The notes beneath the pieces were generated by a model that was not told the DNA's origin, searched no databases, and saw only the letters and a program-made list of their open reading frames with translations. Of a stretch of DNA of 55,024 nt, positions 1 through 55,024 are shown in pieces. The stretch lies in IMG/VR virus record IMGVR_UViG_3300031920_000406, positions 1-55,024 of that record, one strand, 5' to 3'. The DNA comes from a virus. Numbering within the stretch: position 1 is the stretch's first letter; the number at the start of each line of letters is the position of its first letter. The translations under genes were made by a program, and so were the position numbers.

Positions 1-115
1 GGTGTCGTCTCAGCCGCGCTGACAGGGTAGGGTGTCCTCTCAGCCGCGCTGACAGGGTAGGGTGTCGTCTCAGCCGCGCTGACAGGGTAGGGTGTCCTCT
101 CAGCCGCGCTGACAG
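1..115. repeat. 30-bp tandem repeat array at the left end
   Basis: Four head-to-tail 30-bp units start at 1, 31, 61 and 91; the last is cut short where the sequence changes. Units differ at position 7, which alternates G, C, G, C, giving a 60-bp higher-order period. Each unit contains the small hairpin TCAGC-CGC-GCTGA. The array begins at the first base, so more copies may lie outside. There are no spacers, so it is not a CRISPR array. Confidence 0.95.
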
Positions 116-212
116 TCGTAGTACGTCAGCCCCCCGCCCCCCTCCTTTTCTCATTAGCTGACACCTCTATCCTCTCCCCCCTTTTCTTTGCAAAAAAACC
201 AAAAAAAATGAT

Positions 213-1487
213 TTACAATAGGGGATTGATTTTAAGGTATTGGTTTGGTTTAAAGTTACGGATGAGGTAATTGGATGCCATTTCTGTTTGTGAGATTTCT
301 CTTGTGATTGGCGATTCTAGGAGGGTTTTAATTCTTTCCAATCTACTTTGAACTTTGCGTTTAGTGAAATATTTTGTTAACAGGGTGGGGCATTCTTGGA
401 TTTGATTTTCGCCTGCTCTATCGCAGATTGTCATTTCGAGCGATTGCATGAGGGATGCTGATGTAGGAACTCCATATATTTTGATAGTTTTTCCGATATA
501 GAATTTCCAACCATTTTCACCGATGGCGGGTCTGAGATATTCCAGTTTAATTGGCATTAGTTCCATGGGTGTGAGAGAGGCGGGGGTAAAGTGGGTAAAG
601 TGTAGGAAGATTCCGAGTTTGGTATTGGATTCTTTATCGCATGATTTCAGGAGTTTGATCAGTTCTGCGAGGTCTTGCAGTATGGAGGTTTTGGTTTCCC
701 AGGGAAAGGCTATGATTACATAGAGTTTAATCGAATATTGTCCTGGTGGGGCATTATAGATTTGGGTAATTTTGTTTATGATATCTTGATTGGAGATGGG
801 TTTATTCACTTTTTTGCGTGTGTTTTCGGACAGGCCGTCGAGTCCTGAGATGATTCTTTTGTTAATATTCCGTTTCCACTGTATATCTTTGAGGAATGGT
901 TCGTTGAATGGGGCGGATCCGGTATATCCCAGGGACGAGAGAGCGGGGGTAGCGGTCCATCCGTATCTGCAGAAGGCGCATTTTTTATTACATCCCACGG
1001 CAGCTTCTGAGTAAGTGGGGTATTCTGGTGGTCTCACACGGTATTTTCTTTTTAGGTTCGGGTCGGCATTGGCGTACCACGTATAGGTGTTTTCTGATTG
1101 GTTTAATATTCCATTAATAATGCCTTCGCTTCGTCCGAAGGATGCGGCGTCGATAAGATGTTTAAACGGTCTAATATTCCAGCACGCGGGTCCTCCCGCG
1201 ATCGTTGGCACATTGGGTTTTTCGTGTAGGAATTTAATAAGGTTGAGGATATCGTGGAATCCCATCAGGGACACGAGGATAATGTCGCACATTTTTTTTG
1301 CATTTATATTAGCCTCTTCTGGATTGATTGGAATGATGCTGTTGTTTTCGTGAGCGTCGTTGATTTCTTTTGCTATGAAGTAGACGCCTTTGAAACCCGT
1401 GATAATTTCCCGCGGGTTATGTTTGACTTTTGAATCATTATATCGTTGTCTGATTTTTTGATTGAAGTGTAGGATCCCAATTCTCAT
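213..1487 (-). CDS. Radical SAM protein with B12-binding-like N-terminus
   Basis: 424 residues. The radical-SAM cluster motif C-x3-C-x2-C is at Cys166, Cys170 and Cys173 (CNKKCAFC). The first 110 residues look like a cobalamin-binding Rossmann domain (CDIILVSL near 67-74, TIAGGP near 95-100). Such enzymes use a 4Fe-4S cluster and S-adenosylmethionine for radical chemistry; the substrate cannot be read here. The start is supported by AGGAGA just upstream, although this places it 50 bases inside the upstream PP-loop gene, implying coupled translation. A modification role (nucleic acid or metabolite) is inference from that partner. Confidence 0.8.
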   Translation of the reverse strand: MRIGILHFNQKIRQRYNDSKVKHNPREIITGFKGVYFIAKEINDAHENNSIIPINPEEANINAKKMCDIILVSLMGFHDILNLIKFLHEKPNVPTIAGGPACWNIRPFKHLIDAASFGRSEGIINGILNQSENTYTWYANADPNLKRKYRVRPPEYPTYSEAAVGCNKKCAFCRYGWTATPALSSLGYTGSAPFNEPFLKDIQWKRNINKRIISGLDGLSENTRKKVNKPISNQDIINKITQIYNAPPGQYSIKLYVIIAFPWETKTSILQDLAELIKLLKSCDKESNTKLGIFLHFTHFTPASLTPMELMPIKLEYLRPAIGENGWKFYIGKTIKIYGVPTSASLMQSLEMTICDRAGENQIQECPTLLTKYFTKRKVQSRLERIKTLLESPITREISQTEMASNYLIRNFKPNQYLKINPLL

Positions 1488-2592
1488 TAATTCTTTCTCC
1501 TATAAATTTGAGTACTTTTCCGCATCCCAGTTTGTTATAGCAATAGTTGAATATTTTTGGGTGTTTTTTTAATAGCAGTGAATATTTTCGAATTACGTCT
1601 TGGAACGGTCCGAACATGCAGTACATGCAGCCGGTTGATGATAGGTTTCCATCCTCATAGATTGATGGTGGTTTGAGTTTTCTTTCTTTGATAAAATTCC
1701 AGCAATCTTCATCTGTCCAGATTGATATTGGGTTGCATATTGTTGTTTTCTTTCCCACATGGATGCACCCTCGTTGTAGATAATTATGTAGTCTTCTTTC
1801 GGAATCATCGGCTTTCAGCCCCAAGATTGGTTTCAATCCTGTTCGTTGTTCGAATATTCGTGCGGGTCCTTTTTTGAGGTGTTGGCAACACGAGTCGGAT
1901 ATTTTAAACGGGGCTTTTACAAGGAACTTCCATTTTTTGGACAGTGAGTATCTTCCTCTTTCTGTGTAATTGTAGAGAGCGGTTGCTGAGTGTGTTTTCC
2001 GAATACGTTCAATATACCCCGCCTGTTCTTTTGATACCACTGGATAGCCGTATTTTGCAATTACCTCTCTTACTGATATTCGGGCGTGTTGGATTTCGCA
2101 GTTTGGCGTATTTCGTATATTTTTCACGATTTCCGGCCATTCTAATCCCGTATGGAAGAATACTGCAGGCGTTTCTGGAAATAGTTCTCGTGCCAGTTCC
2201 AGTACCACCATTGAGTCTTTTCCTCCGGAGTAGGACACATACATTTCTCCGTGCGTAAGGTGGTGGAAATTTTGTAATTTCCCCTTCGCCATTTTCACTT
2301 TCAATCTTAGTGGAAGATTTCTCTTTATTAGAAACTCGGATCGAGTTAGGTGTGCCATACAGCTCACAATATAGTTCTTGTCTTTTCTCTTCCCAAGATT
2401 TTTTTCCTTTTCCCTTTCTCTTTTTGCTATTAAGTGTGTTATCTTCCTCGTGGTTGAAACTGTTTCGCAGCTTCTGTCTTTTGTATTCCTTTTCTGGCCT
2501 TGCCACTCGTCCGGGGCTTGAGTTCCCGGACTCTCTTTTTTTATATGCTCTACCCTTTTTTGTTTCTTCATTTTTCTCATTTCTATGGACAA
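1438..2592 (-). CDS. PP-loop protein, PAPS-reductase/DndC-like
   Basis: The ATP-binding PP-loop SGGKDS is at about residues 122-127, followed by the block typical of phosphoadenosine-phosphosulfate reductase-like proteins; several Cys pairs lie in the C-terminal half (GCMYCMFG). Family members activate substrates by adenylation (sulfate reduction, thiolation or DNA phosphorothioation); which applies cannot be decided. The start is uncertain: the longest frame opens with TTG and has a Lys/Arg-rich N-terminus of about 100 residues without a good ribosome binding site. A start near 2293 would give a protein closer to the usual phage length. Confidence 0.75.
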   Translation of the reverse strand: MSIEMRKMKKQKRVEHIKKESPGTQAPDEWQGQKRNTKDRSCETVSTTRKITHLIAKREREKEKNLGKRKDKNYIVSCMAHLTRSEFLIKRNLPLRLKVKMAKGKLQNFHHLTHGEMYVSYSGGKDSMVVLELARELFPETPAVFFHTGLEWPEIVKNIRNTPNCEIQHARISVREVIAKYGYPVVSKEQAGYIERIRKTHSATALYNYTERGRYSLSKKWKFLVKAPFKISDSCCQHLKKGPARIFEQRTGLKPILGLKADDSERRLHNYLQRGCIHVGKKTTICNPISIWTDEDCWNFIKERKLKPPSIYEDGNLSSTGCMYCMFGPFQDVIRKYSLLLKKHPKIFNYCYNKLGCGKVLKFIGERINENWDPTLQSKNQTTI

Positions 2593-2634
2593 TACTGTTT
2601 AATTTTCACACCTGAATAGTCCCTGTTTTAAAAC

Positions 2635-2663
2635 TTGACAGCCCCTTAATTTTGTGCTATATT
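2635..2663 (+). promoter_or_regulatory. Sigma70-type promoter of the rightward small-gene operon
   Basis: TTGACA at 2635-2640, a 17-bp spacer, TATATT at 2658-2663: a near-consensus promoter about 40 bases upstream of the first rightward gene and divergent from the PP-loop gene. It resembles the promoter at 24575-24603. Confidence 0.85.
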
Positions 2664-2704
2664 AGATAGTAACATCAAATTCATTCCAAACCGGAGTCAG
2701 TATA

Positions 2705-2953
2705 ATGTCTAGCTATCCCTTGTATATTTCTGATGATCTCAAAAATGTTATTGCTAAACTATCCCAAAAAAAACATCGGTCCATGAATGCACAGATACTA
2801 CATATTCTCGAAAATTGGGTAAATCAACAGACCCACGATCCGGAAACACACTCTGCGATTACCCCAAGTAACCCAGCTGCATCTGTACAAACTGATGCGG
2901 AGCGGGCTGCGGCTCTAAAAACACAGGGCGACTGGCCGGACAAAACCGCATGA
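2705..2953 (+). CDS. Arc-like ribbon-helix-helix protein
   Basis: 82 residues. The N-terminal 40 residues fit a ribbon-helix-helix fold: a short strand (YPLYIS), then two helices with the family-typical RSMNAQILHILENW segment. The C-terminal half is polar and probably disordered. CGGAG precedes the ATG. It is the first gene after the strong promoter, a usual place for an autorepressor of an early operon; that role is inferred. Confidence 0.75.
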   Translation: MSSYPLYISDDLKNVIAKLSQKKHRSMNAQILHILENWVNQQTHDPETHSAITPSNPAASVQTDAERAAALKTQGDWPDKTA

Positions 2954-2976
2954 GACCCGTTCATCATATATCTCTC

Positions 2977-3144
2977 GTTGTAAGAAATAGGAGATTGCTT
3001 CCATGGTTGTAGGCTGTAAAATTCCTGAAGGTGTGCAGAAACGAGTAGCTGGCGTCTGTGGTAGCAGGTATAGCCTGGCATTGTCACGAGCACCAAAATC
3101 CATGCACCAGCCTGTTTTGGAGGCAATTTCCTACATCTTCCAAC
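2977..3144 (+). repeat. Cassette unit 0, bracketed by 26-bp inverted repeats
   Basis: Left arm 2977-3002 starts GTTGTAAGAAATAGGAG; right arm 3119-3144 ends CTACATCTTCCAAC. The arms pair at 21 of 26 positions, including the block-specific parts TAGGA and ATTGC. An attC-like spacer follows to the next GTTG at 3257. Confidence 0.8.
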
Positions 3145-3293
3145 AAAAAAAGGTTTACATTTTGGCAATGGCCATAAAGTGGATATATGGCCACTCCAAT
3201 GTTTATAACGGTAACAGCCCATTTTTGTGTGCCAAAACGTCAACCCTTTATCAAACGTTGTCGGAAACAAATTTCTTAAAAGTGGAGTTGTAG
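3003..3293 (+). CDS. Small hypothetical protein in cassette unit 0
   Basis: 96 codons. GGAG lies 9 bases before the ATG, inside the left cassette arm. The frame runs through the right arm and the following spacer and stops two bases before the next gene. No domain recognised. Because much of the frame lies in repeat and hairpin DNA, it may be spurious or coding only in its first half. Confidence 0.35.
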   Translation: MVVGCKIPEGVQKRVAGVCGSRYSLALSRAPKSMHQPVLEAISYIFQQKKVYILAMAIKWIYGHSNVYNGNSPFLCAKTSTLYQTLSETNFLKVEL

Positions 3294-3294
3294 A

Positions 3295-3534
3295 ATGCCT
3301 GAAAAATTAAACAAATGTCCATTCTGTGGAGGAAGTGCCGGTACTGGGCACACCGGAGGTTTTGAAAACCAGCACTTGATTTATTGTTTTGATTGTGGCG
3401 TTACGATGTCTGGTGATAGTGTCTCTCACGTTGTAGCCCGGTGGAACTATCGGCCACAAATTAAGGAAACCGAATTCAAAACCGTTGGAAACAATTCCGT
3501 TCCCAAAATGATTATAGGAGATTGCTATGACTAA
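3295..3534 (+). CDS. Lar-like zinc-ribbon protein (restriction alleviation family)
   Basis: 79 residues. CPFCGG near residue 8 and the later CFDC with ARWNYRP match the small phage Lar family, which in some phages dampens host type I restriction; anti-restriction activity here is inferred. GGAG precedes the ATG. The last 15-20 residues are read from a cassette-junction sequence (CGTTGGAAACAATTCC at 3483) and overlap the next gene by 8 bases, so the tail was probably set by insertion of the neighbouring unit. Confidence 0.7.
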   Translation: MPEKLNKCPFCGGSAGTGHTGGFENQHLIYCFDCGVTMSGDSVSHVVARWNYRPQIKETEFKTVGNNSVPKMIIGDCYD

Positions 3535-3850
3535 AATTGATTCTTGGATGCTTTTACACGAAAAGCTTACTGATATGATAGTGCGGGCTAGTGAAATGGC
3601 CCGCGCTGCTTGCCGTAACGGTGAGTTTTATTGGTTAGCACGATATGATTGTTTGCGAGAAGTAGTAATTGAACTTGAACCGATCGCACTATCAGACTCT
3701 AAGGTAGCTGACAACTCCATATCCCCCAAGAAAGAAAGGGATGTAATTTGCCCTCACTGGAACTTTACTACGCAATGTAATTTTTGTGTCGATTGGGTGT
3801 GTACTAAACAACCTTGTGTTTTGACCTGCAACCTACCACCTCTTTCGTGA
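3527..3850 (+). CDS. Hypothetical protein with Cys-rich tail
   Basis: 107 residues. A helical N-terminal part (to about residue 60) is followed by a VADNS linker and a Cys/His-rich tail (CPHW, CNFC, C, C) that may bind zinc. RBS TATAGGAG is good. ADN is encoded at a GACAAC core, so the tail lies in the spacer between a cassette's right arm and the next GTTG at 3853. Confidence 0.6.
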   Translation: MTKIDSWMLLHEKLTDMIVRASEMARAACRNGEFYWLARYDCLREVVIELEPIALSDSKVADNSISPKKERDVICPHWNFTTQCNFCVDWVCTKQPCVLTCNLPPLS

Positions 3851-3900
3851 ACGTTGTAGGAAATGATTTATAAGTAAATTTAGATTATCACGAAGGTCAT

Positions 3901-4425
3901 ATGACAACAATTATGAGTAGAGCTGCGGCCAAGTCATGGTGGGGTGTTGATCTACCGCTCGGAGTGATTTCTCTTTCCCGGACTCACCCTCACACCGAAT
4001 GGATCGAATTCACAAAATCTGACCTTGTAAAACGTAAAATTAGAAAGCAGGAATCCAATCTTCTCTACCTGCGAAGAGGAAAAGCACAAATACCCTGTTT
4101 TGTTTGGATATTCTACAACAAATCAATTTTATTCGGCGGATGGCACATCTACGTCAAAACCGCATACAAGGATTACCCATTGAATTTTCGTCACGATGAA
4201 CATGAACTAATTGTACAAGCTATGGCGTTGTTCCCCTGTGGGTTTTTACCACTTATTTCTTTATCCGTAGCGTGGATGTCTTATTTTGTAAAGCAATATC
4301 CACATATTGGTTTTAAGCGCGGTTTGCGAGGTTGGAAACAAGGGCTTGCTCAATGCTGGTGTTTGATTGATGAAAATAAGAACCTCACTGATATTTATAG
4401 TATGCCGAAAACGAGATTTAGATGA
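3901..4425 (+). CDS. Hypothetical protein, 174 residues
   Basis: RBS GAAGG and a clean ATG. Rich in Trp and aromatic residues, with a hydrophobic stretch near residues 107-127 (FPCGFLPLISLSVAWMSYF) that could be membrane-associated. No family recognised. Preceded by the core GTTGTAGGAAAT at 3853; the matching right arm was not found. Confidence 0.6.
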   Translation: MTTIMSRAAAKSWWGVDLPLGVISLSRTHPHTEWIEFTKSDLVKRKIRKQESNLLYLRRGKAQIPCFVWIFYNKSILFGGWHIYVKTAYKDYPLNFRHDEHELIVQAMALFPCGFLPLISLSVAWMSYFVKQYPHIGFKRGLRGWKQGLAQCWCLIDENKNLTDIYSMPKTRFR

Positions 4426-4445
4426 AATAGTTCACCATATGCGTA

Positions 4446-4753
4446 GTTGTTAAACATATTTTTGCCTTTTGAGTATTGTAGTTCGGGCACTAAGGGAAGG
4501 AAACCGTTATGAAATATAAGTATAAGCATTGTAAGGATTGTTATTATCGTTCTAATCAACTATTTAAGAGAAAATTGGTTTGTAAAGATTGCACAAGCAA
4601 TGATACGTTTTCAAAGGATTCTAATTATTCATATAAAAATTATGAATATGTAGGCACTTATGACGAGGCCGTGAAACTTGCTGCCAAATTTCCTCATCCT
4701 CGTTAATCCGTGCCCGAAAGAATAATATTGATGGCAAAAATACGTCTAACAAC
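4446..4753 (+). repeat. Cassette unit A with nested inverted repeats
   Basis: Outer arms 4446-4466 and 4733-4753 pair at 19 of 21 positions (GTTGTTAAAC and GTCTAACAAC ends; ATTTTTGCC with GGCAAAAAT). Inner arms TTCGGGCAC (4482-4490) and GTGCCCGAA (4710-4718) pair perfectly and bracket the ORF directly. Confidence 0.85.
4509..4706 (+). CDS. Small zinc-knuckle-like protein
   Basis: 65 residues, strongly basic N-terminus. Two Cys pairs, CKDC near residue 8 and CKDC near residue 25, could form a zinc knuckle. The ORF sits between the inner arms of cassette unit A; RBS AAGGAA is moderate. Function unknown. Confidence 0.6.
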   Translation: MKYKYKHCKDCYYRSNQLFKRKLVCKDCTSNDTFSKDSNYSYKNYEYVGTYDEAVKLAAKFPHPR

Positions 4754-4800
4754 ACGCAAAGGCAAAAATTGATGGAGCCAACTTCTGCCATTTGCGGAAC
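4754..4800 (+). repeat. attC-like inter-cassette hairpin, copy 1
   Basis: Follows CAAC of unit A and precedes GTTG of unit B. GCAAAGGC pairs with GCCATTTGC, leaving one extra A on the right side; the flanking ACAAC and GTTGT also pair. This parallels the R''-L''-loop-L'-R' plan of integron attC sites. A near-identical copy is at 12613-12658. Confidence 0.7.
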
Positions 4801-5038
4801 GTTGTCGGAAATATCGTCTGAACCATATTATAAAAGGAGTTTCTAAATGTTTGACGTAATAATTCAATATACCGAACAGGTTTCTGAAGATGCATGGTCG
4901 GTGCGGTATCGTACTCTTAAATTTGACATTCCTGGCCTAAAGGAAGAATTGGAGCGTCATAAAATCAGTTCGCACGTTGTTGATGTCCAGGAGGTCGAAA
5001 CTTCTTTAAAAGCGGAATCAGCCGATACATCCGACAAC
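4801..5038 (+). repeat. Cassette unit B, 21-bp inverted-repeat arms
   Basis: Arms 4801-4821 and 5018-5038 pair at 18 of 21 positions (GTTGTCGGA/TCCGACAAC, TATCG/CGATA, CTGA/TCAG). The right arm is inside the coding sequence. No inner arm pair was seen. Confidence 0.85.
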
Positions 5039-5071
5039 ACGCCAAAGGTTTCAATCGATAAAGCTGACTAA
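4847..5071 (+). CDS. Small hypothetical protein of cassette B
   Basis: 74 residues, RBS AAAGGAG. Begins with a beta-type segment (FDVIIQYTEQVSEDAWSVRYR). The last 20 residues (ADTSDNTPK) are encoded by the right cassette arm; SDN is the translation of the TCCGACAAC core. Family unknown. Confidence 0.65.
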   Translation: MFDVIIQYTEQVSEDAWSVRYRTLKFDIPGLKEELERHKISSHVVDVQEVETSLKAESADTSDNTPKVSIDKAD

Positions 5072-5086
5072 AACCATTTGCGGAAC

Positions 5087-5392
5087 GTTGTACGAAATAC
5101 ACCGCGCTGAGCATTGTGGTTCGGCGCACTAACATTGGAGGTGTCATGCAAAACTTGATTTTACTACAAGATGTGGATTACTTCGGGCGTACAATTCGCC
5201 GTGGTGCCACGTTTAAAAAAGTTGATTCGGACTGGTATGTGCTATGGGAGAATAACAAAGGCATTGTGCACCACTGTCCTACTGTTAAGTTGCATTTCAC
5301 ATCAGTCTCGGAAGGTTACTTTGTCAAACAGTATGCTTAAAAAGCCGTGCGCCGAAAGTAAAAAAGCGGATGCGCGGTTTAAATCGTGCAAC
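5087..5392 (+). repeat. Cassette unit C with nested inverted repeats
   Basis: Outer arms 5087-5107 and 5372-5392 pair at 17 of 21 positions (specific part ACCGCGC/GCGCGGT). Inner arms TTCGGCGCAC (5120-5129) and GTGCGCCGAA (5347-5356) pair perfectly. Compared with unit A the inner stems differ on both sides in a compensating way. Confidence 0.85.
5146..5340 (+). CDS. Small hypothetical protein of cassette C
   Basis: 64 residues, start chosen at the ATG after TTGGAGGTGTC. Likely a small beta-barrel (LQDVDYFGRTIRRG, VDSDWYVLWENN, VKLHFTSVSEGYF) resembling SH3-like phage proteins, but no family can be named. Sits between the inner arms of unit C. Confidence 0.65.
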   Translation: MQNLILLQDVDYFGRTIRRGATFKKVDSDWYVLWENNKGIVHHCPTVKLHFTSVSEGYFVKQYA

Positions 5393-5455
5393 ACCCGTAT
5401 GTTTCCATTTGGCGAAGTAGATATGCGGTTGTACCAAACAGCAACATACTTTCCC

Positions 5456-5831
5456 GTTGTAAGAAATAATTTAGCCTTTTTTGATTGTAAAATAAAAACA
5501 CTAAACATTAACTTTTAAAGTGAGGTAAACATGGCTTGCAAAGATGATAATGCTAAAACTGATATTAAATTTCGTAGCTATAATGTGGGTGATACAATAA
5601 GAATGCCCAATTATCCAACTGCTACTGGCTTCCGTGTCTGGAAAATTGTGGCTGAAAAGTTGGGCGGCGAAGGCCAAGAGAGCACATATGAACTAAACCC
5701 TTTGGATGTTTTGGAAAATCATAAAATTGAAATTCCGACAATAATACTTGAATCGCATTCAGTAATTGAGAGAATCTAATTAACCCGTGTTTTTAAAGAA
5801 CATTAGGGAAGGCTAAATTACATCTTACAAC
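5456..5831 (+). repeat. Cassette unit D with nested inverted repeats
   Basis: Outer arms 5456-5478 and 5809-5831 pair at 21 of 23 positions; the specific part is TAATTTAGCCTT. Inner arms AAAAACAC (5494-5501) and GTGTTTTT (5787-5794) pair perfectly. The two mismatches fall at the same AA/CA positions as in most other units. Confidence 0.9.
5531..5779 (+). CDS. Small hypothetical protein of cassette D
   Basis: 82 residues, RBS GTGAGG. The pattern YNVGDTIRMP...FRVWKIVAEKLGGEGQEST...PLDV...ILESHSVIERI looks like a conserved small phage or mobile-element protein with a beta-rich core. No function known to me. Confidence 0.7.
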   Translation: MACKDDNAKTDIKFRSYNVGDTIRMPNYPTATGFRVWKIVAEKLGGEGQESTYELNPLDVLENHKIEIPTIILESHSVIERI

Positions 5832-5882
5832 AGGTGCCGGAGTGCCATTTTTTAGGAACAAAACAGCATCCTTGCACCGGAC

Positions 5883-6122
5883 GTTGGAGGAAATTCCATT
5901 TTGAAAACGATTATTATAAGGAGGCATTGAATGTTAATAGAAGAATATCTGCAAATGCGTATACAGTCAGCAGAATCAATTCTTGCTGGTGAAAAGTTGG
6001 CAGGTAATATTGCGAAGGAAATGGCAGAGAAGGCAGCAATTGCAGAATTGCGGGGGGTCGAGGCTTTTCTAAACAATGCCTCCAAAAACTCTAATGTAGC
6101 TCAAAACTCCACATCCTCCAAC
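5883..6122 (+). repeat. Cassette unit E, 22-bp inverted-repeat arms
   Basis: Arms 5883-5904 and 6101-6122 pair at 16 of 22 positions (GTTGGAGGA/TCCTCCAAC and TTTTGA/TCAAAA). The right arm is inside the coding sequence; a long spacer that is also coding follows to GTTG at 6248. Confidence 0.75.
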
Positions 6123-6245
6123 ATATCAAGGGATGTCATTTTTGCTGCTGCTAATAAGTGGGCTAAAGGTAATCCAAACTGTTTCGGTATAAATGGTTTC
6201 CAGGCTGGTGTCGAGTGGGCGCAAAAACAGACACCCGTTGATTAA
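5931..6245 (+). CDS. Hypothetical protein whose C-terminus is coded by the inter-cassette spacer
   Basis: 104 residues, RBS AAGGAGG. The N-terminal 50 residues are helical and charged; a Ser/Asn linker (NSNVAQNSTSSNIS) is encoded by the right cassette arm; the last 40 residues (AAANKWAKGNP...GFQAGVEWAQKQ) lie wholly in the spacer. It looks like two modules joined at the recombination-type site. Function unknown. Confidence 0.65.
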   Translation: MLIEEYLQMRIQSAESILAGEKLAGNIAKEMAEKAAIAELRGVEAFLNNASKNSNVAQNSTSSNISRDVIFAAANKWAKGNPNCFGINGFQAGVEWAQKQTPVD

Positions 6246-6247
6246 CC

Positions 6248-6617
6248 GTTGTCGGAAATAGAATTTTAAAAAGCATATTATAATATTTTTCACTTAACAT
6301 AAGGAGATTAGTTATGGCAAAAGTACATACGTTTGAATTCGAGCTTGGAGTAGAGTGTTACTCGAAAATTTCTGGTTTTAAAGGAATAATTACATCTCGT
6401 TCCCAACACCTCAACGGTTGTGACAGGTACTGGATAGAACCAAGAGTTGATAAGGAAGGAAAGAAGCCCGATGGTCTATGGTTTGATGACGGCGAACTTA
6501 TTGTTAAAGAGGCTACTAAAAGATTTAAACGGACAAACAATGATAATGGTGGATTTCCGTCACGTATCAAGTAGCCGTGAAAAATAAATTAAGGAAGAAA
6601 ATTTTACATCCAGCAAC
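6248..6617 (+). repeat. Cassette unit F with nested inverted repeats
   Basis: Outer arms 6248-6267 and 6598-6617 pair at 15 of 20 positions (AATTTT/AAAATT specific). Inner arms ATTTTTCAC (6285-6293) and GTGAAAAAT (6577-6585) pair perfectly, again ending CAC / GTG next to the ORF. Confidence 0.85.
6314..6574 (+). CDS. Small conserved phage-type protein of cassette F
   Basis: 86 residues, RBS AAGGAG. ELGVECYSKISGFKGIITSR...LNGCDRYWIEP resembles a widespread small protein family of phages and prophages with a KOW/SH3-like beta core. No defined function known to me. Confidence 0.7.
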   Translation: MAKVHTFEFELGVECYSKISGFKGIITSRSQHLNGCDRYWIEPRVDKEGKKPDGLWFDDGELIVKEATKRFKRTNNDNGGFPSRIK

Positions 6618-6719
6618 ACAGAAAGGTTTCAACCGGTAAGGCTGGCAAAAACCGTTTCTGGAACGTTGGAGCGCCATTTTAAAAATTTTTGAATTGTAGT
6701 TTAACTCACTGGAGGGATT

Positions 6720-6923
6720 GTGGCATCTTGTGAAAAGTGTTGGGAAGATGCTGGAGGTAATCCAGATAAATATAGCAGATTGATAAAATTGCGCGCTGAC
6801 AATCCATGTTCCCCAGAAGACCAAGCTGGCGAAGGTGCTGAAAAATGTCCTACATGCGGCAAATTTGCAATACATATTTATTGCCATGAATGTATGGCGT
6901 GTCATTATAAACTCGTTCGTTAA
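6720..6923 (+). CDS. Small zinc-ribbon protein
   Basis: 67 residues from a GTG start preceded by TGGAGG. CEKC near residue 4, then KCPTCGK and YCHECMAC in the C-terminal half give two or three zinc pairs. NPCSPEDQAGEGAEKCPTCG recalls a common small protein of phages and mobile elements. A cassette core (CGTTGGAGCG, 6664) precedes it, but the expected matching right arm is missing. Confidence 0.7.
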   Translation: MASCEKCWEDAGGNPDKYSRLIKLRADNPCSPEDQAGEGAEKCPTCGKFAIHIYCHECMACHYKLVR

Positions 6924-6957
6924 AGCAACTGGTTGTCAGTTGCTTTACATCTTACAA
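6924..6957 (+). repeat. Hairpin and orphan right cassette arm
   Basis: AAAGCAACT and AGTTGCTTT form a perfect 9-bp hairpin, followed by TTTACATCTTACAACAC, the usual right-arm end. No matching left arm (GTTGTAAG...) is present upstream, and the usual spacer is replaced within a few bases by the next RBS. This looks like a junction remodelled by deletion. Confidence 0.6.
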
Positions 6958-6975
6958 CACAAAAAGGAGTTTACG

Positions 6976-7146
6976 ATGTCAACTTATGATCCGGTAGAAA
7001 TGTTTGATTGTCATTTGAGACGTATTGCTCGATCATTAGAGAGTTTAATTTCCTTATTAGCGAAATCAGCAGAGAAATCCGACAACAACCAACCAGCAAA
7101 ATCATGCAGAACGTGTAAACATACCTTAAGGTGGTCGGTTTTTTAG
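6976..7146 (+). CDS. Small hypothetical protein with CRTC motif
   Basis: 56 residues, RBS AAAGGAG. Helical N-terminus (MFDCHLRRIARSLESLISLLAK), then SDNNQPAKSCRTCKHTLRWSVF; SDN is again encoded by a TCCGACAAC core. Possibly a short zinc knuckle. Unknown function. Confidence 0.55.
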   Translation: MSTYDPVEMFDCHLRRIARSLESLISLLAKSAEKSDNNQPAKSCRTCKHTLRWSVF

Positions 7147-7198
7147 GGACTGGCTCAAAAACAAAAACCATTTGTAAATCTTTTAAATTGGAGGGCGC

Positions 7199-7420
7199 TT
7201 GAGAAATTTAACACCGGTTGACTCTTTTGACATCATACAATGTTGTCGGAGAATATGCAATCCTGAAGTTGCTTATAACGAGAACCAATTGACAATGGCT
7301 CACGAGGCAATGACGGTAATGCAAGATGAAGCCGCAAGCATTCGTCAAATTATAGGCCGCGCCGAACAAGTTATTACCGTCGATGAATTGCAAAATGGAG
7401 CAAAAAAAAATTGTGAATAA
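7199..7420 (+). CDS. Small helical hypothetical protein
   Basis: 73 residues from a TTG start preceded by TTGGAGGG. Mainly helical (QLTMAHEAMTVMQDEAASIRQIIGRAEQVI). The frame crosses a cassette core (ATGTTGTCGG near 7242). Overlaps the next gene by 26 bases. Unknown function. Confidence 0.5.
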   Translation: MRNLTPVDSFDIIQCCRRICNPEVAYNENQLTMAHEAMTVMQDEAASIRQIIGRAEQVITVDELQNGAKKNCE

Positions 7421-7631
7421 CGTCGTACAATCATCGGTACCGTGTCCGTCGTGCGGTTCCTGGTATCGAAGCAGAAACACCTGTAAGTGCGGCACTCAGG
7501 TTGCAGAACCGCAACCAAAAGAGCGCGTGATCAGGCAACCAGGGACTGGCAAATTAGGTAAAATGTGGAATAAAAATCTACACCGATACTTGACAGAAAA
7601 AGAAATCAAGTCAGGTATGAAAGGCGGGTAA
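7395..7631 (+). CDS. Zinc-ribbon protein
   Basis: 78 residues from the ATG inside the preceding gene. CPSCGSWYRSRNTCKCG forms a compact zinc ribbon, followed by a basic Pro/Lys tail. Likely nucleic-acid or protein binding; no specific role. Confidence 0.55.
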   Translation: MEQKKIVNNVVQSSVPCPSCGSWYRSRNTCKCGTQVAEPQPKERVIRQPGTGKLGKMWNKNLHRYLTEKEIKSGMKGG

Positions 7632-7635
7632 AAAT

Positions 7636-7902
7636 ATGGGAATGAAGAAAATTTATAGCTGTAATATCTGCCGGGATGAAATTGAGAATCCAACACTTAT
7701 GTATGGTGTGCACTTTTCTAATTTAACTCAGTTCACTTTAGGCGGTTATGCTTGCACCGAGGGTGTGCATATTTGTTTTAGGTGTGCAATTCAACTTAAA
7801 AAACACCTTAATTGCGAAGCGCTAAGCAAAGAGCTTGCGCAGCAGCAAAATATTGAATCGAGCGAACAGCAGGCAACAAATAAGAGGTTTCCTAATGGCT
7901 GA
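7636..7902 (+). CDS. Small zinc-ribbon protein
   Basis: 88 residues. CNICRDE near residue 9 and CFRC near residue 52 are spaced like a zinc-binding domain. Starts four bases after the previous stop and overlaps the next gene by 8 bases, so all belong to one transcript. Confidence 0.6.
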   Translation: MGMKKIYSCNICRDEIENPTLMYGVHFSNLTQFTLGGYACTEGVHICFRCAIQLKKHLNCEALSKELAQQQNIESSEQQATNKRFPNG

Positions 7903-8101
7903 ATATCATGAGGATGGTTGTGTGATGGACGTTGAAATTTTAGCTGATCATAGCGATAGTGAATACGAACGGTACACCTTGAAGGTTATAAACATTAAAC
8001 AAAAAAGCCTAATTTTCAAGTCGCCTAAGATTGGCACTGCTTTTGATTGCTCTAAAAAAATAGGTGTGAGTTGTTATTGTTTGTGGAGGCTAATAAAATG
8101 A
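7895..8101 (+). CDS. Small hypothetical protein
   Basis: 68 residues from the ATG preceded by AGAGG. Alternating polar and hydrophobic residues suggest a small beta protein (VEILADH, YERYTLKVINI). Ends with an ATGA overlap with the next gene. Confidence 0.5.
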   Translation: MAEYHEDGCVMDVEILADHSDSEYERYTLKVINIKQKSLIFKSPKIGTAFDCSKKIGVSCYCLWRLIK

Positions 8102-8274
8102 GGAATTTATTTACAATCGCAATTATATGTATAGCAATCGTTGTTCCCTTATTATTAGGTTTGATTGTTGCTAGAAGTACAGGTGATAGAGACTTTTTTT
8201 TATTGGGGATTGCGGTCTCGTATGTGTTTACATTTGGGACAATAATATTACTAACCAATTCGACAAAGAAATAA
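8098..8274 (+). CDS. Small membrane protein
   Basis: 58 residues, RBS GGAGG. Two hydrophobic segments (about 4-24 and 33-52) predict a two-helix inner-membrane protein. Could be holin-like or a membrane effector; sequence alone does not decide. Confidence 0.55.
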   Translation: MRNLFTIAIICIAIVVPLLLGLIVARSTGDRDFFLLGIAVSYVFTFGTIILLTNSTKK

Positions 8275-8290
8275 ATTAAGTTGAAAGGAT

Positions 8291-8353
8291 ATGATATTGG
8301 TTGCGATGCGTAGGCGGCATCCGAACGACCAGCAGAAAGGGAAAAAGAAATGA
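8291..8353 (+). CDS. Tiny possible leader ORF
   Basis: 20 codons, Arg/Lys-rich, with an ATGA overlap with the following gene. AAGGAT touches the ATG, so translation is doubtful. It may only serve coupling to the next gene. Confidence 0.25.
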   Translation: MILVAMRRRHPNDQQKGKKK

Positions 8354-8577
8354 AAGAAATGGCAGAAATGGCAGAAATATTATATAAATTAAAATTGGGG
8401 GAGGTCTTTTGCCCTAATAGCAATTCATCATGGCAAAGAGTTCCTGGTGGCTGGACGTATGGAAACCTGCATGGGACATGCTTTGTTCCATTCAACAACG
8501 AATTTCAAAACGCTCCAGAAATCACGGTCAACAAGAAAAGGACTGCCTGCTCTATTTGCAAAAAGGATATGAAATGA
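8350..8577 (+). CDS. Small protein with C-terminal Cys pair
   Basis: 75 residues. The middle part (FCPNSNSSWQRVPGGWTYG) is aromatic; CSICKKD closes the chain and with the earlier Cys could bind zinc. RBS AGAAAGGGA. ATGA overlap with the next gene. Confidence 0.5.
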   Translation: MKEMAEMAEILYKLKLGEVFCPNSNSSWQRVPGGWTYGNLHGTCFVPFNNEFQNAPEITVNKKRTACSICKKDMK

Positions 8578-8897
8578 AAATTTTACATTTACCGATTGAA
8601 AAATGCTGGTTTGATATGATTCTCTTCGGAGAAAAAAAAGAAGACTATCGAAAAATTAAGCCTCATTGGAACAGTAGGTTGCAGAGTGGCACAAAATTCA
8701 AAAAATTCGATATTGTACTTTTTGAAAACGGATATTCTAAAAATGTGCCGTGGATGAAAGTTGATCTCCTGAACATTCGTTGTGGCGTCGGTAGAGTAGA
8801 ATGGGGAGCGCCTGAACATGAAACGGTATACATTTTACGCCTTGGTAACATATTAGAGGTGTCGTATCCAGGAGGTTTTGAATGGGCGAAAAAATAA
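8574..8897 (+). CDS. ASCH-domain-like protein
   Basis: 107 residues. MILFGEKKEDYRKIKPHWNS at the front and the later FDIVLFENGYSKN and GVGRVEWGAPEH match the pattern of phage ASCH-fold proteins, a PUA-related fold that binds RNA or modified bases. A second ASCH protein is at 13641-14216. Linked by ATGA coupling to the previous gene. Confidence 0.65.
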   Translation: MKILHLPIEKCWFDMILFGEKKEDYRKIKPHWNSRLQSGTKFKKFDIVLFENGYSKNVPWMKVDLLNIRCGVGRVEWGAPEHETVYILRLGNILEVSYPGGFEWAKK

Positions 8898-9175
8898 AAC
8901 TATGTAAATGCGGTTGTGGCCGCGAGGTGCCGAGTCACAGACAATATGTTGCTGAATGTCAGACACGGGTAAATCGTGAAAGAATGGTTGTCTACAATAG
9001 GGAGCACCGCAACTGTGCCCTCGACTTACGACATGCGCGCACTGTAAAATTAAGAACAATGAAAAAATGTAACAACATTCTCCACGCGCTTGACGTTACG
9101 GCAGCAGAAATATCCGCGCAGGTGGAAAAAATACGATTAAAACACGGGGTGCCGTATAACTTTATTCAAATTTAA
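8882..9175 (+). CDS. Small Cys-cluster protein
   Basis: 97 residues, RBS CCAGGAGG, overlapping the ASCH gene by 16 bases. LCKCGCGREV at the N-terminus is a short Cys cluster often found at the front of phage HNH or zinc proteins, but no HNH motif follows. The rest is helical and basic. Confidence 0.55.
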   Translation: MGEKIKLCKCGCGREVPSHRQYVAECQTRVNRERMVVYNREHRNCALDLRHARTVKLRTMKKCNNILHALDVTAAEISAQVEKIRLKHGVPYNFIQI

Positions 9176-9195
9176 TAGGGCAAAGAAATGAAAAT

Positions 9196-9504
9196 ATGAA
9201 TGAAAAAAAATTCAAAAAAGGTATAGAGACGGTACTCACCGCTATTGCGGATGGGTTTGATAGAAAATTGTATTCTCAAACAAAAGCACAACTCGAAGAA
9301 CATTGGTTTTTTGAATATGATAGCAATTTATCACCACAGAAAAATATATATCAGTTTTGGGATTTGTTAACATTGTATGAAAACTCTTGCCGGCGATGGG
9401 AGGAACACCACAATGGTACAATTTGTGTTGTAGAAAGAGTTAGAGATAAATATTTAATGCCAAAAATCAATCTTTTTTATGTTGAGCTTTTGAAAAATGA
9501 CTAG
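9196..9504 (+). CDS. Hypothetical protein, 102 residues
   Basis: Helical, charged protein, weak RBS. No family recognised. Its end overlaps the next small gene by 8 bases. Confidence 0.5.
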   Translation: MNEKKFKKGIETVLTAIADGFDRKLYSQTKAQLEEHWFFEYDSNLSPQKNIYQFWDLLTLYENSCRRWEEHHNGTICVVERVRDKYLMPKINLFYVELLKND

Positions 9505-9670
9505 AAAAGAGAAAATGAAATACCAGGTCAGAGACGAACAATGCTATACAAAAAAATGCTTCACACCGTTTTCTGGAAACGGCTGGAAAATATGTCGATT
9601 ATATGAAATGGGGCAATGTCCTGATGCTGTTCCAGATGCCCCGCTTAACAGAACGGAGAAAAAGAAATGA
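9497..9670 (+). CDS. Small Cys-containing protein, 57 residues
   Basis: Fits tightly between neighbours: the ATG lies 8 bases inside the previous gene and the TGA overlaps the lipase start as ATGA. Sequence includes DEQCYTKKCFTPF, WKICRLYEMGQCPDAVPDAP. Four Cys may bind zinc. The tight packing argues that it is real. Confidence 0.55.
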   Translation: MTRKEKMKYQVRDEQCYTKKCFTPFSGNGWKICRLYEMGQCPDAVPDAPLNRTEKKK

Positions 9671-10431
9671 ACTGGTTACCGGAAATGTGGACGTACTCTG
9701 AATACGTTTCGCACAGATTTATGAGTCGCTATCAAAAAGGAAAATATTACGAGCCTTTGATTGATAGAAATGCATTTTTATACGTTCCATTTGTAAACGA
9801 CAAGGATTTTGCGTTTTTGGCAGAAACGTCATACAAAATTATTATTGCATTTTCAGGTCCCAAGAATCTCCCTGCAATGATAAACAATTTTGATGCATAC
9901 CCTCTCGGTGAAGGAATGATACTTGACGGATTCTACCGTTCATGGAAATATTACAAGGATGCCTTTGACCGATTCTTCCGAGACAATTTTGATGGCCATG
10001 GGAAGGATTTTTCCGGTATCAAGAAAGAGTTGCTGATTACCGGCCATAGTCGCGGTGGCGCCCTGGCTAGTTTGTGTGCCAGGCACTTCTCAAAAAACCG
10101 GCAGAAACCGAACACTTGTTACACGTTTGGTGCACCGCCTCAGGGAACTCAAGAATATGTTGATCAATATAACAAACTTACCGTCCTTAATATTCGAGGT
10201 GTCAACGGCTCTGACATTGTGCCAACAATGTTGTTGCCGCGGAGCCTAGGGTTTCTTCATCAAAATCATTTGCACCATTTTCCACAGCCGCGTTGGCACC
10301 GGTGGTTTCATAAAATCCGTGACCACTATTATTCAAATTACACAAAAGCGATACTAAAATATTGCCGTAAGGTAGGAGACCGTGACGGCGTTGCACAAAT
10401 GAAGCGTGTTCTGAAAAGAGCACGACCGTAA
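9667..10431 (+). CDS. Lipase class 3-like alpha/beta hydrolase
   Basis: 254 residues. The nucleophile elbow GHSRGG puts the catalytic Ser at residue 128; GSDIVPTM supplies an Asp near 183 and a His follows (RDHYYSNY near 219 is the best candidate). The family hydrolyses ester bonds of lipids. No signal peptide is visible, so it should act inside the cell or need another route out. It is far larger than its neighbours in an operon of tiny proteins. Membrane attack, lysis aid or an effector role are all inference. Confidence 0.8.
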   Translation: MNWLPEMWTYSEYVSHRFMSRYQKGKYYEPLIDRNAFLYVPFVNDKDFAFLAETSYKIIIAFSGPKNLPAMINNFDAYPLGEGMILDGFYRSWKYYKDAFDRFFRDNFDGHGKDFSGIKKELLITGHSRGGALASLCARHFSKNRQKPNTCYTFGAPPQGTQEYVDQYNKLTVLNIRGVNGSDIVPTMLLPRSLGFLHQNHLHHFPQPRWHRWFHKIRDHYYSNYTKAILKYCRKVGDRDGVAQMKRVLKRARP

Positions 10432-10450
10432 TCAATAAAGGAGGAGCAAG

Positions 10451-10675
10451 ATGAAAGAGGGAGATTTGATAGTAGTTTGGCGGGACAACGGAGAAGCGTT
10501 GCTGACAAAAGCTCGTTCAGATCAATTTTTAGATGTAAACAAAAACGATGTGATTTTTGCGATAGGTGTGAGAGGCTGTTATCATTGCACTCATGTTAGA
10601 CCGGTTACCATCCATAAGTGCGTTTTCTCAGAAGATCTTAAGGGTGAAATTTCGTTGTCAAAACGAATATTATAG
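10451..10675 (+). CDS. Small hypothetical protein
   Basis: 74 residues, RBS AAAGGAGG. Opens with MKEGDLIVVWRDNGEALLTKARSD, a small beta-barrel pattern; GCYHCTHV carries a Cys/His pair. Unknown function. Confidence 0.55.
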   Translation: MKEGDLIVVWRDNGEALLTKARSDQFLDVNKNDVIFAIGVRGCYHCTHVRPVTIHKCVFSEDLKGEISLSKRIL

Positions 10676-10678
10676 GGA

Positions 10679-11065
10679 ATGCAAATGAGTTGTAAATGTC
10701 AAAGTTGCGGTGATCTTTATAAGGTCGATTTAATAATTCCTGATAAGTTATGGGAAATTATTAAACCAAAGGGTAAAGTTAAAGGAGCGGGGTTGCTTTG
10801 CGGTAAATGTATTATTAAATTTCTTGAATTAATCAATGAATACCGGGCACTCCATTTAGTGGGAGCTGACAACTCCCCATCTCCCAACAAGTCAAGTTTG
10901 AGATTGCCGGACGTCAAGCAATGTATTGAACATGCCATGTCTAAATTAGGCGATGATTATTTCAACGTAACGCCGTCAATGTTAATCGGGTGTGTACGTA
11001 GATTTATAGCAAGTGAACTGGAGGGGAAAAATGGGATACAGAAACATAAAACCGGTATTAACTAA
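10679..11065 (+). CDS. Zinc-ribbon protein with helical tail
   Basis: 128 residues. CKCQSCG near the start and CGKC near residue 40 form a zinc ribbon. VGADNSPSPN follows, encoded by GCTGACAAC as at 3711, then a separate helical C-terminal part. The SDN/ADN joint again separates two modules. Confidence 0.55.
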   Translation: MQMSCKCQSCGDLYKVDLIIPDKLWEIIKPKGKVKGAGLLCGKCIIKFLELINEYRALHLVGADNSPSPNKSSLRLPDVKQCIEHAMSKLGDDYFNVTPSMLIGCVRRFIASELEGKNGIQKHKTGIN

Positions 11066-11321
11066 TATTTGGGAATTATCTGGTTGCTGTGGCCTGTTCA
11101 CCGGTGACACGTCCCTTAACAATGGGTACGGGTGTAAATCACGCTCAAAAGAAAAAGACGAGGTCGGATGCTGTTATATGTGGGACTGTCCGCTCGCTTA
11201 CTCTGCTAGCCTGGAGGACTTGAAAAAACACGACACTTATCTATACAAAGAATATCTGGATAGTGGAGACGATCCAGAACAGAGTGATTGGATGATACAA
11301 TATAGAGAGGTACAGAAATGA
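11031..11321 (+). CDS. Cys-rich hypothetical protein
   Basis: 96 residues from the ATG after CTGGAGGGG, overlapping the previous gene by 35 bases. Cys at the front (GCCGLF) and middle (GCCYMWDCP) may hold a metal. Acidic C-terminus. Unknown function. Confidence 0.55.
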   Translation: MGYRNIKPVLTNIWELSGCCGLFTGDTSLNNGYGCKSRSKEKDEVGCCYMWDCPLAYSASLEDLKKHDTYLYKEYLDSGDDPEQSDWMIQYREVQK

Positions 11322-11602
11322 TAGAACCTATTCCTGTTCAAATGACTGCAACACCGACCGACTCTGTCTTGATCAACAAACTTAACCAGGTTATTTCTGA
11401 CGTTAACAGATTTTTACCCATTCACAGGAGAAAGGAAAAAATGTCAACAGAAGTCAAAATTCAACGAAAAAAAACCTGGATAGTAAATCATCGGGATAAC
11501 AACCACACTCGTTATGTGTGTTTCGATTGTTGTATTAATTATGTTTCAAAAAATATGACGGTGTGCGTTAAATGTGGGAAGGAAACCACAAAAATTTACT
11601 AG
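11318..11602 (+). CDS. Small protein with C-terminal zinc ribbon
   Basis: 94 residues, ATGA overlap with the previous gene. CFDCC and CVKCGK near residues 68-90 form a zinc ribbon. An internal in-frame ATG (11441) with AGGAGAAAGG upstream could start a 53-residue version. Confidence 0.55.
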   Translation: MIEPIPVQMTATPTDSVLINKLNQVISDVNRFLPIHRRKEKMSTEVKIQRKKTWIVNHRDNNHTRYVCFDCCINYVSKNMTVCVKCGKETTKIY

Positions 11603-11627
11603 ACCGAGTTTAGGCCGGGGTTTAAAA

Positions 11628-11795
11628 ATGTATAAAATGATCAATCCAGTTCTATATTTCTTAATGTTCGCGGCGGTCGGTTGCCTGTTCTGGCTGCTCG
11701 TTCACACATTTTCGTTAGAATATAACCAGGAGGTGCCATATGGATGCATCAGATGCATCAACAATGTTGGAACGTACGAAAGCGCGGTTGATTGA
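11628..11795 (+). CDS. Small single-span membrane protein
   Basis: 55 residues. One hydrophobic segment near residues 4-27. Overlaps the next gene by 56 bases in another frame, so the C-terminal part is less certain. Confidence 0.4.
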   Translation: MYKMINPVLYFLMFAAVGCLFWLLVHTFSLEYNQEVPYGCIRCINNVGTYESAVD

Positions 11796-11952
11796 GGCCG
11801 CGGAAAAAGAGTATGGGAAAATTGAACCGTGCAATATAGACCCGTTTACAATTTTCGATGGTGTTCTCTATTTTTGGTTTAATTTGCCAGACAATTCAAC
11901 ACATTTCACACACACCCATCTAATTCACGAGAATACAGAATCGGAAAAATAG
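11740..11952 (+). CDS. Hypothetical protein, paralogue of 19376-19576
   Basis: 70 residues, RBS AGGAGG. Shares with the minus-strand gene at 19376 the pattern [KR]LIE-A--KYGKI-P near residues 16-30, then C, a V-[FY]-WFN block and ST-HxxL. This internal homology supports both genes. Function unknown. Confidence 0.65.
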   Translation: MDASDASTMLERTKARLIEAAEKEYGKIEPCNIDPFTIFDGVLYFWFNLPDNSTHFTHTHLIHENTESEK

Positions 11953-12009
11953 TTCACCATATGTCTAGTTGGTGGAAAAATTAATTATTCATAACAGGAG
12001 CGCAAAAAA

Positions 12010-12330
12010 ATGAAAGCAGTGATCGAATTGATTAATGGTGTAGAGGGGGGGTGCATTTGTATCTGTGCAAGTGGTGATGATGGCGGAAGGCGTGTTGCAG
12101 GCCCAAAGCCGTGGGGTGGAGGGGTTGTTGTTAAAAAGTGGATTACAACAGTTGAAGACATTGAAGATGCGCTCCAAAGCATTCGGAACATTAATTCATC
12201 CACCAACAACGAAAGGACTTCAATTTGTCCTGAATGCCATTCGGATGATTCAGATGTTGAATGTGGACTTTCCTTTTGCAATGCTTGTGGTAATAGTTGG
12301 AGGCACGGACAAACTAAATCCGTTTCGTGA
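12010..12330 (+). CDS. Protein with C-terminal zinc ribbon coded by the spacer
   Basis: 106 residues, RBS AGGAG. The Gly-rich first 60 residues (GGCICICASGDDGGRR) are joined by SSTNNERTS to a zinc ribbon (CPECH...CNACG). The joint is encoded by CATCCACCAACAACGAAAGG (12196-12215), a right-arm-like sequence, so the ribbon lies in the inter-cassette spacer ending at GTTG 12333. Confidence 0.6.
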   Translation: MKAVIELINGVEGGCICICASGDDGGRRVAGPKPWGGGVVVKKWITTVEDIEDALQSIRNINSSTNNERTSICPECHSDDSDVECGLSFCNACGNSWRHGQTKSVS

Positions 12331-12332
12331 AC

Positions 12333-12612
12333 GTTGTAAGAAATAAATCAAATTTTTATTATTATAGTTTGCTCATTAACAGAAAGGGAAATGAAATGAA
12401 AAATGTGCCAAAGTATATGATTTATGATGGTAGGTATCGGTTTGACGAAGATCGAGCGATTGTAATGGATATGGCCGATACTCTTTCAGAAGCAAACGCG
12501 GCCGCCAAAGATCAAGGGGATGCCGTAGTAGTTGATTCTAAAACAGGTGCAATTGTATACGGGTAGCCCATTCGCAAAAGAACTGGTTGTAATTTGATTT
12601 ACATCTTACAAC
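12333..12612 (+). repeat. Cassette unit J, 22-bp inverted-repeat arms
   Basis: Arms 12333-12354 and 12591-12612 pair at 20 of 22 positions; the only mismatches are the conserved AA/CA pair. Specific part TAAATCAAATT / AATTTGATTTA. Confidence 0.9.
12396..12566 (+). CDS. Small hypothetical protein of cassette J
   Basis: 56 residues, start at the second ATG after AAAGGGAA. MIYDGRYRFDEDRAIVMDMADTLSEANAAAKDQGDAVVVDSKTGAIVYG looks like a small alpha/beta fold seen in phage early genes. No function known. Confidence 0.6.
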   Translation: MKNVPKYMIYDGRYRFDEDRAIVMDMADTLSEANAAAKDQGDAVVVDSKTGAIVYG

Positions 12613-12658
12613 ACGCAAAGGTAAAAATTGATGGAGCCAACTTCTACCATTTGCCAAC
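12613..12658 (+). repeat. attC-like inter-cassette hairpin, copy 2
   Basis: Nearly identical to 4754-4800, 8 kb away. GCAAAGGT pairs with ACCATTTGC: relative to copy 1 one C-G pair has become T-A on both sides, a compensatory change. The right end reads CCAAC instead of CGGAAC. Confidence 0.75.
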
Positions 12659-12818
12659 GTTGTGACAAAATAATTTTTTCTTTGGAGTTATAATGTTTTC
12701 TAAATTTGAATTAGCAGTAATCGAAGTTGATGTTTCTCATGTTTTAAAGTTGGTTTCTCTTGATGACCAGCAAAGGAAAACACGGGAGAATATTGTAAAA
12801 AAAATTACTTCGCACAAC
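12659..12818 (+). repeat. Cassette unit K, inverted-repeat arms
   Basis: Left arm starts GTTGTGACAAAATAATTTTT at 12659; the right arm ending in CGCACAAC at 12818 pairs with it apart from a one-base offset (TAATTTTTT / AAAAAATTA). The right arm is inside the coding sequence. Confidence 0.65.
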
Positions 12819-12938
12819 AAACAAAGTGGAGAAATAGAATGTACTAACTGTGGAATTCTTTTGCCACCAATGGAGCCAGGAGAAGGTGACCCGTCTAAAA
12901 GTGGCTATTTGTGCCGCACGTGTTTTGGTTTGGATTAA
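12693..12938 (+). CDS. Protein with spacer-coded zinc ribbon
   Basis: 81 residues, RBS TTGGAG. A helical half (to about 40) ends in TSHNKQS, encoded by the right cassette arm; then CTNCG and CRTCF form a zinc ribbon in the spacer. Same architecture as 12010-12330. Confidence 0.6.
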   Translation: MFSKFELAVIEVDVSHVLKLVSLDDQQRKTRENIVKKITSHNKQSGEIECTNCGILLPPMEPGEGDPSKSGYLCRTCFGLD

Positions 12939-13014
12939 TAGACATTTTACTTCTCACGTTTATCAACTGTTGTACGAAATACAGGCTTACTATAAGAGCC
13001 GTTTTAAAAGCAGA

Positions 13015-13113
13015 ATGAAATGGAAAAAAATTAACAAAACACTGGCTGAAATAGCAAAAAAATACTGCTCATTGGTATACGAAATGGCAAAATCGCACAA
13101 TGTGGAAATCTGA
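13015..13113 (+). CDS. Short basic peptide
   Basis: 32 codons, helical and Lys-rich. Starts 47 bases after the core GTTGTACGAAATA at 12968. RBS weak. Uncertain. Confidence 0.3.
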   Translation: MKWKKINKTLAEIAKKYCSLVYEMAKSHNVEI

Positions 13114-13130
13114 ACCCTGGAAGGGATGTT

Positions 13131-13427
13131 ATGAGTTTACGAAAAAAACAATCCAAATTTGCACAGATGTTGATATTATTGTTTGCCTATATTGTTCAGG
13201 GCGGCTATGAGATCACACTTGGAGACGCTGCAAGAATTGATAGGCGAGGACACTCGAAAAACAGTAAACACTATGTGAGGCTGGCAATTGACCTCAATCT
13301 GTTTAAAGACGGAAAATATCTACGAGATACGGCAGATCACGAAAAAATAGGGATCTTCTGGGAAGCTATCGGGGGAACATGGGGCGGTCGATTTACAAAT
13401 CCTGACGGCAACCATTATCAATTGTAA
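13131..13427 (+). CDS. M15-type L-Ala-D-Glu/D-Ala-D-Ala peptidase (endolysin-like)
   Basis: 98 residues. LGDAARIDRRGHSKNSKHYVRLAIDLNLF and WGGRF...DGNHYQL match the zinc peptidases of phage lysis modules; His47, Asp54 and His95 are the metal ligands expected for the family. It is shorter than usual because the segment between the front helix and SKNSKH is reduced. Cuts peptide bridges of the cell wall. No signal peptide, so export would need a holin. RBS GGAAGGG. Confidence 0.8.
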   Translation: MSLRKKQSKFAQMLILLFAYIVQGGYEITLGDAARIDRRGHSKNSKHYVRLAIDLNLFKDGKYLRDTADHEKIGIFWEAIGGTWGGRFTNPDGNHYQL

Positions 13428-13589
13428 GTTGGTTTTATTTTTTCCAATAAATGTGTTGAGCCTGGCAATCTAGGTGATTTTATCTGTGATGGCGAATATG
13501 ATGATTTCGAGTGTAGGCATTTTTATATAGCTTTGGAATCAAAATTACATTCACACAACCCACAACAAACCTCGGGCGGGTGCGTAAAA

Positions 13590-13673
13590 ATGAATCTAAC
13601 CAATTACATAGTTTGGATTCTCCGAATCATCACCCTTGTTTTAATTCTTAATATAATTTTTTTCTTTTTGTAG
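13590..13673 (+). CDS. Short transmembrane peptide behind the lysin
   Basis: 27 codons, almost entirely hydrophobic (YIVWILRIITLVLILNIIFFF). The same frame is open from the stop of the lysin (13425-13427) onward, 81 codons in all with no stop. It could be a small holin or the remnant of a longer gene. Overlaps the end of the convergent ASCH gene. Confidence 0.35.
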   Translation: MNLTNYIVWILRIITLVLILNIIFFFL

Positions 13674-14216
13674 TAGCTCTCGCGCCGCTTTTCGTTCTGA
13701 CAATGTTTCTATCCATGTTTTCTTCGCGTTTCTGACTACGCCATGTAGTCCGTTCTTTAGCGCGATTTCTTCTAACGACATCAGTGCTTTCCAGTCGCCC
13801 TCATCGAATTGTGAAGGATTCATTTCTACGTGGAATATTGTTTTTCGTCCTGACCACACTATTGGTTTTTTGAAGCGTATTGCCGATTCATAACGGTGCC
13901 ACCATCGTCCAACCTGGCCCCAACCATCATCATTGACTAGATTGCACTCTACCATGATTACCGCTCCTACAAGCGCCCTTTTAGGGTATTCTATCGCACG
14001 TCCCATTCGTCCTATAACCTTTTGTGAAAGATATTGTTCCGCTTCTATTCTACCCTGCACATGTTCTAATGCACTTTTCCATTTTGTGTCCTCTCTTTGA
14101 CTAGCGTGAATTAATAATACTCCACGATAGTTTGATTTCCATGTCCGATTCTCTATTTTCTTTCTACCCCCGACCACGAACTCCGCCCAGGGTTGACGTA
14201 TTGATATTGCTACCAT
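13641..14216 (-). CDS. ASCH domain protein
   Basis: 191 residues. ISIRQPWAEFVVGGRKKIENRTWKSNYRG at the front, then LLIHAS and ALVGAVIMVEC, is a clear ASCH signature (PUA-like fold; binds RNA or modified bases, some act as deaminases or readers). It closes the leftward recombination operon. Precise role unknown. Confidence 0.8.
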   Translation of the reverse strand: MVAISIRQPWAEFVVGGRKKIENRTWKSNYRGVLLIHASQREDTKWKSALEHVQGRIEAEQYLSQKVIGRMGRAIEYPKRALVGAVIMVECNLVNDDGWGQVGRWWHRYESAIRFKKPIVWSGRKTIFHVEMNPSQFDEGDWKALMSLEEIALKNGLHGVVRNAKKTWIETLSERKAARELLQKEKNYIKN

Positions 14217-14357
14217 GTTATATTATCTTCTCTTTCTTATATGTTTGTAGAGAGAAATTTTTAAATTGTCTCTATACTCTTGTTGCTCATAACCCTAGAG
14301 ACTTTCTATTATAAGCAATTGCCTTTTTGTCCCTTTATTCGATTTCGTCCTTCTCAA

Positions 14358-14621
14358 TTATCTTAATCGCAGTTCATTTACCGATCTGTTATTGGCACAT
14401 ACTATATTTAGCCCTACAATACGCAATTTTCGACGCTCCACAGTTTCTTCTTTCCCAGTGTCCAAAAACTGCACTTGTACCCACTCTCCTTTCTTGTCTC
14501 CAACTATTTTACACGTACGTTTCTTTAGATTCTTCTCTTTCTTACTATTTCCCGTACAATATCGGTACAGACTCACTTTTATGATCCTTTCTACCTGAAC
14601 AATCCTTTGCACAGAGCACAT
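14358..14621 (-). CDS. Small basic protein, SH3-like
   Basis: 87 residues. KRTCKIVGDKKGEWVQVQFLDTGKEETVERRKLRIV reads as a small beta-barrel, as in nucleic-acid-binding proteins. RBS GAGAAAATG weak; the start may be a few codons away. About 140 bases before 14216 hold no gene I can see. Confidence 0.5.
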   Translation of the reverse strand: MCSVQRIVQVERIIKVSLYRYCTGNSKKEKNLKKRTCKIVGDKKGEWVQVQFLDTGKEETVERRKLRIVGLNIVCANNRSVNELRLR

Positions 14622-14641
14622 CGCATCATTTTCTCTGGACC

Positions 14642-14902
14642 CTACTCATCCTCCTCTCCCTTCCCTCCCCATCTATTCCTTTTTTTTCCACTGCTTCGCT
14701 TCTCTCTTCCTTTGTAAATCCATAATCCATTTTTGATATATGTTCCTATCTTTTGGCCTGACATTTGAAACATCCACGCTGCCGGCATCATTACCTTTCT
14801 TCCTGTGATTACACAGTCTCCCTGCAGAGCAGCTTCTTCTATCTTTCCTATTTCTCGAATTCTACGACCATGTTTTACAGGACCCTTGATTACATGACTC
14901 AT
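14642..14902 (-). CDS. Small basic hypothetical protein
   Basis: 86 residues with a Lys/Arg/Gly-rich tail. No motif recognised. In line with neighbours of the same strand. Confidence 0.45.
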   Translation of the reverse strand: MSHVIKGPVKHGRRIREIGKIEEAALQGDCVITGRKVMMPAAWMFQMSGQKIGTYIKNGLWIYKGREKRSSGKKRNRWGGKGEEDE

Positions 14903-14956
14903 TCTATTCTATGCCTTTCCTAATTCAATTCTATACTATCTTTTCGCAACATTCAA

Positions 14957-15502
14957 TCATACTTTTCGCTCCGGAAACTTTCTATTGTGTAAATCTTTTA
15001 AGAATTTCCATATTTTCTCATCGTCATCTTCATTCACCACCAGGTGTGGAACTTTTGTTGTTTCGTATAGGACGCTTTTAATTTTCTGTCCCTTGTCTCC
15101 TTTAGCCCTCTGTTTCCCCTTGTTGATTTTGTGTTTTGTTTCCATAGCCCAGTCGATGCCCAATATATCATAATGCCCCGCCAGTCCTTTGTTGATTCGA
15201 TTTACACAAACTGCCAATACTGCCTCACCGCATATCGGACAGATTGCTCGCGCCGGTGCATGTTTGTGACCGAAACGTCCAGTGCACGTTGGGTAGAACT
15301 TATTTCCGCAAAAGTATTCTATATGCACACATGGCAAATCCAGCGCGTGAGCTACTTCTATTATACCCGACATGAATTTCTTTTCATGACTTGTACGGTT
15401 GTGCTTTTTCTCTACAAGCTCCCGATATTCCTCAATCGACACCATATTACTGTCTCTACAAAACATGGATTGTTGCACACCATTCTTATTTACCCTCGAC
15501 AT
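14957..15502 (-). CDS. VRR-NUC-like PD-(D/E)XK nuclease
   Basis: 181 residues. GHYDILGIDWAMETKHKINKGKQR carries the D...ExK core of this nuclease superfamily (Asp of YDIL, then Glu-Thr-Lys); VPHLVVNEDDDEKI matches the C-terminal end of VRR-NUC domains. A Cys4-like cluster (FCGNKFYPTC, CPICGEAVLAVC) precedes it. Likely a DNA junction or structure-specific nuclease in the recombination module. Confidence 0.6.
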   Translation of the reverse strand: MSRVNKNGVQQSMFCRDSNMVSIEEYRELVEKKHNRTSHEKKFMSGIIEVAHALDLPCVHIEYFCGNKFYPTCTGRFGHKHAPARAICPICGEAVLAVCVNRINKGLAGHYDILGIDWAMETKHKINKGKQRAKGDKGQKIKSVLYETTKVPHLVVNEDDDEKIWKFLKDLHNRKFPERKV

Positions 15503-15809
15503 TTTTCCTCCAATCCTTTACCTTCACCGTCCAGGTTTGCAGCTTTTTCTCCCACCTTGCCTTTTCACTGCATATCCACGACCGTTGTCCTTTCCACTTC
15601 CATAGCTTATTTCCCGGTGGACCCCGCAGACGAAATCTATCATCCTTTATGAGTCGTTGAAACTCTATTTCACGCCACCCAATCCCTGTCCATCGCTCTG
15701 CAATTCTCTCACTCTTTTCCTCTTTACCATGAGACATTAAATTCATCACCATTAACCCATTTCTACCATAATTCTTAATGCATCTTTTCTTTTTTTCTTT
15801 CGTTTCCAT
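15486..15809 (-). CDS. Basic, Trp-rich hypothetical protein
   Basis: 107 residues rich in Lys, Arg and Trp, overlapping the nuclease by 17 bases. Possibly nucleic-acid binding. No family recognised. Confidence 0.5.
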   Translation of the reverse strand: METKEKKKRCIKNYGRNGLMVMNLMSHGKEEKSERIAERWTGIGWREIEFQRLIKDDRFRLRGPPGNKLWKWKGQRSWICSEKARWEKKLQTWTVKVKDWRKNVEGK

Positions 15810-15811
15810 TT

Positions 15812-16114
15812 TTAAACAAATCCTTTTCCAATATCCCTAAAACTTCCGAACTCGATCTCAATCGCCAACTTTGCCGCTGGTACCGTGTTTGACAGTATTG
15901 CTTTTGGTCGATAATCCGGGAACCGTTTAGCGATGCAGCTTAAAACCTCCATTGATGCCACAATCACTTTGATAGGTTCATCTACGTAAAACAGAATGTG
16001 CAATAAACCTCCTCTTGGACAGCTTCTGATTTCTTGCAGTTCTTGTTCCAGCAGTTCCTCGACACCTCTTAATTTCCCTTTTGCTCCTTCTTGGTATGGT
16101 ACTCTAATTTTCAT
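15812..16114 (-). CDS. Hypothetical protein, 100 residues
   Basis: Alpha/beta pattern (LLHILFYVDEPIKVIVASMEVL). Overlaps 16104-16382 by 11 bases. No family recognised. Confidence 0.5.
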   Translation of the reverse strand: MKIRVPYQEGAKGKLRGVEELLEQELQEIRSCPRGGLLHILFYVDEPIKVIVASMEVLSCIAKRFPDYRPKAILSNTVPAAKLAIEIEFGSFRDIGKGFV

Positions 16115-16382
16115 CAGCCCCTCCTATCGCTACTCGCCATAGACATATTTTGTTTTCTAATAGTTTTACGAGCAGCGCATCCAGCGTTCCTCCTGGCAGA
16201 TTGTTTGCCAACATTTTATATAACTTACTTGCCTCTTCTTTATACATCTCTTGGTAACCTTTTGGCCAGCTCCTTTCTTTACCCCCTATTGGTAGATCTT
16301 TGTTAATCAAAATCTTTACTTCCGAACCCTCTTCTGTTTCATCAATTTCTGCTTTATATAGTTCGCACACTTCAACCCCCAT
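16104..16382 (-). CDS. Hypothetical protein, 92 residues
   Basis: RBS GAAGGGAAG. Acidic front, helical back half (MYKEEASKLYKMLANNLPGGTLDALLVKLLENK). Unknown function. Confidence 0.5.
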   Translation of the reverse strand: MGVEVCELYKAEIDETEEGSEVKILINKDLPIGGKERSWPKGYQEMYKEEASKLYKMLANNLPGGTLDALLVKLLENKICLWRVAIGGADEN

Positions 16383-16397
16383 ATTATCTTCCCTTCT

Positions 16398-16934
16398 TTA
16401 AAAACTCATTTCGTCTTCTACGCTTGCCTCCATATTTATTGCCGCATTATCTGTATTCCTCTCTGGCCCAATAACCTCACCCTCTTGTCTTTTGAACCTT
16501 CTTTCTTCTCCGCCCATTACCTCGTTGATCATTGGTTGCACCTCTGATACCAGTTTATCCATTTCTCCTGTTTCCATGCCTTTCATTCCCCCCGGGCGGT
16601 TGAAAAATGCGATTCGCCAGCGTTCCTCTCCCTCCCACTCCTCTATCTCGCATACAATCTCACACTTTTTTCCTACCAGGATCGGTTCGTTAAAATCTGT
16701 GATTGCATGCCCTTTCCAGTCGAACGCTTCTTGTAGTGTTATCACTGTTTGTTTAACACATTTATAGGTTAGCCACAGATTTCCAACAACTGTCATTTCC
16801 CACTTTTCTTCTGGTTTTTCTATATCGTATGCTGTTCGAACTCGGATGAACACGCAAGGACTTCCGGTTTTTGCCCGCCGAAGGCTATTTCCTGTTACTA
16901 CCGCAGCGAATGTTGTTTGTTTTCTATTTTCCAT
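16398..16934 (-). CDS. Possible single-strand DNA-binding protein
   Basis: 178 residues directly downstream of RecT. A beta-rich front (FAAVVTGNSLRRAKTGSPCVFIRVRTAYD; KCEIVCEIEEWEGEERWRIAFF) and a disordered acidic tail (ASVEDEMSF) fit an OB-fold SSB-like or DUF669-type protein, often found here in phages. This is inferred from position and shape, not from a diagnostic motif. RBS GAGG. Confidence 0.45.
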   Translation of the reverse strand: MENRKQTTFAAVVTGNSLRRAKTGSPCVFIRVRTAYDIEKPEEKWEMTVVGNLWLTYKCVKQTVITLQEAFDWKGHAITDFNEPILVGKKCEIVCEIEEWEGEERWRIAFFNRPGGMKGMETGEMDKLVSEVQPMINEVMGGEERRFKRQEGEVIGPERNTDNAAINMEASVEDEMSF

Positions 16935-16962
16935 ACTTTGCCTCTTCTCCCCTGTTACTCGA

Positions 16963-17829
16963 TTATAAGCCAGTTTTTTCTTGATTCACTTGAAAATTTG
17001 CCGGGTCGAACGCATCGATTACTTTGAAATCTGCCTCGACCGCTCGCCCCACCTCCGCTGATTTAGGAACGAATTTTTGTAGCTTCCTGATTGCTGTTTT
17101 ACACCCCATCGCCAGATATTCTGTTGTCCACGGGCTATCTTTTGGATTCGACTTGTATGATGAAGAATACTCATCCCGGATCCGATCAACCTCTGCCTTT
17201 GGCATATACACAAATCGATATGCCTTCTCAATCATCTTCGCATATGCATAGAACCCTCGCACCATTCCCGCTTCCCCCACTTCCAATGGGCGATGTATCA
17301 TTTTTTCCTCTGTTCCATATTCACATATAAACACATCATTTTCATATACTACCGCAGCATACACGGATAATACTTTCGGGTTGTTGTACATTAACTCAAT
17401 ATAGCCTTGAAATCCGATGATTAATTGAGCTTCTGTCCGTTGAGTTTTGTTATTTTTAAACGGAATTAGAAAACACTGTTGCAGGGGTGTATTAATTTCC
17501 AACCCTAATGCTGATGCCTCTAGGCATCCTCCTACTACCGAGGGAAGCCAGCACGTCATTAACTCAGGCGTACGTTTGCATGCTGCAATTGCTACACGCA
17601 TCACCCGTTCTGGCGACAAATGTTTTGGAACTACCATTGCAAAATCTTGTTTGTGCCGCTCCATGAACTCCAAAAACATTTCGCTCCCCTGTTTTTTATT
17701 GCTTACAGGTAGATTTTCTTTTACTTCTGTTTTCTTTTGGAGTTTCTCCAACAGTTCTTTTCTTTCTTCTACTTCTTTGTGTTTTGTTTTTTGATCCATG
17801 CTCGGTTGGCCTTGCGGTGTTAACGTCAT
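16963..17829 (-). CDS. recT: RecT family single-strand annealing protein
   Basis: 288 residues. The RecT core is clear: a front helix block (ERVMRVAIAACKRTPEL), GGCLEASALGLEIN, then QLIIGFQGYIELMYN and YLAMGCKTAIRKL. The protein binds single-stranded DNA and anneals complementary strands made by the partner exonuclease. Its ATG overlaps the exonuclease stop (TAATG) after AAGGAGG, so the two are translated together. Confidence 0.93.
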   Translation of the reverse strand: MTLTPQGQPSMDQKTKHKEVEERKELLEKLQKKTEVKENLPVSNKKQGSEMFLEFMERHKQDFAMVVPKHLSPERVMRVAIAACKRTPELMTCWLPSVVGGCLEASALGLEINTPLQQCFLIPFKNNKTQRTEAQLIIGFQGYIELMYNNPKVLSVYAAVVYENDVFICEYGTEEKMIHRPLEVGEAGMVRGFYAYAKMIEKAYRFVYMPKAEVDRIRDEYSSSYKSNPKDSPWTTEYLAMGCKTAIRKLQKFVPKSAEVGRAVEADFKVIDAFDPANFQVNQEKTGL

Positions 17830-18899
17830 TAGAATTCCTCCTTATGTTTGTTTGATGTTTTTAATTCTTTATACATAGGATAGATTGCTTCAGATGCTAC
17901 ACAAAATTTTTTGTGCAAATCCGGGTATCCCTTTTGGAATTTTTTACTATTGAATCTTAGACTACTCCGCCTTACTCGCGTTACTTTAAACTGGTCTGTA
18001 AGACCCCACTTAGCATTTTGAAGTTGAGCCAGTACTTGTGAGTCAATTGCCGCCTTCTGCCCCTTAGCAGTTTTTATTGTTCTCTCAAGTTCACCTCTAC
18101 GTTCTATTACCTTGTTTAGATTATTGTCCAGCATGATTGTATTTTCTTCAATATCTGGATAGAGTAATTTCATACTATCCAGCGTTCGAGGATTATCATC
18201 CGGGTCCGGCGCTCGATCTTTTAACACATTCTCAGTCCAAAACCTTTTGCCTAATCTGAGCAGATTTTTGAATATCTCTGGGTTAAGCCGACAAATTCTT
18301 GGTTTTACAAAATCCTGTCCAGATACCAGCACTGCAAACTGCCCCCATTGCAAGCTTGTGATTCCGAGCTGCCATTGTAACTGTGTGTAGTACATATCCG
18401 GTATCTCATCCCCTTCCCACGCTTTTGCCCATCCCGTTGTTTTAACCTCCAGCGATCCATTTCCAAGTGCTAAAAGATGCTGGTGTACCGGACCTCGATT
18501 TTTATCCAATCCCGCTCCATTTTTTACAATTAACCGGTCCAGGTTTACCAGTGCAAATTCGTGTGTTGGATGTTGCAGCATTGCATTGATGCGCTGCACT
18601 CGCACCCCTTCCGTTACGCCATATTCCTTTGCCACAGGATCTTCCAGTATTTTTCCCCATCGCATCTTTTTATTTTCAGGGACCCTTAACCTTCCCGTTT
18701 TTTCCAGGAATACATCGATAGCCGATTTGAACGGATTCACCCCTGCTATAGCTGAGATATCCGATCCACCTATCCCTTTTCGTCGCGCTTCGAGCCACGC
18801 TTCGTGTGTTTCTTCTTTCTTCATTTCTGGGTCTTCACTATAATTGAACACCCGATTTGCTTTAATCCCTGTTGTTTTGTGCCAGGCAGTTAATTTCAT
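17829..18899 (-). CDS. YqaJ-type viral recombination exonuclease
   Basis: 356 residues. WLEARRKGIGGSDISAIAGVNPF is the family signature; RWGKILEDPVAKEYG, LVNLDRLIV and GSLEVKTTGW supply the catalytic acidic and Lys residues (D...ExK) of the lambda-exonuclease fold, and YYTQLQWQL follows. Degrades one strand of duplex DNA so that RecT can act. RBS GAAGAGG. Confidence 0.92.
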   Translation of the reverse strand: MKLTAWHKTTGIKANRVFNYSEDPEMKKEETHEAWLEARRKGIGGSDISAIAGVNPFKSAIDVFLEKTGRLRVPENKKMRWGKILEDPVAKEYGVTEGVRVQRINAMLQHPTHEFALVNLDRLIVKNGAGLDKNRGPVHQHLLALGNGSLEVKTTGWAKAWEGDEIPDMYYTQLQWQLGITSLQWGQFAVLVSGQDFVKPRICRLNPEIFKNLLRLGKRFWTENVLKDRAPDPDDNPRTLDSMKLLYPDIEENTIMLDNNLNKVIERRGELERTIKTAKGQKAAIDSQVLAQLQNAKWGLTDQFKVTRVRRSSLRFNSKKFQKGYPDLHKKFCVASEAIYPMYKELKTSNKHKEEF

Positions 18900-18931
18900 A
18901 TCTACCTCTTCTTTCAGATTACTAATTTATT

Positions 18932-19213
18932 TTATCGTTTTCTAATATTCCAGCCTCGCAAAAGTTTATTCAGTCCACCCCGGAACCCTCCGTTGTATGC
19001 CTCGGGTTCTTTTACCAGATCAATTCCTGATTTGTATAATCGTATGTACTTCCGATCAAACCACATCGGTAGACTTTCCTTTATTTGCAGTTCAACGGCT
19101 AAAATCTTCTTTTCACAGATCTCATATTGCAGGATCGGTAGAGCATATCCCTCTAATCGTGGGTATAATGGATGTAAGACCTCTCCAAATTGGTATTGAT
19201 GATACCATGCCAT
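18932..19213 (-). CDS. Hypothetical protein, 93 residues
   Basis: First gene of the leftward recombination operon after the terminator at 19264-19300. RBS AAAAGGTGG. No family recognised. Confidence 0.5.
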   Translation of the reverse strand: MAWYHQYQFGEVLHPLYPRLEGYALPILQYEICEKKILAVELQIKESLPMWFDRKYIRLYKSGIDLVKEPEAYNGGFRGGLNKLLRGWNIRKR

Positions 19214-19263
19214 TATATATTACCACCTTTTTTAATTAGCATTTTTATTCTCTTCCTTTTCTT

Positions 19264-19300
19264 ATAAAAAAAGCGCCAGCCGTGGAATTGGCGGGCGCTT
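19264..19300 (-). terminator. Rho-independent terminator
   Basis: An 11-bp stem (19271-19281 with 19290-19300, one mismatch) followed on the minus strand by a run of seven U. It would stop transcription from the small-gene operon 19376-24543 before the recombination genes. Confidence 0.85.
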
Positions 19301-19375
19301 CGGGAATTGAGAGATAGAAAAACACAACCGGTATGGAGAATCTTTTTGTTCTGATTACTTACTTAATATATGTTT

Positions 19376-19576
19376 TTAGCCTTCCGGATGGGAACTGATT
19401 TCTTTTTCAAGCATCATATGCGTGCTACCAATTATCCTATCGTTAAACCAGAATACCCTATTACCCCGCACATCATCCGTAAAGCATTCTTTTAATCGAT
19501 GCTTCTTTCCCACTGGTGCTATTTTCCCATATTTTCTTTTTGCTTCTTCTATTAGTTTGTGTTCCACGTCTGTCAT
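19376..19576 (-). CDS. Small protein, paralogue of 11740-11952
   Basis: 66 residues. KLIEEAKRKYGKIAPV, a Cys, then VFWFND and STHMMLE align with the plus-strand copy 7.6 kb away. Last gene before the terminator. Function unknown. Confidence 0.65.
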   Translation of the reverse strand: MTDVEHKLIEEAKRKYGKIAPVGKKHRLKECFTDDVRGNRVFWFNDRIIGSTHMMLEKEISSHPEG

Positions 19577-19580
19577 CTTT

Positions 19581-19850
19581 TCACTCTATTTTTTTGAGGA
19601 ATCGCCGGAATTTATTGCGAAGCTCTTTTACTACCCGCGTGATAAACCGCCGGCTTACCCCTTGGTGTTTCGCGATCTCCACTATAGTATACCCAGAGAC
19701 AAGCATTTGAGACACGATCAACTCGCGGATGTCTAAATTATACTCTATGAAGCGTTCGAAGTCAATATCATACAATAACTTATCTTCAAGCCGGCATTCA
19801 TCAACTTGGCCAACGCGCCTGATCCGTCTTACGGATCCTTCCACGACCAT
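19581..19850 (-). CDS. Helix-turn-helix protein, sigma region 4-like
   Basis: 89 residues. The C-terminal half ISQ/VSQMLVSGYTIVEIAKHQGVSRRFITRVVKELRNKF is a typical trihelical HTH. May regulate phage transcription or act like a small sigma or Trp-repressor-type protein; not decided by sequence. Confidence 0.6.
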   Translation of the reverse strand: MVVEGSVRRIRRVGQVDECRLEDKLLYDIDFERFIEYNLDIRELIVSQMLVSGYTIVEIAKHQGVSRRFITRVVKELRNKFRRFLKKIE

Positions 19851-20161
19851 TATACATCACCACACTTAACAACGCCCCGAACTAAATCTATAATCACTCT
19901 TGTTTCACTCTGTTTTTGCCATCCTACTGTAAGAGCATACATCGTAGCAAGTTTTACCATTTGACTTTCCATTAGTACTCGAACTTTCTCATCATGTTCT
20001 CTACCTTTTCCCCGGTTCCAGCTTTCACTCCCAATCGAGACCTCGTAGCTTGCCCCTGGTTGTTTTCCCCACTTATCACTTATCACTTTGGGTGTAATTC
20101 TCGCCCGCCACTGCCCTGTTTTTGTAATAAATAGATTTACGTGTGCATCTTCTTTCGGCAT
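19850..20161 (-). CDS. Hypothetical protein, 103 residues
   Basis: Start chosen at the ATG after AAAGGAG, which also avoids overlap with the upstream gene. Beta-rich front (HVNLFITKTGQWRARITPKVISDKWG). No family recognised. Confidence 0.55.
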   Translation of the reverse strand: MPKEDAHVNLFITKTGQWRARITPKVISDKWGKQPGASYEVSIGSESWNRGKGREHDEKVRVLMESQMVKLATMYALTVGWQKQSETRVIIDLVRGVVKCGDV

Positions 20162-20162
20162 T

Positions 20163-20453
20163 CTATTTCTCCTTTCCTGGTCTTTGTTTTTTTTCAATTG
20201 ATACCTTACACTTGATTGTTTTGGGGTTATTACATAATAATTTATTTTCTTTAAAAAGCTTAAGTTTCAAAGCTTCAATAAGTTGTTCTTGCGCAGCAGA
20301 ATAGGAAAGAAGATCATATCGATTTTGCCGTGCGGAATAAAGCCGGCCATTGAGATGAGCAAGCACGCTATGCAACTGATCGATGTACCGGTCTTTTTTA
20401 TGATGCAGCTCGATAAGCTGATGAGGTGTATAGTTTGATATATCAACTGGCAT
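20163..20453 (-). CDS. Helical hypothetical protein
   Basis: 96 residues, mostly helical with a basic tail; no clear RBS. Ends just before 19850-20161 begins. Confidence 0.5.
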   Translation of the reverse strand: MPVDISNYTPHQLIELHHKKDRYIDQLHSVLAHLNGRLYSARQNRYDLLSYSAAQEQLIEALKLKLFKENKLLCNNPKTIKCKVSIEKKQRPGKEK

Positions 20454-20563
20454 AAATTAATAAATCCTATGTAATAGATTTGTTTAGTTTCTTATTAGTA
20501 AATGTATTTATTGTTGATGTAAATAGGAATTGGATATTATAATTATTTTAAAATAAAATCTCC

Positions 20564-20833
20564 TTAAAAAAGTGACGTTTGTTCACACGTATTAGGTTTA
20601 GGAACGTTGAATCTGGTGTTATCAAAAACATGCAATATTTTTAAAACATTATCAGGGTCAGGATAAATATCTTTACGAGCCGTTTTAACCCAGGTACCAT
20701 AAACACTAATTGCAGAATTGATTTTGTCGATCTGTTCAATGGCCGGACGGGAATCATCAAGCGTTAATTTTAGATTGCCTCCCATTCCGACGAAAGGACC
20801 AGTCATAACTGTTACTTTTATTTCTATATCCAT
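20564..20833 (-). CDS. Hypothetical protein
   Basis: 89 residues from the first ATG. Pattern IEIKVTVMTGPFVGMGGNLKLTLDD then a helix; alpha/beta fold. Unknown function. Confidence 0.5.
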   Translation of the reverse strand: MDIEIKVTVMTGPFVGMGGNLKLTLDDSRPAIEQIDKINSAISVYGTWVKTARKDIYPDPDNVLKILHVFDNTRFNVPKPNTCEQTSLF

Positions 20834-20869
20834 AATGTTCAAAAAATGACAATTTAAGTTTTTTGGAAG

Positions 20870-21193
20870 TTATAAAGCTGCATATTCCTGCTCTAATTTT
20901 TTAAGTTCATTTTGGTAAACAGTAGCGATTGAATTTCTAAAAACGGTTATTAGCGTATTGAGCTGATCTTTTCCGCTTTCAGAGATTTCGCCGCAATACC
21001 CAGGTGAGTTATTTGATTTTATATTTATATCAACATTGTTCTGTCGATTAGTGAAACTGATTTTTTTAAAAGTACAATCTTCCAACGCATGCCCCTCAAG
21101 AAAAGATTTTTCTGTAAGTTTATCAATTCGACGATACACCGTTTGCATTTTCTCTTGTAAACCCTTTGCCTGTTCCAGTTTTTCATCATTCAT
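20870..21193 (-). CDS. Coiled-coil hypothetical protein
   Basis: 107 residues with helical heptads at both ends (KLEQAKGLQEKMQTVYRRIDKL; YQNELKKLEQEYAAL). RBS AAGGAT. Unknown function. About 190 AT-rich bases upstream to 21380 hold no gene I can support. Confidence 0.5.
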   Translation of the reverse strand: MNDEKLEQAKGLQEKMQTVYRRIDKLTEKSFLEGHALEDCTFKKISFTNRQNNVDINIKSNNSPGYCGEISESGKDQLNTLITVFRNSIATVYQNELKKLEQEYAAL

Positions 21194-21379
21194 ATAAAGT
21201 TTAAATCCTTTTTTAAAAAGTGGATTGTTTTTGGTTATTTCTCATTGTTTTCAATCAACAATTTGGCAACTTATTCTTTTAAAAACACTTGTTTACAATT
21301 TGCGATATAGGATACATATTAATTTTGTTTCCTGTTTTCCTTTAGAGAACACAACCTTGTTCAAAAACATTATAAATAG

Positions 21380-21643
21380 TTAGGTAACAATTGTTGCAAG
21401 ATCAACCTCATGTAAAAAGTCTTTATAATTACCACAACCAGCTTTTTCTTTAGAAGTACATTCTTCAGGATGATTCATTCTACCATGTAATTTGCAAAAT
21501 TGCACAAGTCTAGGATATGAATCGTCAATAACCGGACGATCCCAGCAAACCTTTGTTTCACCCAGCGAAATAAGATGTTTTTTTGCATTGAAATTATCAC
21601 TATAATCCAAATGCTCACAAGCGGTAAATCGTATAGTTTCCAT
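21380..21643 (-). CDS. Cys-rich hypothetical protein
   Basis: 87 residues from the ATG after AAGGAT. Cys at CEHLDYSDN, KVCWDRP, VQFCKLHG, EECTSKEKAGCGNY could bind metal. Unknown function. Confidence 0.5.
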   Translation of the reverse strand: METIRFTACEHLDYSDNFNAKKHLISLGETKVCWDRPVIDDSYPRLVQFCKLHGRMNHPEECTSKEKAGCGNYKDFLHEVDLATIVT

Positions 21644-21672
21644 ATTAATATCCTTGAAGTTAAGGAGAAAAA

Positions 21673-21996
21673 TCAGCATCGAGCCTTATTAAAAACAGTT
21701 TCTGACCATTCTTTCAAATCATCAATTGACATCAAAACTGCACAACCTTTAGAAGGAACAGTTTCCCAAAAATCATTAAAAGATACATATTTCGGATTTG
21801 ATTTTTTATCTCTATGGCCAGAACTATTTGATGAATTATTCAATGAGGGTCGATTATTCCATTGTTCGAGAGGTACAAAAATACCACAAATAGGACAATC
21901 TGGATTTACACAACATGCATAAGGTATGCCAAAAACCGAGGAAAAGTCAGAGAATTTATCACAAAAAGGACATAGTAAAACATTTAAATCAGACAT
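21673..21996 (-). CDS. Lar-like zinc-ribbon protein
   Basis: 107 residues. LCPFCDK, then CCVNPDCPICG and EQWNNRP follow the Lar pattern, as in 3295-3534, with a longer Ser/Asn linker and helical tail. Anti-restriction role inferred from family only. Confidence 0.6.
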   Translation of the reverse strand: MSDLNVLLCPFCDKFSDFSSVFGIPYACCVNPDCPICGIFVPLEQWNNRPSLNNSSNSSGHRDKKSNPKYVSFNDFWETVPSKGCAVLMSIDDLKEWSETVFNKARC

Positions 21997-22055
21997 ATCA
22001 AATTTCCTTTGATGTAAAGTTTCTAAAGATATTTATAGAAATATTAACCGTTAAG

Positions 22056-22547
22056 TCATAAATGAACCGGTTGTTTAATAAGAATGATATTTTCTTCCCC
22101 ACAATACGTAACAACAAAAGAGATAGCCAAATCGACGAGTTTGTGATAGTTATCAAGAGAAATGCAACTAGACGGATTGATTTTAGTTATTGGTTGCATT
22201 AAGCGAAGGAAATCAATTTCAGCAAGGCGCTCTTCATGGAGAGCAACAAGAAGCGGGCAAAGATCAGGATTTTCAATAAAGAGGCCCGCAAGCTCAGCTT
22301 CTTCAGCGCAACGTTTGTAGTAGAAAGATGCATTTGTAGTTGAAAGATGATAAGAGAGATCAGGATCAGTAATAATATCACCGAAGGTATCGCTTTTACA
22401 AAAGCGCACCGAAACAGGTTTCATTTCAAGAAGTATTTTCTTTTTGTATGCAACAACAATGGGACGAACACTAGCGGTCCAAGATTTGGCTATCAACAAT
22501 TTTTGGCAGGATTTGATAATACTAGAGGTGGGTTTTATGTTTCTCAT
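22056..22547 (-). CDS. Hypothetical protein, 163 residues
   Basis: Largest protein of the leftward small-gene operon. Helical; includes YHLSTTNASFYYKRCAEEAELAGLF. No family recognised. Confidence 0.5.
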   Translation of the reverse strand: MRNIKPTSSIIKSCQKLLIAKSWTASVRPIVVAYKKKILLEMKPVSVRFCKSDTFGDIITDPDLSYHLSTTNASFYYKRCAEEAELAGLFIENPDLCPLLVALHEERLAEIDFLRLMQPITKINPSSCISLDNYHKLVDLAISFVVTYCGEENIILIKQPVHL

Positions 22548-22606
22548 AGAGTAAACCTTTCCGGGAAGCCTGAAGGCCTTCCTTGTACATAATATAATTT
22601 ATGCGA

Positions 22607-22831
22607 TCACTTAAAGCTAGTTTTTTTGCATAAAGCAAACGCTGCGGCGCTATGGCATTTTTTACAATAGAAAATCAAACCTTCGTCAAACAATTCTTTT
22701 GCATATTCGATCTCTTTGCCTCTCAACCACCAGCCGGACGTGCCGCTGCCAACGATCGATACTAATAAAATTTCTTTACTGCTTTTTGTTTTTGGAGAGA
22801 GAGTGTCTCTCCAAACATGATTGCAGCTCAT
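22607..22831 (-). CDS. Small Cys/His protein
   Basis: 74 residues. CNHVW at the front and CKKCHSAAAFALCKK near the end may form a zinc site. Preceded by TTAACAGGAGGT, the leader motif shared by this operon. Confidence 0.55.
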   Translation of the reverse strand: MSCNHVWRDTLSPKTKSSKEILLVSIVGSGTSGWWLRGKEIEYAKELFDEGLIFYCKKCHSAAAFALCKKTSFK

Positions 22832-22900
22832 TTTTCACCTCCTGTTAATGTGATTGTTCTAATAAGTGCAGACACAACCAGAAGACTGGGTTTCTTTTTT

Positions 22901-23053
22901 TTATGACTGCTTTCGATCCTGATTTAGTGCCCAATCGTTCAGTATCTTTCTTATCACCACTTGCTGATCACACATTTCCTTCTGCGATTTTTTCTTGATA
23001 GCCTCATGCGAATATTTTGTAATTCTCTGGGGTTTGATTACTACTGTTTTCAT
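22901..23053 (-). CDS. Ribbon-helix-helix-like small protein
   Basis: 50 residues, RBS AAGGAG. TVVIKPQRITKY then two helices (SHEAIKKKSQKEM; QQVVIRKILNDWALN) fit a CopG/Arc-like DNA-binding fold. Could autoregulate the operon. Confidence 0.55.
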   Translation of the reverse strand: MKTVVIKPQRITKYSHEAIKKKSQKEMCDQQVVIRKILNDWALNQDRKQS

Positions 23054-23062
23054 AATAGCTCC

Positions 23063-23248
23063 TTAAAGGTATTTACTTTTTAGTGGTTTTAAACGCTTAT
23101 TTATTTGATAAAGCGCATTTCTAATCGCTTCTTTTTTGCTCACTTTATCTATAAAACGAATCTCTTCTCCATCATCAAAAATAACTTTTGTTGCTTTTCT
23201 TATATGATGTCCGTTGGATGAGATTAAATTGTAGTTTTCAACTTTCAT
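23063..23248 (-). CDS. Small hypothetical protein
   Basis: 61 residues; ATG chosen 5 bases after AGGAGG. Beta-hairpin front, helical back (KKEAIRNALYQINKRLKPLK). Unknown function. Confidence 0.55.
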   Translation of the reverse strand: MKVENYNLISSNGHHIRKATKVIFDDGEEIRFIDKVSKKEAIRNALYQINKRLKPLKSKYL

Positions 23249-23317
23249 TTCCACCTCCTGTTAATTGTTTCCGTTTCCGCCTCTCGCCAGCCTCGCGGCC
23301 TGAAGCGCTATCCTGTT

Positions 23318-23338
23318 TGCCGGGGATTAGCCCCGGCA
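23318..23338 (-). other. Perfect GC-rich hairpin
   Basis: TGCCGGGG and CCCCGGCA separated by five bases, between two leftward genes. No U-run follows on the minus strand, so it is more likely an RNA processing or stability element than a terminator. Confidence 0.6.
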
Positions 23339-23352
23339 CGGTTAATTATTTT

Positions 23353-23712
23353 TTACGGCGTTGAGTTGAGAAAATAATGACCATCGTAGCCAGCGTCAAA
23401 AAACATGCCGTCTTCTCTTTGTATACACATATCGAGACTATCTACCCCATACTGATGAGATATAGATTTTTTGGCAACCTCATCAGCAGTGTATATATAT
23501 TTGGGTTTTTCAATTCCTTCCTGACGATATGAGTATGCATATTTCAACTCCATCAATGATTCGATATCAGAATCTGATGAGTTCTCAAACACGGATTCGA
23601 TGTATTTTTCAAAATCGTCATCGTTAAGTGATTTTCTTGACTTTTTCCAGTCGCTGATTGTTGCCGCGTCTGTTCTCAGTTTCGCGAGTACCTCTGCTTT
23701 TGTGTGTTTCAT
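23353..23712 (-). CDS. Acidic hypothetical protein
   Basis: 119 residues, RBS AGGAGG with the TTAACAGGAGGT leader. DAATISDWKKSRKSLNDDDFEKYIESVFENSSDSDIESL is acidic; the C-terminus is aromatic. Acidic small phage proteins often mimic DNA, which is speculation here. Confidence 0.55.
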   Translation of the reverse strand: MKHTKAEVLAKLRTDAATISDWKKSRKSLNDDDFEKYIESVFENSSDSDIESLMELKYAYSYRQEGIEKPKYIYTADEVAKKSISHQYGVDSLDMCIQREDGMFFDAGYDGHYFLNSTP

Positions 23713-23746
23713 TGAGACCTCCTGTTAATGGTGAAAAAGTTCTTTG

Positions 23747-23914
23747 TTAATCGCAGTAAGTGTAATTATCACAGTTGTTTTTATTCCCCTTTTTGTACAT
23801 ATTTCCCTTTTTACATTCGATTCCAGACCATAGGCAGCACGGACAGCCAAATGTTGATGTCTGTACATTTTTTGGAGCTTTATTTTTCTGTTTGTTTTGT
23901 TTTAATGTTTTCAT
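23747..23914 (-). CDS. Cys-rich basic peptide
   Basis: 55 residues, Lys/Asn-rich, with CPCCLWSGIEC, then two more Cys near the end; likely metal-binding. RBS AGGGATAG moderate. Confidence 0.45.
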   Translation of the reverse strand: MKTLKQNKQKNKAPKNVQTSTFGCPCCLWSGIECKKGNMYKKGNKNNCDNYTYCD

Positions 23915-23953
23915 TATCTATCCCTATCATTTGTGATTGTGATTGTGATTGTT

Positions 23954-24154
23954 TTATATTTCGCAAATGTCAAGCAGTTTCTCTTCTGTCAACTCCTCTT
24001 CATTATACCAGACCTTTTCTACGATTTTCGCTGCCTTTTTGTATGACATTCTCTTTGTTATACCGTATGCGTAATAGCTTCCGATGAAAAAATCGGCATC
24101 GTTTTCACGCAAATAGACGCTCTCATCGCTATTGTTGAATCTATATTTTTCCAT
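23954..24154 (-). CDS. Small hypothetical protein
   Basis: 66 residues from the ATG after TTAACAGGAG. Aromatic (FFIGSYYAYGITKR) then helical (KAAKIVEKVWYNEEELTEEKLL). Unknown function. Confidence 0.55.
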   Translation of the reverse strand: MEKYRFNNSDESVYLRENDADFFIGSYYAYGITKRMSYKKAAKIVEKVWYNEEELTEEKLLDICEI

Positions 24155-24181
24155 TTTCAAACTCCTGTTAATACTTAATTG

Positions 24182-24388
24182 TTAATATTTCCTTTTCAAT
24201 TCAATACAGCTTATTGCAAGCTTCATTTTCAAAGTTTTGATATCATCACAATGTTCAATATATTCTATGAGATCATTCGCTTTTTTTTCATCACATATTC
24301 TATCAGTTACCCAAATATTATCGACCTCGATAATACACGCAAAGGGATATTTTTCAGTCCCGGGTATTTTGATCAATTCTGTTTTCAT
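24182..24388 (-). CDS. Small hypothetical protein
   Basis: 68 residues; its ATG overlaps the stop of the upstream gene (TAATG), so translation is probably coupled. Alpha/beta pattern. Unknown function. Confidence 0.55.
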   Translation of the reverse strand: MKTELIKIPGTEKYPFACIIEVDNIWVTDRICDEKKANDLIEYIEHCDDIKTLKMKLAISCIELKRKY

Positions 24389-24543
24389 TATAGTTCTTTT
24401 ATCTGATTACAATAAAAAACAACTGCCTCTATTTGTGTCGGAAATGACTGTACTAGTATTTCGTCAAGCTGGTTATACTCAGGATAGATTTTTACCATTT
24501 TCCCAGAAATTTCAATTGTTATTTCATTTATCGTTGTTTTCAC
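24388..24543 (-). CDS. First gene of the leftward small-gene operon
   Basis: 51 residues from a GTG start with AAAGGA seven bases upstream and a strong promoter directly before it. Sequence INEITIEISGKMVKIYPEYNQLDEI. Unknown function. Confidence 0.55.
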   Translation of the reverse strand: MKTTINEITIEISGKMVKIYPEYNQLDEILVQSFPTQIEAVVFYCNQIKEL

Positions 24544-24574
24544 TTTATTTTCCTTTGTTTATTGTTATACTAAT

Positions 24575-24603
24575 AATATACAACAATCCGCCACAAAAGT
24601 CAA
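24575..24603 (-). promoter_or_regulatory. Sigma70-type promoter of the leftward small-gene operon
   Basis: On the minus strand TTGACT (24598-24603), 17-bp spacer, TATATT (24575-24580). It shares spacing and -10 sequence with the promoter at 2635-2663, so both operons are likely early and co-regulated. Confidence 0.85.
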
Positions 24604-24680
24604 CAGTTATTTTCATTATTTTTAACCTAATAATTTAATATTTTTATAGCAAATATGAGCACCAGTTTTTTTTTACCTTT

Positions 24681-25312
24681 CGAAAAGGGAAACAGGGGCC
24701 GACCCCACAACAGGACAGAAAAAAGAGAAACCCGGGACCGGAACAAGCAGAGAGGAACCCGGCACGACACGCCACGATGAAACACCCCCGACGCAGGGCA
24801 GCGAGGCAACAGAGGCAGACGGCAAGAAAACGAAAACAGGAACGCCACGGCGGGCCGCTGCAAAGGCACACAGCCACGAGCCCGAACGGATGAACGACGG
24901 GGAACGGGGAAAAACGAACAGGCAGGAGCAGGCGGCAACGAGCCGGAGAGAGCGGGCACGGAGGGCGGCAGCAGAGCGCACGCCGGAAACTGAAAACAAC
25001 CGAAGAGGAAGCCTGGCAGCAGCAGCAGCAGAGCGGATGGTGAGATCGAGGCCAGAGGGACAACAACCGACCGCAAAAGAACCACCGGCAGCAACAACAG
25101 AAGGAGCCAAAGCGGAAAGCACCGCACGGGACGCGAGAAGGCTGGAAGACGGAAGGCCCCGCCGGGAACCCGAAAAAGCCACAACGGAGCAGAAAGAAGC
25201 GGAAGACCAAAAAGAAGCCACAAGGAACCCCCAGGAAAAAGGAAACAACGCACCCAAAAAACGACCACCAAAAAAAAAGAAAAAACAAAAAAAAAGAAAA
25301 ACAACGCCGGAA
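24681..25312 (+). other. 632-base tract almost free of T on the plus strand
   Basis: Only nine T occur in 632 bases (24778, 24859, 24891, 24991, 25014, 25038, 25041, 25046, 25143), including a run of 169 bases with none (25144-25312). A, C and G are all frequent. Both edges are sharp: a T run ends at 24680 and normal sequence resumes at 25313. Because every stop codon contains T on the plus strand (A on the minus strand), all six frames are open by default, so long ORFs here carry no coding evidence. None has a convincing ribosome binding site. No transcript, origin or repeat type is recognised. Confidence 0.9.
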
Positions 25313-25998
25313 TCTGACTGCATTGATTCTGAGTGTTTGGGATTTTTTGCGATAGAGCCAGGACGGCGGAATATTCTTGCTACCAATTCGCGGTTTTCAT
25401 TTTTTTTTTTGAAATCGATTAAGGTTGGGGCAAAAAAAAATTAAAACTGCGAGCAAAACGGCGAACGATCCGCTACGCTATTCGGACTGGGGAAAATTTG
25501 TTTGGGGGGTTAGTTTTTCCAGGGCGTGAAGCCTACCTGCGTGTCCCCCCAATTTTTCCCACTTCCAAAGGAAAAGAGAGCCGTCCAAACCGCCATTTCC
25601 GGCTTGTTTTTTTTTGTTTTTCTTCCTCCCAATAATATTTTTTGCCCCCTGGGGGGTATGGGGGGAATACGATATAAACTCGCGAGATTGTCACGCGTTC
25701 CTTGTAGTGGTTTTGTAATATTGCTTGGACGTTGAAACCGCAGGAGTATAAAAACAGATGCCTATTGAATCCTTATGCCGGAATATAACTTGATATACTC
25801 TAAAAAGCGCTACCTTCACTGCCGAGGAATAGCGCCGTTTCACCGCTAAGCGTGAGTTGTCCAGGGATGGCAAATCTCTCTCGGCGTTTAGTCTATTAGG
25901 TGTTTAGCGCGGCCGGATGCTTAGATTGTTTTTACTACCCTATACTTTTTTGCGCAAGGCAGGCGGAGGGAATTTATTGTGTTTCTGTTACGGGAACT
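25313..25998. other. Non-coding stretch between T-free tract and parS
   Basis: About 690 bases without a supported gene. It holds homopolymer runs (G6 near 25502, C6 near 25545, the palindrome CCCCCTGGGGGG near 25643) and a hairpin GCGCTA...TAGCGC near 25807-25835. Together with the flanking elements it looks like a structural or maintenance region rather than coding DNA. Confidence 0.6.
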
Positions 25999-26014
25999 TG
26001 TTTCACGTGAAACA
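25999..26014. promoter_or_regulatory. parS-type centromere site
   Basis: TGTTTCACGTGAAACA, a perfect 16-bp palindrome identical to the chromosomal parS motif recognised by ParB/Spo0J across bacteria. A chance match to 16 bases in 55 kb is very unlikely. No ParA or ParB gene is visible in the window, so the reader would be a host or off-window ParB. Confidence 0.85.
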
Positions 26015-26045
26015 CCGACTGGAAGGTAGCCCGGAGCTACGCCGA

Positions 26046-26068
26046 CACCCTCTTTTTTGAGGGGGGTG
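26046..26068 (-). other. Hairpin at the end of the late operon
   Basis: CACCCTC, six T, then GAGGGGGGTG, a few bases beyond the stop of 26073-26360. It sits where the leftward late transcript should end, but the minus strand lacks a following U-run, so termination is only suggested. Confidence 0.45.
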
Positions 26069-26072
26069 CGCC

Positions 26073-26360
26073 CTAAAGCACTATACGCTTAATAACGTCC
26101 TCAAATCCATCTGCCACTCCATTTAGTTCAAACACTTTACACTCCAGTTTTTTAAACAACACCCCCTTCACCTTTCGCCCTCGTTCTTCATCCTTTTTTT
26201 CATCCGGATTTAATTCTTCACAAACATCCGACAGTCTATCTCTCAATCTATCCAATAACTCTTTAAACCTTGTTTCCGCAGCATCCAGCCCAGTTAAGAT
26301 AAACTCGGATTCTCTGACCTTTGTTTTCTCAGGCTCTTGAACAACCGTTTTTTCTTCCAT
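26073..26360 (-). CDS. Coiled-coil hypothetical protein
   Basis: 95 residues, start at the ATG after AGGATA. Charged helix (AAETRFKELLDRLRDRLSDVCEELNPDEKKDEERGRK). Last gene of the late region. About 215 AT-rich bases upstream hold no supported gene. Confidence 0.5.
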   Translation of the reverse strand: MEEKTVVQEPEKTKVRESEFILTGLDAAETRFKELLDRLRDRLSDVCEELNPDEKKDEERGRKVKGVLFKKLECKVFELNGVADGFEDVIKRIVL

Positions 26361-26577
26361 CTTATTATATCCTTTCTCAAAAAATTGAAGATTTTGCATG
26401 TTAACCTAATTATTTTTTCCTATCTTATTTAATTTTACCAGCTCTCCACTTTTCTAATCTATATACTTCTCTGACTATCCTTTTACTATTATAATTTTTT
26501 ACCGATTGGTTTTTACTATTTCACTATTACACCTCAACCCCTAGAAGATCCCACCGAAGTTTCTCATAAGCATCTAA

Positions 26578-26832
26578 CTAACATCGAGCTGTTAAATTTT
26601 TTTTCTCTGCCCGCCACTGTTTTCGCCATTTATAGATCTGTTTATCCAAATATTTTCTAACACTCGCCTCTGTTAGTTCAATATTTCCCTCCGGACAAGT
26701 AGCAAGCGAGCAAAAAATCACCGGATTATGATTAGATACACTGCATGCCCACCGTTGGATATTCTTTGAAATACTTACCTTGACCGATTTACTACATTTT
26801 CCCGGGTGAGGGCATATACCTTTATCGCGCAT
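26578..26832 (-). CDS. Cys/His-rich hypothetical protein
   Basis: 84 residues. GICPHPGKCSK at the front, then WACSVSNHNPVIFCSLATCPEG, suggests metal binding; C-terminal helix is basic and Trp-rich. Unknown function. Confidence 0.5.
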   Translation of the reverse strand: MRDKGICPHPGKCSKSVKVSISKNIQRWACSVSNHNPVIFCSLATCPEGNIELTEASVRKYLDKQIYKWRKQWRAEKKNLTARC

Positions 26833-26858
26833 TCTTTTATTACTCCTATCTTTCCTAT

Positions 26859-27404
26859 TTATATTCCTGGTCGATTATCTTGTAAGATCCCTTTCTCTGA
26901 TATCCACCCTACATGATGTGATGGGTTCCCTCTTTGCACGGAGAAAGGGTTTACGGGTGATTTTACTACCGCACCTTCTTCGATCATCGAATATCGACCT
27001 AAGTCACAGCCCGATACGATCACCGCGTTTGCTCCTATCGTGCTGCCCTTACCGACGCGAACCCCAATGAATGCGTGGCGTTTGTTGATCATCGCCCGCG
27101 CATATCGCACATTAGTCAAACAGGACCCGCTTCCCATAAATACCCCTTCTTTGAGTATACATTCCTCTGGGATGGATACAAAGTTTTGAATTCTGCAATT
27201 GTCCCCAATTTCACTTCCTGGACCGACGTATACATTTTGGCCGATTATTACATTTGCGCCGATTATACAGTATTCACCAATATGTGTTCCTGCCCAAATC
27301 TTTGTTCCTGGACCTATAGAACAGTCTTTGTCTACGTGTGCACTATTTTCTATCATTACATCCTGCCACTGGTTTCGATTATTTTCTTTCACGAAATCTT
27401 CCAT
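26859..27404 (-). CDS. Hexapeptide-repeat acyltransferase
   Basis: 181 residues made largely of left-handed beta-helix hexapeptides (IGPGTKIWAGTHIGEYCIIGANVIIGQNVYVGPG near 32-70). Resembles sugar O- or N-acetyltransferases of the WbbJ/WlbB type that work on surface polysaccharide precursors. Near other surface-modifying genes, so a role in altering virion or host glycans is likely but inferred. Confidence 0.8.
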   Translation of the reverse strand: MEDFVKENNRNQWQDVMIENSAHVDKDCSIGPGTKIWAGTHIGEYCIIGANVIIGQNVYVGPGSEIGDNCRIQNFVSIPEECILKEGVFMGSGSCLTNVRYARAMINKRHAFIGVRVGKGSTIGANAVIVSGCDLGRYSMIEEGAVVKSPVNPFSVQRGNPSHHVGWISEKGILQDNRPGI

Positions 27405-27533
27405 CTTTCCACCTCTTAATCCTTCGATTTCACCTTCCTTTGTTTTATCCTTTTCTTTACCCAGGTTTTATTATTCACTTTAATATACACACTTTAGACT
27501 CTATTTGGGAACCATTCTCTGTGCGAACCCTCT

Positions 27534-27764
27534 TTATGGATTTTTATTTTTTTGCCAGAGTGTTGAATCTGAGAAGTCGATCCAAAGTGTGCACGACATT
27601 ATTACTTCATCAATCTCAAATGGCCAGTCATCCGGCGGTACTGAGTCGCAAAAAACAAGTGTTATCGTTGGCACTGGTTCTGGGCATGTGCTTCCTGCAC
27701 AGCCTCCCAATATTACTATCATTACAATGCTTGCGATTAAACCCAATACAAGTTCTTTAATCAT
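27534..27764 (-). CDS. Small lipoprotein
   Basis: 76 residues. Signal sequence MIKELVLGLIASIVMIVILGGC ends in the lipobox LGGC, so Cys22 would be lipidated. Small phage lipoproteins serve as spanin outer subunits or superinfection-exclusion factors; neither can be assigned. ATGA overlap with the upstream gene. Confidence 0.7.
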   Translation of the reverse strand: MIKELVLGLIASIVMIVILGGCAGSTCPEPVPTITLVFCDSVPPDDWPFEIDEVIMSCTLWIDFSDSTLWQKNKNP

Positions 27765-27937
27765 TTTTTTACCTTAACTCCCTTTTTTTCTTTTTTGAGT
27801 TCTTCACGGCTTTTATATCCATCACAGCTAACTTTCCGTACTCGTTTCCCACATTTCGGTTGCCCAGATTGACGGTAAGCGCAGCTGCATGGAAATGGGC
27901 AAATGAATTCTTTTGCATCACTTTCGCTTTTCATCAT
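27761..27937 (-). CDS. Cys-cluster basic protein
   Basis: 58 residues; the ATG overlaps the stop of the propeller gene (ATGA). CPFPCSCAYRQSGQPKCGKRVRKVSC gives five or six Cys, probably metal-binding; Lys-rich tail. Confidence 0.55.
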   Translation of the reverse strand: MMKSESDAKEFICPFPCSCAYRQSGQPKCGKRVRKVSCDGYKSREELKKEKKGVKVKK

Positions 27938-29424
27938 AGTCCCTTTGCTTGTACATTTACGAAGAATGGAATACCTTCCAGGATTTCCCCGCCTGCGAGT
28001 ACCGCGTATAACTTGAACCACCATTTACCCTTTATAGAATTCAACCCTACCGAGACATATCCCACCACCCCATCATCTGACACGTGCGAACCGGCAAGTG
28101 AACCACTCGCCCCATTTGGGTCAATGTAAAGAATTACAATAGAAGTTGCAGTAATCATCGATCGGCTCTGATCTTCAATAAGAATTACGTGGTAATTCTG
28201 ATCAATATCAATAATATCCGAAGGCCAGTACCGAGAATTGTTGGAAACCCTTTCCCCCAGCAATTCAATAACTTCAATATAATCTATTCTTGTAAAAATG
28301 TCCACGCCCACTGCATTGGTAGCTGTTAGCGAAACGGTGAAAAACCCAACGGAACTATAACGATGTGCTGGCGCAAATCCAGTACTGGACAATCCATTCC
28401 CAAAAGTCCATAAATATGTTGGTTTATCTAAATCATAAACTGTTTCGTTAGTGAATTGTACCACTAAAGGTCTAAATCCTGTCAAAGGAATCGCTGTGAA
28501 ATTAGCAGAAAGTAAATACTTTAGTCTATATAATTTCCCGCTAATAAATGTTCCACCGTACAAACGATCGTTATAAATTTCCAACGAGAAAACAACATAT
28601 TCCAACGGTAAATACCCACAAATTTGTTCCCACGCACTCCTTAAATCATTCAAGCGATACAAATAACCCCCATAAGACCCACTGCTTATACCAGTACATC
28701 CATACAAATCATTATCATATACTATTAAATCAAAAACATGCAATGCCTCTAATGTCTCACACACTTGTTCCCAAGCATTCCTTGCAAAATTTAATCTGAA
28801 CAATCTACCCCCTGGGCTGGTGCTACCATATAGCCGACCTTCAAAAACTGCCAGCGAGTTTATTAGTCCTTGTCCATTTAACTCTGCACACACTTGTTCC
28901 CAAGCATTCCTTGCAAAATTTAATCTGAACAATCTACCCCCTGGGCTGGTGCTACCATATAGCCGACCTTCAAAAACTGCCAGCGAGTTTATTAGTCCTT
29001 GTCCATTTAACTGTGCACATATCTGCTCCCACGCATTGCCTGCTAGATTTAATATGAATAATCTACCCCCAAATCCTGTTCCACAATATAAACGCCCCTC
29101 GAACACAATTAAACTCTTCATATGTAATTGACTGTTTAATATACCGCAAATCCGTTCCCACGAATTCCCTGCTAGGTTTAATCTGTACAAATCACCATTC
29201 TCCGTTCCACCATATAACCGATTTTCAAAAACAGTGAGAGACAATATCATACGTCTGTCCAAGAACTTTCCGCACACCTGTTCCCAAGCAGTTTCCGTCA
29301 GATTCATTCTAAATAATCTACCACCAGTTCCTGTTCCACCATATAGCCGACCTTCAAAAACAGCCAGCGAGTATATACGGGATTGCCCATTTAACAGAGT
29401 ACACACTTGCACCCAATTAGCCAT
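27934..29424 (-). CDS. Beta-propeller / PKD receptor-binding-type virion protein
   Basis: 496 residues. About seven to eight repeats of roughly 43 residues (SLAVFEGRLYGGTGTGGRLF, W-EQVC) fill residues 1-310 and read as a beta-propeller. A PKD domain follows (YLWTFGNGLSSTGFAPAHRY near 325-375). The last 100 residues (KWWFKLYAVLAGGEILEGIP) are shared with the next gene. Late position and sticky-domain architecture suggest a fibre or receptor-binding protein; no signal peptide. Confidence 0.65.
   Translation of the reverse strand: MANWVQVCTLLNGQSRIYSLAVFEGRLYGGTGTGGRLFRMNLTETAWEQVCGKFLDRRMILSLTVFENRLYGGTENGDLYRLNLAGNSWERICGILNSQLHMKSLIVFEGRLYCGTGFGGRLFILNLAGNAWEQICAQLNGQGLINSLAVFEGRLYGSTSPGGRLFRLNFARNAWEQVCAELNGQGLINSLAVFEGRLYGSTSPGGRLFRLNFARNAWEQVCETLEALHVFDLIVYDNDLYGCTGISSGSYGGYLYRLNDLRSAWEQICGYLPLEYVVFSLEIYNDRLYGGTFISGKLYRLKYLLSANFTAIPLTGFRPLVVQFTNETVYDLDKPTYLWTFGNGLSSTGFAPAHRYSSVGFFTVSLTATNAVGVDIFTRIDYIEVIELLGERVSNNSRYWPSDIIDIDQNYHVILIEDQSRSMITATSIVILYIDPNGASGSLAGSHVSDDGVVGYVSVGLNSIKGKWWFKLYAVLAGGEILEGIPFFVNVQAKGL
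28761..29018 (-). repeat. Near-identical 129-bp tandem duplication in the propeller gene
   Basis: Copies 28761-28889 and 28890-29018 are almost identical, encoding two equal 43-residue repeats (NARNAWEQVCAELNGQ type). Other repeats of the gene are much more diverged, so this duplication is recent. Confidence 0.9.
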
Positions 29425-29631
29425 AAATTTTTATACTTTCACCACACCAAACAATTTGTTATTTTGAATAAATACTCATACTTCAAAACCTCAACGTTTA
29501 AATTCCACAAGTTACCAGACAAAGAACACAACCACACAATCGACACTTGGTTTTCACGCTGACCACCGCTTTTCCCTCAACACGGTATTCAGAGTTCTGG
29601 GGCCTAACAGAAAAACGAAAACACAACAGAA
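29425..29631. other. Short intergenic stretch
   Basis: About 200 bases between two late genes with no frame, terminator or promoter that I can support. Confidence 0.5.
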
Positions 29632-30441
29632 TTAATACCACCGAGGTTGCACATTTACGAAGAATGGAATTCCTTCCAGGATTTCTCCTCCTACTAATAC
29701 TGCATATAATTTAAACCACCATTTACCTGTTTTGTTGTTTAGTCCTGCTGTTATCGGGGCTATGATTCGGTTTTGGTCGATAATATCACCTGTGATATTT
29801 CCTGTTATTCCATTTGGGTCTTTGTATTCGATTTCTATAGTTGTTGCTCCGAATAGGGATCTACCGTAGTCTTCCTTCGCTATTACAGAATATCCCTGAT
29901 TGATGTGGATTATATCTTTATAGAAACTTCCGAAATTAGTAACTTGTTCTCCCTGCACATTTACCGTTAGAGCCACGTAAACTTGTGTGCATTGGCTTTC
30001 GCATCCTGCTCCTCCTGATATTAACCGTATTCCTGCTTCGAGCGCATTTACATCTGCGATTGTCCAGAACAGGTCGGTTTCCGGGTTTACATTCCATGCG
30101 TTCATGTATTCTACAAATGCTTCTGTCAATACCTCTACCGCACCTCTGGACGTTACCGCTCCTGGTCGCACACAGACCTCCACAGAGCATATTTGAGTAT
30201 TGTTTTCTCTTTCTGACAATCCGATTATTGCCACACTATCGATGTTTATTTGTTGACCCGCTTGAATAACTGACATATCGTACATATCTTCTTGTGTGCC
30301 GTTTTCCGTGTAGACGTATGATTCATCCATCAGGCTTTCCGGATAGTCGTTTACGCATTCCCAATTAGGCCGAGCTCCTGGTACAGCAGTTAGTCCCGTT
30401 ACCGACCCTGCCCCATTTGGTTTGATTATTATTGAACCCAT
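29632..30441 (-). CDS. Virion protein sharing a C-terminal domain with its neighbour
   Basis: 269 residues. The unique front (to about 165) is followed by a domain of about 95 residues that closely matches the end of 27934-29424 (DPNG...GKWWFKLYAVLVGGEILEGIPFFVNVQ), partly at DNA level too. The shared domain probably anchors both to the same virion site; beta-rich. Directly downstream of the portal. Confidence 0.55.
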   Translation of the reverse strand: MGSIIIKPNGAGSVTGLTAVPGARPNWECVNDYPESLMDESYVYTENGTQEDMYDMSVIQAGQQINIDSVAIIGLSERENNTQICSVEVCVRPGAVTSRGAVEVLTEAFVEYMNAWNVNPETDLFWTIADVNALEAGIRLISGGAGCESQCTQVYVALTVNVQGEQVTNFGSFYKDIIHINQGYSVIAKEDYGRSLFGATTIEIEYKDPNGITGNITGDIIDQNRIIAPITAGLNNKTGKWWFKLYAVLVGGEILEGIPFFVNVQPRWY

Positions 30442-30450
30442 ATTCTTTTG

Positions 30451-31887
30451 TTATACCTTTTCTTTATGAGTTAGTCCTGAAGTTAGGTTTTCAAGTCTCT
30501 CGATTCCTTCTAAAATTTCATCCGCTTTATCGTCCCGTTTTTCTTCCTTCCCATCTTTTTCTCTTCGATTCCAGATTCGTTCTGGGTCTGCGGCTTTATC
30601 ATACCCTAATTCTCGTGCTCCATCATCTGGTGTGATAAAACCGTCTAATACCTTGTCTTCCACATTACCAATTTCGAATCGACCCGCCACTGCCATGTCT
30701 TTTCGAGCTGGATCTCGCACCGGCTCGAAATTTTGGTGTGTTTTTACAACCGATATTCCTTTTAGAGACAGCTCAGTGTTCCGGATCCATTCCGCAAAAC
30801 GTTTCCCGATTTTTTGGATTGTTTCCGTTTGTGACATTATCAGATCGAATTGTGACCGTACCCAGTTTTTTGTCGTTTGTGTTGATTTCCCTACGATCCA
30901 CGGGAATAGATGAAATGCTGCTACGATTTCTTCATCAAAGATCGAACGATTTAATTTCCACACAAAACCGGTTGCTCCAGGTTGTCCTCCTGCGATTCCG
31001 ATTTCCAGATCGTCCCACGAATAAAAGTTATCATCCGGAGCGATATCCGAGAATCTATCTATATATGCGTCGAAATATTCGTTTGCACGATTAATATAAT
31101 CTGCGTCGTCTTCATCCTCCATTTTCCCCGGTTGTTTGATTTTGATATGTAACCGCGGTACCCCTGCATTTGATGATGATAGTGCCATATCATGCAGCAT
31201 ATTGTCAGCCATTTTCATTAGAGGCCACGCTGATTCAATCATTGCAGCCCCGTATGGGTTTTCCCAATCCATATCGAGGGCATAAAAGAAGAATGTTTTT
31301 TCGTTTGCTCGGAAAAAGTCTCTTCCATTTACCGATATATATGGGGTTCGTTTGTTTTTAGTGAATCTAACACAGAATGGATCAATGATTTCAAATCTTT
31401 CAATTCCTTTCCCCTCTCTATCCACGATCATATTACCCGCGAAGCGTCCGTATGTGAATATGTAATGGAAGAATTGAGCTAATAACAGATCCATTCCGCC
31501 TCCTTTTACGAATTTGAAGGGGCTGATCCGTTCATCAAGATTATTGATCACAAGTTGCGCAATTTCCCGTTGTTTTTCTTCTCCCCCCACTAATTTCACT
31601 ACTTGCCGCGTTGAGCATAGATTTTTCCATGTCCACACCGCCGCAGACGCCATAGGATAATATCGACACACCGCCTGAAAGAACCACTTATACCCTCCTG
31701 ATAGATCTGTCATTACGGTTTCACCCAGATTCAGCCTTGTTGTGTTGTTTTCCGCCCACGAGTTAAAGGCCTTTTCTCCCATTTCTATTTTTGTTATTCC
31801 TTTGGCATTGTTAGATGTTTTGCTCATCCCTCGCAGCCTGGGTTCGATGTATGCTTTCTTTTTCTTTTTATGTCCGAACAGCGCCAT
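30451..31887 (-). CDS. Portal protein
   Basis: 478 residues, RBS AAAGGAG, overlapping the terminase by 20 bases. Helical, with YKWFFQAVCRYYPMASAAVWTWKNLC early, the central stem region, and FHLFPWIVGKSTQTTKNWVRSQFDLIMSQTETIQ, the portal helix pattern of HK97/SPP1-type phages. Forms the dodecameric vertex through which DNA enters. Acidic/basic coiled tail (ADEILEGIERLENL). Confidence 0.82.
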   Translation of the reverse strand: MALFGHKKKKKAYIEPRLRGMSKTSNNAKGITKIEMGEKAFNSWAENNTTRLNLGETVMTDLSGGYKWFFQAVCRYYPMASAAVWTWKNLCSTRQVVKLVGGEEKQREIAQLVINNLDERISPFKFVKGGGMDLLLAQFFHYIFTYGRFAGNMIVDREGKGIERFEIIDPFCVRFTKNKRTPYISVNGRDFFRANEKTFFFYALDMDWENPYGAAMIESAWPLMKMADNMLHDMALSSSNAGVPRLHIKIKQPGKMEDEDDADYINRANEYFDAYIDRFSDIAPDDNFYSWDDLEIGIAGGQPGATGFVWKLNRSIFDEEIVAAFHLFPWIVGKSTQTTKNWVRSQFDLIMSQTETIQKIGKRFAEWIRNTELSLKGISVVKTHQNFEPVRDPARKDMAVAGRFEIGNVEDKVLDGFITPDDGARELGYDKAADPERIWNRREKDGKEEKRDDKADEILEGIERLENLTSGLTHKEKV

Positions 31888-33319
31888 ACTTATTTACTCC
31901 TTTAATTCGTGGCGGTATTGCCGGACGAATTTCCTCATTTTTTATTTTTACCTTATTTGGTCTAAATCCTTTTGAGTACCACGCTCCCATGCATAGGCAG
32001 CATACAAAATCCCACACTATGTTTTCCAGCCCTTCCATATCGAAGTCTGTTAATTCATCTCTCAGGCACCAATATTCCCCATTTAGTATCTGTTCAATCC
32101 CTTTGTGTGTTGCATTGCCTTGCAATGGTATTCCTATTTCTCCATTTTCCAAGCACGAAACCCCTTCCTCAATAATTGTGCTTCGTATATTCGACGAGAA
32201 TTTTACCAGAACCGGATGTATATCTGCAAGATCTGATCCTAATACGTCCCCTAGTCCCGTTGCGTCGATTACTGTTTTCCCTCTCCATTTTGTTTGTCGT
32301 TCACGTACTCGTTTCTTGATCAAGTCCCAATATGTTTTGGTTCGGCTTCCTTTATCTTCTTGTGTTCGTTCCCATGATCTCAACTGTAGCGGATTTGATA
32401 ATTCCAGTGTGATGCCGACATTATACGTAGTACTTCGTGCAAAGTCCCATACGTTAATATATTTTGCTCCTGGTTCTGGTCGGTCCAGTAGGCCTTCTGC
32501 GATTAGTTCTGCATAGTCGCAAATTTCATTTGAAATCATTCCATCGCTGTCTTCGTATAATCCAAGTACATTTTTATTGAATAATCTTTTAGGAAGTTTT
32601 GCCATCCGTTCTAATGCCACTGGCGCCAAGAATGTATTTTTTCGTGCGTCGCCCCGGAATCGATTTACTTTTTTATTCCCTGCTTTGCGTTGTTTTTCGA
32701 TTGATTCCCAGACTTTATATGCGTTTTTCTTTCCCCGGCGAGGTGTTGTAGTCCATGATAAGCATCCTCCCTGATCCCACAGGCGTGGAGATAATATATC
32801 TTCCAGGAATTTTTGTAGGTTTCGTTGCAGATCAGCTTCGTCAAAATTTGCGTAGAAGTATGATCGCCCTTCTAAAAATTTTCCATCCTGTGATGCATTA
32901 CGGAACCACCAGGTTACCCCGGATTTAAAACTGATATGCGGGAATGGTGACCGTTTGATATCTTTGACCATCCATCCGAACTTCGGTCGTTCTACGTATG
33001 TCTCGGTGAATTTGTCGAACACGATGTTTGCCTGATCTTGTGAGATTGATGTATTAAGAATTGACAGTGGTTTTTCTTTGAATTGCTGTCCCACTGGCTT
33101 GTATGTTGCTTTCCATGCGCTAAGAATCGCGATGACCTCTCCTTTGCCCCATCGGTTTCCTGTTGTCAGTCCAAAGCTTTCTGCAAACGCCATCAGATCT
33201 AAACACTCTTTTTCTTCCTCATGCAGATCGGCTTCCAGAATTTCTTTCCCGAAGCATGCAGGGCTTTGGAACCCTCGTATAATTGTTTCTTTCCAGCTTG
33301 GTTTAATTACTATGTCCAT
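31868..33319 (-). CDS. terL: Terminase large subunit
   Basis: 483 residues. ATPase: Walker A GNRWGKG at 54-60 and Walker B YFYANFDEAD near 154-163 with catalytic Glu161. Nuclease: Asp292 in VWDFARS, Asp352 in VIDATGLGD and a late Asp in IVWDF. Packages DNA into the prohead and cuts it. Lies between the small-terminase-like gene and the portal with short overlaps on both sides. Confidence 0.92.
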   Translation of the reverse strand: MDIVIKPSWKETIIRGFQSPACFGKEILEADLHEEEKECLDLMAFAESFGLTTGNRWGKGEVIAILSAWKATYKPVGQQFKEKPLSILNTSISQDQANIVFDKFTETYVERPKFGWMVKDIKRSPFPHISFKSGVTWWFRNASQDGKFLEGRSYFYANFDEADLQRNLQKFLEDILSPRLWDQGGCLSWTTTPRRGKKNAYKVWESIEKQRKAGNKKVNRFRGDARKNTFLAPVALERMAKLPKRLFNKNVLGLYEDSDGMISNEICDYAELIAEGLLDRPEPGAKYINVWDFARSTTYNVGITLELSNPLQLRSWERTQEDKGSRTKTYWDLIKKRVRERQTKWRGKTVIDATGLGDVLGSDLADIHPVLVKFSSNIRSTIIEEGVSCLENGEIGIPLQGNATHKGIEQILNGEYWCLRDELTDFDMEGLENIVWDFVCCLCMGAWYSKGFRPNKVKIKNEEIRPAIPPRIKGVNKYGAVRT

Positions 33320-33770
33320 ATTTTTGCGATACTTCCAGGAAGAATTTTAGAAGTTCATTTTCCCATTTTGAATCTTCTTTTATTTTTGCTTTGATTTCTG
33401 CGGCTTTAATTCCTTCGCTTACCGTTGGTTCTATTTTATTTTTTTTCACTGCACGTTCTACTTTACTGATTACCAGATCAAGAAATTCAGTCAAGGAACC
33501 TATTTGTTTTTCTGTTATTTCTACATGTCCATTTTTATGCGTTCGGATTGATCGTACGCGATATGTATGTCGCTCTCGATGTCTTCGCAACGCATCTTGT
33601 CCGAATTTTTCCGCAGGTTTTTGTTTTTTCACCCATTTTATAATCTCTACCAATGGTACCTTTTTGTTCAGTTTTTCTTCGATCTCCGGTCGATATTTTG
33701 ACTGACATATTTTGCATCGCGATGATTCCCGCCGTACCGGGTCGTACGCTCCTTTTTCAGGCCCTTTCAC
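33303..33770 (-). CDS. Small terminase-like DNA-binding protein
   Basis: 155 residues from a GTG whose G overlaps the upstream stop (TAGTG) and follows GGAG; a longer frame to 33938 would overlap by 169 bases and is less likely. CKICQSKYRPEIEEKLNKKVPLVEIIKWVKKQ is a Cys pair plus HTH, as in small terminases, followed by a basic helix and coiled C-terminus. Would recognise DNA for packaging. Confidence 0.65.
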   Translation of the reverse strand: MKGPEKGAYDPVRRESSRCKICQSKYRPEIEEKLNKKVPLVEIIKWVKKQKPAEKFGQDALRRHRERHTYRVRSIRTHKNGHVEITEKQIGSLTEFLDLVISKVERAVKKNKIEPTVSEGIKAAEIKAKIKEDSKWENELLKFFLEVSQKYGHSN

Positions 33771-34675
33771 TAATGACTCCGTATTCTTCTTGATACTGAC
33801 GGTGATTGTATGATTCGACGTCGATTTTTTGTATACCGGTTTTCTATAACCCCACCTAATTGCTGCGTGCTTACCGCTAAATACTTTCCAAACATTATTT
33901 TTGCGTTTGCTAGATATTTTTCGCTTAGTGCGCTCCACTGTTTTGCAATATCATCAGATTGATCTCGTCTTGCAATCGTCAGTTCTTTTATGCAGGCCGC
34001 TAGACAGTAACTATAGAGAACATAATTGGTGCTCGCTGCTTTTAATCCTTTATCCGCTGAGTTTAGTGTTATTCCCGATTTTAGCCGTGGTTCGATGAAC
34101 GCTTCCATTTCTTCAATAAGTTCTTTTATTAATGATTCCCCCGGACTCGTTTCTGTGTGGTTGTAATCTACGTATACTACAGCTTCGTTAGGGATGGTTG
34201 TTCCTGTTCGACGATTTATCCGTCCTGATTGATAATCGATTCCGTAATCATCTCCATTTGTTAATACTACGAATGGTAGATACCATACAAAAACCTGACC
34301 TCCGTTTGCGATTGTGCTTCCTATTGATGTTCGTGCCACTGTTCCATTTTCGTAATCAATGATATAATCTCTGTTTTCTATATACACTGTTGTTAACGTA
34401 AGATCAATTGCGACTACTCCTGAATTCGGGACAATCTTTTGTGCATCCAGGTCTACCGGGTTTTGATTGTTTAATGTTATTGGGTTGTGTGAATCGGCTT
34501 GAGGTGTATTCACACGGATGATTTTTACAGTTTCCGAGTTTTCGGTTATATTAGAAAACTCCAGCTGTGCTCCTTCCAATAGTTTTAATTTGAGTGATTC
34601 ATTTATCTCATCCGGGATTGTTATTTTCTCTGCCTGGATTACTTTACGGATTGTTTCTATATCTGTTAGTGCCAC
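33770..34675 (-). CDS. Head or connector structural protein
   Basis: 301 residues. Two similar beta segments (VYIENRDYIIDYENGTVARTS; DYGIDYQSGRINRRTG) are followed by a helical end (YVLYSYCLAACIKELTIARRD). Position and size suit a head-completion or spike-base protein, but no family can be named. Confidence 0.5.
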   Translation of the reverse strand: MALTDIETIRKVIQAEKITIPDEINESLKLKLLEGAQLEFSNITENSETVKIIRVNTPQADSHNPITLNNQNPVDLDAQKIVPNSGVVAIDLTLTTVYIENRDYIIDYENGTVARTSIGSTIANGGQVFVWYLPFVVLTNGDDYGIDYQSGRINRRTGTTIPNEAVVYVDYNHTETSPGESLIKELIEEMEAFIEPRLKSGITLNSADKGLKAASTNYVLYSYCLAACIKELTIARRDQSDDIAKQWSALSEKYLANAKIMFGKYLAVSTQQLGGVIENRYTKNRRRIIQSPSVSRRIRSH

Positions 34676-34690
34676 TCTATTTTACCCTTT

Positions 34691-37027
34691 TTATGCTACA
34701 ATGTTATTTGCTGATACTGTGTTGGTTCCATTATTTACTATTTGATTTACTCCATTTGTCAAACACGTGTTTCCCGTAATGATGATTCGGTCTGAGCTGT
34801 TTGCGATATTAATTCCGTCTGTTGTATTGCTGCAACAGATATTTCCTTCCACCGTATTATTGTCTCCGATTGCCATTATAATTCCATTTGCACAGTCTTC
34901 TATATTATTTCCATTTATCGTATTTGATGTTGTTTCACAGAAGATTCCATCTCCCGCGCATCCTTGGATACAGTTACTGTTTACCGTTACCCGATTATTA
35001 ATTGTACCGACGCCTCCACCTTCATCATCTAAATGTATTCCATGGCTTGTACAGCTCACGATATTATTGCTGTTGATTGTTGAGTGTAGATTTGATGAAC
35101 CGGCCGACAGATGTATTCCCACCGCTCCATTGTGTATTTTGTTTCCATTGATTGTACAATATCTTGAGTTTGCATCAATTAGAATCCCATCTGCCGTTGT
35201 ATCTATGATGGTATTTCCATTAATTTGGTAATGATTTCCATTACCTCGTGTTTGTATTCCTGTTGATGAGCATGTTTTAATCCAATTGTTGCATGCTCGG
35301 CATTGCCCCAGGTTACTATCTATATCGATACCTACCGTTGTATTTATTATTTGATTTCCATCGATGTTAAAATATCCACAGTTTGCTGCGTCCGTGAACG
35401 CAATTCCGATTGCTCCTGTTGAATCAATTCGGTTACCACTAATTGTTCCGTCCTGGCTTTTTAATTCAATACCATATCCCGTTCCTATTGAGTAGATATA
35501 ATTTCCACTCATACTCACCCGATCTCCTCCATTCTCTGTTCGGATTCCCGCATCTACTGCCCCTGTGATATTGTTTCCGGTTAGCGCGCAGTCTGTGGCG
35601 TTCACCACAATTCCAAATTGGCTTGCACTATGAATTCTATTTCCCGTTACTGTATGTCCTGTTCCCGAACACCCGATTCCATTTAATTCCGAATCTTCAA
35701 TTGTGTTCCCGCTTGCCACATCTCTATTTCCATTTAGATGAATTGAATGATCTGCAGTTCCGTATTCAATGAAATTGTTATTTACTATGCTATCATCACC
35801 GTTAATAACGATATGTCCGTACAGTCTATTATTGTCTATCGTGTTATTATTCCCTGTTATTTCCACATCGCTATACACTCGATTTCCACGAATGTTCCCA
35901 TACGCCATGTCTGCGATGATTGCTCCAACTTCAAGGATATTATCCACGATTTCCGTGTATCTGCATGCCGTTGTCAATTCGATGGAGTTCCCTCCTGCCC
36001 CTGCCGCTCTAAGAACATTATCCGAGATTGACAACCAGTCAGCATCCTCTGCTGTAATAGCCTGGCTGCGGCAATAAACCATCGTATTGCCTTGGATTTT
36101 TGTATACATTGTGCCACTGTTAATTTCGATTGCTGTATTTGTCACTCCTGTGATTTTATTGTTTGTTATATCGTTCATATAACAATCGTGATCATCTGTG
36201 TTTGTTCGAATTGCGTGATCGTTCTGGTCGCTAATCATATTATCTGATACCTCGCAACTATGGGCATTTTTTAGTTCGATTCCGATTCCTCCGGACAGTA
36301 TCGTATTGTTTTGTATTACCGTTTTCGCCGCTACTGAGTTCGTGTCTACTCCTGTCTGGATTCCGATTGTGGTTGTCAGACGGCTACATTTAAGCACATT
36401 TCTTTCGACCGTGACCCCGATTCCCGAGATTTTCATGCACGGTCGTCCTACTGTTGGGGTGTGTTCTACTGTGAAGCCCCTGAATAGCGATCCGATATTT
36501 ATTGCGTCAATGATATAGTAATTCCCTGTTTGTGTATCTCCCCTATATTGTTCTTTTAATGTGAGAGTAGTATCGTTTACAAAGCCTGCGATTGGCAGAG
36601 CCATTCCTCGGATAATTAACCATGGATCTGTGTACCCGGATGGCGCGTTTGCTCCTGTGTCCCACACTGTTCCTCCGACTCCGTTTACTGTTGATGAGTT
36701 ATTTATTACCTGTGCTGTACCGTTATCGTATGCATTTGTTGCATCGTGAGTTTCGAACTCGATTTCGTTATCTATTAGTTGGATTATTGTCGTTTTAGGT
36801 GATTCTCCGATGAGGTTTTGTCCCCTAAGTACCAGGTTATGTGTTTCTGCGTAGGTTCCATTTTTCACGAAGATATATTCAGCACCGGAATCAAGAGCGT
36901 CATAGATCGTTGTGTAATCCCCGATGCCTGTAATTGGCGATACTGTTACAAACTCTGCTTCAATCTTTGAGATTCGCAGGGCGTTTAGTGTTGTGTTCAG
37001 TGAGTGAACAGCTTTTCCCGTTTTCAT
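34691..37027 (-). CDS. Right-handed beta-helix spike (NosD/pectate-lyase-like)
   Basis: 778 residues. An entry segment (ITGIGDYTTIYDALDSGAEYIFVKNGTY) leads into more than 20 beta-helix coils with recurring G-N-x-I and G-I-x-I motifs. This is the fold of phage tailspikes that bind or degrade surface polysaccharide. No catalytic residues can be assigned. The gene's codons alternate regularly, so the coil repeats also show at DNA level. Confidence 0.8.
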   Translation of the reverse strand: MKTGKAVHSLNTTLNALRISKIEAEFVTVSPITGIGDYTTIYDALDSGAEYIFVKNGTYAETHNLVLRGQNLIGESPKTTIIQLIDNEIEFETHDATNAYDNGTAQVINNSSTVNGVGGTVWDTGANAPSGYTDPWLIIRGMALPIAGFVNDTTLTLKEQYRGDTQTGNYYIIDAINIGSLFRGFTVEHTPTVGRPCMKISGIGVTVERNVLKCSRLTTTIGIQTGVDTNSVAAKTVIQNNTILSGGIGIELKNAHSCEVSDNMISDQNDHAIRTNTDDHDCYMNDITNNKITGVTNTAIEINSGTMYTKIQGNTMVYCRSQAITAEDADWLSISDNVLRAAGAGGNSIELTTACRYTEIVDNILEVGAIIADMAYGNIRGNRVYSDVEITGNNNTIDNNRLYGHIVINGDDSIVNNNFIEYGTADHSIHLNGNRDVASGNTIEDSELNGIGCSGTGHTVTGNRIHSASQFGIVVNATDCALTGNNITGAVDAGIRTENGGDRVSMSGNYIYSIGTGYGIELKSQDGTISGNRIDSTGAIGIAFTDAANCGYFNIDGNQIINTTVGIDIDSNLGQCRACNNWIKTCSSTGIQTRGNGNHYQINGNTIIDTTADGILIDANSRYCTINGNKIHNGAVGIHLSAGSSNLHSTINSNNIVSCTSHGIHLDDEGGGVGTINNRVTVNSNCIQGCAGDGIFCETTSNTINGNNIEDCANGIIMAIGDNNTVEGNICCSNTTDGINIANSSDRIIITGNTCLTNGVNQIVNNGTNTVSANNIVA

Positions 37028-37073
37028 TTCTATCCTTTATTCTCCGGAATCTTCTGGGTCATTCAGTTTTTGT

Positions 37074-40000
37074 TTACCAGTAATTATACCATTGCACCAG
37101 GCCTGCGTATTTTCTTTCCAGCGGGCCTATATCGTATTCATTTGTTCCCGGCATGCTCTGTCCACGCCATTCTGTTTCGAATGGGTGGTCGAGGTCTCCT
37201 TGCAACATATATGCGAAATCCACTTGTTCTGTCGGACTTACCATTCCATTGTCTATTAGATTGCTTCTGGGTGCGGGGCTCCAGTTTGACCCTTCCGGAT
37301 TTGCTGCATTAAAACCGGAAAAGAGTTCTTCCTGTGTTTGTGTTGTAAGAATACCATTAGCTTCTCCCTGGTCAACATCTCTGTACAGATCGTAATCTTC
37401 TATGTCTATTACGCTGTTTGCGATATCATTCCATAAATAAATATTGTTTTTTGTCCATATTGTAGCTCCGGCAATGCCGTATATAGCCCGGCGCCAGTTC
37501 CTAAAGTGGTTATTGTATATATACACCCAGTCTTTTACTCCAGTGTACATACCATAGTGTCCGATCCCCACTGGCGCTTTTTCTTCGATTCCCCAAATAC
37601 TATTGTCCACTGTTATCACTCGCCCCGCGTTGTCTCTTCCATTAATAATCATCCGTGCGCTTGCGACTTCATAAGCCATTCGGACTATGCACATCGACAC
37701 TTTTAATGAACTCCCTGTTTTTGATCTTAGACAGATAACATCTCTCGCACCCCCTCCTGCTCCGGTATTAAACATTTGCATTCCCATAAACCAGATATTC
37801 GAGATCACATTTGCGACGTCATTTAAATCTATGGTAACTGCCGCCACGACGAACAGACGATATTTTGTCACATCCCAGCTACCGCTATTGATTACTCGAT
37901 GTTGCATTATACTTTCCCGGACAGTCGAGAACGTTTGCCACACTTTTATACCGTGTCCGAAGTCGCACGTCGGACCGTCATATACCACTGCTACAGCGTC
38001 TGGTACATATGTCGCCTGTTCACAATAGCATGGAAACCATAGCTGATAATCTCCTGCTACTAACGAAGCATTTCCTGTTAGAGCTGCGTATCCTGCTTCT
38101 GCTGCCGATTGACTTGCGAACACATGATCGATACTGTTTACTGCTTGGTCCGCTGCATTTCCCGGAGCCCCTCCCGCCCCTGTTCTTAATACGAATTGAA
38201 ACGGGTTAATCATTTCTTTCACATAACCGTGTGCCGGACCTGCCCCGTAGTCCACGTCTGCACCAACTCCCATTAACACATTCACTTGTGGAATTTCGAA
38301 TGTTGCTATGCCGTCCAATACTCTTACTAATCCTGCTCCTGTTTGAAAATCTGCTGGGCAATTTGGACACACCCCGAATGGGCACACCGCTTGGGTTCTC
38401 TCTAACGCCCCCGCATCCGGCGCTATTCCTTGTGACCGGAAGCCTGCTTCGTGATCTAAATCTGGTGTATGATTATTAAAGTGTCTTGCTCTACAGATTA
38501 GATCGCTTCCCAGGGCCGGTGTCCAGTCCCATGTTTCCCGGCCTCCTGCTACTGCTGTGAACAGAGCTGCATCCGCTTGTACTGTAAGATAACCGTGTAT
38601 TTCTCCTTCGTTGATATCGTATACGTTATAGTCTTGTGTTGTGATTGATCCCATTACCGCTGCATTTCTTACAAAGACTGAGTTATACACTGATACCACA
38701 GCGGCGCCTCCTTCCCCTACCGGTACATGCCACCCATACATGGTGCAGTATTTCATGTCCAGCGTTTGACCGTCTCCGTCCGCGAACATTCCAGTGAAGT
38801 CCAAACGGATCGCGAAAAGCCCGATTACATATATTACGCAGTTGTATACTTTTGCGCTCCCGTTATCCACTCTTACAGCTTGCCGTAAGTGTACACCATT
38901 GCAATCAGCTACACGGATCACGCACTGTTCTATCACTGTATCCCCATCCGCGTGTCCGAAGATGTAGACTGTTCCTCTCGCCGCCAGGGCATTTGAGCTC
39001 ATGTGCAGTTGCAAGCCCATGATATTTAGATATTGACGGGTTGAGGATCCTACTGTAAGGATATTACCTGTCGCTATTTCCAGTCGATATAATGTTGGAT
39101 CCCACACTCCCCCTGTTTGTACCCGATGAACGAAATTACATTGTCGCACCGTATCCAAAGGCGTATACACGTGTAGTTGATATGTTTCATCACAAGTCGT
39201 ACCGTCATACACCACCTGCACGTTATCTACGGTGTTTCCCGCTTGTTCGCAGTAGCACACCCCGTGCATTGAAATTTCTGCCTGGGTCAGGTCTGACGTT
39301 CCCAGATTTCCCGAGAATCCGTTTTCGAACGTTGATTGTGACCCGAACGGATGTGTAATTAATGTACATGTCGTATTGTTTGTATCAGGCGGTTTTGCCC
39401 CTGTCAGTGTAAGCACCATCCATGCGTTTTCCGATAGTTTCCCCACTACGCATGCCACCGCTGCGCCATTGTATTGTATTCTTGCCCCTATTCCCATCAG
39501 GTTATGATTCTGTGCATTGACGAAGTACATGATACTATCGAGCACCGCGCATTCACTTCCTACTCTAAAATTTCCTGGACCGTTAGGGCAGATGCCGTAC
39601 ATGATCTTGTCTTGAGGATAATATGCTAAGGCTCCCACGTCCCATCTTCCACGTGGGCTTAGAAAATCTGTTGGAAGAAATGTTTCTCCATCTTCATAAT
39701 CTTTTACTGGGTGTGTTTCCACAACCAATCGATATCCTTCTGGATGGTCGAGGTCTGCCGAGTCTTCATCACGAAGTTTTATTCCATTGCCGATCAGCTC
39801 ACTATCTGCTCTCGGGTACCACACCCATGTATCCTCGAATCCTGCTGCCGAGTAGAATAGTTCCTCATTTGTTTGTCTTGTCAATCTTCCGTGCTCTTCT
39901 TCCAGATCTGTTTGGCGGTATATGTTAAAATCGTGGTATGTTCCCGCCGATATACCCAGGCGCAGGTCCAGGAAGTTGTTTATAACGAACATTCCGCTAC

Positions 40001-40931
40001 CTGTACATACCAAATCGTCCATGTTATGAAATGTATTTCCTACTACGATAAACTGACCGCTCCGGATTGTAAAGAATGGGTAAAATACTGATCCTGTTAA
40101 TAGCGTACTATGCACTGTGCTGAAGCACACATTGTTTTTCATTACCACAACTTGCCCGTTGTTTGTCCCTACCCAGACTATTTCCCCCAGGCTGGGACCT
40201 CCTGTGTCTCTTAATCTTAATACACATTGTTCTATGAACACTCGTGACGTTGCTATTGCATTCATTTGAATGCATCTTCCCCCGGCCCACGAGTGGTAAA
40301 TCTGTAGATTTGTTATGTGAACTGACAGCATGAAACCGGCCCCATTGTCTAGTCCGATTCGATAGTTACCTGCCATTGCTTGCATTCTGTATTTTGTACC
40401 TGCCCACATCCCATTATTAACATTTGCGTGCACAAAATTGCCTTCAGTTGCCAAATTGGTAATGCTGTAAATGAAAAATTCATGTGTTGCATCGCATGTT
40501 GGGCCGTCGAAGTTACACAGCACAGCGTCTACATCGTATGTCGTTTGATTCGCATAGCACGGAAAGCATACGTCTTGATTTGTCGCCACAAGACTTGCAT
40601 TGCCTGTGAGAGCTGCATATCCTGCTTCGGCTGTTGCCAGGGAACCAAAAACTGCACTGATCGAAACTATTGCTGAAATCGCTTGATTAATCATTGCCAC
40701 CCCCGTTGCATCTACCAGGTACCAGTTCGATTGGTCTACCTTTGATGCCACATACCCGATCGATCCCCCGGCATTATACTCAACTCTTGATCCTACTCCC
40801 ATCAAAACATCTGTTTGTGGCGCGCTGAAATTAGCCAAACCACCCCCGCCTGCCACGGTGATATTTCCAGCTATCTTATAATCAGCTGGGCAATTCGGAC
40901 ACACTTGCATGAAGCCTTGATTTGCCGCCAT
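37074..40931 (-). CDS. Giant virion spike with three homologous modules
   Basis: 1285 residues. Three units of about 420 residues each open with a Cys-containing block (VCPNCPADY, ICPNGPGNF, VCPNCPADF), then LMG[VI]GxRxxYNxG, AEAGYAALTGNASLV, a CYxxQxTYxxDxVxxxxDGPTCD block and a beta-helix part. Probably a host-binding spike, possibly one chain supplying three copies of the fold. Largest late gene; no enzymatic motif. Confidence 0.65.
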   Translation of the reverse strand: MAANQGFMQVCPNCPADYKIAGNITVAGGGGLANFSAPQTDVLMGVGSRVEYNAGGSIGYVASKVDQSNWYLVDATGVAMINQAISAIVSISAVFGSLATAEAGYAALTGNASLVATNQDVCFPCYANQTTYDVDAVLCNFDGPTCDATHEFFIYSITNLATEGNFVHANVNNGMWAGTKYRMQAMAGNYRIGLDNGAGFMLSVHITNLQIYHSWAGGRCIQMNAIATSRVFIEQCVLRLRDTGGPSLGEIVWVGTNNGQVVVMKNNVCFSTVHSTLLTGSVFYPFFTIRSGQFIVVGNTFHNMDDLVCTGSGMFVINNFLDLRLGISAGTYHDFNIYRQTDLEEEHGRLTRQTNEELFYSAAGFEDTWVWYPRADSELIGNGIKLRDEDSADLDHPEGYRLVVETHPVKDYEDGETFLPTDFLSPRGRWDVGALAYYPQDKIMYGICPNGPGNFRVGSECAVLDSIMYFVNAQNHNLMGIGARIQYNGAAVACVVGKLSENAWMVLTLTGAKPPDTNNTTCTLITHPFGSQSTFENGFSGNLGTSDLTQAEISMHGVCYCEQAGNTVDNVQVVYDGTTCDETYQLHVYTPLDTVRQCNFVHRVQTGGVWDPTLYRLEIATGNILTVGSSTRQYLNIMGLQLHMSSNALAARGTVYIFGHADGDTVIEQCVIRVADCNGVHLRQAVRVDNGSAKVYNCVIYVIGLFAIRLDFTGMFADGDGQTLDMKYCTMYGWHVPVGEGGAAVVSVYNSVFVRNAAVMGSITTQDYNVYDINEGEIHGYLTVQADAALFTAVAGGRETWDWTPALGSDLICRARHFNNHTPDLDHEAGFRSQGIAPDAGALERTQAVCPFGVCPNCPADFQTGAGLVRVLDGIATFEIPQVNVLMGVGADVDYGAGPAHGYVKEMINPFQFVLRTGAGGAPGNAADQAVNSIDHVFASQSAAEAGYAALTGNASLVAGDYQLWFPCYCEQATYVPDAVAVVYDGPTCDFGHGIKVWQTFSTVRESIMQHRVINSGSWDVTKYRLFVVAAVTIDLNDVANVISNIWFMGMQMFNTGAGGGARDVICLRSKTGSSLKVSMCIVRMAYEVASARMIINGRDNAGRVITVDNSIWGIEEKAPVGIGHYGMYTGVKDWVYIYNNHFRNWRRAIYGIAGATIWTKNNIYLWNDIANSVIDIEDYDLYRDVDQGEANGILTTQTQEELFSGFNAANPEGSNWSPAPRSNLIDNGMVSPTEQVDFAYMLQGDLDHPFETEWRGQSMPGTNEYDIGPLERKYAGLVQWYNYW

Positions 40932-41008
40932 ACTCTTTACTTATCTCTTCCTTTTACTTATCTTTTTCAATTTATTACCAGCTCTCTTTTCTTTGACTAT
41001 TTATTTCT

Positions 41009-41362
41009 TTACTCTTCTTTTTTCTTTGACGTATTTTCAACTACTGTCAAAGCTTTTTTAATTTTGATTTTCTTTATAACTTCCCAGATTTCATCGATTG
41101 GACCATTCTTATCTTTCAGTTTTTCCTTGTCTTCTTCTGACAGCTCTGCCAGATTCCCTTTGAATTTTGGATATCTTTTTTCCGGATCGATATCTTTGTT
41201 GATATTTGTCATGATTTCTTCTGCTTTGACTTTAGCCACCTCTGTAACATCAAAGATCTCTCTTTCTGTTGCAGTAGGCTCGAAATCATATACCGCTACA
41301 ATATCTCCTAATTCACATTCGGGGCGTTTTGTTTTTGGGCTGATTGATATAATGAAGCTCAT
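41009..41362 (-). CDS. Hypothetical protein, 117 residues
   Basis: Beta-rich front (FIISISPKTKRPECELGDIVAVYDFEP), charged helical tail ending in KKKEE. No family recognised. The 190 bases before the next gene hold short GCGGTA/TATGCG-like repeats but no gene. Confidence 0.45.
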   Translation of the reverse strand: MSFIISISPKTKRPECELGDIVAVYDFEPTATEREIFDVTEVAKVKAEEIMTNINKDIDPEKRYPKFKGNLAELSEEDKEKLKDKNGPIDEIWEVIKKIKIKKALTVVENTSKKKEE

Positions 41363-41554
41363 ATTTGACCTCTTTCTTTTATCTGCATCATGACAGTCCC
41401 ACGTTTTCTACGAAGTAGAACTGATTTTGTCTCTCTATTACCATCTTCATTTCGGCATTATATCGCACAACCCCGCACTATGCGGCAATATCCGGCATTA
41501 ACCCTTAACTCTAAATATTTTATGCACGTTCTCAACTGACATTTTTTGTGTGTT

Positions 41555-41740
41555 TTACTTTCCGCCATTTGCGAATGTTAAAACGATATTTACGATTACC
41601 GCTATTAGCGTAGACAGTGTTAGCAATAGAAACCGGTTCCACATTTTTGTTAACCCTCGTATTTCCCTAAAAACTCTCTCGAACCCTTTCTCGATGTTAT
41701 CGTGTTTTTCATCGCACAATTCTTTGTTGAATTCATTCAT
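41555..41740 (-). CDS. XhlA-like holin-associated membrane protein
   Basis: 61 residues: a coiled-coil front (CDEKHDNIEKGFERVFREIRGL), then one transmembrane helix (FLLLTLSTLIAVIVNIVLTF) near the C-terminus. Same layout as XhlA/haemolysin-type phage lysis proteins. May help the lysin reach the wall. Confidence 0.6.
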   Translation of the reverse strand: MNEFNKELCDEKHDNIEKGFERVFREIRGLTKMWNRFLLLTLSTLIAVIVNIVLTFANGGK

Positions 41741-41766
41741 TATTTAATTTTCCTTTACACTTACAC

Positions 41767-42591
41767 TCACTTCAGTATCTTCGTATTACAGTTTTCGTAT
41801 CCCAGTTTCTTGCGCAGCCCCTCAGTTGCCGTACTGATGAATTCTATTTCCCAGGCGCTTAAATTCTTGTGACTTTCCCCATCTCTTTCGCCTGTAAACT
41901 CTGAAAACTTACTTGCGTTCGGTATTGTCAATCCTTCTTTGTCAAGCTCGCAATGTTTTAGTATTTGACTCCAAATCCTCTTTGCGTCCTTTTCATCCGG
42001 ATATGTTTTTCCTTTAATCAAGTCTTCATATCTTATCCACATAAAACTGTCTATTTCTTTGCTCTCCATCCAAAGAACTGTATTTACATTAATCCACTGT
42101 GCTGTTGCTGTGGGTACGTCCAGGTTTAGAGCAACATCTCCCATTAGAGGTTGACGTCGAATAATTCCTTCTACTACAGACCATGGGTTTCGTACCATTC
42201 CCATAATGATTGCATCCGGCCAGAGTAGTTTAATCCACGTTAACCGCAGTGATAGTTTCGGATCTTTTGTCAATAGGCGTGAACCATTTTTCCAGTGTTT
42301 TTTTCGATGTTTTCGAAACCAACCGATTAGACTTTCCACCTCCTCTTTACCCATCGGTCCCCCGCCATACGCTTTTAATATGCTTTCTTTATGAGCATGA
42401 TTTGTATTGAAGCACGGGAATAATGCGAATAGCCGATTTAGCCGTCCATCCAGGTTCGGTTGCACTCCTAGCCAGTGAAGCTCCTTATCCATGCCTCCTA
42501 CATCTTGATGTTCTCGTAATGGGAGGAATAGGCACTTCGTGCCTGAGTTCGTGCATCCCACGATGAAGATTGGACTTTTTGTTCCCAGCAT
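41767..42591 (-). CDS. Sulfotransferase
   Basis: 274 residues. 5'-phosphosulfate loop VGCTNSGTK at 11-19 and the 3'-phosphate motif MVRNPWSVVEG near 132-142, followed by FMWIRYEDL, are typical of PAPS-dependent sulfotransferases. Transfers sulfate to a sugar or other acceptor. Grouped with a glycosyltransferase and a methyltransferase, so glycan decoration of the particle or host is likely. Confidence 0.8.
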   Translation of the reverse strand: MLGTKSPIFIVGCTNSGTKCLFLPLREHQDVGGMDKELHWLGVQPNLDGRLNRLFALFPCFNTNHAHKESILKAYGGGPMGKEEVESLIGWFRKHRKKHWKNGSRLLTKDPKLSLRLTWIKLLWPDAIIMGMVRNPWSVVEGIIRRQPLMGDVALNLDVPTATAQWINVNTVLWMESKEIDSFMWIRYEDLIKGKTYPDEKDAKRIWSQILKHCELDKEGLTIPNASKFSEFTGERDGESHKNLSAWEIEFISTATEGLRKKLGYENCNTKILK

Positions 42592-42611
42592 TTTTTTCTC
42601 TCTCTTTTTAT

Positions 42612-42702
42612 CGTTTATCGTTTATCCTTTATCGTTCAGCGTTTAACGTTTAACATTTAACGTTTATCGTTCAACCTTCAACGTTTAACTCTCAACGTTC
42701 CA
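42612..42702 (-). repeat. Heptanucleotide repeat array
   Basis: Thirteen consecutive 7-base units with variants of CGTTTAT / CGTTTAA / CGTTCAA, spanning the end of the upstream gene and the leader of the sulfotransferase gene. Confidence 0.85.
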
Positions 42703-43156
42703 GCCGCAGGAATGAAATATCGATTCCATATTGAACTGCATTTGTTGATCGTACAAATAACCCATGATCCCAATCGAGATGTTTACCTCGCGTCGAGTTC
42801 ATTGTGTATCCCTGTCCTGCATTGGGAGCAAACATTGGTGCCAATAAGTTATTTCCTGCAGCGTCTTCTAAATATATTACCGTTGGACCATTGATTGACA
42901 ACAGAATATCAAACACTACGATTTGCATTCCTGGATACCCATGGATAAGCGGATGAGCCACAGCGTCATTTTCTTCCCGTACCGCTACTTCATGCGGACC
43001 TGCTTTAAATGTACTTGCCATTGTCGCCGCAATTCCGCTGATGTACTGCAACACGTTAAAATCTACACTTCCATCTGTCGCCACCCGATGTGTCATGTTT
43101 CGTATGAGTTCTTGCGTCTGTTCTACAGATGCTTGTTCTTTTGATGTTAGTCTCAT
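42692..43156 (-). CDS. Virion protein
   Basis: 154 residues. Helical front, beta-rich end (MQIVVFDILLSINGPTVIYLED, GYTMNSTRGKHLDWDHGLFVRS). Shares style with the tandem pair 44854/45360. The stop lies inside the heptad repeat. Likely decoration or fibre protein. Confidence 0.5.
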   Translation of the reverse strand: MRLTSKEQASVEQTQELIRNMTHRVATDGSVDFNVLQYISGIAATMASTFKAGPHEVAVREENDAVAHPLIHGYPGMQIVVFDILLSINGPTVIYLEDAAGNNLLAPMFAPNAGQGYTMNSTRGKHLDWDHGLFVRSTNAVQYGIDISFLRLER

Positions 43157-43172
43157 TTTTGTTTGATCTCCC

Positions 43173-44171
43173 TTATTGGGGTGAATTCAGGAATGCAAGC
43201 ATTTTCTTTTTCGATGATTCCAGGCTGTACCCCTCGCATTCCGCGATTGCCTCTCTGACAACCTCCGTATAAAACTCTTTGTCATTAATCAATTTTTTTA
43301 ACACTTTGCTCATTTCAATTGGATTGAATTGCCGCGTTGCTAATCTCGGGAAACACTTTTTCTGCGCTGATACGATTTCACATCCTACCACCGGCACTCC
43401 AAGCGCAGCGCATTCAGCTGTGAATCGGCCATACGAAGCGATCGTGTATGATTCTACTACTGCGTACAATTCGGACGTAAATTCCATAAGAGATTCGAAC
43501 TTTAGGTATGGTTGTACTTCCGGGTACATGTGGTGTACTTTTGGCGCGAACGATGGACTGTTTGCCCCAATTGCTGTTGTTACCCATCCTGCAGGCAGAT
43601 CGTTTACTACAAACCATGGCAGTACCGTATTTCCCACATATCGGTGAATTGACACCCCGATCCGTTCTCCCCGATCATATTTTCGTAGTACTTTTAGTCG
43701 CTCGACGTCTACTGGATGTGGGATACATTTTACCTTTCGTTTGAGGTTTTTACTTAACAGCTCGCACATTATTGGTTCTACCCCAAAGATAAAATCTCCT
43801 TGATCAACAGCTCTCAGCATTTCTTGTGGAAACGGAAACGTTGTGCTCCATAGGTGAATAGAGTGATCCACATTGAACAGCAGTTTTGTTTTGTTTCGAT
43901 CTATCATTGGCAGCACTTGCGACAATAATGGGATATTTCGTGGTGTTATGTTGATATGGATGAGATTAAATCTCTCGGTATCCTCTGGGAATACTGGGAA
44001 GCTGAAATCTCCTTTAAATATCTTACACCAGTGATATAGTCCAGAGATGCACAGTTTTTCTTTTGCGAATTCCTCTACATGATCTCGCGTCGGTTTATCA
44101 AAAGTCAACAGGTTGTATTTTACATTCTCTTCCGTAAATACCATTTGTTTTTTCAACTTCCTTTCCAGCAC
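43173..44171 (-). CDS. Glycosyltransferase
   Basis: 332 residues. Two Rossmann-like halves; the C-terminal half has VVESYTIASYGRFTAECAALGVPVVGCE, the glycan-donor binding motif of GT4-type enzymes. The frame opens with GTG; an ATG nine codons downstream (44144) is equally possible. Overlaps the methyltransferase. Confidence 0.75.
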   Translation of the reverse strand: MLERKLKKQMVFTEENVKYNLLTFDKPTRDHVEEFAKEKLCISGLYHWCKIFKGDFSFPVFPEDTERFNLIHINITPRNIPLLSQVLPMIDRNKTKLLFNVDHSIHLWSTTFPFPQEMLRAVDQGDFIFGVEPIMCELLSKNLKRKVKCIPHPVDVERLKVLRKYDRGERIGVSIHRYVGNTVLPWFVVNDLPAGWVTTAIGANSPSFAPKVHHMYPEVQPYLKFESLMEFTSELYAVVESYTIASYGRFTAECAALGVPVVGCEIVSAQKKCFPRLATRQFNPIEMSKVLKKLINDKEFYTEVVREAIAECEGYSLESSKKKMLAFLNSPQ

Positions 44172-44760
44172 TTTGTTCTAATTTACTTTTTACCTGTCCT
44201 CGCATTACCCATCGATTTGCGATTCCAATTTGATTTTCAATCTTCACTACCCCCTCATATCGTTCTCGGGCGATTGCATCCGTTTCGAAGAATCGTACGT
44301 GTCCCTCGCTGTCGAAATTCGGCACACTCCAGATTAGTTCGCTTCCCGCTGGGATCTCTCTGATTATTTTTAGATCATCCGCTACATGCTCGAAAACTTC
44401 AATTGCTACAACTATGATGTTTGGTTCCTCTTCCCACCCCTTCGCTTTTAATATTCCCGCCATTCCCTCTCGTATATCATATTCCATGAAGTCCTGTTTC
44501 GACATAACCCGCGCCATCTTTAGTCCCGACCGGCTAAAGTCTACACCTACGTAGTTTTTTATTCCCTCGTTGTATAGATACTCTGCAAGTTGCCCGGTTC
44601 CGCATCCCAGTTCTATTACCGGGTATACTCCGATTATTTTGATAAATTGCATTACGCTTGCGAATACCGGGAAATGAATGACTGTTAAATATGGTGATTG
44701 ATATGCTACTGATTTTTCGTAAATGTGGTCATAGTATGCCGCTTCTCTTACTTCCTTCAT
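44098..44760 (-). CDS. Class I SAM-dependent methyltransferase
   Basis: 220 residues from the ATG after GGAAGG; a longer TTG frame would start inside the terminator hairpin. VIELGCGTGQLAEYL near 48-62 is motif I; IIVVAIEVFEHVADD near 105 is the motif II/III region. Methylates a small molecule or glycan; first gene of the decoration cluster. Confidence 0.8.
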   Translation of the reverse strand: MKEVREAAYYDHIYEKSVAYQSPYLTVIHFPVFASVMQFIKIIGVYPVIELGCGTGQLAEYLYNEGIKNYVGVDFSRSGLKMARVMSKQDFMEYDIREGMAGILKAKGWEEEPNIIVVAIEVFEHVADDLKIIREIPAGSELIWSVPNFDSEGHVRFFETDAIARERYEGVVKIENQIGIANRWVMRGQVKSKLEQSAGKEVEKTNGIYGRECKIQPVDF

Positions 44761-44783
44761 TCTTTTTTCCTTCCATACAAATA

Positions 44784-44826
44784 AAATGGGCAAGGGCGAT
44801 TCTCTTCTCCCTTGCCCATTTTTTTT
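44784..44826 (-). terminator. Bidirectional rho-independent terminator
   Basis: Perfect 12-bp stem (AATGGGCAAGGG with CCCTTGCCCATT), loop of 12, A/T runs on both sides. Ends the leftward capsid transcript after 44854-45330 before the decoration genes. Confidence 0.85.
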
Positions 44827-44853
44827 AATTCACTGACATTCTATTTCACTTTT

Positions 44854-45330
44854 TTAATCCAGTCGTTCCTGGCCTACGATTACGATTGTTGCTCGATTAG
44901 CTGCATTGATTTTACGTGTGCACACTATCCGCATCGGCGTTGTTGCCCCCACATTTGGATTCATTGGCGTTGTGCTATTCTGGAATGCTAAACCCGTAGT
45001 TGTTCCATTCCACAGCCTTCCACCTAAACGTACGATTGTCGTCCCGCCTCCCATTACATCAATCCGGTGTACTGTTGTTGCCGCATCGCTCGTGCTTGAC
45101 CATGATGCGATATAACCCCGTTCTACCTGGAAATTTCGCTTGAAAAATGGCATGCCATTTACCGGCACTATTGTAGTAGTGTGCTGTCCTGCTGCATTCA
45201 CACCTGGCCACAATAAGCCTGTTGTTAATCCACCCGTGTATAGTTCGATATGAGATCGTCTTACAGACGGCAACGTATCTGCTACACCGATTTGTCCGGA
45301 GAATGTTCTTGGGATAGTAATATCATCCAT
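44854..45330 (-). CDS. Virion protein, copy 2 of a tandem pair
   Basis: 158 residues, about two-thirds identical to 45360-45839 (IGVADTLPSVRRSHIELYTGGLTTGLLWPGVNAAGQH near 13-49). Beta-rich with a Gly-rich centre; probably a capsid decoration or fibre subunit. RBS AAAAAACG weak. Confidence 0.6.
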   Translation of the reverse strand: MDDITIPRTFSGQIGVADTLPSVRRSHIELYTGGLTTGLLWPGVNAAGQHTTTIVPVNGMPFFKRNFQVERGYIASWSSTSDAATTVHRIDVMGGGTTIVRLGGRLWNGTTTGLAFQNSTTPMNPNVGATTPMRIVCTRKINAANRATIVIVGQERLD

Positions 45331-45359
45331 CGTTTTTTACTCCTTCCGCTTTCCCCGGT

Positions 45360-45839
45360 TTAATCCAGAGCTTCACGGCCTACCATGAAGATTGTAGCCC
45401 GGTTACAAAACGGTCCTTTTCTTACGCAAACTATCCGGATAGGCGTTGTTGCCGCTACATTTGGATTCATTGGCGTTGTGCTTGCCACTACCGCATGCAT
45501 TGTAGTCGTATTGTTCCACAGCCTGCCAGGCAACCGACAGATTGTCGTACCGCCTCCCATAATATCCACGTGGTGTACCGTCGTTGCGCTTGACGTAGTA
45601 TTCCCCCACGTTGCGATCAATCCCCGTTCTACCGTGAAATTTCGCTGGAATAGCGGCAGTCCATTTGCAGGCATTATAGTCGTTGCATGCATTCCTGCCG
45701 CATTCACTCCAGGCCACAATAAGCCTGTTGTTAACCCTCCTGTATATAAGTTCATATAATGGCGCCTTATAGAGGGCAGTGTATCTGCTACACCTATATG
45801 ATCCGCGAAGCTTCGCGGTATTTTTACTTGATCACCCAT
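45360..45839 (-). CDS. Virion protein, copy 1 of a tandem pair
   Basis: 159 residues. Same motifs as its neighbour, differing mainly in the middle and end (RLWNNTTTMHAVVASTTPMNPN). Directly downstream of the capsid gene, so a minor capsid or decoration role is likely. Confidence 0.6.
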   Translation of the reverse strand: MGDQVKIPRSFADHIGVADTLPSIRRHYMNLYTGGLTTGLLWPGVNAAGMHATTIMPANGLPLFQRNFTVERGLIATWGNTTSSATTVHHVDIMGGGTTICRLPGRLWNNTTTMHAVVASTTPMNPNVAATTPIRIVCVRKGPFCNRATIFMVGREALD

Positions 45840-45870
45840 AAAATTACTCCTTTACTTCTGGGTTGAAACA

Positions 45871-45908
45871 AAGCGAAGGGAACTGTTTTTTTTACGTTCC
45901 CTTTGCTT
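45871..45908 (-). other. Hairpin between capsid gene and decoration pair
   Basis: 13-bp stem (AAGCGAAGGGAAC with GTTCCCTTTGCTT, one mismatch) with a T-rich loop. Lacks a downstream U-run on the minus strand; may attenuate or process the transcript and so set capsid protein ratios. Confidence 0.5.
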
Positions 45909-45923
45909 CGACCCTTTCGCCGA

Positions 45924-47036
45924 TTATGTCCAAACAATTCGACGTACTGCACCATCCGCGATGATGCAAAAACGGCTTGCTTCTGATATTACCGCCTCTT
46001 CGAATTTTCTGGAGATGATTTTGTCCGCCTCTACACTCAGCGTTTCGTTTATTACTTCTTTGACGGCGAATCTATCATCTAATGTCACAATGACTGTTCC
46101 AACTGGAGTCGCGCCCGGTGTTGCATTAACCTGCTTCACCTTTGCACCCAGTGGCGTTACCATTTTTCCCGTACGCTGATATTCCCAACCAGCCAACGGA
46201 TCCTGGAACTGTGCCATTGCAAGGATAGTTCTCACGCTTTGACCCGGTGCTAATATCCGGCTCATGCTGAATGGCGCTTCGTATGCTGTTTCGTTCTCAA
46301 TCAGATCCGTATATGCCAGAGTTGCCGCAACCCCTGCAAAAGTATTTGTTGCCGCGCCTACCGTTCCATCTCCCGTGATTCCCAAATCGTAGATATCTTG
46401 AAGCTTGTCTGCTGAGAATTGCGCTCCAATCAAGCGCAGAAATACCGCAAAATCAGACCATCCGTAATCTTTAATTACTGAATATGCCGATTCAATTATG
46501 CGTCCATTATCATTCACTACGATATCTTTTTCACGCCGCACGATCGATACTACCGGGAAGGCTCCCCCTTTACCTGACGCCGCTCGCCCGCCCAGTGATT
46601 TATCACGTCGCGTCCGCAAACTCGCCAAATTCATGTCCGGGATGTATAATGGGTGATAGTGCGAGCCTTTTGACGCGATGCTTACTGCAATACAATCTTT
46701 GCAGCTGAACTTTTCCTTTACATCCATTCCTGCTTTGACTTCACGCAGCACTAACTCCGGCATTAGATATTCAGCAGTATTTGCTAACTTTTCTATGCTG
46801 AATTGATTATTTCCTTTCAGCTCGATCTCTTTTACCGCCAAATGGCGCGTAAATGCATCTGTTGGCGTAACAGCATTACCGTCTGTGTCACGCGGCGTTG
46901 GATCAAGTTCCTCCAAACGTTCACTCAGCGAAACACGCGCCCCCTGCAAATCCTTGTATAGTTTCAATCCATCTTTTTGATACTTATCGAATTCGCTGGC
47001 GATCTCTCTTGATTTTTCCAGATCTATAAGTGGCAT
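45924..47036 (-). CDS. Major capsid protein, HK97-fold type
   Basis: 370 residues from the ATG after GGAAGG. The long N-terminal helix region (EIASEFDKYQKDGLKLYKDL), central P-domain and the C-terminal DRFAVKEVINETLSVEADKIISRKFEEAVISEASRFCIIADGAVRRI fit phage capsid proteins of this fold. Assigned by order and pattern, not by a diagnostic motif. Confidence 0.7.
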   Translation of the reverse strand: MPLIDLEKSREIASEFDKYQKDGLKLYKDLQGARVSLSERLEELDPTPRDTDGNAVTPTDAFTRHLAVKEIELKGNNQFSIEKLANTAEYLMPELVLREVKAGMDVKEKFSCKDCIAVSIASKGSHYHPLYIPDMNLASLRTRRDKSLGGRAASGKGGAFPVVSIVRREKDIVVNDNGRIIESAYSVIKDYGWSDFAVFLRLIGAQFSADKLQDIYDLGITGDGTVGAATNTFAGVAATLAYTDLIENETAYEAPFSMSRILAPGQSVRTILAMAQFQDPLAGWEYQRTGKMVTPLGAKVKQVNATPGATPVGTVIVTLDDRFAVKEVINETLSVEADKIISRKFEEAVISEASRFCIIADGAVRRIVWT

Positions 47037-47072
47037 ATTTACCTTCCTGTCAATAGTTACACACACACATTG

Positions 47073-47567
47073 TTAAAACAGGACCACACAGCGTTGAGTG
47101 TCATAAACCTCTGTGATTAGTCCACGATTGTTCACGTTACCACCCTGCGGATCTTGCATGGTAGTTGTCATCAGAGCTACGCAACCACCCGCGCATTCTG
47201 TCAACCAGTGACCCCGATTAGCCGCACCCATTACTATCGGAGCGCCGCCCTGTCCCGTTGTTCCCATTATGTCTGCAAAGCCGCTCACCTGCACTACGCA
47301 TCGTAAGGGGAATGCTTTCCCTGCCTGTAAATCTTCCGATACCGCCTGCACTGCTCCGAATAGTTGAAATTGCGTAGTTGATCCGCTTATTGTGTGACCC
47401 ACTGTGTTGTTTCCCAATAGCACAGCCCCACGGTGGTAAGCGTCGATATCCGCTTGTCTAAACGGAGTTGCACTGCTGCCCAATAAGGCCAGCGTTGTTG
47501 TCTGGTTTAGCAACGTTGCTTCAACTTTCCCAATCCCGACATTTTGAACAATATTTGAAAGTGGCAT
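47073..47567 (-). CDS. Capsid decoration-like protein
   Basis: 164 residues, RBS GGGAG. Beta-rich, Gly/Thr-rich; SNIVQNVGIGKVEATLLNQTTT at the front. Sits just before the capsid gene, the usual place for a decoration (head-stabilising) protein. Inferred from place. Confidence 0.5.
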   Translation of the reverse strand: MPLSNIVQNVGIGKVEATLLNQTTTLALLGSSATPFRQADIDAYHRGAVLLGNNTVGHTISGSTTQFQLFGAVQAVSEDLQAGKAFPLRCVVQVSGFADIMGTTGQGGAPIVMGAANRGHWLTECAGGCVALMTTTMQDPQGGNVNNRGLITEVYDTQRCVVLF

Positions 47568-47569
47568 AC

Positions 47570-48085
47570 TTATGCTCCCGTTTGGTAAAGTTTATGGTTT
47601 ATAAATTCCCCCTTAGCCGGTAATCGCTCCGGGGCAGAAGGAGTCCGCCACTCACCATTAAAATCTGACAAAATCTTACACCGCGATGATAACAACTCTT
47701 TAATTCCCTTTTCCTCCAACCCTCTCTTTAACTCATCCTTGTACTCCGCTGAGTAACCCCCAATTAATTCCACTTTCCCAATTAAATCAGCCCGCAATTC
47801 TCCCAACAATTCTTTGAATGCCTCGAGATCAGCCTGGGCGTTCACCAGCAATGCCTCCGCATTACCTTTCGACTCCTTCAGTTGCGGCACCAGTGTCTCG
47901 AATTGTTCCAATTGTGGGATCAATTGCGTATATTGATCAGCTTGATGAGACCGTTGCAGCCCATCCCGTGCAACTTCGTGGGCTACGGAGAGTACTCGGA
48001 TTACTTCCAGAACATCGCATTCCTCTGGTTTTGATTTTAAAAAATCAATCATCCGACTAATTTCGGTGAGTAGTTCCATGCCCAT
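47570..48085 (-). CDS. Coiled-coil protein, possible scaffold
   Basis: 171 residues, mainly helical with a central coiled coil (QLEQFETLVPQLKESKGNAEALLVNAQADLEAF). Position upstream of the capsid genes suits a scaffolding protein. Inferred. Confidence 0.45.
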   Translation of the reverse strand: MGMELLTEISRMIDFLKSKPEECDVLEVIRVLSVAHEVARDGLQRSHQADQYTQLIPQLEQFETLVPQLKESKGNAEALLVNAQADLEAFKELLGELRADLIGKVELIGGYSAEYKDELKRGLEEKGIKELLSSRCKILSDFNGEWRTPSAPERLPAKGEFINHKLYQTGA

Positions 48086-48122
48086 ATTATACTCAAAAAC
48101 ACCACACCGCGCAACTAAATAA

Positions 48123-49241
48123 TTATTTTATCAGGTGATATCGTTTTCCCGTCTTCAAACCTATGTGCTTCTTTGTAAAGTGCGCTCTGTTTTCTTTTGG
48201 CAATCCCTGCCACCCCTTTACGTCAATTATTTCCCCTATCTCCATGCTCTGGAAGATCATTCTTGACCTACTATCATCGCAGATTTCAGGTTTTGATTTC
48301 AACATGTACACATCATGGTCTGCTATTACGTGTTCCTCTTTTCGAAACCGTGAACATAACTCCTCTGGAACCTTTTTAAATTCTATCTCGCTTAATGGAC
48401 CCTCCCGTCCACGACGTATCCACTCGTCTTCACCCCCACGATTTTTTTTCTTTTTAATCCCATCTTCCCTTTCCTCCACATTCTTCCCCTGATAATCTTG
48501 CGTTAACGCTGCATATAAAAACGCCGCCTCATTTTCCGGTTTCCGCTTCGACATAATTCTCACCTTTTCTTCAATGTACCCTTCGCTCAAATCACATGTT
48601 TCTTTCACCCGATCAATCTGTTCATTCGATAGCCATTTTGATAAAATCTCCTCGCACACAAATGTGTTTTCTCCCGACTCGATTTTTTTTGAAATTTTTT
48701 CCCCGCTCTTTTCTTCATCTTTATCTTTTATAGGCTCTTTTGAGATATTAAGAAACGACGGCGAAAGCTTTTGATCTGAACTGATCTTACGCGCGCGAGA
48801 CGCATGCTTTTCGCTATGCGTCTCGCTTGCGGTCGCGCGCGCGCGCGTTTTTTGTTTAAGTTCTTGATTCTTCCCACCTTGCGCGTTCTTAGAATTCTGA
48901 TTCGATACACGTCGTGCACGCTTTAAACTCTTACATAAACCATTTTGAAGGATAAAAAGTTTATTAATAACACCTTTTTTCCGCCGTATTTTAAACAATG
49001 GTTCACGCTTGTCTAGGAACTTTTTGCGTAGTTTCCGTAAGCGCTCGCTTACACGTAACCCCGTGTATATACTCCAATTATCCAGCGTGTCCTCAAAAGA
49101 ATACTGTGTCGAAGTTAACGACCATATCCGACAAAGCATTTTCATGTATATCCCTATTTCATACCCTGAAAAGTCAATAGTTTGAGAGATGAATTTATCA
49201 GGAAAAAACACAAAACCTTCAATTCGCTTCCGATTCGCCAT
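48123..49241 (-). CDS. DUF1376-like replication initiator
   Basis: 372 residues. The front (FFPDKFISQTIDFSGYEIGIYMKMLCRIW) is the DUF1376 pattern found in phage replication initiation proteins. The middle (115-175) is a disordered Lys/Arg/Ser linker; the C-terminal part is helical. RBS AAAGGAG. The DNA coding for the linker carries hairpins that may form the origin, as in lambda O-type genes. Confidence 0.65.
   Translation of the reverse strand: MANRKRIEGFVFFPDKFISQTIDFSGYEIGIYMKMLCRIWSLTSTQYSFEDTLDNWSIYTGLRVSERLRKLRKKFLDKREPLFKIRRKKGVINKLFILQNGLCKSLKRARRVSNQNSKNAQGGKNQELKQKTRARATASETHSEKHASRARKISSDQKLSPSFLNISKEPIKDKDEEKSGEKISKKIESGENTFVCEEILSKWLSNEQIDRVKETCDLSEGYIEEKVRIMSKRKPENEAAFLYAALTQDYQGKNVEEREDGIKKKKNRGGEDEWIRRGREGPLSEIEFKKVPEELCSRFRKEEHVIADHDVYMLKSKPEICDDSRSRMIFQSMEIGEIIDVKGWQGLPKENRAHFTKKHIGLKTGKRYHLIK
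48791..48850. other. Putative replication origin inside the initiator gene
   Basis: GCGAGACGCAT (48795-48805) pairs perfectly with ATGCGTCTCGC (48816-48826), loop of ten. On both sides lie alternating CG runs (GCGCGCG; CGCGCGCGCGCG near 48834-48848) able to adopt Z-form. Placement in the initiator gene supports an origin, but no clear iterons are visible. Confidence 0.4.
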
Positions 49242-49251
49242 TCTCTTTCAC

Positions 49252-49456
49252 TCCTTTCCCTACATTATATATAAGAAACCTAACGTACATTTGTGTTCAC
49301 CTTTGTGTCACAACCGTGCAAAAAAAAATAAATACCCTGTGCACGCATTTCGCATTAATGTCACATCTTTTCACAAAATAAAAATCCTCCCTATTAATTT
49401 ACATCATGTTTCTTCCGTATGAGAACACCTGTACTTTAAAATATTCTCTTTTTTTC
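49252..49456. other. Divergent intergenic region before the fusion gene
   Basis: About 200 bases. Toward the minus-strand gene it has TATATATAATG (a -10 type sequence at 49268) but no matching -35; the 11-base direct repeat GTG(A)ACACAAA on the minus strand near 49290-49315 could bind a regulator. Confidence 0.45.
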
Positions 49457-49497
49457 TTCAATAATTCCCTTCCATGAGGTATAATAATACTATACCT
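49457..49497 (+). promoter_or_regulatory. Promoter with overlapping operator palindrome
   Basis: TTCAAT (49457-49462), 17-bp spacer, TATAAT (49480-49485). The palindrome AGGTATA-N7-TATACCT (49477-49497) covers the -10, so a dimeric repressor could shut it. Confidence 0.6.
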
Positions 49498-49531
49498 ATA
49501 TTTAATATGTTTCTAAACAAAGGATGTATCT

Positions 49532-52500
49532 ATGAACGCTTTCTATCTTGATGTGCAACTTAAATCTCAAAACTCATCCCCCGATCCTGCCATTACAACT
49601 GATGAAGATGTCCGAATTATTAATTCCCTACGACGCAACGCTCCACTTAAAAAACTTAACTCTGATCAAATTAATACCCGCTCTATTATTATTATGGGAG
49701 AAGAACCCACTTCTAAACTCTCTATCCATCCACAACGACTCATTAATAATAAACAGATCAATACCCTCGCCGATATTGCTAAAAAATTACCCGGCGCACC
49801 CATGCTTGTAGGACATCGACAGGATAAAACACCATGGGGCCGTACATTTAAAGCACAAGTAATTGATAAAACACCAGGTTACTCCGGAGCAGTTGTCAAA
49901 GAAGCTTACTTCTTTCTCAATGACGATGAAGGTAACGCTATCGCTCGAAAAATCGATGCAGGCATATGGGCAGAAGGCTCTATCTCTTATTGGTTTCAAG
50001 AAGCACGATGCTCTATTTGCCATACACCAATGGCCTCTATGTCTTTTCTCGGCATTAACGCTAAAATAGCACGATGTAACCATATTCTTGGCAAAAAAGA
50101 CCAAGATACTGGACAAATATGCTACTGGTATCCCTACAATATCGTAAAAATCGGCGAAACATCATATGTATTCGCCGGCGCTTATTCCAAAACACGATCC
50201 TTTCTCGATACTAACAACGCCGATTATCTAAACGAGCTCTATTCCCCTGACCAAATTACCGCCGCCACTGAACTCGAATCACAACTTCTCGACGCTGGCC
50301 TCGATATTAAAAACATCCCACCCCAAATTGATGTCACACCATCACTCGATACAATTCATTCTAACACACCTCCACCATCATTAACACTTGTCGTTTCCAC
50401 TCCTACAAAAGGACCTATCAATGATACACCTACCCAAAACACACAACAACCCCCCTCACCCGATTCAACACCCAATCCCCCAATCACACATCAACAAACA
50501 CTCACCACAGAAAAAACAAAAAACAACCCACCCATCGAAGGCGAAGCTACCGACCCCCCAATCACTTCCAATGATTCATCCGATGATACTCTCCAACAAC
50601 ATACAACCCTTCCCGACCCCAACTCAAATGCTACAACTCTATCCCCACCTTCACCCGGAGAACAACTCGACCGAGGCGCCGGTAAAGGCAAAGGCGGAAA
50701 ACCACAAGGAGACGGAGGCGCATCCAAATGTGTATGCCCTAAATGCGGATACGAAACACCACACATAAAAGGCACACCATGTACTGAATCGAAATGCCCC
50801 AAATGTCATACCACTCTCCAAGGTAAAAACATGGATAATATTCAACCCACAACACAACCAAATTCTCAAATACCACCCCCTATTCCCACCAATAATTCAC
50901 CTAAAACCACCTTAACCGCTACTAATCTGGACAATCTACCTAGCAATAATCATACCGACCAAACTGCTACTAATCCACCCAAACCCACAATACCAATCGA
51001 AAAAAATTCGGCAAATCACCATATAATCGAAAAAAATTCGATTTCCCTAAATCCCAATAAACCCACTATTGACAATGTGGAAGACCCACTATCAGCCGCT
51101 CTTGCTTTTATGGACCGCGTCTCAGACTCCTTGACCCCTGAAGATCTATCAGATCTTACCTCTATTTTTAATACACCAGATTTTGATATTGATGAGCGCG
51201 AAACGTTTCTTAGAACAGCTTTAAAATCTGCATCTGTTGAAATTCTTAACGAGGCTCTTGATCTCCTTGATCGTATTTCTGATTCTTCATTGTCTCCACC
51301 TTTACTTATTTTTCAATGTGTCGAATGTTCCACCCATTTTGATGTTCGTCCTGACGCTTTTTGTCCTCATTGTGGCGCACAGGTAATACCCTTGGAAGAT
51401 TACCGTGTTGTACTCTTTAACCCTGTCGGACCTATTAAGCCTACAAAATCAGGTATTTGCAATAATGAGTTTTTTAAAAAAGAAGACCTTGTCAATTTGC
51501 CCACTGCGGTTTACTTTGTTGAGCCTAAGTACGACGGTGTTTGGATGGAACTTCATCGTTTAGGTGACAAGGTACGTTTTTACACTGCCGAAGGCAACGA
51601 ATATTCTGAAAAGTTTCCTGCACTTATGGCGGAAGCCCTGAAGATTAAAGCTACTTCCTATATTATCGCCGGTGAACTTACTCGATGGCATAATCGCCGC
51701 AGGCTTGGTCATACCGATGTTGCAGCTTATTTACACACCAAAGCAGAAACTTATGATGATAAAGACTTTAAATATAAGCCTTTTGATCTTATGTTGCTAT
51801 TAGGCCGCGCTGTTACCGATCAGCCTCTTGATGCACGCCGTCGCAAGCTCGATAGTACTTTTAAATGGGGTAAACAAATTCATCCAACCGCACATCGTGT
51901 TGTTAAACATGTATATGCTGATTCTGCGATTCTTTCTACCATTAACGACCGAGCTACTCGCGAGGGTGTTATGATTAAAGATATTCATAGTCTCTACTCA
52001 CGTCGCGATCAAAAGTCTCTTTACAAGTGGAAGCAGCAATCTGAACTGGATGTTCGTGTCAAGTCTGTTATGGTCAACACTGGTGGTGGTTATATTTATA
52101 CATGTGAGGTAGGTCGAGGTACTAATGTTCAAGTTATTGGAGCTACTTATACCACTACCATTAAAGCTTTAATAGGCAATATTCTTCAGGTTTCAGTTGA
52201 TCATGTTCGTTATGACAAGCCCAAAAATAACTACTCCTGGTTTGCTCCGAAGGTCGTAGCTTTACGGGCTGACAAAAAACTACCCGATCCTCTTTCCGCT
52301 CTCCGTGCCCTTGCCCTTGTAAAGGGTAGTGAACCTAAGAGTAGACACATTATTACACTTACCGAGGTTTTGCCTCGTTTAAAGCGAGCTGCTCTTGATC
52401 TTGAACTCTATCTTATCGGAAGCCTTGTGGAAGAGGGACTTACTACTCACGATATTGACATTCTTAGTCGTGTTCCTCTTGGTGAAAACGACGTTCGTGC

Positions 52501-53221
52501 TTTGACTGACGCTCTTGGGATGGATCTTGCCTTTTATCTTGATATTACAATAGATCAAGATGGCCCCGCTGGTCCCAGCATTCCTTTGATTACTGATATG
52601 AAGAACAATGATGCTATGTGGAAGTATTCCAATATGTTCGTCCTCCAGGAACACGGATGGGGGAAGAAGGTCCATTATGATCTTAGATTTGGAGCTCCAC
52701 GGACAAAACGCATGTGGGGATGGACTTGTTTTTCAAAACCCTCATTCACTGATGGAGGTGCTAAGACACGTTGTCAGGAGAAAAAATATCATGACCCTAA
52801 ATGGATGGATTTTGACAAAAAGACTATTCCTCCTGGGCAGCCTGGAAACCCCACTAAAAATCTAAATGCTTGGATCACTAAAATTGATACTGGAACATAC
52901 GAGTACATTTGCCGCAAGCCTAATTTTCTTGAGCTCGTTTTCCATGGCACTTTGATGGATGGTCGCTATCTTTGGCGTCACATTGAAGTCAAACACCAGT
53001 CACAAAAGACTATTGATGCTCACCATATTCCTGGCGATGAAGTTGATACTAAGACAGACAAAATCTGGGTTATGTGGAAACCTAAGGACCAGGAGCCAGG
53101 TAAGGCTATTCATAAGCTTGCTTATAAGTTTATTGACGATTGTTTCATGTTCTGGGAAACCGACGAAGTTGATACTATTCTTGAACATCTTGAAAATATT
53201 GTTTTCGACTCTACTACTTAG
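49532..53221 (+). CDS. Prohead protease fused to a LigD-like ligase / NTase / phosphoesterase
   Basis: 1229 residues, RBS AAAGGAT. Residues 1-230: prohead-protease-like, with His95 (GHRQDKTPWGR), Ser150/Ser152 (GSIS) and a Cys/His cluster (CSIC, CNH, C). About 235-590: Pro/Thr/Asn-rich disorder with a zinc ribbon near 399-427 (CPKCGYETPH...CPKC). Near 595-615: second ribbon (CVEC...CPHC). 620-935: ATP-dependent DNA ligase with Lys666 in EPKYDG, motif IV EGVMIKD (811-817) and motif V YKWK, then an OB fold. Near 963-976: a Pol-beta-type nucleotidyltransferase signature (GS...DID). 1034-1160: LigD 3'-phosphoesterase with His1041, His1048-Tyr-Asp1050-Leu-Arg1052 and His1087. Only the protease part is usual in a head operon. 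Confidence 0.8.
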   Translation: MNAFYLDVQLKSQNSSPDPAITTDEDVRIINSLRRNAPLKKLNSDQINTRSIIIMGEEPTSKLSIHPQRLINNKQINTLADIAKKLPGAPMLVGHRQDKTPWGRTFKAQVIDKTPGYSGAVVKEAYFFLNDDEGNAIARKIDAGIWAEGSISYWFQEARCSICHTPMASMSFLGINAKIARCNHILGKKDQDTGQICYWYPYNIVKIGETSYVFAGAYSKTRSFLDTNNADYLNELYSPDQITAATELESQLLDAGLDIKNIPPQIDVTPSLDTIHSNTPPPSLTLVVSTPTKGPINDTPTQNTQQPPSPDSTPNPPITHQQTLTTEKTKNNPPIEGEATDPPITSNDSSDDTLQQHTTLPDPNSNATTLSPPSPGEQLDRGAGKGKGGKPQGDGGASKCVCPKCGYETPHIKGTPCTESKCPKCHTTLQGKNMDNIQPTTQPNSQIPPPIPTNNSPKTTLTATNLDNLPSNNHTDQTATNPPKPTIPIEKNSANHHIIEKNSISLNPNKPTIDNVEDPLSAALAFMDRVSDSLTPEDLSDLTSIFNTPDFDIDERETFLRTALKSASVEILNEALDLLDRISDSSLSPPLLIFQCVECSTHFDVRPDAFCPHCGAQVIPLEDYRVVLFNPVGPIKPTKSGICNNEFFKKEDLVNLPTAVYFVEPKYDGVWMELHRLGDKVRFYTAEGNEYSEKFPALMAEALKIKATSYIIAGELTRWHNRRRLGHTDVAAYLHTKAETYDDKDFKYKPFDLMLLLGRAVTDQPLDARRRKLDSTFKWGKQIHPTAHRVVKHVYADSAILSTINDRATREGVMIKDIHSLYSRRDQKSLYKWKQQSELDVRVKSVMVNTGGGYIYTCEVGRGTNVQVIGATYTTTIKALIGNILQVSVDHVRYDKPKNNYSWFAPKVVALRADKKLPDPLSALRALALVKGSEPKSRHIITLTEVLPRLKRAALDLELYLIGSLVEEGLTTHDIDILSRVPLGENDVRALTDALGMDLAFYLDITIDQDGPAGPSIPLITDMKNNDAMWKYSNMFVLQEHGWGKKVHYDLRFGAPRTKRMWGWTCFSKPSFTDGGAKTRCQEKKYHDPKWMDFDKKTIPPGQPGNPTKNLNAWITKIDTGTYEYICRKPNFLELVFHGTLMDGRYLWRHIEVKHQSQKTIDAHHIPGDEVDTKTDKIWVMWKPKDQEPGKAIHKLAYKFIDDCFMFWETDEVDTILEHLENIVFDSTT

Positions 53222-53241
53222 TCGCGGTTTTTTTTACTCCA

Positions 53242-53271
53242 GGGGGGAGGGTTGCTTTTCCCCCTTTTTTT
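53242..53271 (+). terminator. Rho-independent terminator after the fusion gene
   Basis: GGGGGA (53243-53248) and TCCCCC (53259-53264), then seven T. Ends transcription of 49532-53221. Confidence 0.85.
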
Positions 53272-53723
53272 ATTTCTTTTTTATTCTCTCTACTTTTTTT
53301 TCACTGGTTTGTTATGTTTTGGGGGCGGATGTTCTTTCCGCGTGGTGGGTGGGAAAAGATTCAGAGACATTCCAGCCGGACCTTCCGTACAGTAACACCG
53401 TCACACACAATGTTTTGTATCTGGCGGGCTTTTTATAAGATATGCGTAGCAATGTTTTGTCTTTTATGTTTTTTCGCCAGATGTGAATTGTGTGTTTATC
53501 TGTTATTTAGGTATCCGGGTTACTATCCGAGCTGGCTACAATATTTTTTAAAGCTTAGAATACCAGGGAGGCGGTGGCGAATAGCCGCGCCGGCATGTCT
53601 TTGTTTATTTTGATTTGTTTTTAGTTTTTTATCGTTTTTGTTTTTAGTTGCCAGGGGAGTGCGATGTTTTTTCGCACGGCTGGCATTGCTTGAGGTGGGT
53701 ACCGGCGCGTCGGAGGCGAGGGG
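53272..53723. other. Non-coding stretch
   Basis: About 450 bases with short open frames but no supported start or family. Rich in short G and T runs. Confidence 0.5.
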
Positions 53724-53743
53724 AGGGTTGCATAACCCTTTTT
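53724..53743 (+). terminator. Small terminator-like hairpin
   Basis: AGGGTT-gcat-AACCCT followed by T4. Could act as a second stop on the plus strand. Confidence 0.5.
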
Positions 53744-53788
53744 ATGTAATACTTGCACCCAAAAACTTATAATCGCAAGTTTACATAA
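53742..53788. repeat. Inverted repeat with one bulged base
   Basis: TTATGTAATACTTGC (53742-53756) pairs with GCAAGTTTACATAA (53775-53788) except for one extra T; loop of 18. Could be a recombination or regulator site; no gene is attached. Confidence 0.55.
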
Positions 53789-53794
53789 AAATTG

Positions 53795-54040
53795 TTATGA
53801 CGAACCTTTCTTCTCCGAACTAGCGCCGGTTTTAACCCTTGTGCACAAATCTCTCTCCCCATTTAGACATTGTACCTGCCTATATTTAAATGGCGTTTCT
53901 CCTTTTCTTTGAATAGCCGGGGGTATGACGGAGCGCTCTTCGAGAACTCCTATTAATCCTGCCAGCCCTTCGAGCTCGGTTTTTGCTTGTGAGCAAAAAC
54001 ATATACGGAGGGGGAGGAACTTTCCCGAATTTAAGCGCAC
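53795..54040 (-). CDS. Doubtful small ORF
   Basis: 81 codons from a GTG without a ribosome binding site. Middle part (LEGLAGLIGVLEERSVIPPAIQRK) could be coding, but nothing else supports it. Confidence 0.2.
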   Translation of the reverse strand: MRLNSGKFLPLRICFCSQAKTELEGLAGLIGVLEERSVIPPAIQRKGETPFKYRQVQCLNGERDLCTRVKTGASSEKKGSS

Positions 54041-54079
54041 GGTTAGAGAGCGATCTCTTTTACCATACCTTTTTCTTTT

Positions 54080-54526
54080 TTATATAAACATCTCAACTTG
54101 TTCCCGGACTCCTGCGACGAACGATTTTGCTTCCTCTTCTAATTTTAACACTCTGGATGCAGCTTCTACGCTCAATGTTTGTGTTTCAGGTATTTTATTG
54201 GTCCGGTCCACATATTTCATTGGAGTATTGATTACCATCACAGCATTTCCTATGGATAGTTTTTTTGTTGCTGTTATTATACACCTTTGTATATCTTCAT
54301 CTCCTTGGTAATTCCATGATACGCCCCTTACTATCACTTGGCTTTCTTTTTCAAGCTCACAGATATCGATCACATCTTTTCTCAGAGCTTGCATTGCATT
54401 TAGAAAACTTGGTGCTGGATTATCTTGCGAGACCAGCGTTACATCTGACGATTTATTTCCACTTGAGTTTGAGAATTGCACCGTAACATCGTTCATGTTG
54501 TTGAGTTTAACTTTCTTTAACCGCAT
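54080..54526 (-). CDS. Hypothetical protein, 148 residues
   Basis: RBS AAAGGAGG. Beta-rich front and a helical end (LSVEAASRVLKLEEEAKSFVAGVREQVEMF). No family recognised. First gene left of the terminal repeat. Confidence 0.55.
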   Translation of the reverse strand: MRLKKVKLNNMNDVTVQFSNSSGNKSSDVTLVSQDNPAPSFLNAMQALRKDVIDICELEKESQVIVRGVSWNYQGDEDIQRCIITATKKLSIGNAVMVINTPMKYVDRTNKIPETQTLSVEAASRVLKLEEEAKSFVAGVREQVEMFI

Positions 54527-54618
54527 TCTACCTCCTTTTTTGGGGATTTTGTTCTAATTTTCTTTTAATATAACCATTATCTTTTTGAGATGGGAACATC
54601 TTTCTTTCCACCCCAGGA

Positions 54619-54648
54619 GAGGGGGGCGCGGCAAGCCGAACCCCCCTC
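54619..54648. other. GC-rich hairpin before the terminal repeat
   Basis: GAGGGGGG (54619-54626) and CCCCCCTC (54641-54648) pair perfectly. It may insulate the gene at 54080-54526 from transcription crossing the repeat. Confidence 0.6.
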
Positions 54649-54670
54649 CGAAGTTAACGTATTCTTTCAA

Positions 54671-55024
54671 CTCAGAAACCTCAGGGTTTCGCGAGTCTTT
54701 ACACCCAGAAACCTCAGGGTTTCGCGAGTCTTTACACTCAGAAACCTCAGGGTTTCGCGAGTCTTTACACTCAGAAACCTCAGGGTTTCGCGAGTCTTTA
54801 CACCCAGAAACCTCAGGGTTTCGCGAGTCTTTACACTCAGAAACCTCAGGGTTTCGCGAGTCTTTACACTCAGAAACCTCAGGGTTTCGCGAGTCTTTAC
54901 ACTCAGAAACCTCAGGGTTTCGCGAGTCTTTACACCCAGAAACCTCAGGGTTTCGCGAGTCTTTACACTCAGAAACCTCAGGGTTTCGCGAGTCTTTACA
55001 CTCAGAAACCTCAGGGTTTCGCGA
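54671..55024. repeat. 33-bp tandem repeat array at the right end
   Basis: Ten full units and a 24-base partial, starting at 54671 and every 33 bases. The only variation is the second base of each unit: copies 2, 5 and 9 begin CCC, all others CTC. Each unit holds the perfect hairpin GAAACC-TCAG-GGTTTC. The array runs to the last base, so its true length is unknown. Confidence 0.97.

Follow-up and report, generated by a model that had tools for sequence, protein, structure and literature searches.

In the LigD proteins of bacteria and archaea (POL-PE-LIG), a ligase is joined to a domain of the 3'-phosphoesterase (PE) type with a His-His-Asp triad and an Arg. A comparable combination is found in the methane-seep archaeal virus ANMV-1, whose 'ATP-dependent DNA ligase' (KP703175, 866 aa) holds a nucleotidyltransferase (NTase), a ligase and a PE domain, in that order, in one protein. 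It is annotated as a ligase only, and its gene immediately follows the portal gene. Prohead proteases of the HK97 gp4/Peptidase_S78 (U35)/Jenst gp24 type are marked by His, Ser and Glu-x-Ser-x-Val motifs, and gp24 of the Brevibacillus phage Jenst additionally has a Cys/His insertion. The Jenst-type proteases found in this analysis are encoded by separate genes (about 325-490 aa) with no ligase attached. Prohead proteases are usually viewed as scaffolding tools that are later lost.

The sequence analyzed here (the window) covers the 55,024 nucleotides of the IMG/VR virus record IMGVR_UViG_3300031920_000406 and contains one ORF in which features of these systems are combined. Like the ANMV-1 protein it holds an NTase, a ligase and a PE-like domain, and the two ligase regions are 27% identical over ~300 aa. 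The ANMV-1 protein, however, has a different domain order and no protease domain. The ligase-PE combination, with the His-His-Asp triad and the Arg, is shared with LigD, but an NTase of the MNT/Pol-beta type replaces the AEP/POL domain, Tyr88 has been substituted by Trp and a protease is attached. The ORF aligns with the S78-type proteases at the His, Ser and Glu-x-Ser-x-Val motifs, and it shares the Cys/His insertion with Jenst gp24. The polyvalent proteins (Iyer et al. 2017, PMC5512222) are described in that paper as multi-domain enzymes, proposed to be packaged and often encoded by portal-terminase phages; as in the window, peptidase and Pol-beta NTase domains are on the list. The ligase mentions found in the paper's main text concern RNA ligases and 2H domains, and no architecture of ligase, PE and NTase with a prohead protease was found there. 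Searches of the open-licence PMC literature yielded no description of a ligase/NTase/PE module combined with a prohead protease.

Architecture of the fusion ORF

The multi-domain architecture of the fusion ORF (Table 1) lies in a single frame, as had been claimed in the original prediction. The ORF starts with ATG, is preceded directly by the purine-rich AAAGGATG and runs uninterrupted for 1,229 codons to its sole stop, while each of the other five frames over 49532-53221 contains 30-132 stops. All previously cited residues (H95, S150/S152, K666, H1041, H1048, D1050, R1052 and H1087 among them) lie where they had been placed, and the two announced zinc ribbons are present as CxxC pairs at 402/422 and 596/611. 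In synonymous codon usage, the four segments correlate with the whole ORF at 0.77-0.89. The major head protein of the window and that of the Enterococcus phage fHoEfm07 belong to the same phrog_3922, and the fHoEfm07 gene adjoins its S78 protease gene; the protease type thus agrees with the capsid type. As the frame is open, the segments are alike in synonymous codon usage and the protease and head protein types agree, an origin of the ORF by frameshift or chimera is unsupported.

Table 1. Features in and around the fusion ORF (window coordinates; aa, residues of the fusion protein)
Feature	Position	Strand	Basis or remark
Portal protein (phrog_3753)	30451..31887	-	
Major head protein (phrog_3922)	45924..47066	-	
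Fusion ORF, 1,229 aa	49532..53221	+	N- to C-terminus: prohead protease (S78), linker with zinc ribbons, ligase (ATP-dependent), NTase, PE-like domain of LigD type
S78/HK97-type prohead protease domain (aa 22-233; H95/S150/E209)	49595..50230	+	tblastn to Jenst gp24, held-out HMM, hhalign
Cys/His cluster C160-x2-C163...C182-x-H184	50009..50083	+	inserted between Ser150 and Glu209 motifs; invariant columns in Jenst-type proteases
P/T/S/N-rich linker (aa 236-540), predicted disordered	50237..51151	+	composition; possible place of the releasing cleavage
Zinc ribbon 1 (CPKC...CPKC, aa 402-425)	50735..50806	+	
Zinc ribbon 2 (CVEC...CPHC, aa 596-614)	51317..51373	+	
Ligase adenylation domain (aa 655-834)	51494..52033	+	PF01068 E 3.5e-18, phrog_114 4e-20, motifs
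Ligase OB-fold segment (aa 838-925)	52043..52306	+	phrog_114 match reaches residue 921; family alignment
Pol-beta superfamily (MNT-like) NTase (aa 936-1027)	52337..52612	+	GS963-964...D974-I-D976; family alignment, profiles, AF2 of relative
LigD 3'-phosphoesterase-like domain (aa 1030-1160; H1041/H1048/D1050/R1052/H1087)	52619..53011	+	W1091 at Tyr88 position
Intrinsic-terminator-like hairpin	53241..53265	+	directly 3' of fusion-ORF stop; top-ranked such hairpin of region

Single-sequence scans returned no close relatives of the fusion protein. Its domains were compared with held-out profiles, which were built without the window sequence (E-values for 100,000 sequences). These profiles match the ligase (E 2.9e-38), the PE domain (E 1.1e-15) and the protease (E 3.4e-10); the NTase reaches E 0.15 and 14.3 bits, which makes it the weakest of the four domain assignments.

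By its profile matches, the N-terminal domain truly belongs to the S78 (HK97-type) prohead proteases. When the window protease family was compared by hhalign with a set consisting of HK97 gp4 and seven relatives, a match with P 7.8e-6 (probability 84%) was obtained, in which H95, S150 and E209 align to HK97 H65, S114 and E141, where the family conserves its His, Ser and Glu-x-Ser motifs. Ser150 thus occupies the conserved nucleophile position; Ser152, which had been proposed alongside it, does not. With tblastn, Jenst gp24 is matched at E 1e-5 (query aa 1-236) or 2e-4 (whole protein as query). Jenst gp24 is encoded two genes 5' of a protein annotated as capsid-related and itself matches the head maturation protease of fHoEfm07 (E 8e-7), a relative that passes the Pfam S78 (PF04586) cut-off with 23.7 vs 21 bits. 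The window protein itself gives no Pfam match to PF04586, and a PDB profile search with the protease set gave nothing significant. An AlphaFold2 model of the window N-terminus (12 sequences) reached a pLDDT of 37 and was discarded, so that the protease fold rests on sequence profiles. The earlier call of a protease-like head domain is borne out in that the first 230 residues do match a protease family. No second protease of the S78 or XkdF type was found among the window ORFs; as part of the joint explanation preferred below, the N-terminal domain may well be the phage's own prohead protease, the sole one identifiable in the contig. The linker that follows is probably disordered and may be the place where the protein is cleaved.

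Ligase, nucleotidyltransferase and phosphoesterase-like domains

The features of an ATP-dependent DNA ligase (KxDG, EGxMxK and KxK motifs, OB domain) are all present in the window. Motifs I, III, IIIa, IV and V are intact (K666 in KYDG, E715, FDL 751-753, EGVMIK 811-816 and KWK 832-834), in full agreement with the ligase and its Lys666 that had been predicted. In the ligase tree, the window forms a long, deep and poorly placed branch.

The window domain that follows resembles a minimal transferase of the MNT/Pol-beta superfamily. Its motif, GS-x9-DID, corresponds to the Pol-beta motif hG[GS]x(9-13)Dh[DE]h, which in that superfamily goes with a third acidic residue, and G-D-x-D is kept in all 18 rows of the family alignment. 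The third Asp is kept in most relatives, and the window shows no clear third acidic residue. When the family was compared with PDB profiles, Pol-beta superfamily entries dominated, each weakly (E 0.2-0.95); the alignment was too divergent for a scan of the sequence collection. An AF2 model of a relative (pLDDT 77) gave as its top Foldseek match the Sulfolobus nucleotidyltransferase 2rff (probability 0.87, E 0.08, not significant), with MNT antitoxins ranking next. Since the matches are non-significant and also include unrelated MIF folds, the model gives weak support only. Of the Pol-beta-type NTase originally proposed, the signature thus stands with family-level support and the type is a minimal, MNT-like one; polymerase activity is not among the supported parts.

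For the PE-like domain, matches were obtained to LigD_N (E 0.012), to the solved PE domain 3p4h (E 1.2e-4) and to 3p43. The LigD metal triad His42/His48/Asp50 corresponds to H1041/H1048/D1050 of the window, and triad and Arg are kept in nearly all relatives. Of the LigD phosphate site Arg52/His84/Tyr88, R1052 and H1087 are present in the window. The His84 equivalent is otherwise found only in contig L030, and the Tyr88 equivalent is Trp in every PE member (W1091 in the window). LigD from P. aeruginosa loses its activity when residues of the metal triad are replaced by alanine, and point mutants at His84 and Tyr88 are likewise inactive (PMC8656161). The LigD-type PE domain of the original prediction therefore holds for the 3p4h match, the triad, the Arg and the His and fails at the Tyr88 equivalent, and with this substitution PE activity of the window domain is plausible but uncertain.

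The altered phosphate site throughout the family, together with the unclear third Asp of the window NTase, is what one would expect if the ligase, NTase and PE domains were degenerate and served as scaffold or core filler. This is very improbable, as every ligase motif is intact, the His/His/Asp triad and the Arg persist in nearly all relatives and the G-D-x-D of the NTase is invariant.

No Pfam match to an AEP/POL domain was found in the fusion protein, and Ku was detected in 0 of 17 records (the window contig, probably incomplete, and 16 relatives), while the control search found it in B. subtilis. A Ku might still be supplied by the host or lie in a missing part of a contig. With no Ku found in these records and no POL domain, the system differs from LigD-NHEJ but may act in a similar way; the suggested likeness to LigD end joining thus does not extend to a canonical NHEJ system.

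Head genes and fused proteases across the family

The usual placement of an S78 protease gene between portal and major head protein genes, which is not strictly defining, is found for the Jenst and fHoEfm07 homologues. The fusion ORF is instead encoded on the other strand, at a distance of about 2.5 kb from the major head protein gene. It stands by itself on the + strand, with the head genes divergent from it, and lies outside the late operon. This lone divergent position, with the terminator-like hairpin, is the main contextual point against a simple late-operon logic. It would also suit an ordinary replication or recombination ligase, for which the fusion would only co-express two late proteins and the cleaved module would work in the cytoplasm with RecE/RecT. 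Homologues of RecE and RecT are indeed encoded in the window, and free ligases occur in many phages, e.g. Rhizobium phages. The wider family argues otherwise: a module adjacent to portal or major head protein genes in unrelated viruses, and repeatedly fused to differing protease families, is unexpected for a replication ligase, and we regard this alternative as somewhat unlikely.

By domain scans, NTase, ligase and PE occur together in about twenty distinct contigs (ANMV-1 and many IMG/VR contigs). The usual order is NTase-ligase-PE; the window has ligase-NTase-PE and L067 has NTase-PE-ligase, and in one further contig (L034/L064) NTase and PE were found with no ligase detected. A portal gene lies 5' of the module in ANMV-1, L010, L012, L029, L030, L035, L040, L043 and L047. 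On the 3' side, a major head protein follows in L010, L012, L029, L035, L040, L044, L045 and L047, and L041 and L042 have capsid genes there. In contigs other than the window, wherever the neighbors can be named, the module is flanked by portal genes on one side and protease/major capsid genes on the other. As it shuffles its domains yet stays with the head genes, it behaves as expected if location matters.

The statement in the original prediction that no such fusion was known has been overtaken, as independent protease-ligase fusions exist in other contigs. In five contigs (L012, L030, L040, L047 and L067) the module is fused to, or split between, prohead-protease proteins of the XkdF or Mu I-like type. 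XkdF (PF14550) forms the C-terminus of the module protein in L012 (7e-14), L030 (6e-23) and L040 (2.5e-17), and is likewise fused C-terminally in L067 (local XkdF profile). One L047 protein begins with a Mu I-like protease domain (PF10123, E 1.5e-4, below cut-off) and continues as NTase-MBL-ligase, while PE-XkdF is encoded by the gene that follows. With differing protease families at differing ends (S78 is N-terminal in the window), separate fusion events are favored, and the well-supported branches of the ligase tree require that the fused state changed at least twice.

Further DNA-acting domains accompany the module, namely a D12 MTase (L010, L029) and an MBL fold (L029, L047). The added D12 adenine methyltransferase would fit a virion-borne counter-defense protein of the polyvalent kind, which on injection would shield or repair incoming DNA cut by host nucleases, or whose NTase would modify host proteins or nucleotides; the polyvalent class as described includes peptidases and Pol-beta NTases and is often encoded by portal-terminase phages (PMC5512222). 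No classic antirestriction domain was found, however, and the ligase and PE indicate repair chemistry. This reading, which overlaps with capsid repair and differs from it mainly in timing and target, is judged unlikely.

Several side observations were made in the related contigs. In L009 the NTase-ligase-PE gene is in two frames about 2 kb apart (9059-10324 and 12445-14448) with two unrelated ORFs between them (10332-11027, 11278-12444), as if the ligase had been interrupted by an insertion; its near relatives L032, L035 and L036 are intact. L042 (1006-6351) has a LAGLIDADG-like domain (PF14528, E 2.4e-7) between ligase and PE of its NTase-ligase-PE protein, which may represent an intein or an inserted homing endonuclease. 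An additional, divergent PE-like domain recurs, in L010 (10837-11598), in L029 (9926-11230, together with a second ligase domain) and at the C-termini of L012, L030, L032, L035 and L036. Omnitrophota and Aenigmatarchaeota, suggested by named-MAG matches, were not accepted as hosts; the Aenigmatarchaeota contig appears to correspond to the viral contig L010. The 'DNA methyltransferase/prohead protease' of Rhizobium phage (MN988459.1 92326-92958; L056 3968-4600) was rejected as a precedent for an enzyme-protease fusion, because it is a 211-aa XkdF protease only; the name is an apparent misannotation recurring among Rhizobium phages.

In the window itself, tandem repeats of 30 bp and 33 bp lie at the ends (1-115 and 54663-55024). 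The contig probably ends there because of them, and the genome is therefore likely incomplete. A 129-bp direct repeat (28758-29070, 2.4 copies, 93% matches) lies inside ORF 27934-29424 (- strand), adjoining the portal gene cluster. A PAPS-reductase-like gene (1438-2592; phrog_424, 1.1e-39) and a sulfotransferase-like gene (41767-42591; PF13469, 2.3e-10) are also present.

A proposed role inside the capsid

Prohead proteases, as in HK97 and T4, reside in the procapsid core before packaging, and in T4 core proteins are cleaved, packaged and injected. The explanation we prefer, with about an even degree of belief, is that the fusion gene encodes a capsid-targeted DNA nick- or end-repair enzyme, which its protease carries along and a proteolytic cut releases. 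As a component of the procapsid core, the S78 domain would take the ligase-NTase-PE module at the C-terminus with it into the prohead. Activation of the protease would then lead to a cut in the long linker, by which the module would be freed inside the head, where it would remain with the packaged DNA. There it would seal nicks or heal and join ends, during packaging or just after injection. Possible roles are the sealing of nicks that stall packaging, the mending of damaged virion DNA and the joining of ends after injection. We infer capsid entry, linker cleavage, enzymatic activity and timing from the domains, homology, head-gene association and recurrent protease fusion. More tentatively, a widespread group of tailed viruses of bacteria and archaea might build a capsid DNA end-healing/ligation machine by way of at least two prohead protease families, Ku-free and analogous to NHEJ, by which packaged DNA would be repaired within the particle or have its ends joined on arrival.

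That the module is repeatedly fused or linked to proteases of several families suggests a coupling between DNA repair and capsid assembly. This bears on packaging motors that face nicked DNA, on the repair of virion DNA damage and on the circularization of linear genomes without cohesive ends or Ku. It also provides a functional entry point to ANMV-1-like archaeal viruses and to the 'hypothetical' or 'ligase' genes in head modules of viral metagenomes. As suggested by the head-gene linkage or fusion in about twenty other viruses, some tailed viruses may put a DNA-repair tool inside their particles.
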